A stretch of 50,231 nt of DNA from a bacterium (GTDB lineage: Bacteria > Patescibacteriota > Andersenbacteria > UBA10190): positions 1 to 50,231 of the forward strand of contig JAUYKA010000023.1 of the NCBI GenBank assembly GCA_030698495.1. The letters are read 5' to 3'. Numbering within the stretch: the stretch's first letter is position 1; every line of letters starts with the position of its first letter. Positions 1-50,231 of the stretch are shown here, one piece after another. The notes under the pieces are model-generated. The model saw nothing but the letters and a program-made list of their open reading frames with translations. It did not search any database and was not told the origin of the DNA. The position numbers and the translations under genes are program-made.

Positions 1-2
1 AC

Positions 3-95
3 ATCAATTACTACAATACCGGCAGGCCGCAATGGAACTTGAAAAAGATGACGCCGAGTAAATACCGAGACTATCTTTTGGCCGCTACTGGTTGA
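3..95 (+). CDS. IS3-family (IS150-like) transposase OrfB/integrase core, C-terminal fragment cut by the window edge
   Basis: Frame 3 reads INYYNTGRPQWNLKKMTPSKYRDYLLAATG*, the typical rve C-terminus (YN..RPQWNLKKMTP..YR..L). Confidence 0.8.
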   Translation: MNYYNTGRPQWNLKKMTPSKYRDYLLAATG

Positions 96-105
96 TTAAC
101 TAGTT

Positions 106-131
106 GTCCACTAAACGGGGTACACATCAAT
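106..131. repeat. putative right terminal inverted repeat of the IS3-family element
   Basis: tgtccactaaacggggtacacatca lies just after the transposase stop; it resembles IS150-group ends. The left end is outside the window. Confidence 0.45.
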
Positions 132-302
132 AGTGTAACATTCTGTAACATTTTCCCTTATTTTAGCCTCCGACCCACCCTCCTCAGTCGAGTACCATCT
201 AAGCCTTCCAAAACCCCTCTATACCTTGTTACAAGTTGGTTCTAGACTCATCTGTCCCGCCAATTTACAATTTCAGCATTAGGGTTTGTATTCAATGCTG
301 TT

Positions 303-602
303 TTATAAACCCTTGCGTATATCAGAGATATTTTCGATACGAATAGCCTTGCCGTTAATTAAGGCATCGGCAATTTTTTTATAAGCGGCGTCCAACGTCC
401 GAGCAAAAGTTGGTTGTGAAATATTCATTTTCTCGGCCGCGGCAATCTGCTCTAATCCATCTGCGTCATGAAGCTTAACGGCCTCAACTTCATCGGCCAG
501 CAGAACAACCTCCTCAAGCTCTCGCAAGGGAATACCGCGCGGCTTGAAGTAATACACGTCCGGTGAAAAGTTGAGACATCGTGGAGATTTTGGTCGAGGC
601 AT
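303..602 (-). CDS. DUF134 family HTH protein
   Basis: MPRPKSPRCLNFSPDVYYFKPRGIPLRELEEVVLLADEVEAVKLHDADGLEQIAAAEKMNISQPTFARTL; the internal ATG at 602 is the likely start of the 142-aa ORF. Confidence 0.85.
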   Translation of the reverse strand: MPRPKSPRCLNFSPDVYYFKPRGIPLRELEEVVLLADEVEAVKLHDADGLEQIAAAEKMNISQPTFARTLDAAYKKIADALINGKAIRIENISDIRKGL

Positions 603-675
603 ACTATAGTAATTATATACTAAAAGCGAGGAACCTCCGGCGTGTATCAACAACACGCCGGGGGGAGGGGACTGC

Positions 676-903
676 TTAACTCTTGTTAAGACGGCTTTCC
701 TCTTCTTTAATCCGCGCCAGCTCTTCCTCAAGGCTCTTGCGGTAAGCGGACAAATCGTCGCGATTACTTGGTTGCGACCATGGCCAAAACAAGCCTAGTC
801 GCCCGCCAATACCCCGTCGGATACCGTTTCCACAAGGCCCAAGCCCCCAGCCGGCGCGGTGGCCGCCGCCCCAGCGGGGTCCGGATCCGTCAAAAAATGG
901 CAT
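676..903 (-). CDS. DUF5320-like small protein
   Basis: MPFFDGSGPRWGGGHRAGWGLGPCGNG...; Gly/Arg-rich N-terminus and C-terminal helix (LEEELARIKEE) typical of the family. Confidence 0.7.
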   Translation of the reverse strand: MPFFDGSGPRWGGGHRAGWGLGPCGNGIRRGIGGRLGLFWPWSQPSNRDDLSAYRKSLEEELARIKEEESRLNKS

Positions 904-993
904 GATACGTCACCTCCTCTCTAATGAATATATATTCATTATACCCAAAGGCGCGGCAAAAGCAAGTGAAACACAAAGGAGTAATATATAGAT

Positions 994-1029
994 ATAAAAA
1001 ATCCGCTGAACGCGAGTATTCAGCGGATT
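994..1029 (-). terminator. intrinsic terminator of the cupin gene
   Basis: aatccgctgaa / ttcagcggatt 11-bp stem followed on the minus strand by TTTTTTATAT. Confidence 0.8.
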
Positions 1030-1061
1030 GAAGTTGTTTGCTACAAAGAATAGAGAACAAA

Positions 1062-1433
1062 CTACAGATGCGTCGCCAGCGTGTTGTTCTCATTCTCGAA
1101 CGTCACCGGCATGTAGCCGACAAGCACCATATCCTCGGAACAAGTCAGGACGTGTTCCTCGCCCGGCTCAAACATGAACATCACCGGCGCCTCCAATCCA
1201 TGTTCCTGTAATCCCTCGAACTCTGTCCATGTCCGAACATCGCACATCCCCTTCACCAGTAAGAATCCTTCATAATGAGGATGCGAGTGGTTGCCCAACT
1301 TGACCCCCTCCTGTTTGACAACCAGCACCTTCGTCTCGGCCTCGGCCACATTGGGAAATTCCGCCGGTGGCCTAAACGCCGTCAGTGCGCGACGATCATC
1401 CTCATGACTGTCCGCGACTGTAAAAACTCGCAT
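1062..1433 (-). CDS. cupin-fold small protein
   Basis: NHSHPHYEGFLLVKGMCDVRTW...FEPGEEHVLTCSED resembles cupin motifs. Confidence 0.6.
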   Translation of the reverse strand: MRVFTVADSHEDDRRALTAFRPPAEFPNVAEAETKVLVVKQEGVKLGNHSHPHYEGFLLVKGMCDVRTWTEFEGLQEHGLEAPVMFMFEPGEEHVLTCSEDMVLVGYMPVTFENENNTLATHL

Positions 1434-1578
1434 TGTATAACCTCTCCTTCGCTTTTAGAGAACACTCAATCCAACCCAACGCAATCAAACATTGATTGTG
1501 AATTGACTGGGTTAGAACGCTACATATTAAAACAGCAAGACACACCTGTCAAATTCAGCCGATAATCCAACAATGCCA

Positions 1579-2598
1579 TCAAACGGCACAGCCCAACTTC
1601 TCTTTCTGAAACTCCTCTAGCGTCAGGCCTGTGAGTTCTTCAAGCACCAGCCGGTACCGATTTTCCGTTTTCAGCAATACCTCCTGCGGTACCGTGAGCT
1701 TACTCACGAAATCCAGATGCTCCGGATTCTCCGGATCGAGGTTGTGCAGGCCGGGTTCGCCGCCGGCCTCCGAAACGGGCGTTGACACTCCCTTGCCCCA
1801 TGTCCGCACGATTTCCTTGTCATATGAAGGAGGCGACTTCCTCTGCTTGACTGCCTCCAGCCACTCCTCTTCCTTCCAGAAACGGCTGGAATCCGGCGTC
1901 AGCGCTTCGTCAGCCAAGTCGCCCTGGTCGCCGAGCTCGAACTTGGTATCGGCTATAATCCAACCCTTCTCTTTTGCCCTGGCGGCACCCTCGGTGTACA
2001 GGTGCAAAGAGAAATCACGAATCCACGACCCATATTGCCGCACCACCTCGCCGATTGACAAGTTTTCGTCATGACCGGACTCTGCCTTTGTCGTCGGCGT
2101 GAAAATAGGCTCGGGCAGACGCGATCCGTCGTGCAATCCCGGCGGCAGTTTATTACCGAAAACTTCGCCCGTCTTCTGATATTCCCGCCAACCGCTACCG
2201 GTCAGATAACCTCGCACGACGCACTCCACCGGTATGATAGTTAGTCTCCTAACCACCAAGGAGCACTTGAACAGCTCATCATCCCCACACAAAGCCGAAG
2301 GTAAGTGGTGCCCCACTCCTCTACCGAAGGCGATCAAATGATGATTTTCGTGATGAAAAACATCATCCAGCCAGAAGACGGTCATCGCTGTCAGCAGCTC
2401 GCCTTTGTGCGGCATCAGCGCCGGCAGGACAAAGTCGTTGATGCTTACGCGGTTGGTGGCAACCACCAGCAGTCTCTCCGGATCCAGCAGGGCGTACGTA
2501 TCACGCACCTTGCCTTGGTGAATGCGATTCAGCCCCGCCCCGGTGAGCCTTTCGTGCCACGGCGAAACGGCAACGCAACTCGGAATTGTCGCGGACAT
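1579..2598 (-). CDS. purC: phosphoribosylaminoimidazole-succinocarboxamide synthase
   Basis: GKVRDTYALLDPERLLVVATNRVSINDFVLP; VECVVRGYLTGSGWREYQKTGEVFG; SAICAR synthetase signatures. Confidence 0.95.
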   Translation of the reverse strand: MSATIPSCVAVSPWHERLTGAGLNRIHQGKVRDTYALLDPERLLVVATNRVSINDFVLPALMPHKGELLTAMTVFWLDDVFHHENHHLIAFGRGVGHHLPSALCGDDELFKCSLVVRRLTIIPVECVVRGYLTGSGWREYQKTGEVFGNKLPPGLHDGSRLPEPIFTPTTKAESGHDENLSIGEVVRQYGSWIRDFSLHLYTEGAARAKEKGWIIADTKFELGDQGDLADEALTPDSSRFWKEEEWLEAVKQRKSPPSYDKEIVRTWGKGVSTPVSEAGGEPGLHNLDPENPEHLDFVSKLTVPQEVLLKTENRYRLVLEELTGLTLEEFQKEKLGCAV

Positions 2599-2599
2599 G

Positions 2600-3130
2600 T
2601 CACTCTCCCTCTCTTTTCGGCAGTTCTTGGTCCGATGCCAGCAAACCGATTGCCGGCTGTTTGTTGTTGTCTGCTAGATATTGATACAACTTGGTATCAA
2701 GCTGCGGTCGCGCCAGCGCCACGATTTGGCAAGCCATTATAGCCGCATTACGCAAGCCGGCTTCGTCAATCCCACACACACCCACCGGCAATCCCGGCGG
2801 CATCCGCACTTCCGACAATAGTGCGTCTAACCCGTCCAAAACAGACGACGACAACGCTACACCCAATACCGGCCGGAAGCCGCCAAGAATAGCCGCAATC
2901 GCTCCGGGTAAATGAGCCGCCATTCCGGCTGCGCCGACGAAAAGTAAAGTCCCGGTATTGGCTCGTTTGACAATATATTGCTTCAACTCGTCCGGATTAC
3001 GATGTGCCGAGATAACGGACAGCTCCCAGCTTACGCCCACCTTATTCAGCACATCAAGCATCTTGGACGCCCCCACCTTTTCCATGTCACTATCCTTACT
3101 GCCAACCACAATCACCACATCGTAGGCCAT
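2600..3130 (-). CDS. purE: N5-carboxyaminoimidazole ribonucleotide mutase
   Basis: VVGSKDSDMEKVGASKMLDVLNKVGVSWELSVISAHRNPDEL...GAAGMAAHLPGAIAA; start at MAYDVV. Confidence 0.95.
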   Translation of the reverse strand: MAYDVVIVVGSKDSDMEKVGASKMLDVLNKVGVSWELSVISAHRNPDELKQYIVKRANTGTLLFVGAAGMAAHLPGAIAAILGGFRPVLGVALSSSVLDGLDALLSEVRMPPGLPVGVCGIDEAGLRNAAIMACQIVALARPQLDTKLYQYLADNNKQPAIGLLASDQELPKREGE

Positions 3131-3347
3131 GACATACCCTTTCATATTGTAGAGAACAAATGATGACCAGCCACAAAGGCTTTCAAATCATCCCGTCATT
3201 ATACTGAAATAAAACCCAAGCGCAAATGAAATCTTCTGCCCGATCATAACAATATGACCGTTGTATTTTTTATCTAACCAGATAATAATTATAAACTCCC
3301 GTAACAGCACGTTCCTTACAACTCACCCTATAGCGGAGACTAGAACC

Positions 3348-5129
3348 ATGATTACCGTCCTTGATTTTGGTGGTCAGTATGCGCACCTGATTGCACGATG
3401 TGTCCGCAGACTTAATGTTTATTCGGAAATCAAAGAAGCCGAAACTCCAGCATCTGATCTAACGGACTCGCACGGGCTTATCCTCTCGGGAGGCCCGCAA
3501 AGCGTATTTGATTCGGACAGCCCGCAAGGGGATCCCGATATCCTTAAACTCGGCATCCCCATTCTCGGAATTTGCTACGGCATGCACTGGATTATTAGTG
3601 CTCTTGGCGGACAAGTCCGGAAACAGCCCAAACGCGAATATGGTCATACCCAAGTTCACCAGACGACTTCCGACAGTGCGCTACTGAACCAGTGCCCGCC
3701 GTCCTTCAATGTCTGGATGTCTCACGGTGATTCCGCAACGATCCTACCGGCAGGATTTTCCGTCTTCGCGAAATCCGATCACTGTCCCTATGCGGCCGTC
3801 GGCGATGAAAAGAAAAAACAATTTGGCCTTCAGTTTCATCCGGAAGTGGCTCATACCGAGCATGGCATGCAAATATTGGAAAACTTTGTATGCCAATGCA
3901 ACGCACCTTACTGGTCTATTGGTAATTATCTGGAACACATCAAAGATCAGATACGCCAACAGGCCGGACAGCGTAAAGTATTGATGCTTACTTCCGGTGG
4001 TGTTGACTCCACCGTCGCGCTTACCCTGCTCAACCAAGTCCTTGGTGTTGATCACGTTCAAGGTTTGCTCATCGACAACGGTCTGATGCGCAAAAATGAA
4101 GCGGCCAAAGTTATGCAGGCCATCACGGCGCTTGGCATAAACAACCTTATGGTCGAAGATGCATCGCCGATATTTCTGGATCGCCTCGCCAACGTCACTG
4201 ACCCGGAAGAAAAACGCAGGATCATCGGAAACACCTTCATCGACGTCAAAGACCAAGTGGTTCAGCGAATCATTGGCAAAGACGATGAAAACAACTGGTT
4301 GTTGGGGCAGGGAACAATTTACCCCGACACCATTGAAACCGGCGGCACTAAACATTCAGCCGGCATTAAACTGCACCACAACCGCTCCGGAAAAGTTCAG
4401 GAGCTTATCGCGAAAGGCCTGGTCATTGAACCGCTAAGTGACTTGTACAAAGACGACGTACGCGAGCTTGGTGAAACCATCGGTCTACCACACGAGGTGG
4501 TCTGGCGCCACCCATTTCCGGGACCGGGACTTGGTGTGAGAATTCTATGCGCCAGTAAACCGGAGTTGCTGCCTGATTTCAAGATCAATTTCAACCCGGA
4601 CGTTAAGTACTCGATATTGCCGGTTAGAAGCGTTGGGGTTCAAGGAGATGAGCGCACCTATAGTCACGCACTTACCCTCTACGTCGGAAAATCATGCGAC
4701 ATACCGGATGCTTTTTGGCAAATTGCCGTGCAAGTGCCTAACATTACCGACAGCATCAACCGTGTTGTTGTGTGCCTTTCACACAATCAGCCGCATACGC
4801 TTTGGTTCACCCCAACCTTCATTGAGCCATCTTCAATCTCCCTTGCCAGAGAAGCTGACGCCATAGTCATCGCCACAATGGAACGATATGGTTTATATGA
4901 CTCCGTCTGGCAGTTCCCGGTAGTTTTACTTCCCTTTGGAGTGATGCCGGGCAATCGTTCTATTGTTCTGCGTCCGGTGGAATCCCGGGAAGCCATGACG
5001 GCAAACGCAGCCAAACTCAAGAGAGAAATTCTGGTAACGATGATAGAGCAACTGCTCCGTGCACCGGAAATTGATACGGTGTTCTATGACTTAACCAGTA
5101 AACCACCCGCTACCATTGAGTGGGAGTAG
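3348..5129 (+). CDS. guaA: GMP synthase (glutamine-hydrolysing)
   Basis: MITVLDFGGQYAHLIARCVRRL; GICYGMHW; LTSGGVDSTVALTLL; C-terminal KPPATIEWE. Confidence 0.97.
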   Translation: MITVLDFGGQYAHLIARCVRRLNVYSEIKEAETPASDLTDSHGLILSGGPQSVFDSDSPQGDPDILKLGIPILGICYGMHWIISALGGQVRKQPKREYGHTQVHQTTSDSALLNQCPPSFNVWMSHGDSATILPAGFSVFAKSDHCPYAAVGDEKKKQFGLQFHPEVAHTEHGMQILENFVCQCNAPYWSIGNYLEHIKDQIRQQAGQRKVLMLTSGGVDSTVALTLLNQVLGVDHVQGLLIDNGLMRKNEAAKVMQAITALGINNLMVEDASPIFLDRLANVTDPEEKRRIIGNTFIDVKDQVVQRIIGKDDENNWLLGQGTIYPDTIETGGTKHSAGIKLHHNRSGKVQELIAKGLVIEPLSDLYKDDVRELGETIGLPHEVVWRHPFPGPGLGVRILCASKPELLPDFKINFNPDVKYSILPVRSVGVQGDERTYSHALTLYVGKSCDIPDAFWQIAVQVPNITDSINRVVVCLSHNQPHTLWFTPTFIEPSSISLAREADAIVIATMERYGLYDSVWQFPVVLLPFGVMPGNRSIVLRPVESREAMTANAAKLKREILVTMIEQLLRAPEIDTVFYDLTSKPPATIEWE

Positions 5130-5140
5130 TCAACCAAAAA

Positions 5141-5176
5141 TAGCCCGTGAGGAATTTCCTCACGGGCTTTCTTTAT
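5141..5176 (+). terminator. guaA terminator
   Basis: agcccgtgagg aattt cctcacgggct followed by ttcttt. Confidence 0.85.
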
Positions 5177-5180
5177 AAAA

Positions 5181-5290
5181 CTGTATTCACCAGTCCTCGC
5201 CTTGCCCGCCGACTGTGTCCCTCCGTAGCTCTTGAGCGAAGGCCGGGCTGTATTTACTTAATTTACTGTATTCACTTATCTCGCTTATCT
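5181..5290. repeat. composite intergenic repeat: gccgtagc/gcgaag-type hairpin plus E-type arm (tttacttaatttactgtattcact)
   Basis: ccctccgtagctcttgagcgaaggccggg next to tgtatttacttaatttactgtattcacttatctcgcttatctcgc; the same arm sequence recurs at 47260-47338. Confidence 0.6.
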
Positions 5291-5296
5291 CGCTGT

Positions 5297-6859
5297 TTAA
5301 TCCCTCGTTTTGTTTTTACTTTGCTTGAGCCACTGAATGTTGCTATCCAATTTTTGGATGGTATTGCGGCCGCTTTCGATACGACCACGCCAAAAAGCGG
5401 TGTCTTCGCCCGATGGCTCCGTCTGCCAAGTGTAGTAGAACAAATAGGGGAACCACTTATCTTTCAAAACATTTTCATCAATCGCGCACGTTTGGCAGGT
5501 CTTGCCCGGCTTACTGCCTGAAGCCTTAGCCTGCCGCATCTTATCGATTAAATCGGACTTGGCGCTGACCTCGCCGCTAAATATATAATCAGCCCAGAAA
5601 CGGTTTTCCGCCGGCGTGACTTCTTTGTCATAAACCGAACGGTAAATCGGGTTGATTTCTCCAATCAAAGCGCGCGTGGCAGGGCGCACCCGAGTCAGTC
5701 CCGCCGTAGCCGCCACTGATGGCACTGGCGCCGGACCGCCTTTGGTGGTGGCGTTACCGGTCACGGCCGTCTTAAACGCGCCGACATTTTGGCCGCGGCC
5801 TAATTGTTTTAAAAACTCCGGAAAAGCTTTTTGCACGTTGCCGCTTTTATAACCCATAGCGGCCAGTAAGGTAGGGGAAGTAATCAAACGCAATTTTCCG
5901 CCTTGCACCAAAAATACATTATTACCCAAACCCACTACCCAGCCGTCGGGATACGTGGCGATATTGGCCCCGCGTCCGTACCGTGCCAGCTCACTTGCCG
6001 CCACACCTACTCGCTGACTTTCATCGGGATAATATTCCGCTTCGTAAAAACGATCTCCTAAATACAATCTCTTCATTATTTTGCCGCCGGCTGCTTCTTC
6101 CAGCCGCCAGATCCGCCCGCCGTGATATGGCCCGTCGTAAATAATCATCCCGCCCGGCTGCAACTTGCCATCCAGCGCCGGACCGGTAGGAAACTCACTC
6201 AATTGCGCGCTCGATGTCGCGTAGAGATTGCCCGCGGGCAACTTCAACTTACTCCGTACGCCGGCTGAAAGCTGCCGTTTGCGCAATTTATCGTCAATGT
6301 AATACTGCGTGCCGTTGGGCGCTTGCAATACCTTACCGATGTAGAGGGGATTGCGCGAAGATGTCGGCTGATATCTGGCAAAGTCTTGCGGTGATAACAC
6401 GATCACCACGCTGCTATTAAAAAAGTGCGCTTCCTTCAACCATTTATCCAAAACACCGGGCAATACATAACTGCGCTTGCCGCCGCGGACATAGTAAACC
6501 GTTGCGCCGGCTGTCGATCTGATTAAAGTGCCATCGGACAATAAATTCGGCCCGTAAGGTGACGGATAAAGACTATCCGCTGTTTTGAAACTCCCCGCCG
6601 CCGGCAGACTGGCCGGCGCCGAAACAGGCGTGTTGCGGCTGTTAATATTTTGCCAAGCCATGGCGCCAACCAGCGCCTCGAAAGTCGTTTTTTCCTTGTT
6701 CTGTACGCGGCCGGCCCAATATGTCCATTCGCTTGCAGATGGGTCATGGCCGTGGACAACTTGATAGGCCTCATTTACCCGGTCAAGCAACGCAGCTTCT
6801 GCCGGATGAGCAACCAGAAAAAACAGGAGCAGAAATAAAAAACCAAGTGACCAACGCAT
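5297..6859 (-). CDS. secreted cell-surface protein with DUF4214-like modules and degenerate beta repeats
   Basis: Signal peptide MRWSLGFLFLLLFFLVAHPAEA; modules such as AYQVVHGHDPSASEWTYWAGRVQ and IYRSVYDKEVTPAENRFWADYIFSGE. Confidence 0.6.
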   Translation of the reverse strand: MRWSLGFLFLLLFFLVAHPAEAALLDRVNEAYQVVHGHDPSASEWTYWAGRVQNKEKTTFEALVGAMAWQNINSRNTPVSAPASLPAAGSFKTADSLYPSPYGPNLLSDGTLIRSTAGATVYYVRGGKRSYVLPGVLDKWLKEAHFFNSSVVIVLSPQDFARYQPTSSRNPLYIGKVLQAPNGTQYYIDDKLRKRQLSAGVRSKLKLPAGNLYATSSAQLSEFPTGPALDGKLQPGGMIIYDGPYHGGRIWRLEEAAGGKIMKRLYLGDRFYEAEYYPDESQRVGVAASELARYGRGANIATYPDGWVVGLGNNVFLVQGGKLRLITSPTLLAAMGYKSGNVQKAFPEFLKQLGRGQNVGAFKTAVTGNATTKGGPAPVPSVAATAGLTRVRPATRALIGEINPIYRSVYDKEVTPAENRFWADYIFSGEVSAKSDLIDKMRQAKASGSKPGKTCQTCAIDENVLKDKWFPYLFYYTWQTEPSGEDTAFWRGRIESGRNTIQKLDSNIQWLKQSKNKTRD

Positions 6860-6902
6860 CTATACTACTATAGCACGTTTTTACCCTAATTGCAAATCTC
6901 AT

Positions 6903-6934
6903 AACTGGATTCCGCATCAAGTGCGGAATGACCC
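6903..6934. repeat. REP-like hairpin (ctggattccgca tcaag tgcggaatgac)
   Basis: Half-unit of the GTCATTCC...GGAATCCAG family seen at 18040 and 25840. Confidence 0.6.
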
Positions 6935-6974
6935 AACTAGTCACTTGAAAATTGGAAATTAAAAATTGTCGCGT

Positions 6975-7715
6975 TCACCCTCGCGCCACCGTCAGTCCCC
7001 ACACTTGAATATCCCGCGGTAACTCCAGCGCCCGCGCCGCTTCGTCTAACGTTGAACCACTGGTGGTAACATCATCCAATATAATCACTATCTTTTTTCC
7101 CGGAGATAACTCGCCGGATCGCCAGAACGCTCCTGCCATGTTTTCTCCTCGCAGTTCACGTGGCAGCTTCGCCTGCGCCCAGGTATATTTGCGCCGCGCC
7201 AGCAGGGAGGTGTTGTCTATGCCGACGGCTGACGAAATATGTCTGGCAATTTCTTCGCTTTGATTAAAACCGCGCTGCCGCAAACGGCGCGGATGAAGCG
7301 GTATCGGCACGATCACCGCTTCTTGGCACAGCTCACTGATGGGCGCTATCTGCGCCAATAAAGGCAACAACAAATAAGCCAAGTCCGGCGCCACTCCCGC
7401 CACGCTTTTAAACTTCAGCCAGCCGATACCGCGGCGTAGCCACGCCGACTGATACGAGCCAAAAGACAACAAACCATATAACCGGGTGTCCTTTTGGCAC
7501 CGCCGGCAAGTCAATCCGCGCGCCGACGGCTTATGGCACACCAGGCAAGTTTGCTTGCCGGTAAACCTGATTTTCTCCCGACACTTCCGGCACAAATAAC
7601 TACCCTCCGTCAAACAATTCATACAGCGGGGAGGAGCGATTAAATCCAGAAGAGCATCGCAGATTATATAACCATCATTCTTTAGCGTGGAAGAAATTTT
7701 TGCCAATACACTCAT
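6975..7715 (-). CDS. comF: ComF family phosphoribosyltransferase-like protein
   Basis: CMNCLTEGSYLCRKCREKI zinc motif; VIVPIPLHPRRLRQRGFNQSEEIARHIS; VIILDDVTTSGSTLDEAA. Start MSVLAKIS. Confidence 0.9.
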   Translation of the reverse strand: MSVLAKISSTLKNDGYIICDALLDLIAPPRCMNCLTEGSYLCRKCREKIRFTGKQTCLVCHKPSARGLTCRRCQKDTRLYGLLSFGSYQSAWLRRGIGWLKFKSVAGVAPDLAYLLLPLLAQIAPISELCQEAVIVPIPLHPRRLRQRGFNQSEEIARHISSAVGIDNTSLLARRKYTWAQAKLPRELRGENMAGAFWRSGELSPGKKIVIILDDVTTSGSTLDEAARALELPRDIQVWGLTVARG

Positions 7716-7835
7716 AAATTTAAAACGTAAAACGAAAAATGCAAAACAACAACCCAAAACCCGAAAGAATTTAGTCGTCGTTCCTTTATGCTTTATCTTG
7801 TAGTTTTTAGCTTTGCACTTTTAGTTTTAACTTAC
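7713..7835. repeat. B-type palindromic element (aaaacgtaaaacgaaaaatgcaaaac ... ttttagctttgcacttttagttttaactt)
   Basis: Arms are imperfect inverted copies around the core aaagaatttagtcgtcgttccttt. Confidence 0.7.
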
Positions 7836-10390
7836 TTCGTCGTCACTTCCACTCGTCCCCCCGTCTTTCGTGCCAGCACCGTTTTTCCGCTGCCGATTTC
7901 CTCACTGATAACCGAATTGGCTATTGGGTCTTCCAGTATTTCCTGCACAATCCGTCTAATCGGCCTCGCTCCCTTGCCTTCGGCGTAAGCCTTCTCGGCA
8001 ATTTCCTGCCGCACCCCTTTGGAAATGTCCATGGTAATATTTTTTGGCGCTAACCTGGCCGCCAACTCGGCAATATGCAAATCCGTAATCCGGAGCAAGT
8101 CTTTCAACTTAAGAGGCGAGTAAACAATCACTTGATCAATGCGTCCGATTAGCTCCGGCGCCATGTGGTCGTGCAATTCTTTCAAGACCATGTCTTTCAT
8201 TTCCTCATAACGCTCTTCCGCGGCCTCGCGTGCCACGCTTTCTTCCGGCAGGGCAAAGCCCATCCGCGCTTGTTGTGCCAACTGTTTCGAACCGATATTG
8301 CTGGTCATAAGCACAATCGTATTGCGGAAATTCACCGTACGGCCGTGCGCATCGGTTAATTGTCCTTCATCCAAAATTTGCAGCAATATATTCAGCACGT
8401 CGCGGTGTGCCTTTTCGATCTCGTCGAATAATACAATTGAGTAAGGCTGGCGCCGCACACGTTCCGTCAAACCCCCGCCTTCTTCGTAACCGACATAACC
8501 GGCCGGCGCGCCGATCATTCGCGACACCGTGTGTCCTTCCATGAACTCCGACATGTCTACACGTATCAAAGCTTCGGGATTTTCAAATACTTCCCGTGCC
8601 AGCACCTTGGCCGTTTCCGTTTTACCCACACCTGTCGGCCCCAGAAATATAAACGATCCCAGCGGCCGATTAGGATTGGCTATTCCCGCGCGGCTGCGCC
8701 TCACGTACCGCGCCACCGCCGCAATGGCTTCTTCCTGACCGACAATATATCGGTGCAAAATTTCTTCCAAATTGGTCAGCCTTTGCGTTTCCGATTTCAA
8801 CAAGCGCGTTACCGGAATGCCCGTGGATTCCGCTACCACTCGGGCAATATCCTCGTTAGTTATAGACGGCCGGTCACCTTCTTTCTGCTGACTCGCTTTG
8901 CGCGCTATCGCCGCCAGTTTCTCCGTCAGCTGGTCTTCTTTGCGTTTGGCCTGCAGGGCTTCCTCGTAATTCTCTGCTTCAATAGCTTCTTCTTTTAAAG
9001 CGCGCAATTTTTCTTTCTGCTGTTTTAAGTCATGCGCTTCCTTGGCCGCCTCGCTGCCGGCAATTTTTAGCTGCAAGGTAGCTGCCGCTTCATCTAGTAA
9101 ATCCAAAGCTTTGTCCGGCAAAAACCGGTCGGCGATATAACGCACACTCATTTCCACCGCTGCTTTTATTGCCTCGTCGGTAACTGTTAATCCGTGATGC
9201 TGTTCATAAGCCTCGCGCGCTCCCTGCAAAATCATCACGGCTTCCTCCGGCGTCGGTTCCTTAACCTGCACCGGCTGAAAACGCCGCTCCAGCGCCGAAT
9301 CTTTTTCCACATGCTTGCGATATTCATCCATTGTGGTCGCGCCGATTACGCTTACATCTCCCCGCGCCAGCAAAGGCTTCAACATGTTAGCCGCGTCCAG
9401 ACTGCCGCCGGCCGAACCGGCACCCACTATCGTGTGCAGTTCGTCGATAAATAGTGTTGTCTCTTTACTACTCTCCAGCTCCCGTACCAGCTCTTTTATA
9501 CGTTCCTCAAATTCACCGCGAAAAGTTGTACCGGCGATAATACTGGTCAAATCCAACGACAATATTTTCCGATTGATGAGCTTGGGTGGGACTTCCCCCC
9601 GCGCGATGCGCTGGGCTAAACCGGTCACAATGGCTGTCTTGCCCGTGCCCGGCTCGCCGATTAAAATCGGATTATTCTTGTTTTTCCGGTTTAAAATGCT
9701 CATCACCCGCTCGATTTCCTTGGCGCGCCCGATTACCGGGTCGAATTTATTATCGCGCGCCTCTTGGGTTAGGTCTTGCGTGAAATAATCAATCGCTGGT
9801 GTTTTTTGTTTTTCACCTGCTCCCGCTCCCGCCATGCCTGGCTCACCCATCACACCGCCGATGCCGTCGCGCATCATTCTCTTGCCTCCCGCTATTTCCG
9901 TAGGAGGCATCGCTACCGGCATACCCAAAAAGTTGGACAAATCGGGGAAGTGAGAAGTGCTCTTTAAAACTATCTGCACTTGCTGCATCAGCGCCTTCAC
10001 GTCCACCGGCGATTTTTCCAGTAATTTATAAGCGGTTGAATCTTTCAAGGATAAAATTCCAAACAAAACATGCTCGGTGCCGATATAGCGATGATGGTAC
10101 TGAAAAGCGGTGCGCGCGCCTTTCTCAAAGGCCGAACGCGCCTTCGGTGACAGCTCTTCTTTCCATTGCGCCGACTTCTCCATTTTTTCCAGTTCTCCGC
10201 GAATGAATTCCGGTGTAAAACCGAATTTTTTCAAGATACTGTAGGCCAGCGAGCCGGATTCCTGCATCATGCCGTACGCAATATGCTCGGTACCAATGCG
10301 CCGGTGTTTTAACTCTTGGCTAATTTTGGCCGCCGTCGATAAAACATTTTTTAGCCTGCTGGTTAATTTGTCTTGAATTGGATTGTCCAT
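7832..10390 (-). CDS. clpC: ATP-dependent Clp protease ATP-binding subunit (ClpC-like AAA+)
   Basis: Two Clp_N repeats; GEPGTGKTAIVTGLAQRI and GPTGVGKTETAKVLAREVF Walker A motifs; UVR-like middle region. Confidence 0.95.
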   Translation of the reverse strand: MDNPIQDKLTSRLKNVLSTAAKISQELKHRRIGTEHIAYGMMQESGSLAYSILKKFGFTPEFIRGELEKMEKSAQWKEELSPKARSAFEKGARTAFQYHHRYIGTEHVLFGILSLKDSTAYKLLEKSPVDVKALMQQVQIVLKSTSHFPDLSNFLGMPVAMPPTEIAGGKRMMRDGIGGVMGEPGMAGAGAGEKQKTPAIDYFTQDLTQEARDNKFDPVIGRAKEIERVMSILNRKNKNNPILIGEPGTGKTAIVTGLAQRIARGEVPPKLINRKILSLDLTSIIAGTTFRGEFEERIKELVRELESSKETTLFIDELHTIVGAGSAGGSLDAANMLKPLLARGDVSVIGATTMDEYRKHVEKDSALERRFQPVQVKEPTPEEAVMILQGAREAYEQHHGLTVTDEAIKAAVEMSVRYIADRFLPDKALDLLDEAAATLQLKIAGSEAAKEAHDLKQQKEKLRALKEEAIEAENYEEALQAKRKEDQLTEKLAAIARKASQQKEGDRPSITNEDIARVVAESTGIPVTRLLKSETQRLTNLEEILHRYIVGQEEAIAAVARYVRRSRAGIANPNRPLGSFIFLGPTGVGKTETAKVLAREVFENPEALIRVDMSEFMEGHTVSRMIGAPAGYVGYEEGGGLTERVRRQPYSIVLFDEIEKAHRDVLNILLQILDEGQLTDAHGRTVNFRNTIVLMTSNIGSKQLAQQARMGFALPEESVAREAAEERYEEMKDMVLKELHDHMAPELIGRIDQVIVYSPLKLKDLLRITDLHIAELAARLAPKNITMDISKGVRQEIAEKAYAEGKGARPIRRIVQEILEDPIANSVISEEIGSGKTVLARKTGGRVEVTTK

Positions 10391-10549
10391 TATGTTGTTC
10401 CTGGTAATGATTATTTAAGATAGAGATAGTATAACAAGTTTAAGCCTATGCTACACCTCCGGCCTTACAAACTTAATTTTACTCGCTCGCCGGCTCATAG
10501 TAACACCTACTTCTTACTCGTTTATCCACCTTCACGCAAGAGACTCTTT

Positions 10550-10752
10550 AAAAATCACAAATAACAAATTACAAATCCCAAACAAGCGACAAATTTCAAA
10601 CGCAACAAACAATACGACGTGCTTGTGTTTTGTAAATTGTGTTTTGTTTGCTGCGCCAGCCATAGCCCGTTTCCTCATAATTGTTATTGGATAGATTGGC
10701 GGCGGCTGGGAATTTGTGGTTTGATAAGTTTGTAATTTATTTTCTTTGTTTA
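10550..10752. repeat. G-type palindromic element (caaataacaaattacaaatcccaaa ... tttgtaatttattttctttgttta)
   Basis: 7-nt-period arms CAAATNN in inverted orientation flank a cagccatagcc...ggcggcggctg hairpin. Confidence 0.6.
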
Positions 10753-10793
10753 TCCTAACCAGCCAAATTATCTACACATATAAATAATTTTTC

Positions 10794-11249
10794 ATGAGCA
10801 GTAATACTAACGATCCTCATTATCAGGCCCAGAAAATTCTAAGCCGCCGTGATTACACGGAATTTGAAATGCGCGCCAAACTTAAGCAAAAAAAAATCAC
10901 CGCCGCGCAAATTGATGACACTATCAATTGGTTAAAAGACAACCAACTTATCAACGACGCCGACTTCGCCGCTTCGTACATCGCAAGCGTTTTGAATTAC
11001 AAATCGGTCGGCCCCTACTGGCTTAAAGCCAAACTTAAACAGAAGGGGATAGCGGGCGATATAATAGAATCCGCTATCGGACAAGTTTTCACCGACGAAC
11101 ACGAAGTTAAAATTGCCACCGAGGCTGCCAGCCGTTGGCAGCGACTGCATAGCAATGCCAAAAACGACAAACAAAAACTATATCGCTTCCTCGCCTCCCG
11201 CGGCTTTTCGTCTGACTGCATTACCAGAGTAACGGACAAATTGTTTTGA
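10794..11249 (+). CDS. recX: RecX-family regulatory protein
   Basis: AQKILSRRDYTEFEMRAKLKQKKITAAQIDDTINWLKDNQLINDADFAASYI; RecX three-helix repeats. Confidence 0.9.
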   Translation: MSSNTNDPHYQAQKILSRRDYTEFEMRAKLKQKKITAAQIDDTINWLKDNQLINDADFAASYIASVLNYKSVGPYWLKAKLKQKGIAGDIIESAIGQVFTDEHEVKIATEAASRWQRLHSNAKNDKQKLYRFLASRGFSSDCITRVTDKLF

Positions 11250-11288
11250 TATTTAAGTTGTTGTTTTGCGTTTTGCGTTTTAAGTTTT

Positions 11289-12182
11289 CTACATCGCCCG
11301 CAGGCGCTTTATCCTCTCCTCAATCGGCGGATGAGTGGAAAACAGATTACTGAAAGACCTGCGCGAAAATGGGTTAGCGATATATAAATGAGCGGTGGCT
11401 TTTCCAGCTGTCGGGAGCGGCGGGGAACCGGCAATTTTCTCCAGCGCCCGCGCCAGTCCTTCCGGGTAGCGGGTCAGCAATACTCCTGACGCATCCGCCA
11501 AATATTCTCGCTGTCGTGATATTGCCAACTGAATCAGCTTGGCCACGATCGGGGAGACAATCAGCATGACCAAGCCGACTATTGCCAGAATCGCCCCCAG
11601 CTGACCGCTGTTTTCCCCATCGCCGCGCCTGCGGCCACCACCCCAGAAAGTCATACGCAGAAAAATATCCGATAGTATCACCAAAAACCCTACCAGCACC
11701 GCTACCAAAGTAGCAAAGCGAATATCGTAATTGCGCACATGCCCCAACTCATGCGCCAGCACTCCTTCCATCTCTGCTCTGTCCAACCGTTCCAATAATC
11801 CTCGCGTCACCGCTACCGACGCATGCTCCGGATCCCGCCCGGTGGCAAAAGCATTTAGAGCGGGGGAGTTGATCAGATAAACTTTCGGTTTGGGCACACC
11901 GGCCGTAATAGCGATGTTTTCCACCAACCGGTGCAACTCCGGTGCTTCCTCCGCCGATACTTCCCGTGCCCGATTAGTCATCAACGCTATTTTATCGCCG
12001 CTGTAATAGCCGATTAACGTAGAAGGGATAATAAAAATCGCCGCCACAACAGGCAAGTAAAAATCTCCCCGTACCGCGTAAGAATATAAAGCCACCGTGC
12101 CGATCACCAGCACCAACACCACAAAAATCAAAACCCACGACCGGCGTTTGTTGGCCGATATTTCATTGTATAAAGTAGACAT
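11289..12182 (-). CDS. htpX: HtpX-like M48 zinc metalloprotease
   Basis: GVLAHELGHVRNYD (HExxH) with multiple TM segments; ends THPPIEERIKRLRAM. Confidence 0.93.
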   Translation of the reverse strand: MSTLYNEISANKRRSWVLIFVVLVLVIGTVALYSYAVRGDFYLPVVAAIFIIPSTLIGYYSGDKIALMTNRAREVSAEEAPELHRLVENIAITAGVPKPKVYLINSPALNAFATGRDPEHASVAVTRGLLERLDRAEMEGVLAHELGHVRNYDIRFATLVAVLVGFLVILSDIFLRMTFWGGGRRRGDGENSGQLGAILAIVGLVMLIVSPIVAKLIQLAISRQREYLADASGVLLTRYPEGLARALEKIAGSPPLPTAGKATAHLYIANPFSRRSFSNLFSTHPPIEERIKRLRAM

Positions 12183-12278
12183 AATAAACAATTTACAATT
12201 TCCAATTATCAATTTCCATTCAATTCACAATGACCAATTTTCAAACGCAGCCGTCATGTTTGGAAAATTGAAAATTAA
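12180..12278. repeat. A-type palindromic element (htpX/lemA intergenic)
   Basis: aatttccaattatcaatttccattcaattcacaatgaccaattttcaaac ... gtttggaaaattgaaaattaaag. Confidence 0.7.
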
Positions 12279-12325
12279 AGCCTGCGTAAACGCACGTACA
12301 ATTTAATTGTCTAAAAAACCAGGTA

Positions 12326-12883
12326 TTAAAACTGTACCTTCGGTACACTCCTTGCTCCTTCGTCTTCCAGTTCAAAGAAGTCCTGTTTTTTAAACCCGAA
12401 CATATTGGCAATTATATTTGTTGGCACTGACTCTACCGAGGTATTAAAGTCGCGGACATTGCTGTTGTAAAACCGCCTCGCCGCTTGAATTTTATCTTCT
12501 GTATCGGACAACTCCCTCTGCAACTCCAAAAAGTTAGCGTTAGCTTTCAAATCCGGATAACTTTCCGCGACCGCAAACAAAGTTTTCAAAGTTGAAGTCA
12601 AACCATTCTCCGCTTTCGCCGACTCCGCCGGCGTTTTTGCTCCCAGCGCCTGCGCCCGGGCTTGCGTCACCGAATCAAAAGCCTGGCGCTCATGAGACGC
12701 ATAGCCTTTAACGGTCTCTATTAAATTAGGAATTAAATTATGCCGTCGCTTTAATTGCACATCAATATCACTCCACGCTTCCTTAACCTGATTGCGCCGC
12801 CGCACTAGCGAATTATAAGCCAGCAGGGCATACCCCGCTACCACCACCACTACTACTAAAATTATCCAAGCTAACAGTCCCAT
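12326..12883 (-). CDS. lemA: LemA family protein
   Basis: YNSLVRRRNQVKEAWSDIDVQLKRRHNLIPNLIETVKGYASHE; start MGLLAWII. Confidence 0.93.
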   Translation of the reverse strand: MGLLAWIILVVVVVVAGYALLAYNSLVRRRNQVKEAWSDIDVQLKRRHNLIPNLIETVKGYASHERQAFDSVTQARAQALGAKTPAESAKAENGLTSTLKTLFAVAESYPDLKANANFLELQRELSDTEDKIQAARRFYNSNVRDFNTSVESVPTNIIANMFGFKKQDFFELEDEGARSVPKVQF

Positions 12884-12942
12884 ACAATAAATATGGTATA
12901 TTAAAAAGACAAAGACAGCAAGACTAATACGTAAAACAATTT

Positions 12943-13081
12943 TCAAGTTACAATTATCAATTTCTATTCAATTTACAATGACCAATTTTCAAAAACTTAT
13001 AATAATAAACAATAACTGTTTAAAAATTAAAAATTATATATTGAATGAAAATTGTAAATTGGAAATTAAAAATTATTAACA
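12943..13081. repeat. A-type palindromic element between divergent lemA and pilM
   Basis: ttacaattatcaatttctattcaatttacaatgaccaattttc ... gaatgaaaattgtaaattggaaattaaaaatt, imperfect inverted arms. Confidence 0.75.
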
Positions 13082-13082
13082 T

Positions 13083-14189
13083 ATGGTTTTCTTCGGCACT
13101 CCCAATTCATACCTCGGCCTGGATATCGGCACTTCTTCCTTAAAAGTGGTAGAGCTTGTTAATCGCCGCAAGCGTGTGGAAGTAGGCACTTATGGCCAAA
13201 TCAATTTTCCTAACCCGCTCATCAATCCGGATACCGACGAAGACAAGGCAATTGCCGAGACCGCCCAGGCCATAACAAAATTACTCGATGCCGCCCAGGT
13301 TTCCACCGACGCCGTCATCGCCGCTCTGCCCAGCAGTATTGTTTTTTCCTCTGTTATAAACTTGCCGGCCGCGTCCGATGCCGACATGGACAAAGCCGTT
13401 CACTTCGCTGCGCGGGATATTGTTCCGGCCGACCTTAGTGAAACCGTGTTGGGTTGGAGCATTTTGGGCGGTACGCCTCATTTGGATTCCGACCACACTC
13501 CTTTATCCGCCGATAAAAAAGAAGCTCCCCCTAAAATCAACGCCGCCGACAGCGTCCCTGTCTTTTTAACCGCCGCCCCCAAAGAAGTAGTCAACCGCTA
13601 CGAACGCCTCATTAAACTTCTCAAACTCAACCTCGTCGCTTTAGAAGTGGAAACTTTTTCTTTGGCACGCTCTCTCCTGTCCGGCGCGGCCGACTCCGCC
13701 TTAATTATCGATATCGGCGACCGGGTTACTACTTATCATATTGTCGACCGGGGCGCTCCCCGTGTTTCTTTTACTCTGGATTATGGCGGCAAGGACATCA
13801 CCGCGGCTATTGCCTCGTCCAATCGATCGGATACCGCGCAAGCGGAAAGTCTCAAAGTCAAATATGGCCTTGGCACCGGTGCGCCCCAAGACCTGCGCCT
13901 TACTATTAATAACGCCGTGCTCAAGATAATGGAACAGTCGCGTCGATTGCTTGATATTTACAGCCAGCAATCAGGCCGCGTAATTAATAAGACGATCTTA
14001 ATCGGCGGGGGAGCGAACCTGCCCGATCTCGCGCCCGCCTGGTCGAATTTCCTGCGCCACAAAGTCAGTGTGGGCAATCCCTGGCAGGGACTGGCTGTAC
14101 CGGATCAACTGGTGAGTAAGCTTACCGAGCTTGGCCCCGCCTACGCTGTTGCTGTCGGCCTTGCCCAGCGGCAAATAAGTCAAGTATAA
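13083..14189 (+). CDS. pilM: type IV pilus assembly ATPase-fold protein PilM
   Basis: YLGLDIGTSSLKVVEL...; SALIIDIGDRVTTYHIVDRGAPRVSFTLDYGGKDIT; IGGGANLPDL. Confidence 0.93.
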   Translation: MVFFGTPNSYLGLDIGTSSLKVVELVNRRKRVEVGTYGQINFPNPLINPDTDEDKAIAETAQAITKLLDAAQVSTDAVIAALPSSIVFSSVINLPAASDADMDKAVHFAARDIVPADLSETVLGWSILGGTPHLDSDHTPLSADKKEAPPKINAADSVPVFLTAAPKEVVNRYERLIKLLKLNLVALEVETFSLARSLLSGAADSALIIDIGDRVTTYHIVDRGAPRVSFTLDYGGKDITAAIASSNRSDTAQAESLKVKYGLGTGAPQDLRLTINNAVLKIMEQSRRLLDIYSQQSGRVINKTILIGGGANLPDLAPAWSNFLRHKVSVGNPWQGLAVPDQLVSKLTELGPAYAVAVGLAQRQISQV

Positions 14190-14223
14190 TAAAGCCTAAG
14201 AAATCCTTCACGCGAAATTTACC

Positions 14224-14820
14224 ATGGCGCAAATTAATTTAGCTCCCGGTACACAATACGCTTTAGCCGCCCGCCGTCGTCGACAACGTCTCTTCATGCT
14301 ATCGATTTTAGTTATGGCCGTTTTGTTAATTGTCTGGGGAGGATTATTTTTAATTGAACGCGTTTTTAAACAAAGACTTGGATCGGACCAAACCGCGCTG
14401 GCCGCCCTGGAAACAGAAATTACCCGTGTTGGTCCGGATGTCAGCCGCATCCAGTTATTTGAAGGCCGGGTGCAGGTTCTGGGTTCTTTATTAGATAATC
14501 ATGTTAACTGGAACCCGCTCCTTCAAGAGCTTGAGAAATTATTGCCCCCGGAAACTGTGCTTACGTCTCTTCGTGCCGGAGTTGATAATAATACTGTGGA
14601 CATCTCCGGTACCACTCCCAATATTGATGTTGTGGCGCAAACCTTGGCCAGCCTGGCCGATCAGCCCGACCGCCCCACTGTTTTTTCGAGCGGCAACGTA
14701 AAATCCATTAATCGTGTTACCGACAAAGACGAACAAGGCAATATCACCGCCAGTTATTTTACTTTCAACGGTACGCTGGAAATCAAGCCGTCTTTTTGGC
14801 AGACAAGGGGAGGACTATAA
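14224..14820 (+). CDS. pilN: type IV pilus assembly protein PilN
   Basis: INLAP start, single TM, WNPLLQELEKLLPPETVLTSLRAGVDNNTVDISG. Confidence 0.85.
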   Translation: MAQINLAPGTQYALAARRRRQRLFMLSILVMAVLLIVWGGLFLIERVFKQRLGSDQTALAALETEITRVGPDVSRIQLFEGRVQVLGSLLDNHVNWNPLLQELEKLLPPETVLTSLRAGVDNNTVDISGTTPNIDVVAQTLASLADQPDRPTVFSSGNVKSINRVTDKDEQGNITASYFTFNGTLEIKPSFWQTRGGL

Positions 14821-14825
14821 CAATT

Positions 14826-15416
14826 ATGACCAAGCAATCCCTTAACCTGCCCTACCTTATTCTTTCCGGCCTTATAATTGTTGCCATCTTTATGGTGTTT
14901 TTAGCGTATGTTCCCGCGGTTCAGCGCATTAATAATATCCGCCAGCAAATAAGCGACATTCAAACGCAAGCGGCACAAAAACAGGAATTTCTTCAAACCG
15001 TTGACGCCAAAAAAAGCTTCCTAGCCGACCAGCAGATACACGAAAAAGAACTTAATGTTGTTCTGCCCACCGATGATCAGATGGAAGATGCCCTGCGCAT
15101 TATTGATCGCGCCGCTGCCACCGCGCAAGTCAGCGTGGAATCAGTCAGCGACACCAGTACCAGTGTTCAAAACTCCTTGCGCAGCCGTCGTGTCCGCGCC
15201 GAAGACACTGACATCCCGGCGGATGTACTGCCGTTTGGTTTCAATGTGAAAACTGCCGGCACCTATCAGCAAATACGCACCCTGCTTGATGAGCTCTACA
15301 AATCAGCCCGTATTTTTGACGTTGCCACCCTGACGCTTTCTCGCGACAAAAATCAGCTTGACTCACTTAGCACCGAACTTGCCATCCGTTTTTATTCTTA
15401 TCAACCCGGCCAGTAA
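14826..15416 (+). CDS. pilO: type IV pilus assembly protein PilO
   Basis: N-terminal TM plus coiled coil; LNVVLPTDDQMEDALRIIDRAAATAQVSVESVS; position after pilN. Confidence 0.8.
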   Translation: MTKQSLNLPYLILSGLIIVAIFMVFLAYVPAVQRINNIRQQISDIQTQAAQKQEFLQTVDAKKSFLADQQIHEKELNVVLPTDDQMEDALRIIDRAAATAQVSVESVSDTSTSVQNSLRSRRVRAEDTDIPADVLPFGFNVKTAGTYQQIRTLLDELYKSARIFDVATLTLSRDKNQLDSLSTELAIRFYSYQPGQ

Positions 15417-15446
15417 TTTTACTAATAGCTAATCACTTATTAATCC

Positions 15447-15716
15447 ATGCCTTCCTCCCCTAATAAAACAATCATCTGGCTTGTTGTTGTTCTGCTGACT
15501 ATTGCCGCCGCCGGTTTGGTCGCCCTTTTGCTTTTGCCTGCCGCTTCCGTCACGCCGGACAACCAGCCGTCTGCCGCTACCACTTCTTCCTTAGAAACAA
15601 ACAGCCGCGTATTTCAAGCGCCGGATTATACCTCTTTAAACAAGCAACTTATTAACGACGGCTCGTTGCCGGTTCAGCCTCCCGCCCAAGCCGGCAAAAC
15701 CAACCCATTTTTGTAA
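15447..15716 (+). CDS. small membrane-anchored protein, PilP-like position
   Basis: Single TM and C-terminal GKTNPFL motif, located between pilO and pilB. Confidence 0.55.
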   Translation: MPSSPNKTIIWLVVVLLTIAAAGLVALLLLPAASVTPDNQPSAATTSSLETNSRVFQAPDYTSLNKQLINDGSLPVQPPAQAGKTNPFL

Positions 15717-15753
15717 AAGTGTTAATTGAAAATTGGAACATTGAAAATTCAAT

Positions 15754-17499
15754 ATGTCCGACCCCAATAAAATAGAAGAACTTCTGCTTGAACGCGGCCT
15801 AATCAAGCCCGAACAGATCCAGCGTATTCATCGCCGCCAGGAAGCCGAACAGAAATCCTTTCTGGATGTCTTACGGGAAGAAAAAATTGTCTATCCCGAA
15901 CAACTGGCGCAAGTAAAAGCCGAGGCAACCGGCGTGCCGTACATAGACTTGTCATCCGTTCAGCCTGATGAAAAAGCTATGCGGGACATTTCCCGCCAAG
16001 CCGCGGCCACCTACCATTTTTTCGCTTTTGGCGAAAAAGGCGGCAAACTGCAAGTCGCCTTGGAATCTCCGAACGACTTCCAGGCGCTGGAAGCCGTTAA
16101 GTTTATCGCCAAAAAAAGAGGGCTGACTCCCGAAGTGTTTATTTCTTCCCAAGAGGGTATAGACAAGATGCTTGGTGGCTCCAGTGAAATACAAGTGGAA
16201 ATAGGCAGCGCCCTACGTGATTTCAGCGCTGAAGTAGCTCAAACCAAACTGCCCGGCAAAGACGACAAAGATATTGCCCGCTACATCGCCGAGGCCCCGG
16301 TTACTAAGGTAGTCGCTGTCATTATCCGCCACGCCATCGAAGGCAATGCTTCCGACATCCACGTCGAACCAACCGCCAAAGACCTGCGCATTCGTTACCG
16401 TATTGATGGTGCTTTGCATACCTCGCTCCTTTTACCGAAACGCGCTCACCTGGCCATCATCTCCCGGATTAAAATATTATCCAACCTAAAAATAGACGAA
16501 TCACGCCTGCCGCAGGACGGTCGCTTTTCCATTACCGCTGATCAGCGCGCTTTTGATTTTCGTGTTTCCGTCATGCCGACCGTGTTCGGCGAAAAAATCG
16601 CTCTGCGTATCTTAGACAAATCCCGGGGCGCTCCTTCCTTTGATGAGTTGGGATTACGCGGCCCCCAACAGAAAATTTTCCGCGAGCATTTAACCGCTCC
16701 CCACGGCATCATTTTAATTTCCGGTCCCACTGGCGCCGGCAAATCCACCACGCTGTTTACTTCCGTTAGTCTTATCAATACACCGGAAGTTAATATCGCT
16801 ACATTGGAAGACCCGGTTGAATACGACATTCAAGGCGTCAATCAAACTCAAATCAATCCCGCCATTGGCCTTACCTTTGCCTCCGGCTTGCGCAATTTAT
16901 TGCGCCAGGATCCGGACATATTAATGGTTGGCGAAATCCGCGACAAAGAAACCGCCGCCCTGGCCGTGCACTCCTCTTTAACCGGGCACCTGGTTTTATC
17001 CACTATCCACACCAACGATGCTGTCGGCACCGTCCCGCGCCTGATTGACATGGGTATTGACCCTTATCTGCTCACCGCTACTCTGCGCTTGCTGGCCGCT
17101 CAACGTTTGGTTGGCAAACTATGTCCGGCTTGCAAGAAAGAACAAGACATACCTTCGCGACTGCGGGAGAAAATAGCGGCCGAGCTAGCCCATGTTCCCG
17201 CCGATTATAAAACCAGCTCCAATTTGACTGATCCGCGCCACTTATATGTAGCCGAAGGTTGTCCTGCTTGTCACGAAACCGGCACCGTCGGTCGATTGGC
17301 AATTTTCGAAATTATTCCCGTCTCGCGCAAAATGCGCTCCGCCATCAACGAATCGGCCGACTACGATATCTTATATGATATCGCTCGCTCCGAAGGATAT
17401 CTGTCTATGCGCCAGGATGGCCTGCTTAAAGCGCTCGCCGGTGAAGTGCAATATGAAGATGTGCTGCGCGTCACCAGTCAATCGCAATCACTCTACTGA
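15754..17499 (+). CDS. pilB: type IV pilus assembly ATPase PilB (GspE family)
   Basis: MshEN-like N-terminus; GPTGAGKSTTLFTSVSLINTPEVNIATLEDPVEY; CPAC zinc motifs. Confidence 0.95.
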   Translation: MSDPNKIEELLLERGLIKPEQIQRIHRRQEAEQKSFLDVLREEKIVYPEQLAQVKAEATGVPYIDLSSVQPDEKAMRDISRQAAATYHFFAFGEKGGKLQVALESPNDFQALEAVKFIAKKRGLTPEVFISSQEGIDKMLGGSSEIQVEIGSALRDFSAEVAQTKLPGKDDKDIARYIAEAPVTKVVAVIIRHAIEGNASDIHVEPTAKDLRIRYRIDGALHTSLLLPKRAHLAIISRIKILSNLKIDESRLPQDGRFSITADQRAFDFRVSVMPTVFGEKIALRILDKSRGAPSFDELGLRGPQQKIFREHLTAPHGIILISGPTGAGKSTTLFTSVSLINTPEVNIATLEDPVEYDIQGVNQTQINPAIGLTFASGLRNLLRQDPDILMVGEIRDKETAALAVHSSLTGHLVLSTIHTNDAVGTVPRLIDMGIDPYLLTATLRLLAAQRLVGKLCPACKKEQDIPSRLREKIAAELAHVPADYKTSSNLTDPRHLYVAEGCPACHETGTVGRLAIFEIIPVSRKMRSAINESADYDILYDIARSEGYLSMRQDGLLKALAGEVQYEDVLRVTSQSQSLY

Positions 17500-17624
17500 A
17501 GGAGCATGAAGCGCATAGACAACAGAGCCATTTAACAATTCGTCAATAAAGCATTATAATATCCACAGGATCGACCAACACAGACACTTTACGCAAACAA
17601 GGTCTAATATCCTAAAACATTTAT

Positions 17625-18029
17625 ATGACCGACAGTAAAGCCAGAATTCTCTTAGTTGAAGACGATTCCTTTATTTCCGGCATGTATAATACCAAACTTT
17701 CCGGTCTTGGTTATCAGGTCACCGTTGTTGAAGACGGCGAAACCGCTTGGGAAACGCTGCAGAAAGACCCCCTGCCCGACCTGGTTTTATTAGACATTGT
17801 TCTCCCCAAAAAAGACGGCTTTGAAATCCTTGAATCCGCCCGTAAAGAAGAGCGCACCAAAAACCTGCCTATTATCCTGTTAACCAACCTTGGCCAAAAA
17901 CCGGACGTGGAAAGGGGAGTACAGCTTGGCGCCGATGACTATATTATCAAAGCTCATTACACTCCCACCGAAGTTGTCGCCAAAATTACCAAGCTATTGG
18001 CAAGCAAAAAGAAAGAACAATCTAGCTGA
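17625..18029 (+). CDS. single-domain response regulator (CheY-like)
   Basis: ILLVEDDSFISGMY...LVLLDIVLPKKDGFEILE...IILLTN...GADDYIIKAHYTP. Confidence 0.92.
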   Translation: MTDSKARILLVEDDSFISGMYNTKLSGLGYQVTVVEDGETAWETLQKDPLPDLVLLDIVLPKKDGFEILESARKEERTKNLPIILLTNLGQKPDVERGVQLGADDYIIKAHYTPTEVVAKITKLLASKKKEQSS

Positions 18030-18039
18030 TCAGCAACTC

Positions 18040-18164
18040 ATACTAACCGAAGTTAATTCCTTCCACTTTGTCATTCCGCACGGGATGCGGAATCCAGCGG
18101 GTACTCTACTGGATGCCGGATCAGGGTCCGGCATGACGTGGCAGGGATTAGTTTCGGTTGGTAT
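18040..18164. mobile_element. MITE-like nested palindrome with ATACNAACC termini
   Basis: TIRs atactaaccgaagttaattcc / ggattagtttcggttggtat enclose gtcattccgca..tgcggaatccag and ctggatgccgga..tccggcatgac. Confidence 0.65.
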
Positions 18165-18440
18165 AATTTTTAATTTTTAGTCAATTCTACAATTACATAA
18201 TGTTTTAATTGTCATTAAGGAATTTAAACATTAATAAATTGATTAAAAATTACTGTGTCGGCCATAGCCTTGTGCGACGGCTGAAAAATTTATAATTAAA
18301 AATTAAGTAATCACTGACTACCTATTTCCTGTTGCATACTACCTACTACACAACTTTGTCCCTTACTACTCTTGTCCCCCATAGTCCCCGCTAAGAGCGG
18401 GGCGACGGGGGATACTACTTGCTACTAAGTTGCTACTAAA
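18165..18440. repeat. adjacent A-type and C-type repeat blocks each enclosing an ATA/GAC-loop hairpin
   Basis: tcggccatagccttgtgcgacggctga in AT-rich arms; cccccatagtccccgctaagagcggggcgacggggg in tactact arms. Confidence 0.6.
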
Positions 18441-18481
18441 TAATATACAATAAAGAAAACATCCTTCATTCTTTTATCTCC

Positions 18482-19531
18482 ATGCGCACCATAGATGATT
18501 TATTGCGCGAAGCCAAAGACGCCGGCGCTTCCGATATTCACGTCGCCGAACAGCGTCCACCCTTCTTCCGGATCGACGGCAAACTTCAGCCCGTCAGCGA
18601 CGAGCCTCTTTCCGACGACGAAATAAAAACAATAATAAAAACTCTGTTGCGTGACGATGATCGCCTGCACGCGCAGATGGAGAAATACATGCAATCTGAT
18701 TTTTCTTATGCTCTGGCCGACGGTACTCGTTTTCGCGTCAACGTCTTTTTACATCTGGGTTATTACTCCGCCGCTCTGCGCTTGATTCCCAAAGAGATCA
18801 GAACCATCGAACAACTGCACATGCCGCCGCAGGTCACGCAGTTTGCCGACCTCAAGCAAGGCTTTGTTCTTTTAGCCGGTCCCGCCGGCCACGGCAAATC
18901 CACTACCATGGCCGCCCTTATCGACTATATTAACCAACAACGACGTGAGCATATCATTACCGTTGAAGATCCGATTGAATATCAATTTACCGACATTCAA
19001 TCGATTATTGATCAGCGCGAAATCGGCCGCGATGCCTCTTCTTTCGCCAGCGCTATTCGCTCCACCCTGCGGCAGGATCCGAACGTTATTATGGTCGGCG
19101 AATTGCGCGATCTGGAAAGCATGAGCACCGCTATTACCGTCGCCGAAACCGGCCACTTGGTTTTCGCTACCTTGCACACCAATGACGCCGCCCAAACCGT
19201 CGAACGTCTGATCGATTCCTTCCCGCCCGAACAACAGCACCAGGTTCGCTCCCAACTTTCCGCCACTATCTCCGGCGTCATCTCCCAGCGCTTACTGCCC
19301 TGGCAGGAAGGCGGACGCATTCCGGCTGTGGAAATTATGATCGCCACCACCGCTATCAAAAACGTCATTCGGGAAGGCAATATTCATCAAATCATGGGCA
19401 TCATTCAAACCAGCGCCGATGTCGGCATGCAAACACTGGACGCCAGCCTCCAAGCCCTGGTTGATTCCAATGCCGTCCGCCTGCAAGATGCCCGCCCGTA
19501 TTTCTCGTCGGTTAAAACGCTTAATCGGTAG
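18482..19531 (+). CDS. pilT: twitching motility/retraction ATPase PilT
   Basis: AGPAGHGKSTTMAALIDYINQQRREHIITVEDPIEYQF; ATLHTNDAAQTVERLIDSFP. Confidence 0.95.
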   Translation: MRTIDDLLREAKDAGASDIHVAEQRPPFFRIDGKLQPVSDEPLSDDEIKTIIKTLLRDDDRLHAQMEKYMQSDFSYALADGTRFRVNVFLHLGYYSAALRLIPKEIRTIEQLHMPPQVTQFADLKQGFVLLAGPAGHGKSTTMAALIDYINQQRREHIITVEDPIEYQFTDIQSIIDQREIGRDASSFASAIRSTLRQDPNVIMVGELRDLESMSTAITVAETGHLVFATLHTNDAAQTVERLIDSFPPEQQHQVRSQLSATISGVISQRLLPWQEGGRIPAVEIMIATTAIKNVIREGNIHQIMGIIQTSADVGMQTLDASLQALVDSNAVRLQDARPYFSSVKTLNR

Positions 19532-19615
19532 TAGCAAGTAGAACGTAGTAAGTAGTAAGGATTTATACGTCGTCGTTCCCTTGCTTCTTACTACTTGCTA
19601 CTTACTACTAAATAT
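19530..19615. repeat. C-type heptamer palindrome without ORF
   Basis: tagtagcaagtagaacgtagtaagtagtaagg - atttatacgtcgtcgttccc - ttgcttcttactacttgctacttactacta. Confidence 0.75.
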
Positions 19616-19666
19616 CCGTGCTAAACTTACTAGTAGCTATTAGCTAATAACAAATTGCTAAAACAG

Positions 19667-20875
19667 ATGTCATCGTATAGCTATCGCGCCAGAAATGCCG
19701 CCGGCCAGGAAGTAAAAGGCTCTCTGCAGGCGCCCACTGAAGAACGTGCCCGGGCGCTACTGCAATCCCATAGTCTTATACCTCTGGAAATAAACTCCGG
19801 TGCCGGCGTCCGTTCGCTCCTGAACCGCAACGTTTTAGGCGGACGAGTTAATACTAAAGATCTGGTACTAATCAGCCGTCAGCTTTCCTCCATGATTAAC
19901 GCCGGCGTGCCTGTTCTGGAAGCCATCCGCGCGTTGGTTAAACAATCGGACAAAGCCTCGCTGCGCCAACTGCTTACCGACATCGCTTATGATATTGAAG
20001 ATGGCGCCTCCCTGTCTCAAGCCATGAGCAAATACCCGGCCACCTTCTCTGTTTTCTATTTGGGTGTTGTCCGCACCGGCGAAGCCAGCGGGCGCCTCTC
20101 GAATTCACTGGGTGTTATGGCTGATTATCTGGAGCAAACTTACAACTTCACCCGCAAAATCAGAAGCGCTCTTATGTATCCGCTGTTTGTCATCACCGCC
20201 GTAATCATTGTTGTTGTCATTATGTTTCTTTTTGTTATGCCCCAGCTTACCGCACTCTTTACTGAAGCCAGCGTCCGTCTGCCCCTCCCCACGCGCATCC
20301 TTATTGCCGCCACCTCTTTTTTTCAGGGATATTGGTACATTGTTGTCTTGATTGCCATCGCTTTAGCTATTATCACTCGTTCTTACCTTAAAACCCCCGA
20401 AGGCCAATACACTCTAAGCTCTTTAGTGCTTCGTATCCCCGGCCTGAAAGTAATTTTTCAAAAAGTTTATTTATCCCGCTTAACCTCCGTTCTGCACACA
20501 TTATTTCTAAGTGACGTGCCCGTCCTGGAATCCCTGCAAATTGCCCGCGAGTCAATCGACAATAAAATTTACCAGCGCATTTTAGACGACACCCGCACCG
20601 CCGTCAAAGACGGCGCCTCGCTTTCTTCTGTTTGGGAAAACGAGCCGTATATTCCCCCCATGCTCACCGCCACTGTGGCGGTAGGGGAGCGCAGCGGTGA
20701 AGTGCACAAAGCTTTTGCCGAAGCCCACCGCTTTTTCCAGCGCGACGTCGATGAGATCCTCTCATCCGTCACCGTTTTTCTGGAGCCGGTTTTAGTAGTA
20801 TTACTGGCCATCGGCGTCGGCATCGTTGTCTCTGCTGTCATTCTGCCAATTTATAATCTTGTTTTGGTTTTGTAG
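19667..20875 (+). CDS. pilC: type IV pilus inner membrane protein PilC (GspF family)
   Basis: YSYRARNAAGQEVKGSLQAPTEERARALLQSHSLIPL; T2SSF domains; start MSSYSY. Confidence 0.95.
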   Translation: MSSYSYRARNAAGQEVKGSLQAPTEERARALLQSHSLIPLEINSGAGVRSLLNRNVLGGRVNTKDLVLISRQLSSMINAGVPVLEAIRALVKQSDKASLRQLLTDIAYDIEDGASLSQAMSKYPATFSVFYLGVVRTGEASGRLSNSLGVMADYLEQTYNFTRKIRSALMYPLFVITAVIIVVVIMFLFVMPQLTALFTEASVRLPLPTRILIAATSFFQGYWYIVVLIAIALAIITRSYLKTPEGQYTLSSLVLRIPGLKVIFQKVYLSRLTSVLHTLFLSDVPVLESLQIARESIDNKIYQRILDDTRTAVKDGASLSSVWENEPYIPPMLTATVAVGERSGEVHKAFAEAHRFFQRDVDEILSSVTVFLEPVLVVLLAIGVGIVVSAVILPIYNLVLVL

Positions 20876-21375
20876 CTATAAGGTAGTAAGTAGCATGCAG
20901 CAAGTAGCAAGCACGATTAAGTCTTTTACAAGTTTGAAAGCATGGCAGGAGAGTCATAGGCTTGTCCTTAACATTTACAAGACCACCAAACAATTTCCTT
21001 CAGAAGAATTATTTGGCCTTACCAGTCAAATAAGACGAGCCGCTGTATCTATTACATCAAATATTGCAGAAGGCTTTAATCGACGCTCACCCAAAGACAA
21101 AATCAGATTTTATGATATGGCACAAGCCTCTGCTGCCGAATTGCAGAATCAACTGTTAATCGCTCGTGATGTTGGCTATATTTCCGACGCTGATTTTTTA
21201 AGTCTTGCCAATAACTCTGTGACAGCACATAAGATTATCGGCGGACTAATTCGTAGCATCAAATAGTATTTCGGGTCGTCCCTTACTACATACTGCTTAC
21301 TGCTTGCTACTACCTTCTGCATATTGCCTACTACATACTACCTACTACAGCTACTTGCTACTACCTACTACCTAA
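20876..21375. mobile_element. candidate ORF-bearing C-type heptamer palindrome
   Basis: ggtagtaagtagcatgcagcaagtagcaag on the left, cttactacatactgcttactgcttgctactacc... in inverted orientation on the right of the four-helix-bundle ORF. Confidence 0.5.
20895..21266 (+). CDS. four-helix-bundle protein (S23/IVP/Avd-like family)
   Basis: FTSLKAWQESHRLVLNIYKTTKQFPSEELFGLTSQIRRAAVSITSNIAEGFNRRSPKDKIRFYDMAQASAAELQNQLLIARDVGYI, the diagnostic family pattern; ATG at 20895 lies inside the heptamer array. Confidence 0.9.
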   Translation: MQQVASTIKSFTSLKAWQESHRLVLNIYKTTKQFPSEELFGLTSQIRRAAVSITSNIAEGFNRRSPKDKIRFYDMAQASAAELQNQLLIARDVGYISDADFLSLANNSVTAHKIIGGLIRSIK

Positions 21376-21465
21376 ACATGCTATACTCTTTACATAGCAA
21401 CCTGTGGAAAACAATTATCAGATTCTTAATTCTAAATTCCAAAATATGAGAGGAGGTGAGGGTAC

Positions 21466-21963
21466 ATGAGTAAAAATTCGAAGGGTTTTACCCTAATTGA
21501 GTTGCTCGTCGTAATCGCCATTATTGGTATCCTCGCCGCCCTCGTGCTGGTAGCCTTGGGCAACGCGCGAGAAAAAGCCAATGACGCCCGCATCAAATCG
21601 GATGTCGGTCAGCTGCGCACTATCGCGGAGATTATCTATGACAGCCAGGGAGCCGCTTATCAAAACACAGCTGGCACCACAGGCGTAGCAGCCTGCTTTA
21701 ATGCCGGAGCAGCAGCCGATTCTACGGATTGCGGCGATCAATCAACAGCTGATTCTGTTGCCGCTCTAGCAACAGATGTTGGCGAGGCTTACACCGGTTC
21801 AGCTCTTACCGCTGTGTCCAGTGCAAGTGCTTTCTGCGTTCAGGCAACACTTAACCAAGGTGAAGATGATAGTAAGGTATGCGTAGATGCTAGTGGAGCA
21901 TTTCAAGAAGGCGCTTGGAGCTGCAACGCCACTGCGTTTACTTGTACAGCTGATACACCGTAA
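21466..21963 (+). CDS. type IV pilin, probable major pilin
   Basis: GFTLIELLVVIAIIGILAALVLVALGNAREKANDARIKSDVGQLR; strong gaggaggtgag RBS. Confidence 0.9.
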   Translation: MSKNSKGFTLIELLVVIAIIGILAALVLVALGNAREKANDARIKSDVGQLRTIAEIIYDSQGAAYQNTAGTTGVAACFNAGAAADSTDCGDQSTADSVAALATDVGEAYTGSALTAVSSASAFCVQATLNQGEDDSKVCVDASGAFQEGAWSCNATAFTCTADTP

Positions 21964-22000
21964 CTCCATAAAAGCAGAACTCCTGCTCAGCCTAAACAAA

Positions 22001-22033
22001 AAATACTCGCTCTAAAAAGCGAGTATTTTTTTA
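22001..22033 (+). terminator. pilin terminator
   Basis: aaatactcgct ctaaaa agcgagtatttttttt. Confidence 0.9.
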
Positions 22034-22090
22034 CCATGTTGATAATTACCTAATAACCACTTCTTAATTATGTGATATTATTAAAAGAAC

Positions 22091-22555
22091 ATGAACAAGC
22101 AAAGTGGCTTTAATCTTGTCGAACTCCTTATAGTCATCGCCATTCTTGGTATCCTCATAACTTTAGTAATCATGGCAGTTCAAGGAGGCAAGCAGAAAGC
22201 CTTTGACAACAGTATCCGCAACGACGTCCGTCAAATGCGCTGGCTGGCTGAAGAAGTTTATGACTCCAACGGCGCCAGCTATGAAGACTGGACACAGAAT
22301 GCGGAAATAAGCGCGCAACTGGATGTCTTGCATGCCGATATGGACAAAATCCTCAATTACATCGCCACACCCGAACAACCCCATGCCGCCATCTTGCGAG
22401 AGTCGCAAGTAGGGGACTATTGCATCAGCGCGCCGCTAAAAACCGACAGCAGCAGCTACTACTGCGTCGACGCTACCGGAGTTTTCTCAACTTTTTCCAG
22501 TCCCTGCCCCGACAACGCCAAAGATGGTGACCCCCTGCGTTGCCCGGCATCGTAA
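22091..22555 (+). CDS. second type IV pilin-like protein
   Basis: MNKQSGFNLVELLIVIAILGILITLVIMAVQGGKQKAFDNSIRNDVRQMRWLAEEVYDSNG; paralogous to the preceding pilin. Confidence 0.88.
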   Translation: MNKQSGFNLVELLIVIAILGILITLVIMAVQGGKQKAFDNSIRNDVRQMRWLAEEVYDSNGASYEDWTQNAEISAQLDVLHADMDKILNYIATPEQPHAAILRESQVGDYCISAPLKTDSSSYYCVDATGVFSTFSSPCPDNAKDGDPLRCPAS

Positions 22556-22616
22556 AACAGTATCACTGAATAAAATAGGTAATTTTAAAAGCACGTTTTG
22601 TGCTAACTTAATAGTA

Positions 22617-22776
22617 AATTAATTTCCAATTTCCAATTTTTAATTTTCATTCAATTAACAATTTATAATTTTCAAACACATCATTCTTCCAATAAACACA
22701 ACCTTAATTACCAAAATTTGAAAATTAAGACATTGAAAATTGAATGAAAATTAAAAATTGGAAATTTAAAATTAAT
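22617..22776. repeat. A-type palindrome upstream of pilD
   Basis: taatttccaatttccaatttttaattttcattcaatt ... aattgaatgaaaattaaaaattggaaatttaaaattaatt, near-complementary arms. Confidence 0.8.
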
Positions 22777-22799
22777 TATCCTGTTTTCTCTATATCCTC

Positions 22800-23615
22800 A
22801 TGACTACCCTCATCTTTCCCATACTTATCTTTGTTTTCGGCACCCTCATCGGCAGTTTCTTAAACGTCGTCATCCTCCGCTATTTCTCCGGTCAGGACAT
22901 TACCACCTCCCGTTCCGCCTGCCCCAAATGCGGCAACACCCTACGCTGGTGGGAATTGGTTCCCATCCTATCGTTTACCTTCCTGCGTGGCCGCTGCGCT
23001 CGATGCGCGTCTGAAATTTCTGTCCAATACCCGCTAGTCGAACTCGCTACCGGTTTGCTTTTTCTCACCCTTGCCACGCCTTTATCGTCAACTCCTGTCG
23101 GCATTATCTCTACTCTATTACTATTTACCATTACGTCTTTAGTAATAATTCTATTCGTCATCGATCTTAAAGCCATGATTCTCCCCGATATTTTTATAAT
23201 CTTATTCACAGTAACTATATTTTTTTATATAATGTTCAGCCCATCTAAATCCCTTACTGCATGCTACTTACTACTTACTACTTGTCGCCAACCATTCAAT
23301 AGTATGTATGGCATGTTTATCGGCACGGGCTTTCTGGTACTACTGTACTTAGTTACTCGCGGCCGCGGCATTGGCTTCGGCGACGTCAAGCTAATGCTGC
23401 CGCTGGGCCTGCTATTTGGACTGTGGGGGACAATCAGCCTGCTGCTGATATCCTTCTGGGCCGGCGGCCTTGTCGGACTCTGGCTCCTGCTCGCTAAAAA
23501 GGCCACCGTTAAAACCGCCATCCCCTTCGGCCCCTTTCTCCTTGGCGCTGCCGTCCTGCTCCTCCTCTTTCCCTCCCTTCCTCTCCACCTCTTAACACTC
23601 CTTGGGTTCCGGTAG
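22800..23615 (+). CDS. pilD: prepilin peptidase (A24 family)
   Basis: GSFLNVVILRYFSG; CPKCGNTLRWWELVPILSFTFLRGRCARC; GRGIGFGDVKLMLPLGLLFG. Confidence 0.95.
   Translation: MTTLIFPILIFVFGTLIGSFLNVVILRYFSGQDITTSRSACPKCGNTLRWWELVPILSFTFLRGRCARCASEISVQYPLVELATGLLFLTLATPLSSTPVGIISTLLLFTITSLVIILFVIDLKAMILPDIFIILFTVTIFFYIMFSPSKSLTACYLLLTTCRQPFNSMYGMFIGTGFLVLLYLVTRGRGIGFGDVKLMLPLGLLFGLWGTISLLLISFWAGGLVGLWLLLAKKATVKTAIPFGPFLLGAAVLLLLFPSLPLHLLTLLGFR
23253..23287. repeat. five C-type heptamers in frame within pilD
   Basis: cttactg catgcta cttacta cttacta cttgtcg; encodes LTACYLLLTTC. Confidence 0.8.
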
Positions 23616-23621
23616 TCCGCC

Positions 23622-23687
23622 GGCACCACTACAATTTGCCTCTTGACCGGCCGAGAATGAGGGCAAGAGGCAAATTGTAGTGGTGCC
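23622..23687. repeat. perfect 24-bp inverted repeat, 18-nt loop
   Basis: ggcaccactacaatttgcctcttg / caagaggcaaattgtagtggtgcc. Confidence 0.95.
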
Positions 23688-23755
23688 ACCCTGTTCAATG
23701 AATTAACCAACAAACAACAGTGTTAAATCACTCGCCTGTGCTTTACAATAAAAAC

Positions 23756-24277
23756 ATGTCTCGTCTTAAACCCCGCGGCTTCGTGTTAATCGAACTCGTT
23801 GTTACTCTGGTCATTTTCTCCATATTGGCGTCAATTATCGCTACGGCCTACCCGACGGCGCGCGACCGCCACGCCCTAACGAATGCCGAACAAGAAATCC
23901 AATCTCTCCTGCGCACTGCCGGCCAGCGCGCCGTCAACGAAGAACGCGACCAAGCCTGCCTGGATCAATTTGATAACGCCAAAACCTGCTCCGATGTCGG
24001 TCTTGCTTTCGATGGCAACGCCGCTATTATGTTTGCCGATATTGACGGCAACTACGAATATACTTCGTCAGATTATAAAATCCTATCGAGCCAACTACCT
24101 CAACAGATCACTACCGTCCAAGCGCCCGTGTTTGTATTCATTGCCATCCCGCCCACGTTATCCCTATCCGCTAATGCCGTCGCTGTTACCGACAATCAAC
24201 CGGCCGCTATCACACTAACCACTCAACACTCGCAAGCTATTCTTAATGTCCTGCCTTATGGCCAAATTACAAAATAG
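23756..24277 (+). CDS. prepilin-type (GspH/FimT-like) pseudopilin
   Basis: MSRLKPRGFVLIELVVTLVIFSILASIIATAYP. Confidence 0.8.
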   Translation: MSRLKPRGFVLIELVVTLVIFSILASIIATAYPTARDRHALTNAEQEIQSLLRTAGQRAVNEERDQACLDQFDNAKTCSDVGLAFDGNAAIMFADIDGNYEYTSSDYKILSSQLPQQITTVQAPVFVFIAIPPTLSLSANAVAVTDNQPAAITLTTQHSQAILNVLPYGQITK

Positions 24278-24812
24278 ACAAAACTCCCGCGGCCTAACTC
24301 TAATCGGCGTTGTGGTCGCCACCTTTATTGTCGTTGTCGCCATTGTTTTATTGTCACGTATCATGGCCACAAACAATAAAGCCACCCGACTAGCTCAACA
24401 GAAATTTATTGCCACTGCTCTGGCCAGAGAGGGGCTGGAATTGGTCCAAGCCTGGCGCGATCAGAATTGGTTTAGCGCCGACAATCCCGGCTGGACTGAT
24501 CAGCTTTGTTCCGACTCGGGCGACACTGGCAATTTAACTATTGACCTTGATGAATTCACCGGCATATTTATCGGCGATGATACCCAGACGTCGCTTTACT
24601 TAACACCGGCCGGCCAATGGACACACAATAACGACACCGCCAACAACCTCACCCCTTACAGCCGTCTCATTACTGTTGATTGCGCCAGTAGCAATCCCGC
24701 TGATCCTTTGACCTATTTAGATTACGTTGATGTAACTTCCACCGTGACCTGGACCAATCAGGAAATTTCGCTAAAAACCAGACTGTTTAATTGGTATGTG
24801 CCGCCATCATAA
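24258..24812 (+). CDS. PilV-like pseudopilin
   Basis: RGLTLIGVVVATFIVVVAIVLLSRIMATNNKATRLAQQKFIATALAREGLELVQAWRDQNW. Confidence 0.75.
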   Translation: MAKLQNRQNSRGLTLIGVVVATFIVVVAIVLLSRIMATNNKATRLAQQKFIATALAREGLELVQAWRDQNWFSADNPGWTDQLCSDSGDTGNLTIDLDEFTGIFIGDDTQTSLYLTPAGQWTHNNDTANNLTPYSRLITVDCASSNPADPLTYLDYVDVTSTVTWTNQEISLKTRLFNWYVPPS

Positions 24813-24865
24813 TTTGAAAATTGAAAATTCAATGAAAATTGAAAAATTGAAAATTGAAAATTGGT
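24812..24865. repeat. A-type single arm overlapping a prepilin start
   Basis: atttgaaaattgaaaattcaatgaaaattgaaaaattgaaaattgaaaattgg. Confidence 0.8.
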
Positions 24866-25431
24866 ATCATGGCTTCACTCTTATTGAGCTGATCACTGCC
24901 ATCGCTATCTTTTCCATAATCATTGTTATTACCAGTGGCGTATATTCCCGTTTTGTCTCCAACCAGCGCCGCGATATAGCTTATCAACAGCTTCAGGAAG
25001 ATACTCGCCTGTCGCTGGAAATGTTCAATCGTGAAGCCCGTACCGGTTACGGCAGCACCTATGACACCTACTCCGACAACAACTCCTCTGTCTTTTCGTT
25101 CCGTAACCAGAATAGAAGCTGTGTCTATTATCGCACCAATCCTGACCAGGATAATCATCCTTTTCAGCGCGCCGAAGTTAACGCTGATCCCGCCTCATTC
25201 TGTAGCGATGCTTATGCCGAGATTGACAGTTGGCAAACCATGACCGACGACACTACCGTGTTCGATGAAGTTACGTTTAAACCGCACCCCGCCGTCGTGA
25301 CAGGCAATCGCTTAACCAATCAAGGCCTCGTCACTATACTGTTTACCGTTCATTCCGCCGGACAAAGCCAGTCCGCCCTGCACCTGCAAAATACTGTCGC
25401 CTCCCGTCAAGTAAATCCTTTCCGGCCTTAA
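24832..25431 (+). CDS. PilW/GspJ-like pseudopilin
   Basis: MKIEKLKIENWYHGFTLIELITAIAIFSIIIVITSGVYSRFVSNQRRDIAYQQLQEDTRLSLEMFNREAR. Confidence 0.8.
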   Translation: MKIEKLKIENWYHGFTLIELITAIAIFSIIIVITSGVYSRFVSNQRRDIAYQQLQEDTRLSLEMFNREARTGYGSTYDTYSDNNSSVFSFRNQNRSCVYYRTNPDQDNHPFQRAEVNADPASFCSDAYAEIDSWQTMTDDTTVFDEVTFKPHPAVVTGNRLTNQGLVTILFTVHSAGQSQSALHLQNTVASRQVNPFRP

Positions 25432-25444
25432 TGCTTTTTTAACC

Positions 25445-25840
25445 ATGAACCACTCCCACAAATCCCAAGGCGATATCTCCGTTTACATCGCTCTGATGAT
25501 GCTTTTAATAATCGCTTCGTCGGTTATTATTCTTAACGGTATTCTTTCCCGTCAAATTAAACTCACCCAGGATATTGTCGCATCCGAACGTGCCTATTAC
25601 GCCGCCAATTCGGGACTCGAAGAGATTTTTTATCGCGCTGCCAAACAATTTAATACTGACATTGCCGTTGACAGCACTTTAGTTTACACCAATATTAACG
25701 GCGACACGTCCGAGGCTGCTTACAACGGCCAGGCCTCCGTTAACCTGCCGGCCGGAACCATCTGCGCCGACGAAATCGTCGGCTCCTACGCCAACGCCAA
25801 ACGCCGTCTGAACATAAATAGCCCCGAGTGCGGTGAATAA
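25445..25840 (+). CDS. PilX-like membrane protein
   Basis: QGDISVYIALMMLLIIASSVIILNGILSRQIKLTQDIVASERAYYAANSGLEEIFYRA. Confidence 0.7.
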   Translation: MNHSHKSQGDISVYIALMMLLIIASSVIILNGILSRQIKLTQDIVASERAYYAANSGLEEIFYRAAKQFNTDIAVDSTLVYTNINGDTSEAAYNGQASVNLPAGTICADEIVGSYANAKRRLNINSPECGE

Positions 25841-25973
25841 TACGAACCACACTAATCTCTTCCGGGTATGCCGGACTCTCCGGGTCATTCCGGGCTCCGA
25901 CCCGGAATCCACGTCGTGGATGCCGGCGCGGGGGCCGGCATGACATATGGTAGTTATTAGATGTGGTTGGTAT
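25840..25973. mobile_element. second MITE-like nested palindrome with ATACNAACC termini
   Basis: atacgaaccacactaatc ... attagatgtggttggtat around gtcattccgggctccgacccggaatcca and tggatgccggcgcgggggccggcatgac. Confidence 0.65.
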
Positions 25974-25984
25974 GAATTACATAT

Positions 25985-26025
25985 CATACGTAAAATACTA
26001 AATACTAGATACTAGACACTAAATC
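25985..26025. repeat. D-type heptamer array
   Basis: aaatact aaatact agatact agacact aaatcc. Confidence 0.7.
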
Positions 26026-26033
26026 CAAATAAA

Positions 26034-28013
26034 GTGACCAAACCACAAGCCAAAGGCAGAATCACCAAACTGCGTCAAGAAATCAATCACCATCGCTATC
26101 TCTACCATGTCAAGGATACCCAGGAAATATCCGACGCCGCCCTGGACAGCTTGAAACATGAGCTCGCCCAACTGGAACAGCAATTTCCCGACCTTATAAC
26201 ACCAGACTCACCCACCCAAAGAGTGGGGGGCAAGCCCCTGCCCGAACTGCGCCAGGTTCAACACGCCGTCCCCATGCTTTCTCTCCAAGACGCTTTTTCC
26301 GATGAAGAGCTATCCCAGTGGGAGACCAGAAACAAAAAAATAGTCCGCGCGGCGTACGACTATTTCATCGAACTGAAAATAGACGGCGTGGCCATGGCTT
26401 TAATGTACGAAGACGGCATTTTAATACGCGCCGCCACGCGTGGCGACGGACGCGTAGGTGAAGATGTTACTCATAACATTAAAACCATCGAGGCTATTCC
26501 GCTTCGCTTGAATCAACCCCACCCCAAGCGCCTGGAAGTTCGCGGCGAAGTATATTTATTGAAACAAGATTTTGCCCGGCTCAATAAACAGCGCGCCAAA
26601 CAAGGCTTAAAACTTTTTGCCAACCCGCGTAACATCGCCGCCGGTTCTATCCGCCAACTGGATCCTGCCGTCGCGGCCGAACGTCCCCTACGCTTCTTCG
26701 CTTGGGAGATTACCGCCGGCGCCGTCCTTAATACTCGAACAGACGAATACGACTTATTACAGAAACTTGGTTTTCCCGTTCCGCCTGACGCCAAACTCTG
26801 CCGCGATCTGGAGGCAGTGTCCCGCTACCTGATAAAAGAAGACAAGCAGCGCAACCGTCGTCCTTTTCTCGTTGACGGTGCTGTCATTAAAATCAACGAT
26901 TTAAATATTTCACAGCGGCTCGGCGTTGTCGGCAAAGCTCCCCGCGGCTCCATCGCCTATAAATTTGCCGCCGAAGAAGCCACCACTATTGTGGAGGATA
27001 TTGTTGTCCAAGTCGGCCGTACGGGCGTACTTACCCCCGTTGCCCATCTGCGCCCCGTATCCGTAGCCGGCACCACCGTCTCGCGCGCCACCCTGCATAA
27101 TGCCGACGAAATCAAGCGCAAAGATGTACGTATCGGTGACACGGTCATTATCCGCAAGGCCGGTGACATTATCCCCGAAGTAGTGCGCGCGTTGCCCAAA
27201 CTTCGCCCCCCCCGAACCAAACCTTTCTCCATGCCCTCAAAATGCCCTATTTGCCGCTCGCCGGTAATTAAGGAACCGGACGGCGTTGCTTACCGCTGTA
27301 CTAACCGTAATTGTTTTCCGGTTCAGCGGGAAAAAATTCTGCACGCTGTCGGCTCGGGTGGCTTTGATATTGACGGCTTAGGAGACAAGATAGTTGAACA
27401 GCTCCTGCAGGCAGGGTTAATCAAAGACGCCCCTGATGTTTGGCAGCTTACCGTCGGCGATTTACTGCCGCTGGAAAGATTCGCCGACAAATCAGCGCAA
27501 AAACTTATTGACGAAATCAGCCAACACAAGATTATTCCCCTGGCACGGTTTTTAGCCGCGTTAAGCATTCCTCAAGTCGGTACCGTTACCGCCCAGGACT
27601 TAGCACGGGAATTTCGCTCGCTTGATCGTATCCGCGACGCCTCCGTCGAAAAACTGGCTGGTGTATCTGGAGTGGGGGAGAAAATCGCTCAAGCTACTTA
27701 TGATTTTTTCCGTGACAAAACAGTTCAAAAAATTATTCAAAAATATGAAACCGCCGGCATACGCATCACGGCTCCCGAAACCGACGGGGCGCTATCCAGT
27801 AAAACTTTTCTCTTTACCGGCTCAATGTCAGACATGACTCGCGACGAAGCTAAACAGCGCGTCACAGCTCTCGGCGGTAAAGTCGCCTCCGCCGCCGGCC
27901 AAGAAGTGGACTATGTAGTCGTGGGAGAAGACGCCGGCTCCAAAGCTGATAAAGCCAGAAAAATGGGACTAACAATTATCACGCCGCAGCAATTTATGAA
28001 AATGATAAAATAA
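26034..28013 (+). CDS. ligA: NAD-dependent DNA ligase
   Basis: GTG start; KIDGVAMALMYEDGILIRAATRGDGRVGEDVTHNIKTI; zinc finger and BRCT domain. Confidence 0.97.
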   Translation: MTKPQAKGRITKLRQEINHHRYLYHVKDTQEISDAALDSLKHELAQLEQQFPDLITPDSPTQRVGGKPLPELRQVQHAVPMLSLQDAFSDEELSQWETRNKKIVRAAYDYFIELKIDGVAMALMYEDGILIRAATRGDGRVGEDVTHNIKTIEAIPLRLNQPHPKRLEVRGEVYLLKQDFARLNKQRAKQGLKLFANPRNIAAGSIRQLDPAVAAERPLRFFAWEITAGAVLNTRTDEYDLLQKLGFPVPPDAKLCRDLEAVSRYLIKEDKQRNRRPFLVDGAVIKINDLNISQRLGVVGKAPRGSIAYKFAAEEATTIVEDIVVQVGRTGVLTPVAHLRPVSVAGTTVSRATLHNADEIKRKDVRIGDTVIIRKAGDIIPEVVRALPKLRPPRTKPFSMPSKCPICRSPVIKEPDGVAYRCTNRNCFPVQREKILHAVGSGGFDIDGLGDKIVEQLLQAGLIKDAPDVWQLTVGDLLPLERFADKSAQKLIDEISQHKIIPLARFLAALSIPQVGTVTAQDLAREFRSLDRIRDASVEKLAGVSGVGEKIAQATYDFFRDKTVQKIIQKYETAGIRITAPETDGALSSKTFLFTGSMSDMTRDEAKQRVTALGGKVASAAGQEVDYVVVGEDAGSKADKARKMGLTIITPQQFMKMIK

Positions 28014-28036
28014 TCAATAACCGGTTACTTAGTCAT

Positions 28037-28165
28037 TAATTTCCAATTTCCAATTACCAATTTCCAATCAATTCCCAATTATCCAATTTTCAATGCCCAA
28101 ACCATGTAACGTTTGGAATTTGGTCATTGGGCATTGATTGAAAATTGAAAATTCTAAATGAAAGT
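28037..28165. repeat. A-type palindrome upstream of gatC
   Basis: aatttccaatttccaattaccaatttccaatcaattcccaatta ... gtttggaatttggtcattgggcattgattgaaaattgaaaatt. Confidence 0.75.
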
Positions 28166-28203
28166 TTGAATTCATACCATTGTTCGCATAAAGTGTATAT
28201 ATT

Positions 28204-28506
28204 ATGCCAGATATCAAAATCACCCCCCAAGGTGTCCAGAAAGTAGCCGCCCTGGCCCGCCTTGGCCTTACTGAACAGGAAGCTTCCCAATCCGCTGACG
28301 ACTTGGCCGGTATTCTCGGTCATTTTTCCGTTATTCAACAGATTGATACCGCCGATACGCCCACTTCCGATGATGTTACCGGCCTGCAAAATGTTGCCCG
28401 CACTGACGTCGCTCAACCCAACGATCTTTGTACTCCCGATGAACTCTTAGCCGCCGCGCCGGCCGTTCATAAAGGACAAGTCAAAAGTAAAGCCGTATTC
28501 AGCTAG
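28204..28506 (+). CDS. gatC: Asp/Glu-tRNA amidotransferase subunit C
   Basis: VQKVAALARLGLTEQEASQSADDLAGILGHFSVIQQIDTADTPTSD. Confidence 0.92.
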   Translation: MPDIKITPQGVQKVAALARLGLTEQEASQSADDLAGILGHFSVIQQIDTADTPTSDDVTGLQNVARTDVAQPNDLCTPDELLAAAPAVHKGQVKSKAVFS

Positions 28507-28508
28507 CG

Positions 28509-29966
28509 ATGTCCTTACCCTCAACAATTTTGGCAGCCAGTGAAGCGCTTGACTCAAAAAAAATCACCAGCGGCGAATTAGTCGACAACGTTTTAAAAAA
28601 AATCGATCAATGGGAACCCCATCTCAACGCTTTTTTGGAAGTTTTTAACGAAGAAGCTCGGGCTGTCGCCCAAAAACGCGATAAACAATCGGACGCCGGT
28701 AAAACTCCCTTGCACGGTATTCCTATTGCCATCAAGGATTTGATATGCACCGTCACCGGCCGCACCACGGCCGCTTCCAAAATACTTCAGCGTTTTAAGT
28801 CAACTTATCAGGCCACCGTTATTAACCGTCTGGAACAAGCCGGCGCCATCATTATCGGTAAAACCAATTTGGACGAGTTTGCCATGGGTGCCAGCAATGA
28901 ATACTCCGCTTATGGCCCCGTGCACAACCCGTGGGATTTTACCCGGGTATCCGGCGGCTCAAGCGGCGGCTCCGTGGCCGCTGTGGCGGCCGGTGAAGCC
29001 TTCGCCGCGTTGGGAACCGATACCGGCGGATCGGTCCGACAACCCTCCGCCTTCTGCGGCACTGTGGGCTTAAAGCCAACCTATGGCCGCATCAGTCGCT
29101 TCGGCGTCATTGCCTACGCCAGCAGCTTTGATCAGGTCGGTCCTATTACCCGCACCGTCAAAGACAATGCCTTAATGCTTGAAGTTTTAGCCGGCGTCGA
29201 TGAATATGACGCTACGTCATCACCCGAACCGGTCAAAAAATATACCGACTATTGCGGCCGAGACATCAAAGACATGAAGATTGGTTTACCTCAAGAATAT
29301 TTCGGTCCCGATGTAGACCCTTCTATTTCTCAAACTGTCCGCGCCGCCGCGGATAAACTGGCTGACCTCGGCGCCGTATTGGTGGACATCTCTTTGCCGC
29401 TCATGTACGCCGCCATTCCCACTTATTATCTATTAGTTAAAGCGGAAGCATCTTCCAACCTTGCCCGCTATGACGGCTTGCGTTACGGCGCGCTGGATAT
29501 AAAAACAGATAATTTACTCAATCATTATCTGGAAGCTCGCGGCCGATATTTTGGTCCCGAAGTTAAACGGTCAATTTTAATGGGTACCTATGCTTTGTCA
29601 GCCGGTTATGTGGACGCGTGGTATAAACAAGCCAGCCGCGTGCGCACGCTTATCCGCCGCGAATTCGAGCAAGCATTCCAGCAAGTTGACTTAATTGTCG
29701 GCCCCGTCACCCCCGAGGTCGCTTTCCCTATCGGCAGCAAGACAGACGACCCCCTGCAAATGTATTTAGCTGATCTTCTCACCGACCCCGCCAGCGTGGC
29801 CGGCCTGCCAGCCATGTCCGTGCCTTGCGGATTTATAAACAAGTTACCAGTTGGCATGCAAATTATCGCCCCTCATTTCCGGGAAGAAAAAATCTACCAG
29901 GCCGCCTACGCCTACGAGCAAGCCAACGACTGGTGGCAACAGATCCCAGCTCTACCAGAAAAATAA
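28509..29966 (+). CDS. gatA: Asp/Glu-tRNA amidotransferase subunit A
   Basis: Amidase signature GGSSGGSVAAVAAGEAFAALGTDTGGSVRQPSAFCGTVGLKPTYGRISRFG. Confidence 0.97.
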   Translation: MSLPSTILAASEALDSKKITSGELVDNVLKKIDQWEPHLNAFLEVFNEEARAVAQKRDKQSDAGKTPLHGIPIAIKDLICTVTGRTTAASKILQRFKSTYQATVINRLEQAGAIIIGKTNLDEFAMGASNEYSAYGPVHNPWDFTRVSGGSSGGSVAAVAAGEAFAALGTDTGGSVRQPSAFCGTVGLKPTYGRISRFGVIAYASSFDQVGPITRTVKDNALMLEVLAGVDEYDATSSPEPVKKYTDYCGRDIKDMKIGLPQEYFGPDVDPSISQTVRAAADKLADLGAVLVDISLPLMYAAIPTYYLLVKAEASSNLARYDGLRYGALDIKTDNLLNHYLEARGRYFGPEVKRSILMGTYALSAGYVDAWYKQASRVRTLIRREFEQAFQQVDLIVGPVTPEVAFPIGSKTDDPLQMYLADLLTDPASVAGLPAMSVPCGFINKLPVGMQIIAPHFREEKIYQAAYAYEQANDWWQQIPALPEK

Positions 29967-29982
29967 CTTATATAAGCCAAAA

Positions 29983-30014
29983 TAAACGGCTCAAGCGCCG
30001 CTTGAGCCGTTTAA
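29983..30014 (+). terminator. gatA hairpin terminator (possibly bidirectional)
   Basis: aaacggctcaagc gcc gcttgagccgttt 13-bp stem. Confidence 0.65.
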
Positions 30015-30081
30015 AAAATCCGCGCCAGCGGATACACCAACGTTTTGCGTTTTAAGTTTTAACTTTTAAATTCTTCTAAGC

Positions 30082-31680
30082 TCATAATAATGAGCTTAGA
30101 AGTGATATCCCCGTCATATTATCTGGCTTAGGTATATTCAATAATTCCAAAATCGTCGGCGCCACATCCGCCAGCATACCGATAGGGGATGACAAAATTT
30201 CCACTAACTCCTTTTCGCTGCGCGGCGTAGTGCGTTGCAGCTGCTCGTTTATATAGCATAAGGGCACCGGATTGCTGGTATGGTCTGTTTCCACCGCGCC
30301 GGTTTGCGGGTTTAACATTTCTTCCGCGTTGCCGTGATCGGCTGTTATCAGCATCACGCCGCCCAACGCTTGCACCGCCTCATGGACTCTGCCCAGACAA
30401 ATATCCATAAAAGCGCACGCCTCTAACGCCGCGTCGAAATTACCCGTGTGCCCGACCATGTCCGCGTTGGCGTAATTCACAAAAACGATATCATACGCTC
30501 CGCTTTGTAACTCCTGAATCAATCTGTCCGTAATAGCTCGCGCTTCCATGCGCGGCTCCATAGCAAAGTTAATTGCCGCCGAGGACTTAATGAGCACATG
30601 CTGCTCGCCTGGAAACGGTTGTTCGTGCCCGCCATTAAGATAATAAGTTATGTGAGCGTACTTTTCCGTCTCGGCCACGTGCAACTGTTTTAAACCGGCG
30701 TCCGATATTACTTTAGCCAGCGGATTTTCCACCGCGTCTTCTTTATAGGCGTATGGCACTTTAATATCCGGATCATAAGACGTCATAGTGACGAACATCA
30801 GATTTTTCAACAATCGCCGCTCAAACCCCTGAAAATCCGACTGCGCAAACGCTCGCGTCAACTGCCGCGCCCGGTCGGGGCGAAAATTAAAGAAAATCAC
30901 CGCGTCATTGTCCTTTATGGTCGCGATCGGACCGCCACCGCGCGTAATCGCCATCGGCGTAATCATCTCATCATACAAGTTTTGCCGGTAGGCCTGCTCC
31001 ACCGCCTGACGAGCCGTCGCCGCTCCCGCCCCGCGCGGACCGCCGGTCAGCATATCGTAAGTCTGTTTCGTCCGCTCCCAATTTTGGTTTCTATCCATAG
31101 CGTAAAAACGCCCGGTAACCGAAGCCACTCGGCCGACTCCATACTGACCGATCTTTTTTTCCAATTCCAACAAATATGTCAGCGCGCTCTGCGGGGGAGT
31201 GTCGCGCCCGTCGGTAAACAGATGTAAATATACGTTTTGATCCAATCCCGATCGCTTGGCCAAATCCAGTAGGGCGTACAAATGGTTAATATGCGAATGA
31301 ATACCGCCCGGGCTGACCAATCCCATTAAATGCAAATCCGATTTATTTTTTTTGGCGTGCTCAATCGCCATTAAAAAAGTCTCGTTTTTATAAAAAGACT
31401 CATCGCTGATCGCTTTATTGACTTTCGGCAGTACCTGGTACTGCACCTGTCCGGCGCCGATATTGCGGTGTCCCGTCTCGGAATTGCCTTTTTCTCCCCA
31501 AGGCAAACCAACTTCAATGCCGGCGGCCAGCAGGGAAGACACCGGATATTGATTATAAAACATATCCATATTGGGCGTATCCGCCGCCATAATGGCGTTG
31601 CCTTTTTCCATGAAGCTAATGCCCCAACCATCTAAAATAGCCACCACCACCGGCCGAAAAACCTGTCCTTGCGTGTTCAT
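30082..31680 (-). CDS. gpmI: 2,3-bisphosphoglycerate-independent phosphoglycerate mutase
   Basis: VVVAILDGWGISFMEKGNAI; GNSETGHRNIGAG; VNYANADMVGHTGNFDAALEACAFMD. Confidence 0.96.
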   Translation of the reverse strand: MNTQGQVFRPVVVAILDGWGISFMEKGNAIMAADTPNMDMFYNQYPVSSLLAAGIEVGLPWGEKGNSETGHRNIGAGQVQYQVLPKVNKAISDESFYKNETFLMAIEHAKKNKSDLHLMGLVSPGGIHSHINHLYALLDLAKRSGLDQNVYLHLFTDGRDTPPQSALTYLLELEKKIGQYGVGRVASVTGRFYAMDRNQNWERTKQTYDMLTGGPRGAGAATARQAVEQAYRQNLYDEMITPMAITRGGGPIATIKDNDAVIFFNFRPDRARQLTRAFAQSDFQGFERRLLKNLMFVTMTSYDPDIKVPYAYKEDAVENPLAKVISDAGLKQLHVAETEKYAHITYYLNGGHEQPFPGEQHVLIKSSAAINFAMEPRMEARAITDRLIQELQSGAYDIVFVNYANADMVGHTGNFDAALEACAFMDICLGRVHEAVQALGGVMLITADHGNAEEMLNPQTGAVETDHTSNPVPLCYINEQLQRTTPRSEKELVEILSSPIGMLADVAPTILELLNIPKPDNMTGISLLSSLL

Positions 31681-31781
31681 ATCCCCATTATAACACGGAC
31701 TAGATACAATTTTCAATCAAAAAATGATTGGCTCGTTTATGTAGCGGGGGCCGGAATTGCACCGGCGATTTCTTGGTTATG

Positions 31782-32511
31782 CTTACTACTACAACTTTAG
31801 TTGTCCTGACTCATAATAGCCGGGTTTGTAGTCTGGACTGTCCCTTAGTCCGCTCATAATTAGCGGACTTCCGCCTACCAGTCTCTACACCTTCCCTAAA
31901 CCAACGTGGCTTAAGGCTTGGCTCGGGATTGCCTCGGATTATTTCCAGGGGTTTCCCCGAATTAGACGGATGATCTTCTTGATAATTACTTATCAAGACG
32001 CCCAAGTTCCAAACAATTGAAATTTATGTTACAATAAACAAACAGAATATTGTATGCAGTTCGTATCAGCACAAAGTGAGAGAGTATACAATGCCCTTCA
32101 TCCTAACGGCGACCCCTTTAATTACAAACCCTCAAAAAATCGAGAACTGGAAATTATGGGTTTGTTATTATGGGCAACCGAAGGAGATAAAACTCAACTT
32201 AGCTTAGCTAATGGCAACGCTTCCATTATACAGAAGTATTTAGAATTTCTAAGAAACGTCTGTCGTTTAAAAGAATCGCTCATTAGGGCAGTTATTCATT
32301 GCCACGATAGCACCTCGTATTCCGAATGCTTAAAGTATTGGTCCCAAGTAACACACATTCCGCCAAGTCGATTTAAAAAACCATTTATCAAACCAGATAA
32401 AGGCGGAAATCGAAACTACCCTTACGGCATAGTACGTGTTGTTGCTTGTAATCAAAAACTCCAATTGCTTTTCAAAGAACGGCTGACAAACCTTGGTTTG
32501 TCACTCCATTG
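31782..32511 (-). other. group I intron (IC3-like core) in the tRNA-fMet anticodon loop
   Basis: Minus strand reads AATTCGGGGAAACCCC...GGCAATCCCGAGCCAAGCC...GAAGGTGTAGAGACTGG...GGGACAGTCCAGACTACAAACC, matching P/Q/R/S core patterns; ends in G (omega-G) before CAUAACC. Confidence 0.85.
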
Positions 32512-32512
32512 A
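32054..32512 (+). CDS. LAGLIDADG-like homing-endonuclease-related protein, antisense within the intron
   Basis: ELEIMGLLLWATEGDKTQLSLANGNASIIQKYLEFLRNVC...AVIHCHDSTSYSECLKYWSQVTHIPPSRFKKPFIKPDKGGNRNYPYGIVRVVACN. Confidence 0.6.
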   Translation: MQFVSAQSERVYNALHPNGDPFNYKPSKNRELEIMGLLLWATEGDKTQLSLANGNASIIQKYLEFLRNVCRLKESLIRAVIHCHDSTSYSECLKYWSQVTHIPPSRFKKPFIKPDKGGNRNYPYGIVRVVACNQKLQLLFKERLTNLGLSLH

Positions 32513-32735
32513 GCCAAGCGAGATACTACTTCTCCACCCCGCGTTATTCGGCTTACCGCTTGCGTTTTCAAGCCATAATGCCAACTGCTATTATAAGCAA
32601 TTGAATAGGGAAGTGCAACCAAGGCGGGAAAATCGTGCCTAAAAAGCGGTTAATTAAAACTTTCATACTAAGTATGAAATAGCCAAAAACTTTTGACACT
32701 TTATCATAGTTATACCCTTGCTCAATAATCATATA

Positions 32736-32955
32736 TTTGGAACAGTGTAAGCAGGACAGTAGGAAAGGACTTGAAGCGTAACAATGCACACAAATCTCGT
32801 CTTTTGACTGCGTCCTAGAGGAGGTACCCTACATAGGGCTGGGCAAAATCGGGTGTTGACTCTGTTAGACATAAAGCGGTCAGCAGCAGTAAGCATCGGA
32901 TGAAAACCTAACCCTATAGGACTCAACAGCGCCCCACACGGGGCGTTGTTTTTTG
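32736..32955 (+). ncRNA. candidate structured RNA with terminator
   Basis: ORF-poor segment ending in cgcccc acac ggggcg ttgtttttt; internal pairings aggac.agt/act.gc.gtcct and tgttga/tcaaca; ttgaca at 32693. Confidence 0.35.
32929..32952 (+). terminator. intrinsic terminator
   Basis: cgccccacacggggcgttgtttttt. Confidence 0.8.
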
Positions 32956-33014
32956 TTACTTTCCAAAATGAGTTAGTCACGCTTTAGCGGGGCAACGAAT
33001 TTTGAGAAAAGTAA

Positions 33015-33270
33015 CAATCCCCCATAGCGCCGCCAAAGGCGGTGCGACGGGGGATTCATTAATAAAGCACAAACGATTTTTTAGCGAAAACAAAACCCCG
33101 CGTAGCTTTAGCGAAGTGGGGTCCGTTAATAGAGCAGGAGCAAAGTTATTTCAACGTGAGCCACGCATTTTGAGCGAAAATACCTGTCCCTCTGAAGCTT
33201 TAGCGAAGGGGGATAACCCCTCGAAGCTCCATCAAAAAACGGAGCGAAGGGAGATAATCCCCGTCGGTCG
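33015..33270. repeat. cluster of CCCC-(R)TA/GAA-GC...GC-GA(A/C)-GGGG hairpins
   Basis: cccccatagcgccgccaaaggcggtgcgacggggg; ccccgcgtagctttagcgaagtgggg; cctctgaagctttagcgaaggggg; cctcgaagctcc..ggagcgaaggg. Confidence 0.65.
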
Positions 33271-33311
33271 CAGGAAAAATTAGTAAAAAAATCATAACGG
33301 CCGAACAAATG

Positions 33312-33383
33312 TAGCGGGGGTGGGGATCGAACCCACGACAAATCGGTTATGATCCGATTGCTCTACCACTGAGCTACCCCGCC
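33312..33383 (-). tRNA. tRNA-Met(CAU), elongator-type (or Ile2 before modification)
   Basis: GGCGGGGTAGCTCAGTGGTAGAGCAATCGGATCATAACCGATTTGTCGTGGGTTCGATCCCCACCCCCGCTA folds as a cloverleaf. Confidence 0.95.
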
Positions 33384-33470
33384 GCTTAAAATAAATTACC
33401 TTACCCAAGCTTGAATATCAAGCAATATAGTCGTTTCATTTGTGTTTGTAAACATGATATAATTTGTGTA

Positions 33471-34406
33471 ATGCAAGCCAAAGTTACAGAAAAACAAAAG
33501 GCGAGAGTCCTGCGCAGTCAAGGCAAAAGCCTGAACGAAATTGTGCATTTGGTAAATGTCAGTAAAAGCAGCATCAGTGTTTGGGTGCGTGATATTCAAT
33601 TGAAACCAAAACACATCGAACGTTTGCGGCAGAGACAACTTGAAGGCATAGCTAAAAGCCGGCCGACGCTTAACAAAATGTGGGCCGAGTATCACAAACT
33701 TCATCCCAAACCTGAACCCAAAGGTCCCCGCTGGCCTAAACGTGATCTGGAACATTTCTTCGATGAGTGGGCACCAAACATGGCTTACGTGCTGGGTTTC
33801 TTCGCCGCCGACGGCACGATGTATAAAAACAAACGCGGATCTTGCTACATAGGATTTTGCTCGGTTGAACGCGAGCAGATTGAGTTGATTAAAAAACTGA
33901 TAAATGCCGGCAATCAAATAGAATCTTACCAACCGCATCACGGCAACCGCCAAAAACGCCACACTCTGCAAATAGGCAGTAAGATGATTTATCAAAGATT
34001 AATAAATTTGGGATTTACACCAAATAAGAGCCTAACCATGAAATATCCCAATATACCGAATGAGGTACTGGGTGATTTTGTTAGAGGATATTTAGACGGC
34101 GATGGTTGCGTCAGTTTTAATGAATATTATTATCCGGATAGAAAAAAGATCAGACGCTGGGTTACTATCCGTTTTGTTTGCGGCAGTAAGAGCTTCTTAG
34201 CCGATCTTGCAAAGCAGCTACATCAGCAAGCAGGCGTTAATTTAGTGAAGGCGCCTAAAAGCGGGAGAGCATACAGAATTTCTTACAGCACCAACGATTC
34301 TAGACAATTGCGTAAATTATTGTATCCTAATTCTACAGTGCCGTGCATGCCCAGAAAAAGAAATAAACTGGAAATGGCGCTGAAGATTATTGGACCCGTA
34401 GCTTAG
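33471..34406 (+). CDS. LAGLIDADG homing endonuclease with N-terminal HTH
   Basis: HTH SQGKSLNEIVHLVNVSKSSISVWVRDIQ; two motifs LGFFAADGTMY and RGYLDGDGCV. Confidence 0.85.
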   Translation: MQAKVTEKQKARVLRSQGKSLNEIVHLVNVSKSSISVWVRDIQLKPKHIERLRQRQLEGIAKSRPTLNKMWAEYHKLHPKPEPKGPRWPKRDLEHFFDEWAPNMAYVLGFFAADGTMYKNKRGSCYIGFCSVEREQIELIKKLINAGNQIESYQPHHGNRQKRHTLQIGSKMIYQRLINLGFTPNKSLTMKYPNIPNEVLGDFVRGYLDGDGCVSFNEYYYPDRKKIRRWVTIRFVCGSKSFLADLAKQLHQQAGVNLVKAPKSGRAYRISYSTNDSRQLRKLLYPNSTVPCMPRKRNKLEMALKIIGPVA

Positions 34407-34466
34407 TTGGTCTAAAGCGCCGCCCTGTCACGGCGGAGATCGCCGGTTCGAGCCCGGTCGGGTCCG
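34392..34466 (+). tRNA. tRNA-Asp(GUC)
   Basis: GGACCCGTAGCTTAGTTGGTCTAAAGCGCCGCCCTGTCACGGCGGAGATCGCCGGTTCGAGCCCGGTCGGGTCCG. Confidence 0.97.
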
Positions 34467-34584
34467 CCCACTTTCATACATCCTTTGATACCCCGGTCAA
34501 GCCGGCTAGAACAATCTTTTGCCTCCCCCGAGACGCGTCTTTCTGCTACACTGCAAACTAGCCAGGCAATCACAAACCGAGATT

Positions 34585-34667
34585 GTCACGCCATGAACCC
34601 AACGTGGTTCATGGCCACGCCCGCCAATATTTTGCCAAGCAAAACATAGGCGGGCTCGCAATGACAG
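34585..34667. repeat. GTCA...TGAC nested palindrome
   Basis: gtcacgccatgaacccaacgtggttcatgg...cgcccgcc...ggcgggctcgcaatgac. Confidence 0.55.
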
Positions 34668-34674
34668 TAGAATA

Positions 34675-34726
34675 CTTATCTAGCTTATTAACTTATCTCG
34701 CTTAACTGGCTTAACTTGCTTATCCT
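34675..34726. repeat. F-type degenerate array (cttatctcg/cttaactgg/cttaacttg) abutting an ATG
   Basis: cttattaacttatctcgcttaactggcttaacttgcttatcct. Confidence 0.65.
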
Positions 34727-35143
34727 ATGACTCTCCGTACTTTTCTCACCGGAACCACCTTCGCCATAATTGCCGGCGCCGTTTGCTGGCTCTTAGTTGT
34801 CACCCAGCTCGACCCCGGCCGTGCCGGTCTGCTTGGTTTCATTCTTTTCTTCTTAAGCCTTTTTGTCGCAGCCGCCAGCCTTGCCAGCCTGGTCGGGTTC
34901 ACCGTCCGCCGTCTTCTTGTCAGGCGACAGTTTGTAGCCTACGCCGTTCGCACCTCCTTGCGGCAGGGGACTATGATTGGCATATTTCTTACCGTTCTAC
35001 TTTGTCTTCAGCTCCTGCGCGTTTACCGCTGGTGGCTGGCCGTTATCCTGCTTGTCCTCTTTATATCTTTTGAACTAATATTCCTAAGTTATGACCGATC
35101 TCACGCCAGAAAAACTATCTCAACTCCAAACCCGGGCGCTTAA
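34727..35143 (+). CDS. small integral membrane protein of unknown function
   Basis: Four hydrophobic segments; 3' end overlaps pheS. Confidence 0.6.
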   Translation: MTLRTFLTGTTFAIIAGAVCWLLVVTQLDPGRAGLLGFILFFLSLFVAAASLASLVGFTVRRLLVRRQFVAYAVRTSLRQGTMIGIFLTVLLCLQLLRVYRWWLAVILLVLFISFELIFLSYDRSHARKTISTPNPGA

Positions 35144-36122
35144 AGAATTGGCAGCGGTTTCCGATGCCGCCGCTCTTGAAGCTTGGCGCGTCAAATATTT
35201 GGGCCGCAAAGGCGCCGTTCCTCTTTTACTGCGCGGCGTTAAAGATTTATCGGCCGAGGAGAAAAAAGTCGTCGGCCAAACCGGTAATCAGCTCCGTCAA
35301 GCGTTAGAGCAAAAATATTCACAATTAAAACGACACATCAGCACAGCACAGAACAGTGCCGATAATATGCCTACTGCCTACTACCTACTGCCTGCTACCG
35401 GTAACGGCCATCTCCACCCTCTTACCTTAACCATCCGCCGTATCCAAAAAATATTATCGGACATGGGTTTTGTTATTACCGAAGGCCCACTGGTTGAAGA
35501 CCCCGGTTTCAATTTCGACCAGCTTAATATTCCCCTGGAACACCCCACCCGGTCCGAAACAGACACTTTTTATTTAACTGCCGGTCAAGTACTGCGCACC
35601 CACACCTCACCCGTCCAACTGCGTGCCGTTTTGCAAAACCGGCTCCAGCCCCCTTTTCGCATCTTCTCGCCCGGCCGGGTTTTTCGCGCCGAACGTACTG
35701 ACGCTACCCATGAAGCCACCTTCTACCAGTTTGAGGGGCTAATGGTCGGCACCGATGTTTCCTTAGCCGACCTAAAGAGAGACGTTGAACAATTCTATTC
35801 CAAATTTTTTGATCAAGCTGTTCAAAGCCGCCTGCGCACCAGTTTCTTTCCCTTTGTCGAGCCGGGACTGGAAGTGGACATCAGCTGTGTTTTTTGCGGC
35901 GGCAAAGGCTGTCGCGTTTGCAAACAGACCGGCTGGATAGAAATGATGGGTGCCGGTATGGTGCATCCCAATGTTCTGCGCAACATGAACATTGATCCCG
36001 CCAAATACCAAGGCTACGCTTTCGGCGGTGCCGTGGATCGCTTGGCCATGCTGCGCTATGGCGTTAGTAATATTCGCTCGTTCTGGTCCGGCAACTTCAA
36101 CTTCTTGAAACAATTTTCCTAA
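35091..36122 (+). CDS. pheS: phenylalanyl-tRNA synthetase alpha subunit
   Basis: HPLTLTIRRIQKILSDMGFVITEGPLVEDPGFNFDQLNIPLEHPTRSETDTFYL; FAFGGAVDRLAMLRYGVSNIR-type C-terminus. Confidence 0.97.
   Translation: MTDLTPEKLSQLQTRALKELAAVSDAAALEAWRVKYLGRKGAVPLLLRGVKDLSAEEKKVVGQTGNQLRQALEQKYSQLKRHISTAQNSADNMPTAYYLLPATGNGHLHPLTLTIRRIQKILSDMGFVITEGPLVEDPGFNFDQLNIPLEHPTRSETDTFYLTAGQVLRTHTSPVQLRAVLQNRLQPPFRIFSPGRVFRAERTDATHEATFYQFEGLMVGTDVSLADLKRDVEQFYSKFFDQAVQSRLRTSFFPFVEPGLEVDISCVFCGGKGCRVCKQTGWIEMMGAGMVHPNVLRNMNIDPAKYQGYAFGGAVDRLAMLRYGVSNIRSFWSGNFNFLKQFS
35367..35401. repeat. five C-type heptamers in frame within pheS
   Basis: atgccta ctgccta ctaccta ctgcctg ctaccgg; encodes MPTAYYLLPATG. Confidence 0.85.
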
Positions 36123-36135
36123 AACATAACTCATC

Positions 36136-38454
36136 ATGCTTCTTTCTTATAACTGGCTCAAAGAACTGCTTCCGGAGCTTACCGGCTCTCCGGCAGAAAT
36201 AGCGGAAACCCTGACTTTGCACAGTTTCGAAGTCGGAATTTCCGGCCGTATTCATATTGACGACAAAGTTACCGTCGCGCGCATCGAAGCTATTGATCCT
36301 CACCCTAACGCCGATCGCCTCCGGCTTGTCACTATTACCGACGACACGAATAAAACACAGGTAGTCTGCGGTGCCAGAAATATCTCGGTAGGCGATATTG
36401 TTCCGTTCTCTCCGGTAGGCACCAAACTAACCGATGAAGACGGACAAGCTATAATTTTAAAAGAAGCTAAAATCAGGGGCGTCGCCAGCCCCGGTATGTT
36501 AAACTCTCCGCGCGAACTGGGTTTGGGCGAGTCGCACGCCGGCATCTATCTCTTACCGGCCGACACACCCGTTGGCAGCAGGCTGAACGAACACATTCCC
36601 GACGACACTATTTTAGACGCGGACATTACTCCTAATCGCGCTCATGACTGCTTAAGCCACGTCGGCGTCGCGCGTGAGTTGGCGGCGTTATTGAATTTAT
36701 CTTGGCACCAAGCCGAAGCTTCTCTGCCGTCAAGTAAGCCGCTGGAAGATTGGAGCCTAACCATAGCCGACCCCCAACAAGCGCCTCGCTATTTTGGCGC
36801 CGTTTTGACTAACATAACCGTCCAGCCATCGCCTCTTTGGCTGCAGACCAAATTAATCGCTGCCGGCGTACGGCCGATCAACAATGTTGTTGATGTCACC
36901 AACTATGTAATGCTGGCCACCGGCAACCCCATCCATGCCTTTGATGCCGCCAAGCTTCCCGGAAAAAACATCGGTGTTAGATTGGCAAAATCAGGCGAGG
37001 GGGTCACCACTCTTAACGGCAAATCCCAAACCCTTACCGATCAAAATCTGATAATTACCAGCGACGACAAACCGGTCGCGGTCGCCGGCGTTATCGGATG
37101 TGCCGACAGCGAAGTAGACGACAATACCAAAGAAATTTTTCTGGAAATTGCTAATTTTAAGCCATTTACCATCCAACTATCCGCCACTGCTCTTAAAATA
37201 ATCACCGAGAGCTCGCGCCGCTTCTCCCGCGGTCTAACACCGGAGCTCATCAACCAAGCCGGCCACCTCGCTTTGCAACTATTAAAAAACCTGGCCGGCG
37301 CCGAACTAATCGGCTTTAATGATCACTATCCGCGCCAAACCACCCCCCCTACTATCGACTTCAATCCCGCGCGCGTTAGTGCTGTGGCCGGCGCCGACAT
37401 TACCGTGTCGCAAAGTCAGGAAATACTCACCCGACTTGGCTGCCGCGTGAATTCCGCCGGTGATTCTTGGCAAGTTACAGTACCGTCCGAGCGTCTCGAT
37501 TTGCAGGGCGAGCACGATTTGGTCGAAGAAGTAATCCGCGTAGTCGGTTTAAACAAAATACCGTCCGCCAAACTAATATCATCCGACGCTCAGCCTCTCG
37601 CTGATAGAGTCATCCTGCGTGAATTTATTCGCGACGAACTGGTGGCCGCCGGCTTTACCGAAACCTACAACTATTCTTTCGAAGATGACCGCCTCGCGCG
37701 CTTGACCAACTTTACTATGGATAAACCATTGACTATCACCAACCCTATCGCGCCCGACCAATCCCACCTGCGCCAAAGTCTTCTTCCTCGCCTGGTTGGT
37801 CACTTAATCGTCAACAAGGCTCAACTACGGCGTAAAAAGTCTGAATTTACCGGCGCACTTTTTGAAGTGGGAAAGATCTTTACCGCCGGTGACGGCGGAC
37901 CGGTCGCGGGCGTCAACGAGCAAGAACAAATAGCCGGCGTTTGTCTCGAGGCTGTTAATGTCAGAGAAACACTAACCGATATTCTTAATAAGCTGGACGT
38001 CAGCGACCACATATTAACCATGGGTGAAATAAACCAGACCGCGCTGGCCAACATTAAATTAGAACTGCCGGTTATTTTCTTCACTATTGATTTTGATAAA
38101 CTCGTCTTGAACGCTACCTTGCCGGCAGACTATCAGCCTTTTCTTGATAAAAAACCTATCAAATATGAGGCACCCGATCCCTATCCCGCTGCCTACCGCG
38201 ACCTTTCTCTTTTAGTTGAGCCTCGCGTGTCCGCCGAACTGGTCCAGGAAATAATCGAACGGGAGGGAGGAGAAGTAGTCGCCGATGTTGACTTATTCGA
38301 TGAATTTACCGGGCCCGACAACGCCAAAAGTCTGGCTTTTCACATCACCTATCAGTCTTCCGATAAAACTCTTTCCGGCGACGAAGTGAGTATTATTCAC
38401 AATAAAATTATTATCGCTCTTCAAGAGGAGCTATCTGCTGTCATGCGTGACTAA
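36136..38454 (+). CDS. pheT: phenylalanyl-tRNA synthetase beta subunit
   Basis: EMAP-like domain (DPHPNADRLRLVTITDDT), B3/B4, B5, FDX-ACB domains. Confidence 0.97.
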   Translation: MLLSYNWLKELLPELTGSPAEIAETLTLHSFEVGISGRIHIDDKVTVARIEAIDPHPNADRLRLVTITDDTNKTQVVCGARNISVGDIVPFSPVGTKLTDEDGQAIILKEAKIRGVASPGMLNSPRELGLGESHAGIYLLPADTPVGSRLNEHIPDDTILDADITPNRAHDCLSHVGVARELAALLNLSWHQAEASLPSSKPLEDWSLTIADPQQAPRYFGAVLTNITVQPSPLWLQTKLIAAGVRPINNVVDVTNYVMLATGNPIHAFDAAKLPGKNIGVRLAKSGEGVTTLNGKSQTLTDQNLIITSDDKPVAVAGVIGCADSEVDDNTKEIFLEIANFKPFTIQLSATALKIITESSRRFSRGLTPELINQAGHLALQLLKNLAGAELIGFNDHYPRQTTPPTIDFNPARVSAVAGADITVSQSQEILTRLGCRVNSAGDSWQVTVPSERLDLQGEHDLVEEVIRVVGLNKIPSAKLISSDAQPLADRVILREFIRDELVAAGFTETYNYSFEDDRLARLTNFTMDKPLTITNPIAPDQSHLRQSLLPRLVGHLIVNKAQLRRKKSEFTGALFEVGKIFTAGDGGPVAGVNEQEQIAGVCLEAVNVRETLTDILNKLDVSDHILTMGEINQTALANIKLELPVIFFTIDFDKLVLNATLPADYQPFLDKKPIKYEAPDPYPAAYRDLSLLVEPRVSAELVQEIIEREGGEVVADVDLFDEFTGPDNAKSLAFHITYQSSDKTLSGDEVSIIHNKIIIALQEELSAVMRD

Positions 38455-38525
38455 TAACGACTAAGTAAAGGCAATATAATTAGTTTAAATCCGCATGTAA
38501 ATTACTGTTCAAAAGTAATTAATCA

Positions 38526-40582
<2,057 letters not shown>

Positions 40583-40648
40583 AATCCCCTTAGCGGTATT
40601 AAATAAGCTGGCTACTTGCTGCTCACTACCAGCCCACCTGCTAATTCA

Positions 40649-40680
40649 TAAATCCCGTTGACATAAACAAGGGATTTTTA
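40649..40680 (+). terminator. putative gyrB terminator
   Basis: aaatccc gttgacataaacaa gggattttta. Confidence 0.6.
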
Positions 40681-40698
40681 TAAGATTAGCTGTTATCT

Positions 40699-41523
40699 AT
40701 GTTTAGCCATTCAGCCAATACAAAAGCCATCGCGATGCCATACTCGGTTGCCGTTATTGGCGTGGCGCTGACTTTATCTTTATTTTTCATTCAAATAGCT
40801 AACGCTACCGGTGAAGCCACTACTTCGCCAACCCCCTCGCCGACCGTTACGCCCGTCATAACGCCAACACCCGCTCCAACTGTAGTTCCCTATAACCTTA
40901 CTCAAGTTTCTGTTCAGCAAGACACCTCTTTAACTGTCCCTGCGCCGGTAGTAATTGAAAAAACAATAATACAAAAAGTTGAAGCGTCAAGACCAGTAAC
41001 TTTCTATAAAACAGATGACCGCGACATCGTTAAGGCCGGGCAAACGGTTACTTATCGTCTGGTTGTCAACAACCCCTTTGATTACGATCTTACTGAAGTA
41101 AAAATCGTCGACCATATTCCGCCGTATCTAATACCCAATAGCGCTAAGCCAGATGCTACTCCCAATGAAGCCCAGAGTACTGTTACCTGGGATAACGTAA
41201 CCATATCCGCCAAATCTGAAGTTACCTTCGCGCTCCTGGCGCGCGTTGCGCCTGACGCACCGAATAGTTTTCTCTTAAGAAACATTGCTGATCTGAATGG
41301 ACCAGGTGTACGTCTGACCGCTTATGACACCTCTACTGTTGTGACCTCTCCGGTTGCGGTCGCGCCCATTCAAGCTCCACCGATAAAACCAGCCTCTGTT
41401 ACTGCGCGCACCGGAACGCCGCAAAATATCGTTACTTTACTGGCATTAATAACCGCTGTTGGCGGCGTTGGATTGTTAGTCGTTTATCGCTTTTTCTTAA
41501 AACCGAGAAGTTTTACGTTTTAA
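40699..41523 (+). CDS. secreted/membrane-anchored DUF11-like protein
   Basis: Pro/Thr-rich linker; VKAGQTVTYRLVVNNPFDYDLTEVKIVDHIPPYL...; C-terminal TM plus basic tail. Confidence 0.7.
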   Translation: MFSHSANTKAIAMPYSVAVIGVALTLSLFFIQIANATGEATTSPTPSPTVTPVITPTPAPTVVPYNLTQVSVQQDTSLTVPAPVVIEKTIIQKVEASRPVTFYKTDDRDIVKAGQTVTYRLVVNNPFDYDLTEVKIVDHIPPYLIPNSAKPDATPNEAQSTVTWDNVTISAKSEVTFALLARVAPDAPNSFLLRNIADLNGPGVRLTAYDTSTVVTSPVAVAPIQAPPIKPASVTARTGTPQNIVTLLALITAVGGVGLLVVYRFFLKPRSFTF

Positions 41524-41643
41524 TTCCAGCAACATACAAAAAACAGCTTAAGTAATTGCTATTGCGCTCTCCTCATCATTTGGCAGTTTATATTGATACG
41601 AAGAAATTTTAAGCAACACGGAAAGGGGGTGAATCAATTGTTT

Positions 41644-42186
41644 ATGACTAAATTAGTAAAATTGGCAGGAGGTATCTCCGCTATTGCTTCAATGGCCCTA
41701 GTGGTTGCTCCTGTTTACGCTTCAGGTTCCGATTCTTCTTCTTGGGGTTGGTTCTCTACTGCTTCCAGCAGCGGATCATCCGCTTCCATCCAACAAACGC
41801 AGCAGGTGGAATCTCCTCTGGCAGTAGACCCTGTTCTAAGACAGCAAGGCACCATTAATCTACATAGCATTGCCGGTGATACCGCCATATCCGATAACCA
41901 GACGGCAGGCATGCAGGAAATGTTTGCCAGCGGCACCTTCCTGGGTCAGTCCCAGACACTATCGGCCGATTCGTACGCGACAGCCGATGTGCCGCCGGAA
42001 AACGCCGGAGAAACACCCTGGTGGATAGAACCACCGGCCTGGTGGACAGACGGACCGACAATCAACACTAATGTTGATGTTGCTGTAACTAACAACAATC
42101 CGTCAACGGCAACAGCGACCGCGACGACACCAGTATCCACAACTTCCTATACACCATTTTCATGGTTTCCTTGGCTGTGGTGGTAA
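41644..42186 (+). CDS. small secreted protein with aromatic C-terminal tail (paralog 1)
   Basis: Signal peptide MTKLVKLAGGISAIASMALVVAPVYA; NTNVDVAVTNNNPSTATATAT; tail FSWFPWLWW. Confidence 0.75.
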   Translation: MTKLVKLAGGISAIASMALVVAPVYASGSDSSSWGWFSTASSSGSSASIQQTQQVESPLAVDPVLRQQGTINLHSIAGDTAISDNQTAGMQEMFASGTFLGQSQTLSADSYATADVPPENAGETPWWIEPPAWWTDGPTINTNVDVAVTNNNPSTATATATTPVSTTSYTPFSWFPWLWW

Positions 42187-42468
42187 ACGACTAAGTGTAG
42201 TTTGGTAAAAGCACTCATGTCCTCTATTCCTATACCAAAGGAGTAGGGGGCGTTTGTGTTTTTAGCCGGAAACTCCAAAACCTGTGCAAAAGTTGTATTG
42301 CCGCCACATACAGCCAATGGTACTAAACAATGATGGCTAAAAATGCTGTTAGTTTAACATTGTGTTTCCTTGTATCGTTTGGCAGCCTATTAATACCACT
42401 AGTAAACAGTTCTATTGGCAAACTACGAATCAATCAAAAAGTTCGAAAGGGGGTGAGTACTAATAAAT

Positions 42469-42774
42469 ATGGCAAAACTAATCAAATTAGCCCTAAGCTC
42501 CGCGGCCATTGCTTCTCTGGCCCTCATGGTGTCTCCCGTTTACGCTGCCGGTTCACACTGGAATTGGCGTTCTAATAACCCGCATTATTCCAATTCATCC
42601 AGTCCGTCTGGCACATCCATAAACAACACCGTAAGTGTTAATGTAACCAACAATAACACTTCATCGGCGACGGCTACGGCCACAAACTCGACTACAACAC
42701 CGGCTGTAGCACCGTCCACGACTGTTTATAGGCCCTATTACTACCCTTACTTCTGGTGGGGTTGGTGGTGGTAA
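42469..42774 (+). CDS. small secreted protein with aromatic C-terminal tail (paralog 2)
   Basis: MAKLIKLALSSAAIASLALMVSPVYA; INNTVSVNVTNNNTSSATATATN; tail YRPYYYPYFWWGWWW. Confidence 0.8.
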   Translation: MAKLIKLALSSAAIASLALMVSPVYAAGSHWNWRSNNPHYSNSSSPSGTSINNTVSVNVTNNNTSSATATATNSTTTPAVAPSTTVYRPYYYPYFWWGWWW

Positions 42775-42930
42775 TTAAACCGCTCAAGTAATCAAGCGGC
42801 TACTTTCGTCCTCTGTAAAATGATTTTATGGAGGACGATTCGTATTATCACTCATATAAAACTATCTCGCGGTTTGCCATACCGCCAGGGTATTGCATAT
42901 TTTCGCGCCATAATATACCATCTTCTCATA

Positions 42931-42956
42931 AGGCCGCTAGAGGCCTTTTTAAAAAC
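42931..42956 (+). terminator. intrinsic terminator
   Basis: aaggcc gctaga ggcctttttaaaaa. Confidence 0.7.
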
Positions 42957-43026
42957 CGAAAAATTATTCCCAAAAACCTCATTGTGATATTGTTATAACA
43001 CAGTGCATTCACAAGCAGTAAACTAT

Positions 43027-43251
43027 ATGCCTAAAAATCCAAAATTAATTGCGTCATTTATCAGGTTACCCCAGGCTGTCCTGCGATTTATTAAAGAATC
43101 TCGTGATGAAATCAAAAAAGTTTCCTGGCCATCCAGACAAACTACCGTCCGCTATACCATAATTGTAATTGGCAGCTCTCTTGCCCTTGGTGCCGTTACT
43201 GGCGGGTTAGATTATGTCCTGACAATCGTTCTGGAAAGAGTCATTATATAA
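43027..43251 (+). CDS. secE: preprotein translocase subunit SecE
   Basis: FIKESRDEIKKVSWPSRQTTVRYTIIVIGSSLALGAVTGGLDYVL. Confidence 0.92.
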   Translation: MPKNPKLIASFIRLPQAVLRFIKESRDEIKKVSWPSRQTTVRYTIIVIGSSLALGAVTGGLDYVLTIVLERVII

Positions 43252-43280
43252 TTTCTTAAATTATTATTAACCTTGTTCTT

Positions 43281-43859
43281 ATGGCTGAAGAGTCTCCAAC
43301 TCAATCGAGTTCACAGCCGGTTTCATCTCCGGAAGATACCAGCTGGTATGTTTTACATACTTATTCCGGCTACGAAGATAATGTCGCCCGCAATTTAAAA
43401 CAGCGTATCGAATCAATGGGCATGGAAGATAAGATATTTCAAGTTGTCGTGCCTCGCGAGAAAAAGATTCGTGTAAAAAACGGCCAGCGTCGCGTTATCG
43501 AAGAACGCCTTTTTCCGGGCTATGTGTTAGTCCAAATGATTGTCACGGAAGACTCCTGGTACGTTGTGCGCAACACTCCCAATGTAACCGGCTTTGTCGG
43601 TTCCGGCACCACTCCCACACCAGTCTCCGGTCAGGAAGTCGATCGTTTACTGAAACGAATGGGTGAAAACGAACCCAAATACAAAATTGACGTTCAGGAA
43701 GGTGATTCGGTAAAAATCACAGACGGACCGTTCAAAGACTTTGACGGTAAGATTTCCGAGGTCAACGATTCTAAAGGCACGGTCAAAGTGCTGGTTAACG
43801 TCTTTGGCCGCGAGACCCCGGTCGAGCTTGATTATCTGCAAATCAAAAAAGGAGCGTAA
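43281..43859 (+). CDS. nusG: transcription termination/antitermination protein NusG
   Basis: WYVLHTYSGYEDNVARNLKQRIESMGMEDKIF; KOW domain. Confidence 0.97.
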   Translation: MAEESPTQSSSQPVSSPEDTSWYVLHTYSGYEDNVARNLKQRIESMGMEDKIFQVVVPREKKIRVKNGQRRVIEERLFPGYVLVQMIVTEDSWYVVRNTPNVTGFVGSGTTPTPVSGQEVDRLLKRMGENEPKYKIDVQEGDSVKITDGPFKDFDGKISEVNDSKGTVKVLVNVFGRETPVELDYLQIKKGA

Positions 43860-43862
43860 GAA

Positions 43863-44004
43863 CAATTTTCAATTTCCAATTACCAATTTCCATATAAATC
43901 TCAATTTTCAATACTCAAACCCGCCAAAAAATATAGTTCGTAATTAGAAATTGTAGCATTGGAAATTATATGAAAATTGGAAATTGAGAATTGAAAATTA
44001 TTGA
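43863..44004. repeat. A-type palindrome between nusG and rplK
   Basis: caattttcaatttccaattaccaatttccatataa ... ttatatgaaaattggaaattgagaattgaaaattattg. Confidence 0.75.
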
Positions 44005-44047
44005 CTAAGAATCAAGAATAAGCTATAAATACACTTCAATAACACCT

Positions 44048-44470
44048 ATGGCCAAACCTATCAAAACCAAATTAAAACTCCAGGCTCCCGCCGGAAAAGC
44101 CACCCCTGCGCCCCCCATCGGTCCAGCCCTAGGACAGCACGGCATCAATATTCAGGATTTCGTCGCCCGTTTCAATGACATGACTAAAGACATGGGAGGA
44201 GACATTATTCCTGTTGAAGTTACTGTTTACGAAGATCGCTCCATCGATCTGCTCTTAAAGACTCCACCGGCCGCCGAGCTGCTGAAAAAAGCGGCTGGTA
44301 TTAGTAAAGGATCCAGCAAGCCTAATACCGACAAAGTTGGTTCTGTCACCAAAACGCAAATAAAAGAGATAGCTGAACGCAAAATGGCCGATCTATCCGC
44401 TCGCGACTTAGAAGCCGCCATGAAAATCATTGCCGGTACTGCCCGGTCTATGGGTATAGAGATTAAATAG
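44048..44470 (+). CDS. rplK: ribosomal protein L11
   Basis: [36 protein letters not shown]. Confidence 0.97.
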
Positions 44471-44504
44471 ATATCAATCTACCTGCAATTTTACATTATT
44501 TGGT

Positions 44505-44600
44505 TTTGAAAATTGAGAAATTTAATAATTGATTAAAAATTAAAAACTACTTTGCCCGCCGTAGCTTTATGCGAAGGCCGGGGAAATTAAAAATTATCCA
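44505..44600. repeat. A-type element with nested ccgtagctttatgcgaagg hairpin
   Basis: ttgaaaattgagaaatttaataattgattaaaaattaaaaac-tactttgcccgccgtagctttatgcgaaggccgggg-aaattaaaaatt. Confidence 0.65.
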
Positions 44601-44601
44601 T

Positions 44602-45279
44602 ATGCCGGGAAAAACATACCGTAAGACAAAAGAACAAGCACCTACGAAAGCCGTAGATCTAACAAGCGCTGTTGGGTTTATCAAAGAGCACGTTCGCAAA
44701 TCCTTTAACGAGACTATTGAACTGCACGTTCGACTCGGTATTGATACTAAGAAATCAGACCAGACAGTACGCGGCAATGTTGTCTTGCCCGGCGGTTCAC
44801 CCAAGCAAAAACGCATTGTAGTCTTTGCCGCCAGTGCCGTCGACCAAAAAGCAGCCCAATTGGCAGGTGCCACCCTGGCTGGTGGGGAGGATCTTATTGA
44901 TAAAATTGCCAAAGAGGGAAAATTATCTGCCGACCTGACCGTTGCTGTACCCACTCTAATGCCCAAAATTGCTAAGATCGCTCGAATTTTGGGCCCTCAA
45001 GGTTTAATGCCCAACCCCAAAACCGGTACGGTCTCGCCGGATCCTGCCGGCGTAGTTAAAAAACTCATGGCTGGACAAGCTTCTTTCAAAATGGATCAGC
45101 AAGGCAATATTCATGAAGCGATCGGTAAAGCGGACTGGGAAGAAAAAAGGATTATTGCCAACGCGACAGTACTGTTAGACGCTATCCGTGCCGCCCGCCC
45201 CACTACGGCTAAAGGGGAATTCATCAAAAGCGTTACGCTATCCAGTACTATGGGCCCAGGGATAAAAATCGCCAACTAA
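44602..45279 (+). CDS. rplA: ribosomal protein L1
   Basis: ETIELHVRLGIDTKKSDQTVRGNVVLPGGSPKQKRIVVFA; ILGPQGLMPNPKTGTVSPD; start MPGKTYRK. Confidence 0.95.
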   Translation: MPGKTYRKTKEQAPTKAVDLTSAVGFIKEHVRKSFNETIELHVRLGIDTKKSDQTVRGNVVLPGGSPKQKRIVVFAASAVDQKAAQLAGATLAGGEDLIDKIAKEGKLSADLTVAVPTLMPKIAKIARILGPQGLMPNPKTGTVSPDPAGVVKKLMAGQASFKMDQQGNIHEAIGKADWEEKRIIANATVLLDAIRAARPTTAKGEFIKSVTLSSTMGPGIKIAN

Positions 45280-45282
45280 ACA

Positions 45283-45400
45283 CAAAGGGCAAAACGAAAA
45301 ATGAAAAATAACAATTCAAAACCTCAAAGAATTACTTCGTGGTAATTTTGAATTATACATTGTTGCTTTTCATTTACGCTTTAAGTTTTGCGTTTATGTT
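45283..45400. repeat. B-type palindromic element
   Basis: ggcaaaacgaaaaatgaaaaataacaattcaaaac ... gttgcttttcatttacgctttaagttttgcg around aaagaattacttcgtggtaatttt. Confidence 0.65.
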
Positions 45401-45405
45401 TCAAT

Positions 45406-46134
45406 ATGATACGAACTTCAGAAACAAATAAAACACAGTATAATCAATCAGGCTTGTTAATAAGTTTCGACGGTATCGATTCTTCCGGAAAAGAAACCCA
45501 AGCCAAAAAACTAACGGAACGCCTGCGTTTTACCGGACACATCGTTCATCGATTTGAAACGCCTGATTATTCTCTTCCCAGCGGTCAAGAATTAAAAAGA
45601 AAGCTGCAAAACCTTGATGGACCATGGCCCGATATTCCCTGGGAAGAAAAAATGCGTCTCTTTGCGCGTAACCGCGCCGAACACCGCGATGAAGTAATAA
45701 AAGCTCTCCGAGAAGGCGCCATTGTTATCTACGACCGCTATATACCAAGCAGTTTGGCTTTTATGACTATTGAAGCCTTAAAACCGCAAGAGGCTAATCT
45801 ATATCGAAACAAAATCCACGAGGCGGTCACACAGGAAGAATACATTAAAAACAAAATGCCGCACGAGGATTTATCTATTATCTTAGATGTACCGCCGACC
45901 GTATCTTCTAGTTTATTAGAGAAACGAAAAGAAAAACTGCACGATAACGACGAATACACCGATCATATCGGTGTCCAACAACGGTTATACAACGAATACG
46001 ACCTACTTTGTGAACAAGAACCGCGTCATTTTCTAAGAGTGAAATGTGTTATTGATAACGAACTTCTTAGTATAGATGACACATCTGAACTGGTTTGGGA
46101 GGGCATTACCCAACGCTTTCCGCAGTTAAAATGA
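45406..46134 (+). CDS. tmk: thymidylate kinase family protein 1
   Basis: LISFDGIDSSGKETQAKKLTERL; DRYIPSSLAF. Confidence 0.85.
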   Translation: MIRTSETNKTQYNQSGLLISFDGIDSSGKETQAKKLTERLRFTGHIVHRFETPDYSLPSGQELKRKLQNLDGPWPDIPWEEKMRLFARNRAEHRDEVIKALREGAIVIYDRYIPSSLAFMTIEALKPQEANLYRNKIHEAVTQEEYIKNKMPHEDLSIILDVPPTVSSSLLEKRKEKLHDNDEYTDHIGVQQRLYNEYDLLCEQEPRHFLRVKCVIDNELLSIDDTSELVWEGITQRFPQLK

Positions 46135-46206
46135 AGCTGGAGGTTAAATGCCAAATGTAAATCAACCTCGCAAAATGACATTTACAAACATTTAATCTAC
46201 TATGTA

Positions 46207-46875
46207 ATGATGCCTAACAAATCCTCCAAGCACCCATTTATAGTTATAGAGGCTCTCGATGCAGGCGGCAGCCAAACCCAAACCGACCTGCTCACCAGTC
46301 GCCTGCGCCGCGAGAAAATCAACACGCTCCAACTGCATTTTCCTCATGAGGACCGCGCCACCGGCCGATTGATTTACGACAAATTCTTGCACAATCATAA
46401 CCGCCATAATTTCTCCAAACGCGAACAAGCCCTACTGTATATCCAGGATTTCTATTCGCGCAATGAAGATATTATCGACCACCTTAAGAGTGGGGACCAG
46501 CGTGCCGTTGTTTCCGACCGCTATTGCACCAGTACCTATGCCTATCAAACAATCGGGTTAGCTGGCCGAGCTAGGAAAAACATGATCAACTGGCTCAACT
46601 GGCTCTGTTATGAAAAAGAACCACATCTTCATCGCCCCGATGCTGTCATTTTTCTCGATACTCCCGTAGAAACTTCCCTGCAACGCCTAAGCAGTAAAAA
46701 GAATGATTATTTTGAAAATAAACAAAAACTTACCGCTATCCGCAATAGCTATCTAAAAATAGCGCATGAACAAAAATGGCATGTCCTCGACAGTATGAAC
46801 ACAAACAATCAAGAGCGTACCCGCGCCGATCTCCACCGCGCCATTTGGCAATTAGTCGCCCCTCTTTTACACTGA
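46207..46875 (+). CDS. thymidylate kinase family protein 2 with atypical P-loop
   Basis: FIVIEALDAGGSQTQTDLLTSRLRREKINTLQLHFPHED...VSDRYCTSTYAYQ. Confidence 0.75.
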   Translation: MMPNKSSKHPFIVIEALDAGGSQTQTDLLTSRLRREKINTLQLHFPHEDRATGRLIYDKFLHNHNRHNFSKREQALLYIQDFYSRNEDIIDHLKSGDQRAVVSDRYCTSTYAYQTIGLAGRARKNMINWLNWLCYEKEPHLHRPDAVIFLDTPVETSLQRLSSKKNDYFENKQKLTAIRNSYLKIAHEQKWHVLDSMNTNNQERTRADLHRAIWQLVAPLLH

Positions 46876-46879
46876 AAAC

Positions 46880-47257
46880 ATGGCTAATAAAAAAATCTGG
46901 TTCATATCCCATCCTACCGGCGGTCCGCAACACACCCCGACATTCTTCAGCGCCGTCAACCAATTTGCTGCCGCTAACGCCAAAGCGGTTAAAGTTATTT
47001 TACCTCATGAAGTCCAGGAACAGGTTCAACTCACCAAGGACGACATCAACGCTGCCGATTTGATATTGGCTGAAGTTTCCATTGCCTCCACCGGCAGCGG
47101 CATAGAGCTGGGCTGGGCCAATGCCAACAATAAACCCGTTATCGCTTTTCATCAAAGCACCTCGCCCATTTCTCCTTCCATTCAGTTTGTCGCCACTGCC
47201 ATCCACGCGTATCTGACGGAAGAGCACATCACTAAAGTCCTGGAAACACTACTCTAA
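46880..47257 (+). CDS. nucleoside 2-deoxyribosyltransferase-like protein
   Basis: IWFISHPTGG...DINAADLILAEVSIASTGSGIELGWANANNKPVIAFH. Confidence 0.7.
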   Translation: MANKKIWFISHPTGGPQHTPTFFSAVNQFAAANAKAVKVILPHEVQEQVQLTKDDINAADLILAEVSIASTGSGIELGWANANNKPVIAFHQSTSPISPSIQFVATAIHAYLTEEHITKVLETLL

Positions 47258-47259
47258 CA

Positions 47260-47338
47260 AGTAAATACAGTGAATAAAGTAAATTAAGTAAATACAGCCA
47301 CTGTATTCACTGTACTTGCTTTATTTACTGTATTTACT
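47260..47338. repeat. E-type palindrome (38-nt arms, 3-nt loop) between convergent genes
   Basis: agtaaatacagtgaataaagtaaattaagtaaatacag cca ctgtattcactgtacttgctttatttactgtatttact. Confidence 0.85.
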
Positions 47339-47345
47339 GGAAAAG

Positions 47346-47768
47346 TTACCGTCCCGAACTCCCAAATCCTCTGGTGCCACGCTGGGAATCTTCTAAATCT
47401 TGAACTTCCTCGATTTGTGTTGGCTCGAATTTCTGTAAAATACACTGTATTATTTTGTCACCTTTCTTTATCTCGTAAGGTTCATTGGTCGTATTCAGTA
47501 AAACTACTTTCCATTCACCCCGGTAGCCCGAGTCAATCACGCCGGCCAGTCGATGAATACCCTTACTGCCCAAGCCGGAGCGGTCCCAAAGCAGTGCCAC
47601 ATATCCCTTTGAAAACTCCGTCGTAATTCCGGTAGAAAACATGTGCCTCTCGCCGGGCTCAAGCGTATAAGATTCATTGGTAAAAATATCAATCCCCGCG
47701 TCCGTCGGATTTTCTTTTGTCGGTAAAATCGCGTCAGCGGATAACTTTTTAACCTTAAAATCAATCAT
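47346..47768 (-). CDS. dut: dUTP diphosphatase
   Basis: NPTDAGIDIFTNES; WDRSGLGSKGIHRLAGVIDSGYRGEW; RGTRGFGSSGR. Confidence 0.95.
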   Translation of the reverse strand: MIDFKVKKLSADAILPTKENPTDAGIDIFTNESYTLEPGERHMFSTGITTEFSKGYVALLWDRSGLGSKGIHRLAGVIDSGYRGEWKVVLLNTTNEPYEIKKGDKIIQCILQKFEPTQIEEVQDLEDSQRGTRGFGSSGR

Positions 47769-47872
47769 ATTAAAAAAGCAAAAGTTAAAATGAAAAGCAC
47801 ATTAACGTTGTTAATCTTTTGAGTTTTAAGTTGTTCTTTTTCGTTTTGCACTTTTCGTTTTACGTTATTTGT
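47768..47872. repeat. B-type palindromic element between dcd and dut
   Basis: aaagcaaaagttaaaatgaaaagcac ... gagttttaagttgttctttttcgttttgcacttttcgttttacg. Confidence 0.6.
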
Positions 47873-48440
47873 AGTTCTTTGCCCCCGACGCACTCTCGGT
47901 CGTACTCTTACGGCCAAAATATTGAGCACCTTTCTTCAAATAATATGGCTGGTCGGCGGGGGAGGATAACGGCTCGAACATTAATTGGCAAATACGCATC
48001 TTCGGATGCAGCAATATCGGCACCATACCGATATTGCGCAATTCCAGTGTCAGCACGCCCCGCCAGCCGGCATCAATATGACTGGCGGTGGAATGGATCA
48101 CCAACCCCATTCGTCCCAGGCTGCTGCGGCCTTCAATGCGAGCCGCCAAGTCGTTCGGCCACTCCACCCATTCCAAAGTTGATCCCAGCACAAACTCATT
48201 GGGATGAATCACATAAGGCTCGTTTTTCGAAATTATTACTTCTTCTGTCATGCCGTCGGTTGTCGCAGGATCAAGAGGGTCCACAAACGGCTGCTTGCGA
48301 TGTTTAAAAACCAAAAAATGATAACCCAAGCGCAAATCCAAACTGGATGATCCCAACTGGGTTTTTAAATCCGGCGTCGGTTTAACGATTATTTTTCCCG
48401 TTTTTAATGCCGCTTTTATATCTTTGTCTGATAGAATCAT
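47865..48440 (-). CDS. dcd: dCTP deaminase
   Basis: MILSDKDIKAALKTGKIIVKP; ARIEGRSSLGRMGLVIHSTASHIDAGWRGVLTLELRN. Confidence 0.93.
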   Translation of the reverse strand: MILSDKDIKAALKTGKIIVKPTPDLKTQLGSSSLDLRLGYHFLVFKHRKQPFVDPLDPATTDGMTEEVIISKNEPYVIHPNEFVLGSTLEWVEWPNDLAARIEGRSSLGRMGLVIHSTASHIDAGWRGVLTLELRNIGMVPILLHPKMRICQLMFEPLSSPADQPYYLKKGAQYFGRKSTTESASGAKNYK

Positions 48441-48557
48441 AAAAAACTCAAAAGTTAAAACGAAAAACTAAAAACTACAACAAAAAAGAAAAAACCGTAA
48501 CAAAGTCTTTTCAATTTTATATTGTTGTTTTACGTTTTTCATTTTGCCTTTTACGTT
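48440..48557. repeat. B-type palindromic element between glyA and dcd
   Basis: aaaactcaaaagttaaaacgaaaaactaaaaac ... gttgttttacgtttttcattttgccttttacg. Confidence 0.6.
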
Positions 48558-49908
48558 AAAAATCTAATGGGTATTTCTTACATAATTGCTTAACCTCTTT
48601 GGCAATCTTGGTAATTTTTTTAGAATTCTTCACTTGCTCTTCAAATTTATCAAAAGGCAAGTCCGCCCAAGGAGTGATGATGTCCATTACTTCATTCATC
48701 CAGCGCGCAATCCGCGGCATCTGGGCTTGCTTCATACCGCGAGTTGTCACCCAAGGCGTACCCACGCGCAACGCCGAGGGATCAGCGGGAGAACGCGTCT
48801 CCTGCGGCATGGTATTAAAATTAGCCACTATACCGGCCAGCGCCAGGGCTCGCGCAAATTTCTTCCCTAAAATCGGCTTATTGGTCAAATCAATCAAAAT
48901 CAAATGCTTGTCTGCCCCGCCGGCCACCAATTGAAAGTCATATTTAGACAGCTCTGCTGCCAACGCTTTAGCATTCAAAACTACCTGCTGGGCATATCGC
49001 TTAAAATTAGGCTTCAACGCCTCACCTAAACCCACACAAATTCCGGCGATATTATGATTGTGCGGTCCGCCCTGTAAGCCTGGCAGGACTGCCCGGTTTA
49101 TTTTTTTAATTAGATCCTCGTGCGCCAAAATAATCGCGCCGCGGCCCGACCGCAGCGTCTTATGTGTCGTCATAGTCACTATATCCGCGATACCGACAGG
49201 AGAGGGGATAACGCCGGCCGCCACCAGTCCGGCCTCATGCGCAATGTCTGCCATATATAACGCCCCTGCTTTTTTGGCAATCTGCTTGATCCATCGGTAC
49301 TTGATATCTCGTGGATAAGCCGTGCCTCCGGTAATGATCAGCTTTGGCTTATACTTCATCGCAATCCTCTCAATCTCTGCGTAATCAAACTGCCGTGTCT
49401 TCGGATCTGTTTTATACTGCACCGTCTTAAATATCTTTGACGTAATGTGCACCCGACGGCTGCCCCCCTCATAAACCAAATCATTAGGATCGGGCGTTTT
49501 CTTTGGCTCATAAGACCAGCCGTGCGACAAATGACCGCCGTCCGGCAAATACATTCCCATCATAGTGTCGCCGATATCCAACACCGCCAGATACACCGCC
49601 AAATTGGCATTACTGCCCGATAGTGCCTGCACATTAGCGCCCCAACTCTTCGGCGTCCGAAACAACTTAAGTGCCCGGTCAATAGCCAACTGTTCCAGCT
49701 CGTCTATATTCTCGTTTCCCTCGTAATACCGCTGTCCCACATTGCCTTCCGAGTACTTATGCATCACCACCGACCCCACCGCTTTCCGCACGGCCGGGGA
49801 AAAGAAATTCTCCGACGGAATCAACGACAAATTCTCCTCCTGCCGTTTTTCCTCTGCCTTAATAATCGCAAAGACTTTCGGGTCAGTTTTTTGTAACTTG
49901 CTTGGCAT
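48556..49908 (-). CDS. glyA: serine hydroxymethyltransferase
   Basis: SLIPSENFFSPAVRKAVGSVVMHKYSEGNVGQRYYEGNENIDELEQLAIDRALKLF; TTHKTLRSGRGAIILAHEDLI. Confidence 0.97.
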   Translation of the reverse strand: MPSKLQKTDPKVFAIIKAEEKRQEENLSLIPSENFFSPAVRKAVGSVVMHKYSEGNVGQRYYEGNENIDELEQLAIDRALKLFRTPKSWGANVQALSGSNANLAVYLAVLDIGDTMMGMYLPDGGHLSHGWSYEPKKTPDPNDLVYEGGSRRVHITSKIFKTVQYKTDPKTRQFDYAEIERIAMKYKPKLIITGGTAYPRDIKYRWIKQIAKKAGALYMADIAHEAGLVAAGVIPSPVGIADIVTMTTHKTLRSGRGAIILAHEDLIKKINRAVLPGLQGGPHNHNIAGICVGLGEALKPNFKRYAQQVVLNAKALAAELSKYDFQLVAGGADKHLILIDLTNKPILGKKFARALALAGIVANFNTMPQETRSPADPSALRVGTPWVTTRGMKQAQMPRIARWMNEVMDIITPWADLPFDKFEEQVKNSKKITKIAKEVKQLCKKYPLDF

Positions 49909-49987
49909 CTCCTATTTATAACCCTAAATATTGCATAAATCCAGCAAAAATATACCAAATATAAGCAAACAAACAAAGGGGCTCCTC

Positions 49988-50231
49988 TCAATTAACTGTG
50001 CTTCCCAGCAGCTCTGAAACCGGATGAAAACCCAACAGCATTTTGACCTTGTAGCGTTCCCGATTGCGGAATCCATAGCTCAAACGCTTAAGCATTTTGA
50101 TCTTAGTATGACAGCCTTCGGTAAACCCATTACTGGTGCCATGATCGAAGTGGTTAAGAATCTGATCTTGCCAGCGAATCAGCGTGCCGCGCAGGACGAC
50201 CAGTGGTTTAGATTCAACTCCTTCCAGATAA
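49988..50231 (-). CDS. ISL3-family transposase, C-terminal fragment cut by the window edge
   Basis: Minus strand reads ...LEGVESKPLVVLRGTLIRWQDQILNHFDHGTSNGFTEGCHTKIKMLKRLSYGFRNRERYKVKMLLGFHPVSELLGSTVN*, ISL3 C-terminal pattern. Confidence 0.85.
   Translation of the reverse strand, partial: YLEGVESKPLVVLRGTLIRWQDQILNHFDHGTSNGFTEGCHTKIKMLKRLSYGFRNRERYKVKMLLGFHPVSELLGSTVN

Follow-up and report, generated by a model that had tools for sequence, protein, structure and literature searches.

The window, a stretch of 50,231 nucleotides, corresponds to contig C11 in a draft genome of 1.16 Mb (G000), for which the relatives found belong to other genera. Between its pilC and pilin genes lies an element with no Rfam match at the locus (L001), in which arrays of tandem heptamers in opposite orientation enclose a single gene for a four-helix-bundle (4HB) protein. 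The parts of this element and two related features of the window are as follows.

19526 to 19615, no strand assigned: ORF-less palindromic element of the same heptamer dialect, between the GspE/PilT-type ATPase gene and pilC
20876 to 20911, forward strand: 5′ arm, the heptamer array TATAAGG TAGTAAG TAGCATG CAGCAAG TAGCAAG, straight after the pilC stop codon
20895 to 21266, forward strand: 4HB ORF of 123 aa, PF05635 23S_rRNA_IVP / TIGR02436
21267 to 21281, forward strand: inner 3′ segment TATTTCGGGTCGTCC, between the 4HB ORF and the 3′ arm
21282 to 21375, reverse strand: 3′ arm, inverted heptamer arrays at 21282-21309 and 21320-21347 and another to about 21375
23253 to 23287, reverse strand: single heptamer array, in frame, in the prepilin-peptidase (pilD) coding sequence, giving about 15 extra residues relative to PF01478, within the match

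In profile searches, the ORF matches PF05635 (E 5.4e-38; 129.9 bits, above the curated cut-off of 33.8) and TIGR02436 (E 5.6e-37; 126.3 bits, above the cut-off of 24), and its ATG falls within the 5′ array. An earlier note, made from the letters of the sequence, had described an IVP/Avd-like 4HB ORF enclosed by inverted heptamer arrays, an array right after the pilC stop with the ATG inside it, and the inner segment TATTTCGGGTCGTCC. All of these are present as described, and the two profiles confirm the protein family. The arms of the window gene pair moderately only (about 75% over 23-25 nt), most homologues having clearer ones, and the inverted-repeat score of the element (16) only just passes the 99th percentile of in-locus controls (15.8).

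The same note had placed an ORF-less version with the same arms and a similar core about 1.3 kb upstream. The palindrome at 19526-19615 bears this out: it uses the dialect of the ORF-bearing element and has the inner motif GTCGTyCCTT in common with it. Similarly, the GTCGTCCCTT motif of the inner 3′ segment is found again at the inner edge of ORF-less elements, many of which have one arm only. Further single heptamer arrays occur in the window at 18328-18348, 35370-35397 and 40608-40628 and have no obvious partner. Across the whole genome the heptamers are far above chance, with 93 matches to TAGTAAGTAGTAAG at up to two mismatches (7 for the reversed control) and 31 exact matches to TAGYAAGYAGYAAG (0 for the control). 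Folding of the upstream palindrome beats 200/200 shuffles, both as RNA (z -5.4) and as DNA (z -3.95). Such strong hairpins are a point in favor of an alternative reading, of the arrays as repeats with a regulatory or structural role in the host (terminators, RNA-stability hairpins or nucleoid sites), with the 4HB protein as a host factor that binds them and nothing that moves.

Other element families in this genome are harder to reconcile with host repeats. Its PF05635 paralogues carry differing arrays, built from the 7-nt words TAGTAAG and AAAAACG and from the 9-nt word GTGAATACA. The 9-nt arrays, inverted like the others, surround the PF05635 gene of contig C9 (L062, about 2330-2990). The AAAAACG-type family comprises three ORF-bearing copies, namely the C36 gene and two at the contig ends of C19/C20/C22. 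Two of these copies are nearly identical, agreeing over 141 bp without a mismatch at one end and in 210/211 bp at the other, and their flanks diverge beyond TTTCAATTAT...ATAATTGAAA; both are located where contigs end, in an assembly of draft quality. The ends of the ORF-bearing copies recur in about 18 ORF-less copies and in one derivative with an internal deletion (L160). Dispersed copies with common ends and different flanks, the mark of transposable elements, are therefore found in this genome and argue against stationary host repeats. ORF-less copies with matching arms exist for two families in the one genome, in agreement with the MITE-like derivatives that had been proposed to lie beside ORF-bearing elements. 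Between the C36 gene and the C19/C22 genes dN is 0.06 with dS 1.8, and 0.05 with dS 0.73; dN of 0.05-0.06 against dS of 0.7-1.8 indicates that the protein is under purifying selection, which would also suit a host binder.

The association of gene and arrays is general in Patescibacteria. For the 80 closest homologues, which come from many lineages and include the window, the 150 bp on either side of the gene were scored against each other and compared with in-locus controls. In 76/80 homologue sets the inverted flanks score above the 99th percentile of these controls, and the check for arms at both ends of related genes, suggested in the earlier note, thus finds inverted arms to be the rule. 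Arrays with a 7-nt period occur in at least one flank of 76/80 homologues and in both flanks of 54/80, and start or stop codons frequently fall within them. The heptamer words vary among homologues (TAGTAAG, GAATTAT, GTATTAA, GATTTAW, GTATTTG, GAGTCAA and others). Where both arms are readable they usually consist of the same word; dialects differ widely among species, a diversity that speaks against host repeats. The coding sequence for one of the six peptides used in the homologue search (MQQVASTI) lies in the window's array itself, and since the arms of homologues are mostly of other dialects, the resulting selection effect should be small. In 33 further PF05635 loci, weak family members included, inverted repeats exceed the 95th percentile of controls in 26, and the best period is 7 in 21. 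Arrays of period 8 are seen in G023 (L263/L264) and G043 (L269/L270).

Arrays also follow the gene from genome to genome. The word GTAGYAW has 9, 8, 8, 3 and 79 matches in genomes with an element of that dialect against a median of 1 elsewhere (Mann-Whitney p 9e-4), and GATTTAH has 19, 63, 5 and 17 against a median of 2 (p 3e-3). In 40-kb samples that avoid the known 4HB genes, arrays of 7-nt period are present in 6/10 genomes that have a 4HB gene and in 0/8 that lack one; array number tracks 4HB gene count (Spearman rho 0.84, p 1.4e-5). Alike proteins tend to have alike arms (Mantel r -0.37, p 5e-4), a correlation that relatedness by itself could produce. These observations support the 4HB gene and its arms as one unit in diverse bacteria, with the dialect matched within each element and to the ORF-less copies.

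One genus is represented by three complete genomes, which have 5 (G017), 8 (G039) and 0 (G094) PF05635 matches. Two sites that hold an element in G017 and G039 are empty in G094, where they span about 70-100 bp and 50-90 bp instead of 430-650 bp, although insertion and loss cannot be told apart with three genomes. The earlier note had offered mobility as an inference and looked to occupied and empty sites in related genomes as its check. This polymorphism is now found among the three congeners and, together with the two families of ORF-less copies, supports that inference, so that movement of the elements is strongly suggested. At the orthologous occupied sites of G017 and G039 (L177/L178 and L179/L180) the dialects are different, each matched within its own element. 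Occupancy of the same sites suggests long vertical residence, and simple transposition does not explain the concerted drift of both arms to a new dialect. No target-site duplication is evident at the element ends compared, and a defined insertion chemistry was likewise not found there. In G039 (L179, about 1800-1873) the gene that follows an element seems to take its start codon from the downstream arm. G017 and G039 additionally carry a heptamer-armed element in helix 6 of their 16S rRNA (L182/L184); the suggested link to rRNA intervening sequences is hence matched by the same architecture within an rRNA gene of two relatives. That some sites are common to different species is consistent with host repeats. 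Insertions in 16S rRNA and in the pilD coding sequence speak against them, and with the differing paralogue arrays, the near-identical copies in different flanks and the varied dialects they leave that explanation unlikely.

The position in helix 6 also fits a second alternative, in which the elements are RNA-level intervening sequences, with selection acting on an RNA stem excised by RNase III and spread via RNA or ordinary recombination. A precedent is the 23S rRNA element of Coxiella (PMC4990558), in which a protein of this family is again accompanied by inverted repeats and which RNase III excises. However, the elements are mostly intergenic, several of them between genes on the opposite strand, and arm mismatches comprise 67 G-U and 68 C-A pairs. 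With this absence of G-U bias, selection on the RNA stem was rejected and the RNA-level alternative becomes quite improbable; the part of the earlier idea that concerned binding to RNA hairpins is weakened in the same way, and recognition of DNA is the simpler guess.

A known enzyme that moves the elements in trans, either a Y1/RAYT-type transposase or a reverse transcriptase (RT) partnered by an Avd-like protein, with the 4HB gene as an accessory, is very improbable. In its favor, the window's genome has two RT genes (L214 on C31 and L217 on C36) as well as three Y1_Tnp matches, and Avd, a distant relative, assists the RT of diversity-generating retroelements. Against it, searches found no RVT_1 in G017, G039, G070, G059, G060 or G077 and no Y1_Tnp in G033, G071 or G059, element-bearing genomes of which several are drafts, and G094 has Y1_Tnp while having no 4HB genes and no arrays in 40 kb. 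Dependence on RT and dependence on Y1/RAYT were both rejected on this inconsistency between enzyme presence and 4HB gene presence, and known enzymes thus fail to explain the pattern.

The arrangement at the locus is therefore probably a minimal mobile element, in which a single PF05635 4HB gene lies between two arrays of a short word (usually 7 nt) in inverted orientation, accompanied by ORF-less derivatives with the same arms. That no catalytic domain is recognised in the 4HB protein counts against such an element. Its mechanism can be pictured as follows. The 4HB protein may bind the arrays, probably as DNA, and would bring the ends of the element together; among related proteins of solved structure, 2GSC and 2RLD each contain five chains, which fits a pentamer. 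Host replication, repair or recombination would then copy the element into other intergenic sites, and ORF-less copies would move in trans. Where an element sits in an rRNA gene or an operon, the arm hairpin may allow trimming by RNase III, as in the Coxiella 23S rRNA element.

Related arrangements occur outside Patescibacteria. On plasmids of cyanobacteria and Riemerella, PF05635 genes often lie between the genes of operons, as in cmr2/cmr3, cas6/cas4 and nrdB/nrdA. Inverted flanks exceed the 99th percentile in 11/14 plasmid loci, with the control taken from Patescibacteria, and 7-nt arrays flank at least one side in 10/14, with words such as AGTCAGG, GGGGAGT and AAAAGGG. In one Nostoc plasmid the GGGAGTAG word is confined to the 4HB gene and to two further positions no more than 5 kb from it. 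A Pseudanabaena plasmid (L222) has long heptamer arrays on both sides of a 4HB gene between cas6 and cas4, both in the same orientation. By their published description, the STRR of cyanobacteria resemble these plasmid arrays in being tandem heptamers, hairpin-capable and intergenic. They are usually 7 bp long, their function is given as unknown (PMC2670836), and a title cited in PMC4748335 reports them within the RNase P RNA gene; unlike the elements here, they have no tie to a 4HB gene in the STRR literature found.

A wider proposition can be put forward only tentatively, namely that Patescibacteria heptamers, cyanobacterial STRR and ORF-bearing rRNA intervening sequences are traces of one widespread transposable family whose only protein is the 4HB protein, which moves with no known transposase, recombinase or RT of its own, and in which protein and word co-evolve. 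To our knowledge, no function has been assigned to the PF05635 family, and the heptamer repeats of cyanobacteria have likewise lacked an explanation. The tie between protein and array in several phyla gives both the family and these repeats a testable role. The PF05635 protein would be the factor by which a minimal mobile element recognises its arrays; each protein would be expected to favor its own dialect, and a genome without the gene to have no arrays. It would also explain a route by which intervening sequences enter rRNA genes, and a mobile element without a recombinase of its own would join the known kinds.

Several known systems share parts of this organization. Phage carriage was rejected (0 matches in 50,697 phage records), and PADLOC matched no known defence system. 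The closest counterpart is the rRNA intervening sequence, such as the 428-nt element in helix 45 of Coxiella burnetii 23S rRNA, in which inverted repeats accompany an S23p ORF and RNase III removes the insert (PMC4990558). Ralph and McClelland (1993), as cited there, proposed that the ORF serves mobility. The elements described here agree with it in protein family, in suspected mobility, roughly in size, and in having an ORF enclosed by inverted repeats, which are moderate in the window copy. They differ in lying mostly outside rRNA, as the window copy does and the two 16S rRNA elements do not, in having arms of tandem 7-nt words rather than a simple stem, and in their many ORF-less copies.

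Another parallel is the REP/REPIN and RAYT system (PMC3116915), in which one protein gene within inverted repeats is likewise accompanied by many matching non-coding palindromes. There the protein is a Y1/HUH enzyme; in the window ORF a Pfam scan found PF05635 and a sub-threshold bAvd match and no Y1/HUH domain, and tandem-array arms and fast-changing dialects are further differences. MITEs and their autonomous partners are similar in that short ORF-less derivatives, including the internal-deletion copy, keep the ends of ORF-bearing copies, whereas neither a transposase, DDE or other, nor a target-site duplication is seen here. The Avd/bAvd proteins of diversity-generating retroelements are distant sequence relatives of the window protein, which scores 19.6 bits against the Avd profile NF033474, below its cut-off of 80, and the window's ORF list has no RT gene next to the 4HB ORF. 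A search of literature outside paywalls found no publication tying a PF05635 protein to heptamer arrays. Beside these systems, the free-standing intergenic form, the arms made of dialect arrays, the ORF-less derivatives and the dependence of arrays on the gene appear to be new.

Follow-up and report, generated by a model that had tools for sequence, protein, structure and literature searches.

Group I introns that interrupt the initiator tRNA gene are known from cyanobacteria, having been described in Synechocystis and Gloeobacter (Biniszkiewicz 1994; Paquin 1997; both as cited in PMC8450103), and an fMet-specific intron endonuclease has been reported (Bonocora & Shub 2001, as cited in PMC3984707). 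An earlier note on the DNA considered here likewise associates such cyanobacterial introns with endonucleases. Introns of this kind have also been used to explain 36 bacterial genomes in which no fMet or Ile2 gene was detectable (PMC8450103). In the CPR bacteria, rRNA genes are known to harbour group I introns that carry LAGLIDADG genes, from a study whose main text deals with rRNA only and leaves tRNA unmentioned (PMC11270868), and tRNA group I introns are mentioned in passing, with no host gene, ORF or mechanism given (PMC8172020). Homing genes of the His-Cys type are carried antisense by nuclear rDNA L2066 group I introns (PMC9548176), and the collaborative homing of a free-standing endonuclease and an ORF-less intron has been reviewed (PMC3984707).

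The window, a stretch of 50,231 nucleotides, contains an initiator tRNA gene that is split by an intron with an ORF on its opposite strand. The best reading of this locus, and on the sequence evidence a quite likely one, is that a self-splicing fMet intron has been colonised by a tRNA-specific homing-type gene.

The split initiator tRNA gene and its intron

A complete initiator tRNA (CAU) with a 730-nt intron after U33 is encoded at 31742-32543 on the minus strand, and was called by ARAGORN in intron mode as tRNA-Met(cat) with an intron at position 33. The features of the gene and the intron are as follows.

32590-32618, minus strand: promoter-like TTGCAC-17-TATAAT, read from the sequence and below the scan threshold, some 47 nt before tRNA-fMet
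32512-32543, minus strand: tRNA-fMet 5' exon (ARAGORN intron mode), ending ...CUUGGCU (U33), with a 97 % identical uninterrupted orthologue in genome G012
31782-32511, minus strand: group I intron, 730 nt, starting CAAUGG and ending GUAAG (terminal G)
32000-32005, minus strand: guide sequence UUGGGC, read from the sequence, pairing with exon GCU (32512-32514) and intron CAA (32509-32511)
31789-32029, minus strand: core match to Rfam Intron_gpI (RF00028), spanning P2 to P9 and the full model 1-253, with 64.7 bits (gathering cut-off 50) and E 3e-14
31978-31997, minus strand: P2 hairpin CUUGAUAA-GUAA-UUAUCAAG, eight pairs
31847-31869, minus strand: P8 hairpin, in which most pairs show compensatory changes
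31831-31841, minus strand: P7 3' strand ACAGUCCAGAC, its 5' strand lying at 31878-31885; five pairs, 100 % paired, one two-sided change
31742-31781, minus strand: tRNA-fMet 3' exon, CAUAACC...CCCCGCUA, CCA not encoded

The splice junction is placed at U33|C34 because the 5' exon ends in U, the intron has a terminal G and CA is repeated; the uninterrupted orthologues agree with this placement. The exons display the features of an initiator, namely the CAU anticodon, a C1.U72 mismatch that leaves 1:72 without a Watson-Crick pair, and A11-U24, while the anticodon stem (29-31/39-41) has two of the usual three G-C pairs. The D-loop AGUAGUA and T-loop UGCAAUU occur both in the fMet of the window and in tRNA-Cys (L028), so that the two sides of the usual G18-U55 contact are changed together. 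Eight relatives in the class share this double change in their fMet genes, with the T-loop UGCAAUU or UGCAAUC.

The intron was aligned with the two other fMet introns found in the class and with a fourth CAU-tRNA intron, from genome G081. In this four-intron alignment, the core blocks are near-invariant, the stems covary and two-sided changes are seen in 27 of the 60 predicted pairs. For the named structure, 14 of 44 pairs show two-sided changes, compared with 6.6 +/- 1.9 in shuffled alignments, and none of the 500 shuffles reached 14. In the core helices P3-P8, 90.9 % of cells are paired; in P2, all cells are paired and five of the eight pairs have compensatory (two-sided) changes. At the 5' splice site, P1 has a U.G pair, and only three exon bases are paired in it. 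The GGGC of the guide is kept in all four introns, which also share the 3' junction ...G|CAUAACC. Outside the intron, the anticodon-stem pair that it divides is U-A in the window and in G009 and C-G in most relatives, so that its two bases have continued to match across the intron.

By the covariance model, the covariation, the U.G and guide pairing and the terminal G, the fMet intron is, at the level of sequence, a group I intron, and it is predicted to be self-splicing. Much of what the earlier note had proposed from the letters is borne out here: both tRNA halves lie on the minus strand about 730 nt apart, the Rfam search places a group I core in the 3'-proximal stretch of about 250 nt, the core blocks that had been named recur in the three other CAU-tRNA introns, and the P2-like hairpin is real.

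The gene was further compared across 12 other genomes of the class. It is uninterrupted in nine of them, which verifies the splice junction. In G004 and G011 it is split at the same site by introns of 426 and 240 nt, respectively, and no other fMet copy was found in these two genomes; in G010, which is 80 % complete, there was no fMet match. As read from the sequences, the P1 loop of the G004 intron holds a frameshifted remnant, in which pieces of the antisense ORF lie in different frames (ALNPHGIVRIVASNMKLVQHF and LFNISKERLAEIGLPQH, compared with YPYGIVRVVACNQKLQLLFKERLTNLGLSLH in the window), and the G011 intron has no ORF. An empty site, an ORF-less intron, a decayed ORF and an open ORF are the states to be expected if a homing gene enters, decays and finally disappears. 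The window locus and its relatives offer a natural series for the acquisition of a homing gene by an intron in an essential tRNA.

The antisense ORF

The intron ORF and the neighbouring genes that bear on its classification are located as follows.

32054-32512, plus strand: antisense ORF of 152 aa, contained entirely in the P1 loop, from the guide sequence side to the 5' splice site
33312-33383, minus strand: elongator tRNA-Met, the only uninterrupted CAU tRNA of the genome
33411-34406, plus strand: LAGLIDADG_3 ORF with an HTH and two LAGLIDADG motifs (Pfam LAGLIDADG_3 E 1e-7; I-MsoI E 2e-6), between the elongator tRNA-Met and tRNA-Asp
34392-34466, plus strand: tRNA-Asp(GTC), overlapped over 15 nt by the 3' end of the LAGLIDADG_3 ORF

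The stop codon of the intron ORF (TGA, 32510-32512) straddles the 5' splice site, its single exon base being the complement of U33 and the other two bases belonging to the intron, which agrees with the description in the earlier note of an antisense ORF ending at the 5' exon boundary. The same note had called the ORF LAGLIDADG-like. There is a remote match, in register, between a profile of the ORF family and the second LAGLIDADG motif of I-DmoI (LYVAEGDKT; E 7e-5 to 2e-4); the invariant Glu-Gly of the family aligns with AEGDK of I-DmoI, the catalytic Glu being kept. On the other hand, the ORF has no match in Pfam or NCBIfam, no LAGLIDADG appears among the families listed for 15 and for 34 of its relatives, and the profile of its domain compared with an alignment of true LAGLIDADG_3 proteins is insignificant (E 0.03). 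The AF2 model of the intron ORF is a complete domain (pLDDT 87.6), in which the order of elements differs from the alpha-beta-beta-alpha-beta-beta-alpha of the LAGLIDADG fold. Two AF2 models (pLDDT 84 and 88) gave no Foldseek match in the PDB at E<=1e-3, and their weak OmpA-like and IspF-like matches were rejected as chance. Since the models match no solved fold and the domain is insignificant against the LAGLIDADG_3 profile, the ORF is better described as a putative homing-type gene than as a recognised LAGLIDADG protein.

The bona fide LAGLIDADG_3 ORF of the window is the neighbour at 33411-34406 on the plus strand, which is not part of the intron. In 12 of 12 members of its group that were examined a tRNA adjoins the ORF, in eight cases tRNA-Asp, and they are distributed over several CPR families (L200-L210). 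Upstream of this neighbour lies an unannotated stretch (32720-32955, plus strand) with a strong terminator-like hairpin at its end (32925-32950) and no convincing Rfam match; a snoRNA-like match to RF02668 at 32949-33095 was rejected, having 24.5 bits against a cut-off of 55.

Most homologues of the intron ORF in the class (E 1e-14 to the nearest) have an HTH at the N-terminus and a length of about 220 aa. The window ORF is without the HTH domain that nearly all its relatives possess, and it occupies a long terminal branch of the family tree, for which reasons it may already be decaying. A scan of the genome contigs with the intron ORF alone as the query gave no match. It is possible, if somewhat doubtful, that the intron splices while its ORF, truncated and without the HTH, is carried along as a relic of no present function, as suggested by the missing domain and the long branch as well as by the state of the same ORF in the two class relatives, frameshifted in G004 and absent in G011. 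This is opposed by a frame that has stayed open over 152 aa, by the complete domain predicted by AlphaFold and by the retention of E43, G44 and K46, which are conserved across 34 family members. Moreover, homing enzymes of a single domain and similar size exist, for example I-CreI.

tRNA-linked ORFs and introns across the phylum

By homology (E 1e-14), the intron ORF belongs to a family of HTH-plus-GEG-motif proteins that was defined in this analysis and that is sporadic, being present in 104 of 382 genomes of the phylum. Of the best 30 loci phylum-wide, 29 could be read at the 3' end, and 28 of these have their stop codon within -98 to +40 nt of the start of a co-directional tRNA. In five of the 28 family loci the adjoining tRNA was itself called split, four having a group I match over the threshold. 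The window ORF departs from this rule, as it is antisense and ends at the border of the 5' exon and the intron instead of at the edge of a co-directional tRNA. Among the family loci (L129-L158, L219-L288), many have an offset of -10, at which the stop codon falls at tRNA positions 8-10.

The family tree follows tRNA isotype: 14 changes of isotype suffice on the 34-member tree, the minimum for 15 labels, whereas 300 shuffles required at least 20 (mean 23.4). When GTDB was scanned independently with the Gly(TCC) clade, 63 loci at >=38 % identity were recovered, and in all 61 that could be evaluated the nearest co-directional tRNA is tRNA-Gly(TCC), at a distance within -98 to +38 nt in 60 and at +166 nt in one. 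From tRNA density, about 0.3 % of random ORF ends would be expected to fall in such an interval (43 tRNAs, intervals of 139 nt, both strands). No match to the Gly(TCC)-clade protein was found in phages, and no description of tRNA-anchored, isotype-specific ORFs in CPR bacteria was found in the part of the literature covered. It is on balance probable that CPR bacteria carry isotype-specific, tRNA-anchored homing elements, each clade being linked to a single tRNA species across distant lineages, which end at or within the first tRNA bases and are sometimes accompanied by a group I intron. The antisense ORF would then be a member that moved into the fMet intron, a composite mobile intron forming from a tRNA-specific free-standing enzyme. 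With tRNA-Gly(TCC) adjoining 61 of 61 evaluable loci of one clade, spread over many CPR lineages, the family yields target-site predictions that are exact enough for bench testing.

It is also conceivable that the ORF aids splicing as a maturase, an activity possible for some homing enzymes (PMC11270868), or regulates the tRNA, which the tight tRNA linkage of its family could reflect, instead of moving DNA. This is unlikely, given that the same intron exists without the ORF in G011, that the family is so sporadic and that relatives of the ORF adjoin tRNAs without an intron.

Group I introns over the threshold are present in 127 of the 382 genomes of the phylum, and tRNA anticodon loops host 25 of the best 30. 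The tRNA-Asn introns of about 510-570 nt (L161-L164, L171, L172, L079, L086) carry sense ORFs that are HNH-type by their sequence motifs. In G081 (L184), a CAU tRNA has a 616-nt intron with an antisense ORF, likewise HNH-type by motifs, positioned like the ORF of the window intron; therefore, the antisense P1-loop arrangement appears to have arisen with at least two nuclease types. Introns assigned by ARAGORN to 'tRNA-Thr(tgt)' were set aside as mostly mis-spliced tRNA-Asn by the terminal-G logic. In the genome of the window, a tRNA-Thr(GGT) on contig C14 (about 29.7-30.6 kb; L073, L146) is split by a group I-like intron of about 200 nt, below the Rfam cut-off, and is overlapped by an HTH-GEG family ORF, an intact Thr(GGT) being present on contig C8. 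Four more group I intron matches are clustered on contig C34 (12460-15333), presumably in the 23S rRNA gene.

The lone initiator gene and comparison with known systems

The genome assembly comprises 1.16 Mb in 37 contigs and contains 43 uninterrupted tRNAs, the sole CAU tRNA among them being the elongator tRNA-Met. This small genome size, the phylum-level search and the named CPR relatives among the loci of the GTDB scan are the grounds on which the bacterium is assigned to the CPR. Since tRNA-Ile(UAU) is present, a CAU isoleucine tRNA is not needed. No second fMet gene was found in the 37 contigs, either with the spliced tRNA and the 5' exon as queries or in the tRNA listing; therefore, within the limits of the assembly, translation initiation appears to depend on splicing of the lone fMet gene, as the earlier note had anticipated for the case of a sole gene. 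It is very improbable that the split copy has become a pseudogene and that an assembly gap hides an intact initiator gene: an assembly in 37 contigs could miss a second fMet gene, and its tRNA set may be incomplete, as the 43 tRNAs also include no tRNA-Ser(GCT), which could be absent, split or in a gap, but completeness is estimated at 100 %, the exons are preserved and the stem pair compensated, and three genera carry the split gene only, at the same site.

In the preferred reading, that of a self-splicing intron colonised by a homing-type gene, the primary transcript would fold so that exon GCU and the bases that open the intron pair with the guide UUGGGC, an anatomy that is directly visible and from which catalysis is predicted. 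An external guanosine would attack U33|C34, the CA of the 3' exon would replace the 5' partner in the guide pairing (P10), and exon ligation would produce a normal fMet tRNA. Initiation of translation in this bacterium would depend on a ribozyme. The antisense P1-loop ORF is a putative homing-type gene from the HTH-plus-GEG family, whose other members adjoin particular tRNA genes at the 5' edge. The intron probably acquired this ORF after it had settled in the tRNA, and the ORF may serve, or may recently have served, the spread of the intron to uninterrupted fMet genes. Its nuclease activity, mobility and route of entry are deduced from sequence comparison. Placement in the P1 loop would keep the ORF off the catalytic core, and the antisense strand would separate its expression from the tRNA precursor. 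The relatives would represent other stages, those of the empty site, the ORF-less intron and the intron with a decayed ORF.

Like the cyanobacterial fMet introns, the window intron belongs to group I and interrupts the anticodon loop of an initiator tRNA, and the cyanobacterial endonuclease acts on the fMet anticodon region; the window differs in its phylum, in the unrelated family of its ORF and in the antisense position of that ORF in the P1 loop. The enzyme of the Synechocystis fMet intron is of the PD-(D/E)XK type. The Azoarcus tRNA-Ile(CAU) intron is likewise a small bacterial tRNA group I intron with a similar core, and in it, as in the window, three exon bases pair at P1; however, it has no ORF and lies in a different tRNA. 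The L2066 introns also carry a homing gene opposite to the intron strand, but they belong to eukaryotic rDNA, their nuclease is of another family and spliceosomal introns occur in the homing gene. The introns already reported from CPR bacteria share both the bacterial group and the intron class with the window (PMC11270868, PMC8172020). A further parallel is collaborative homing, in which free-standing enzyme genes adjoin the gene that hosts the intron and which has been proposed as a route to composite introns; whereas its known cases are in phages, the hosts here are bacterial tRNA genes and the ORF clades are isotype-specific.
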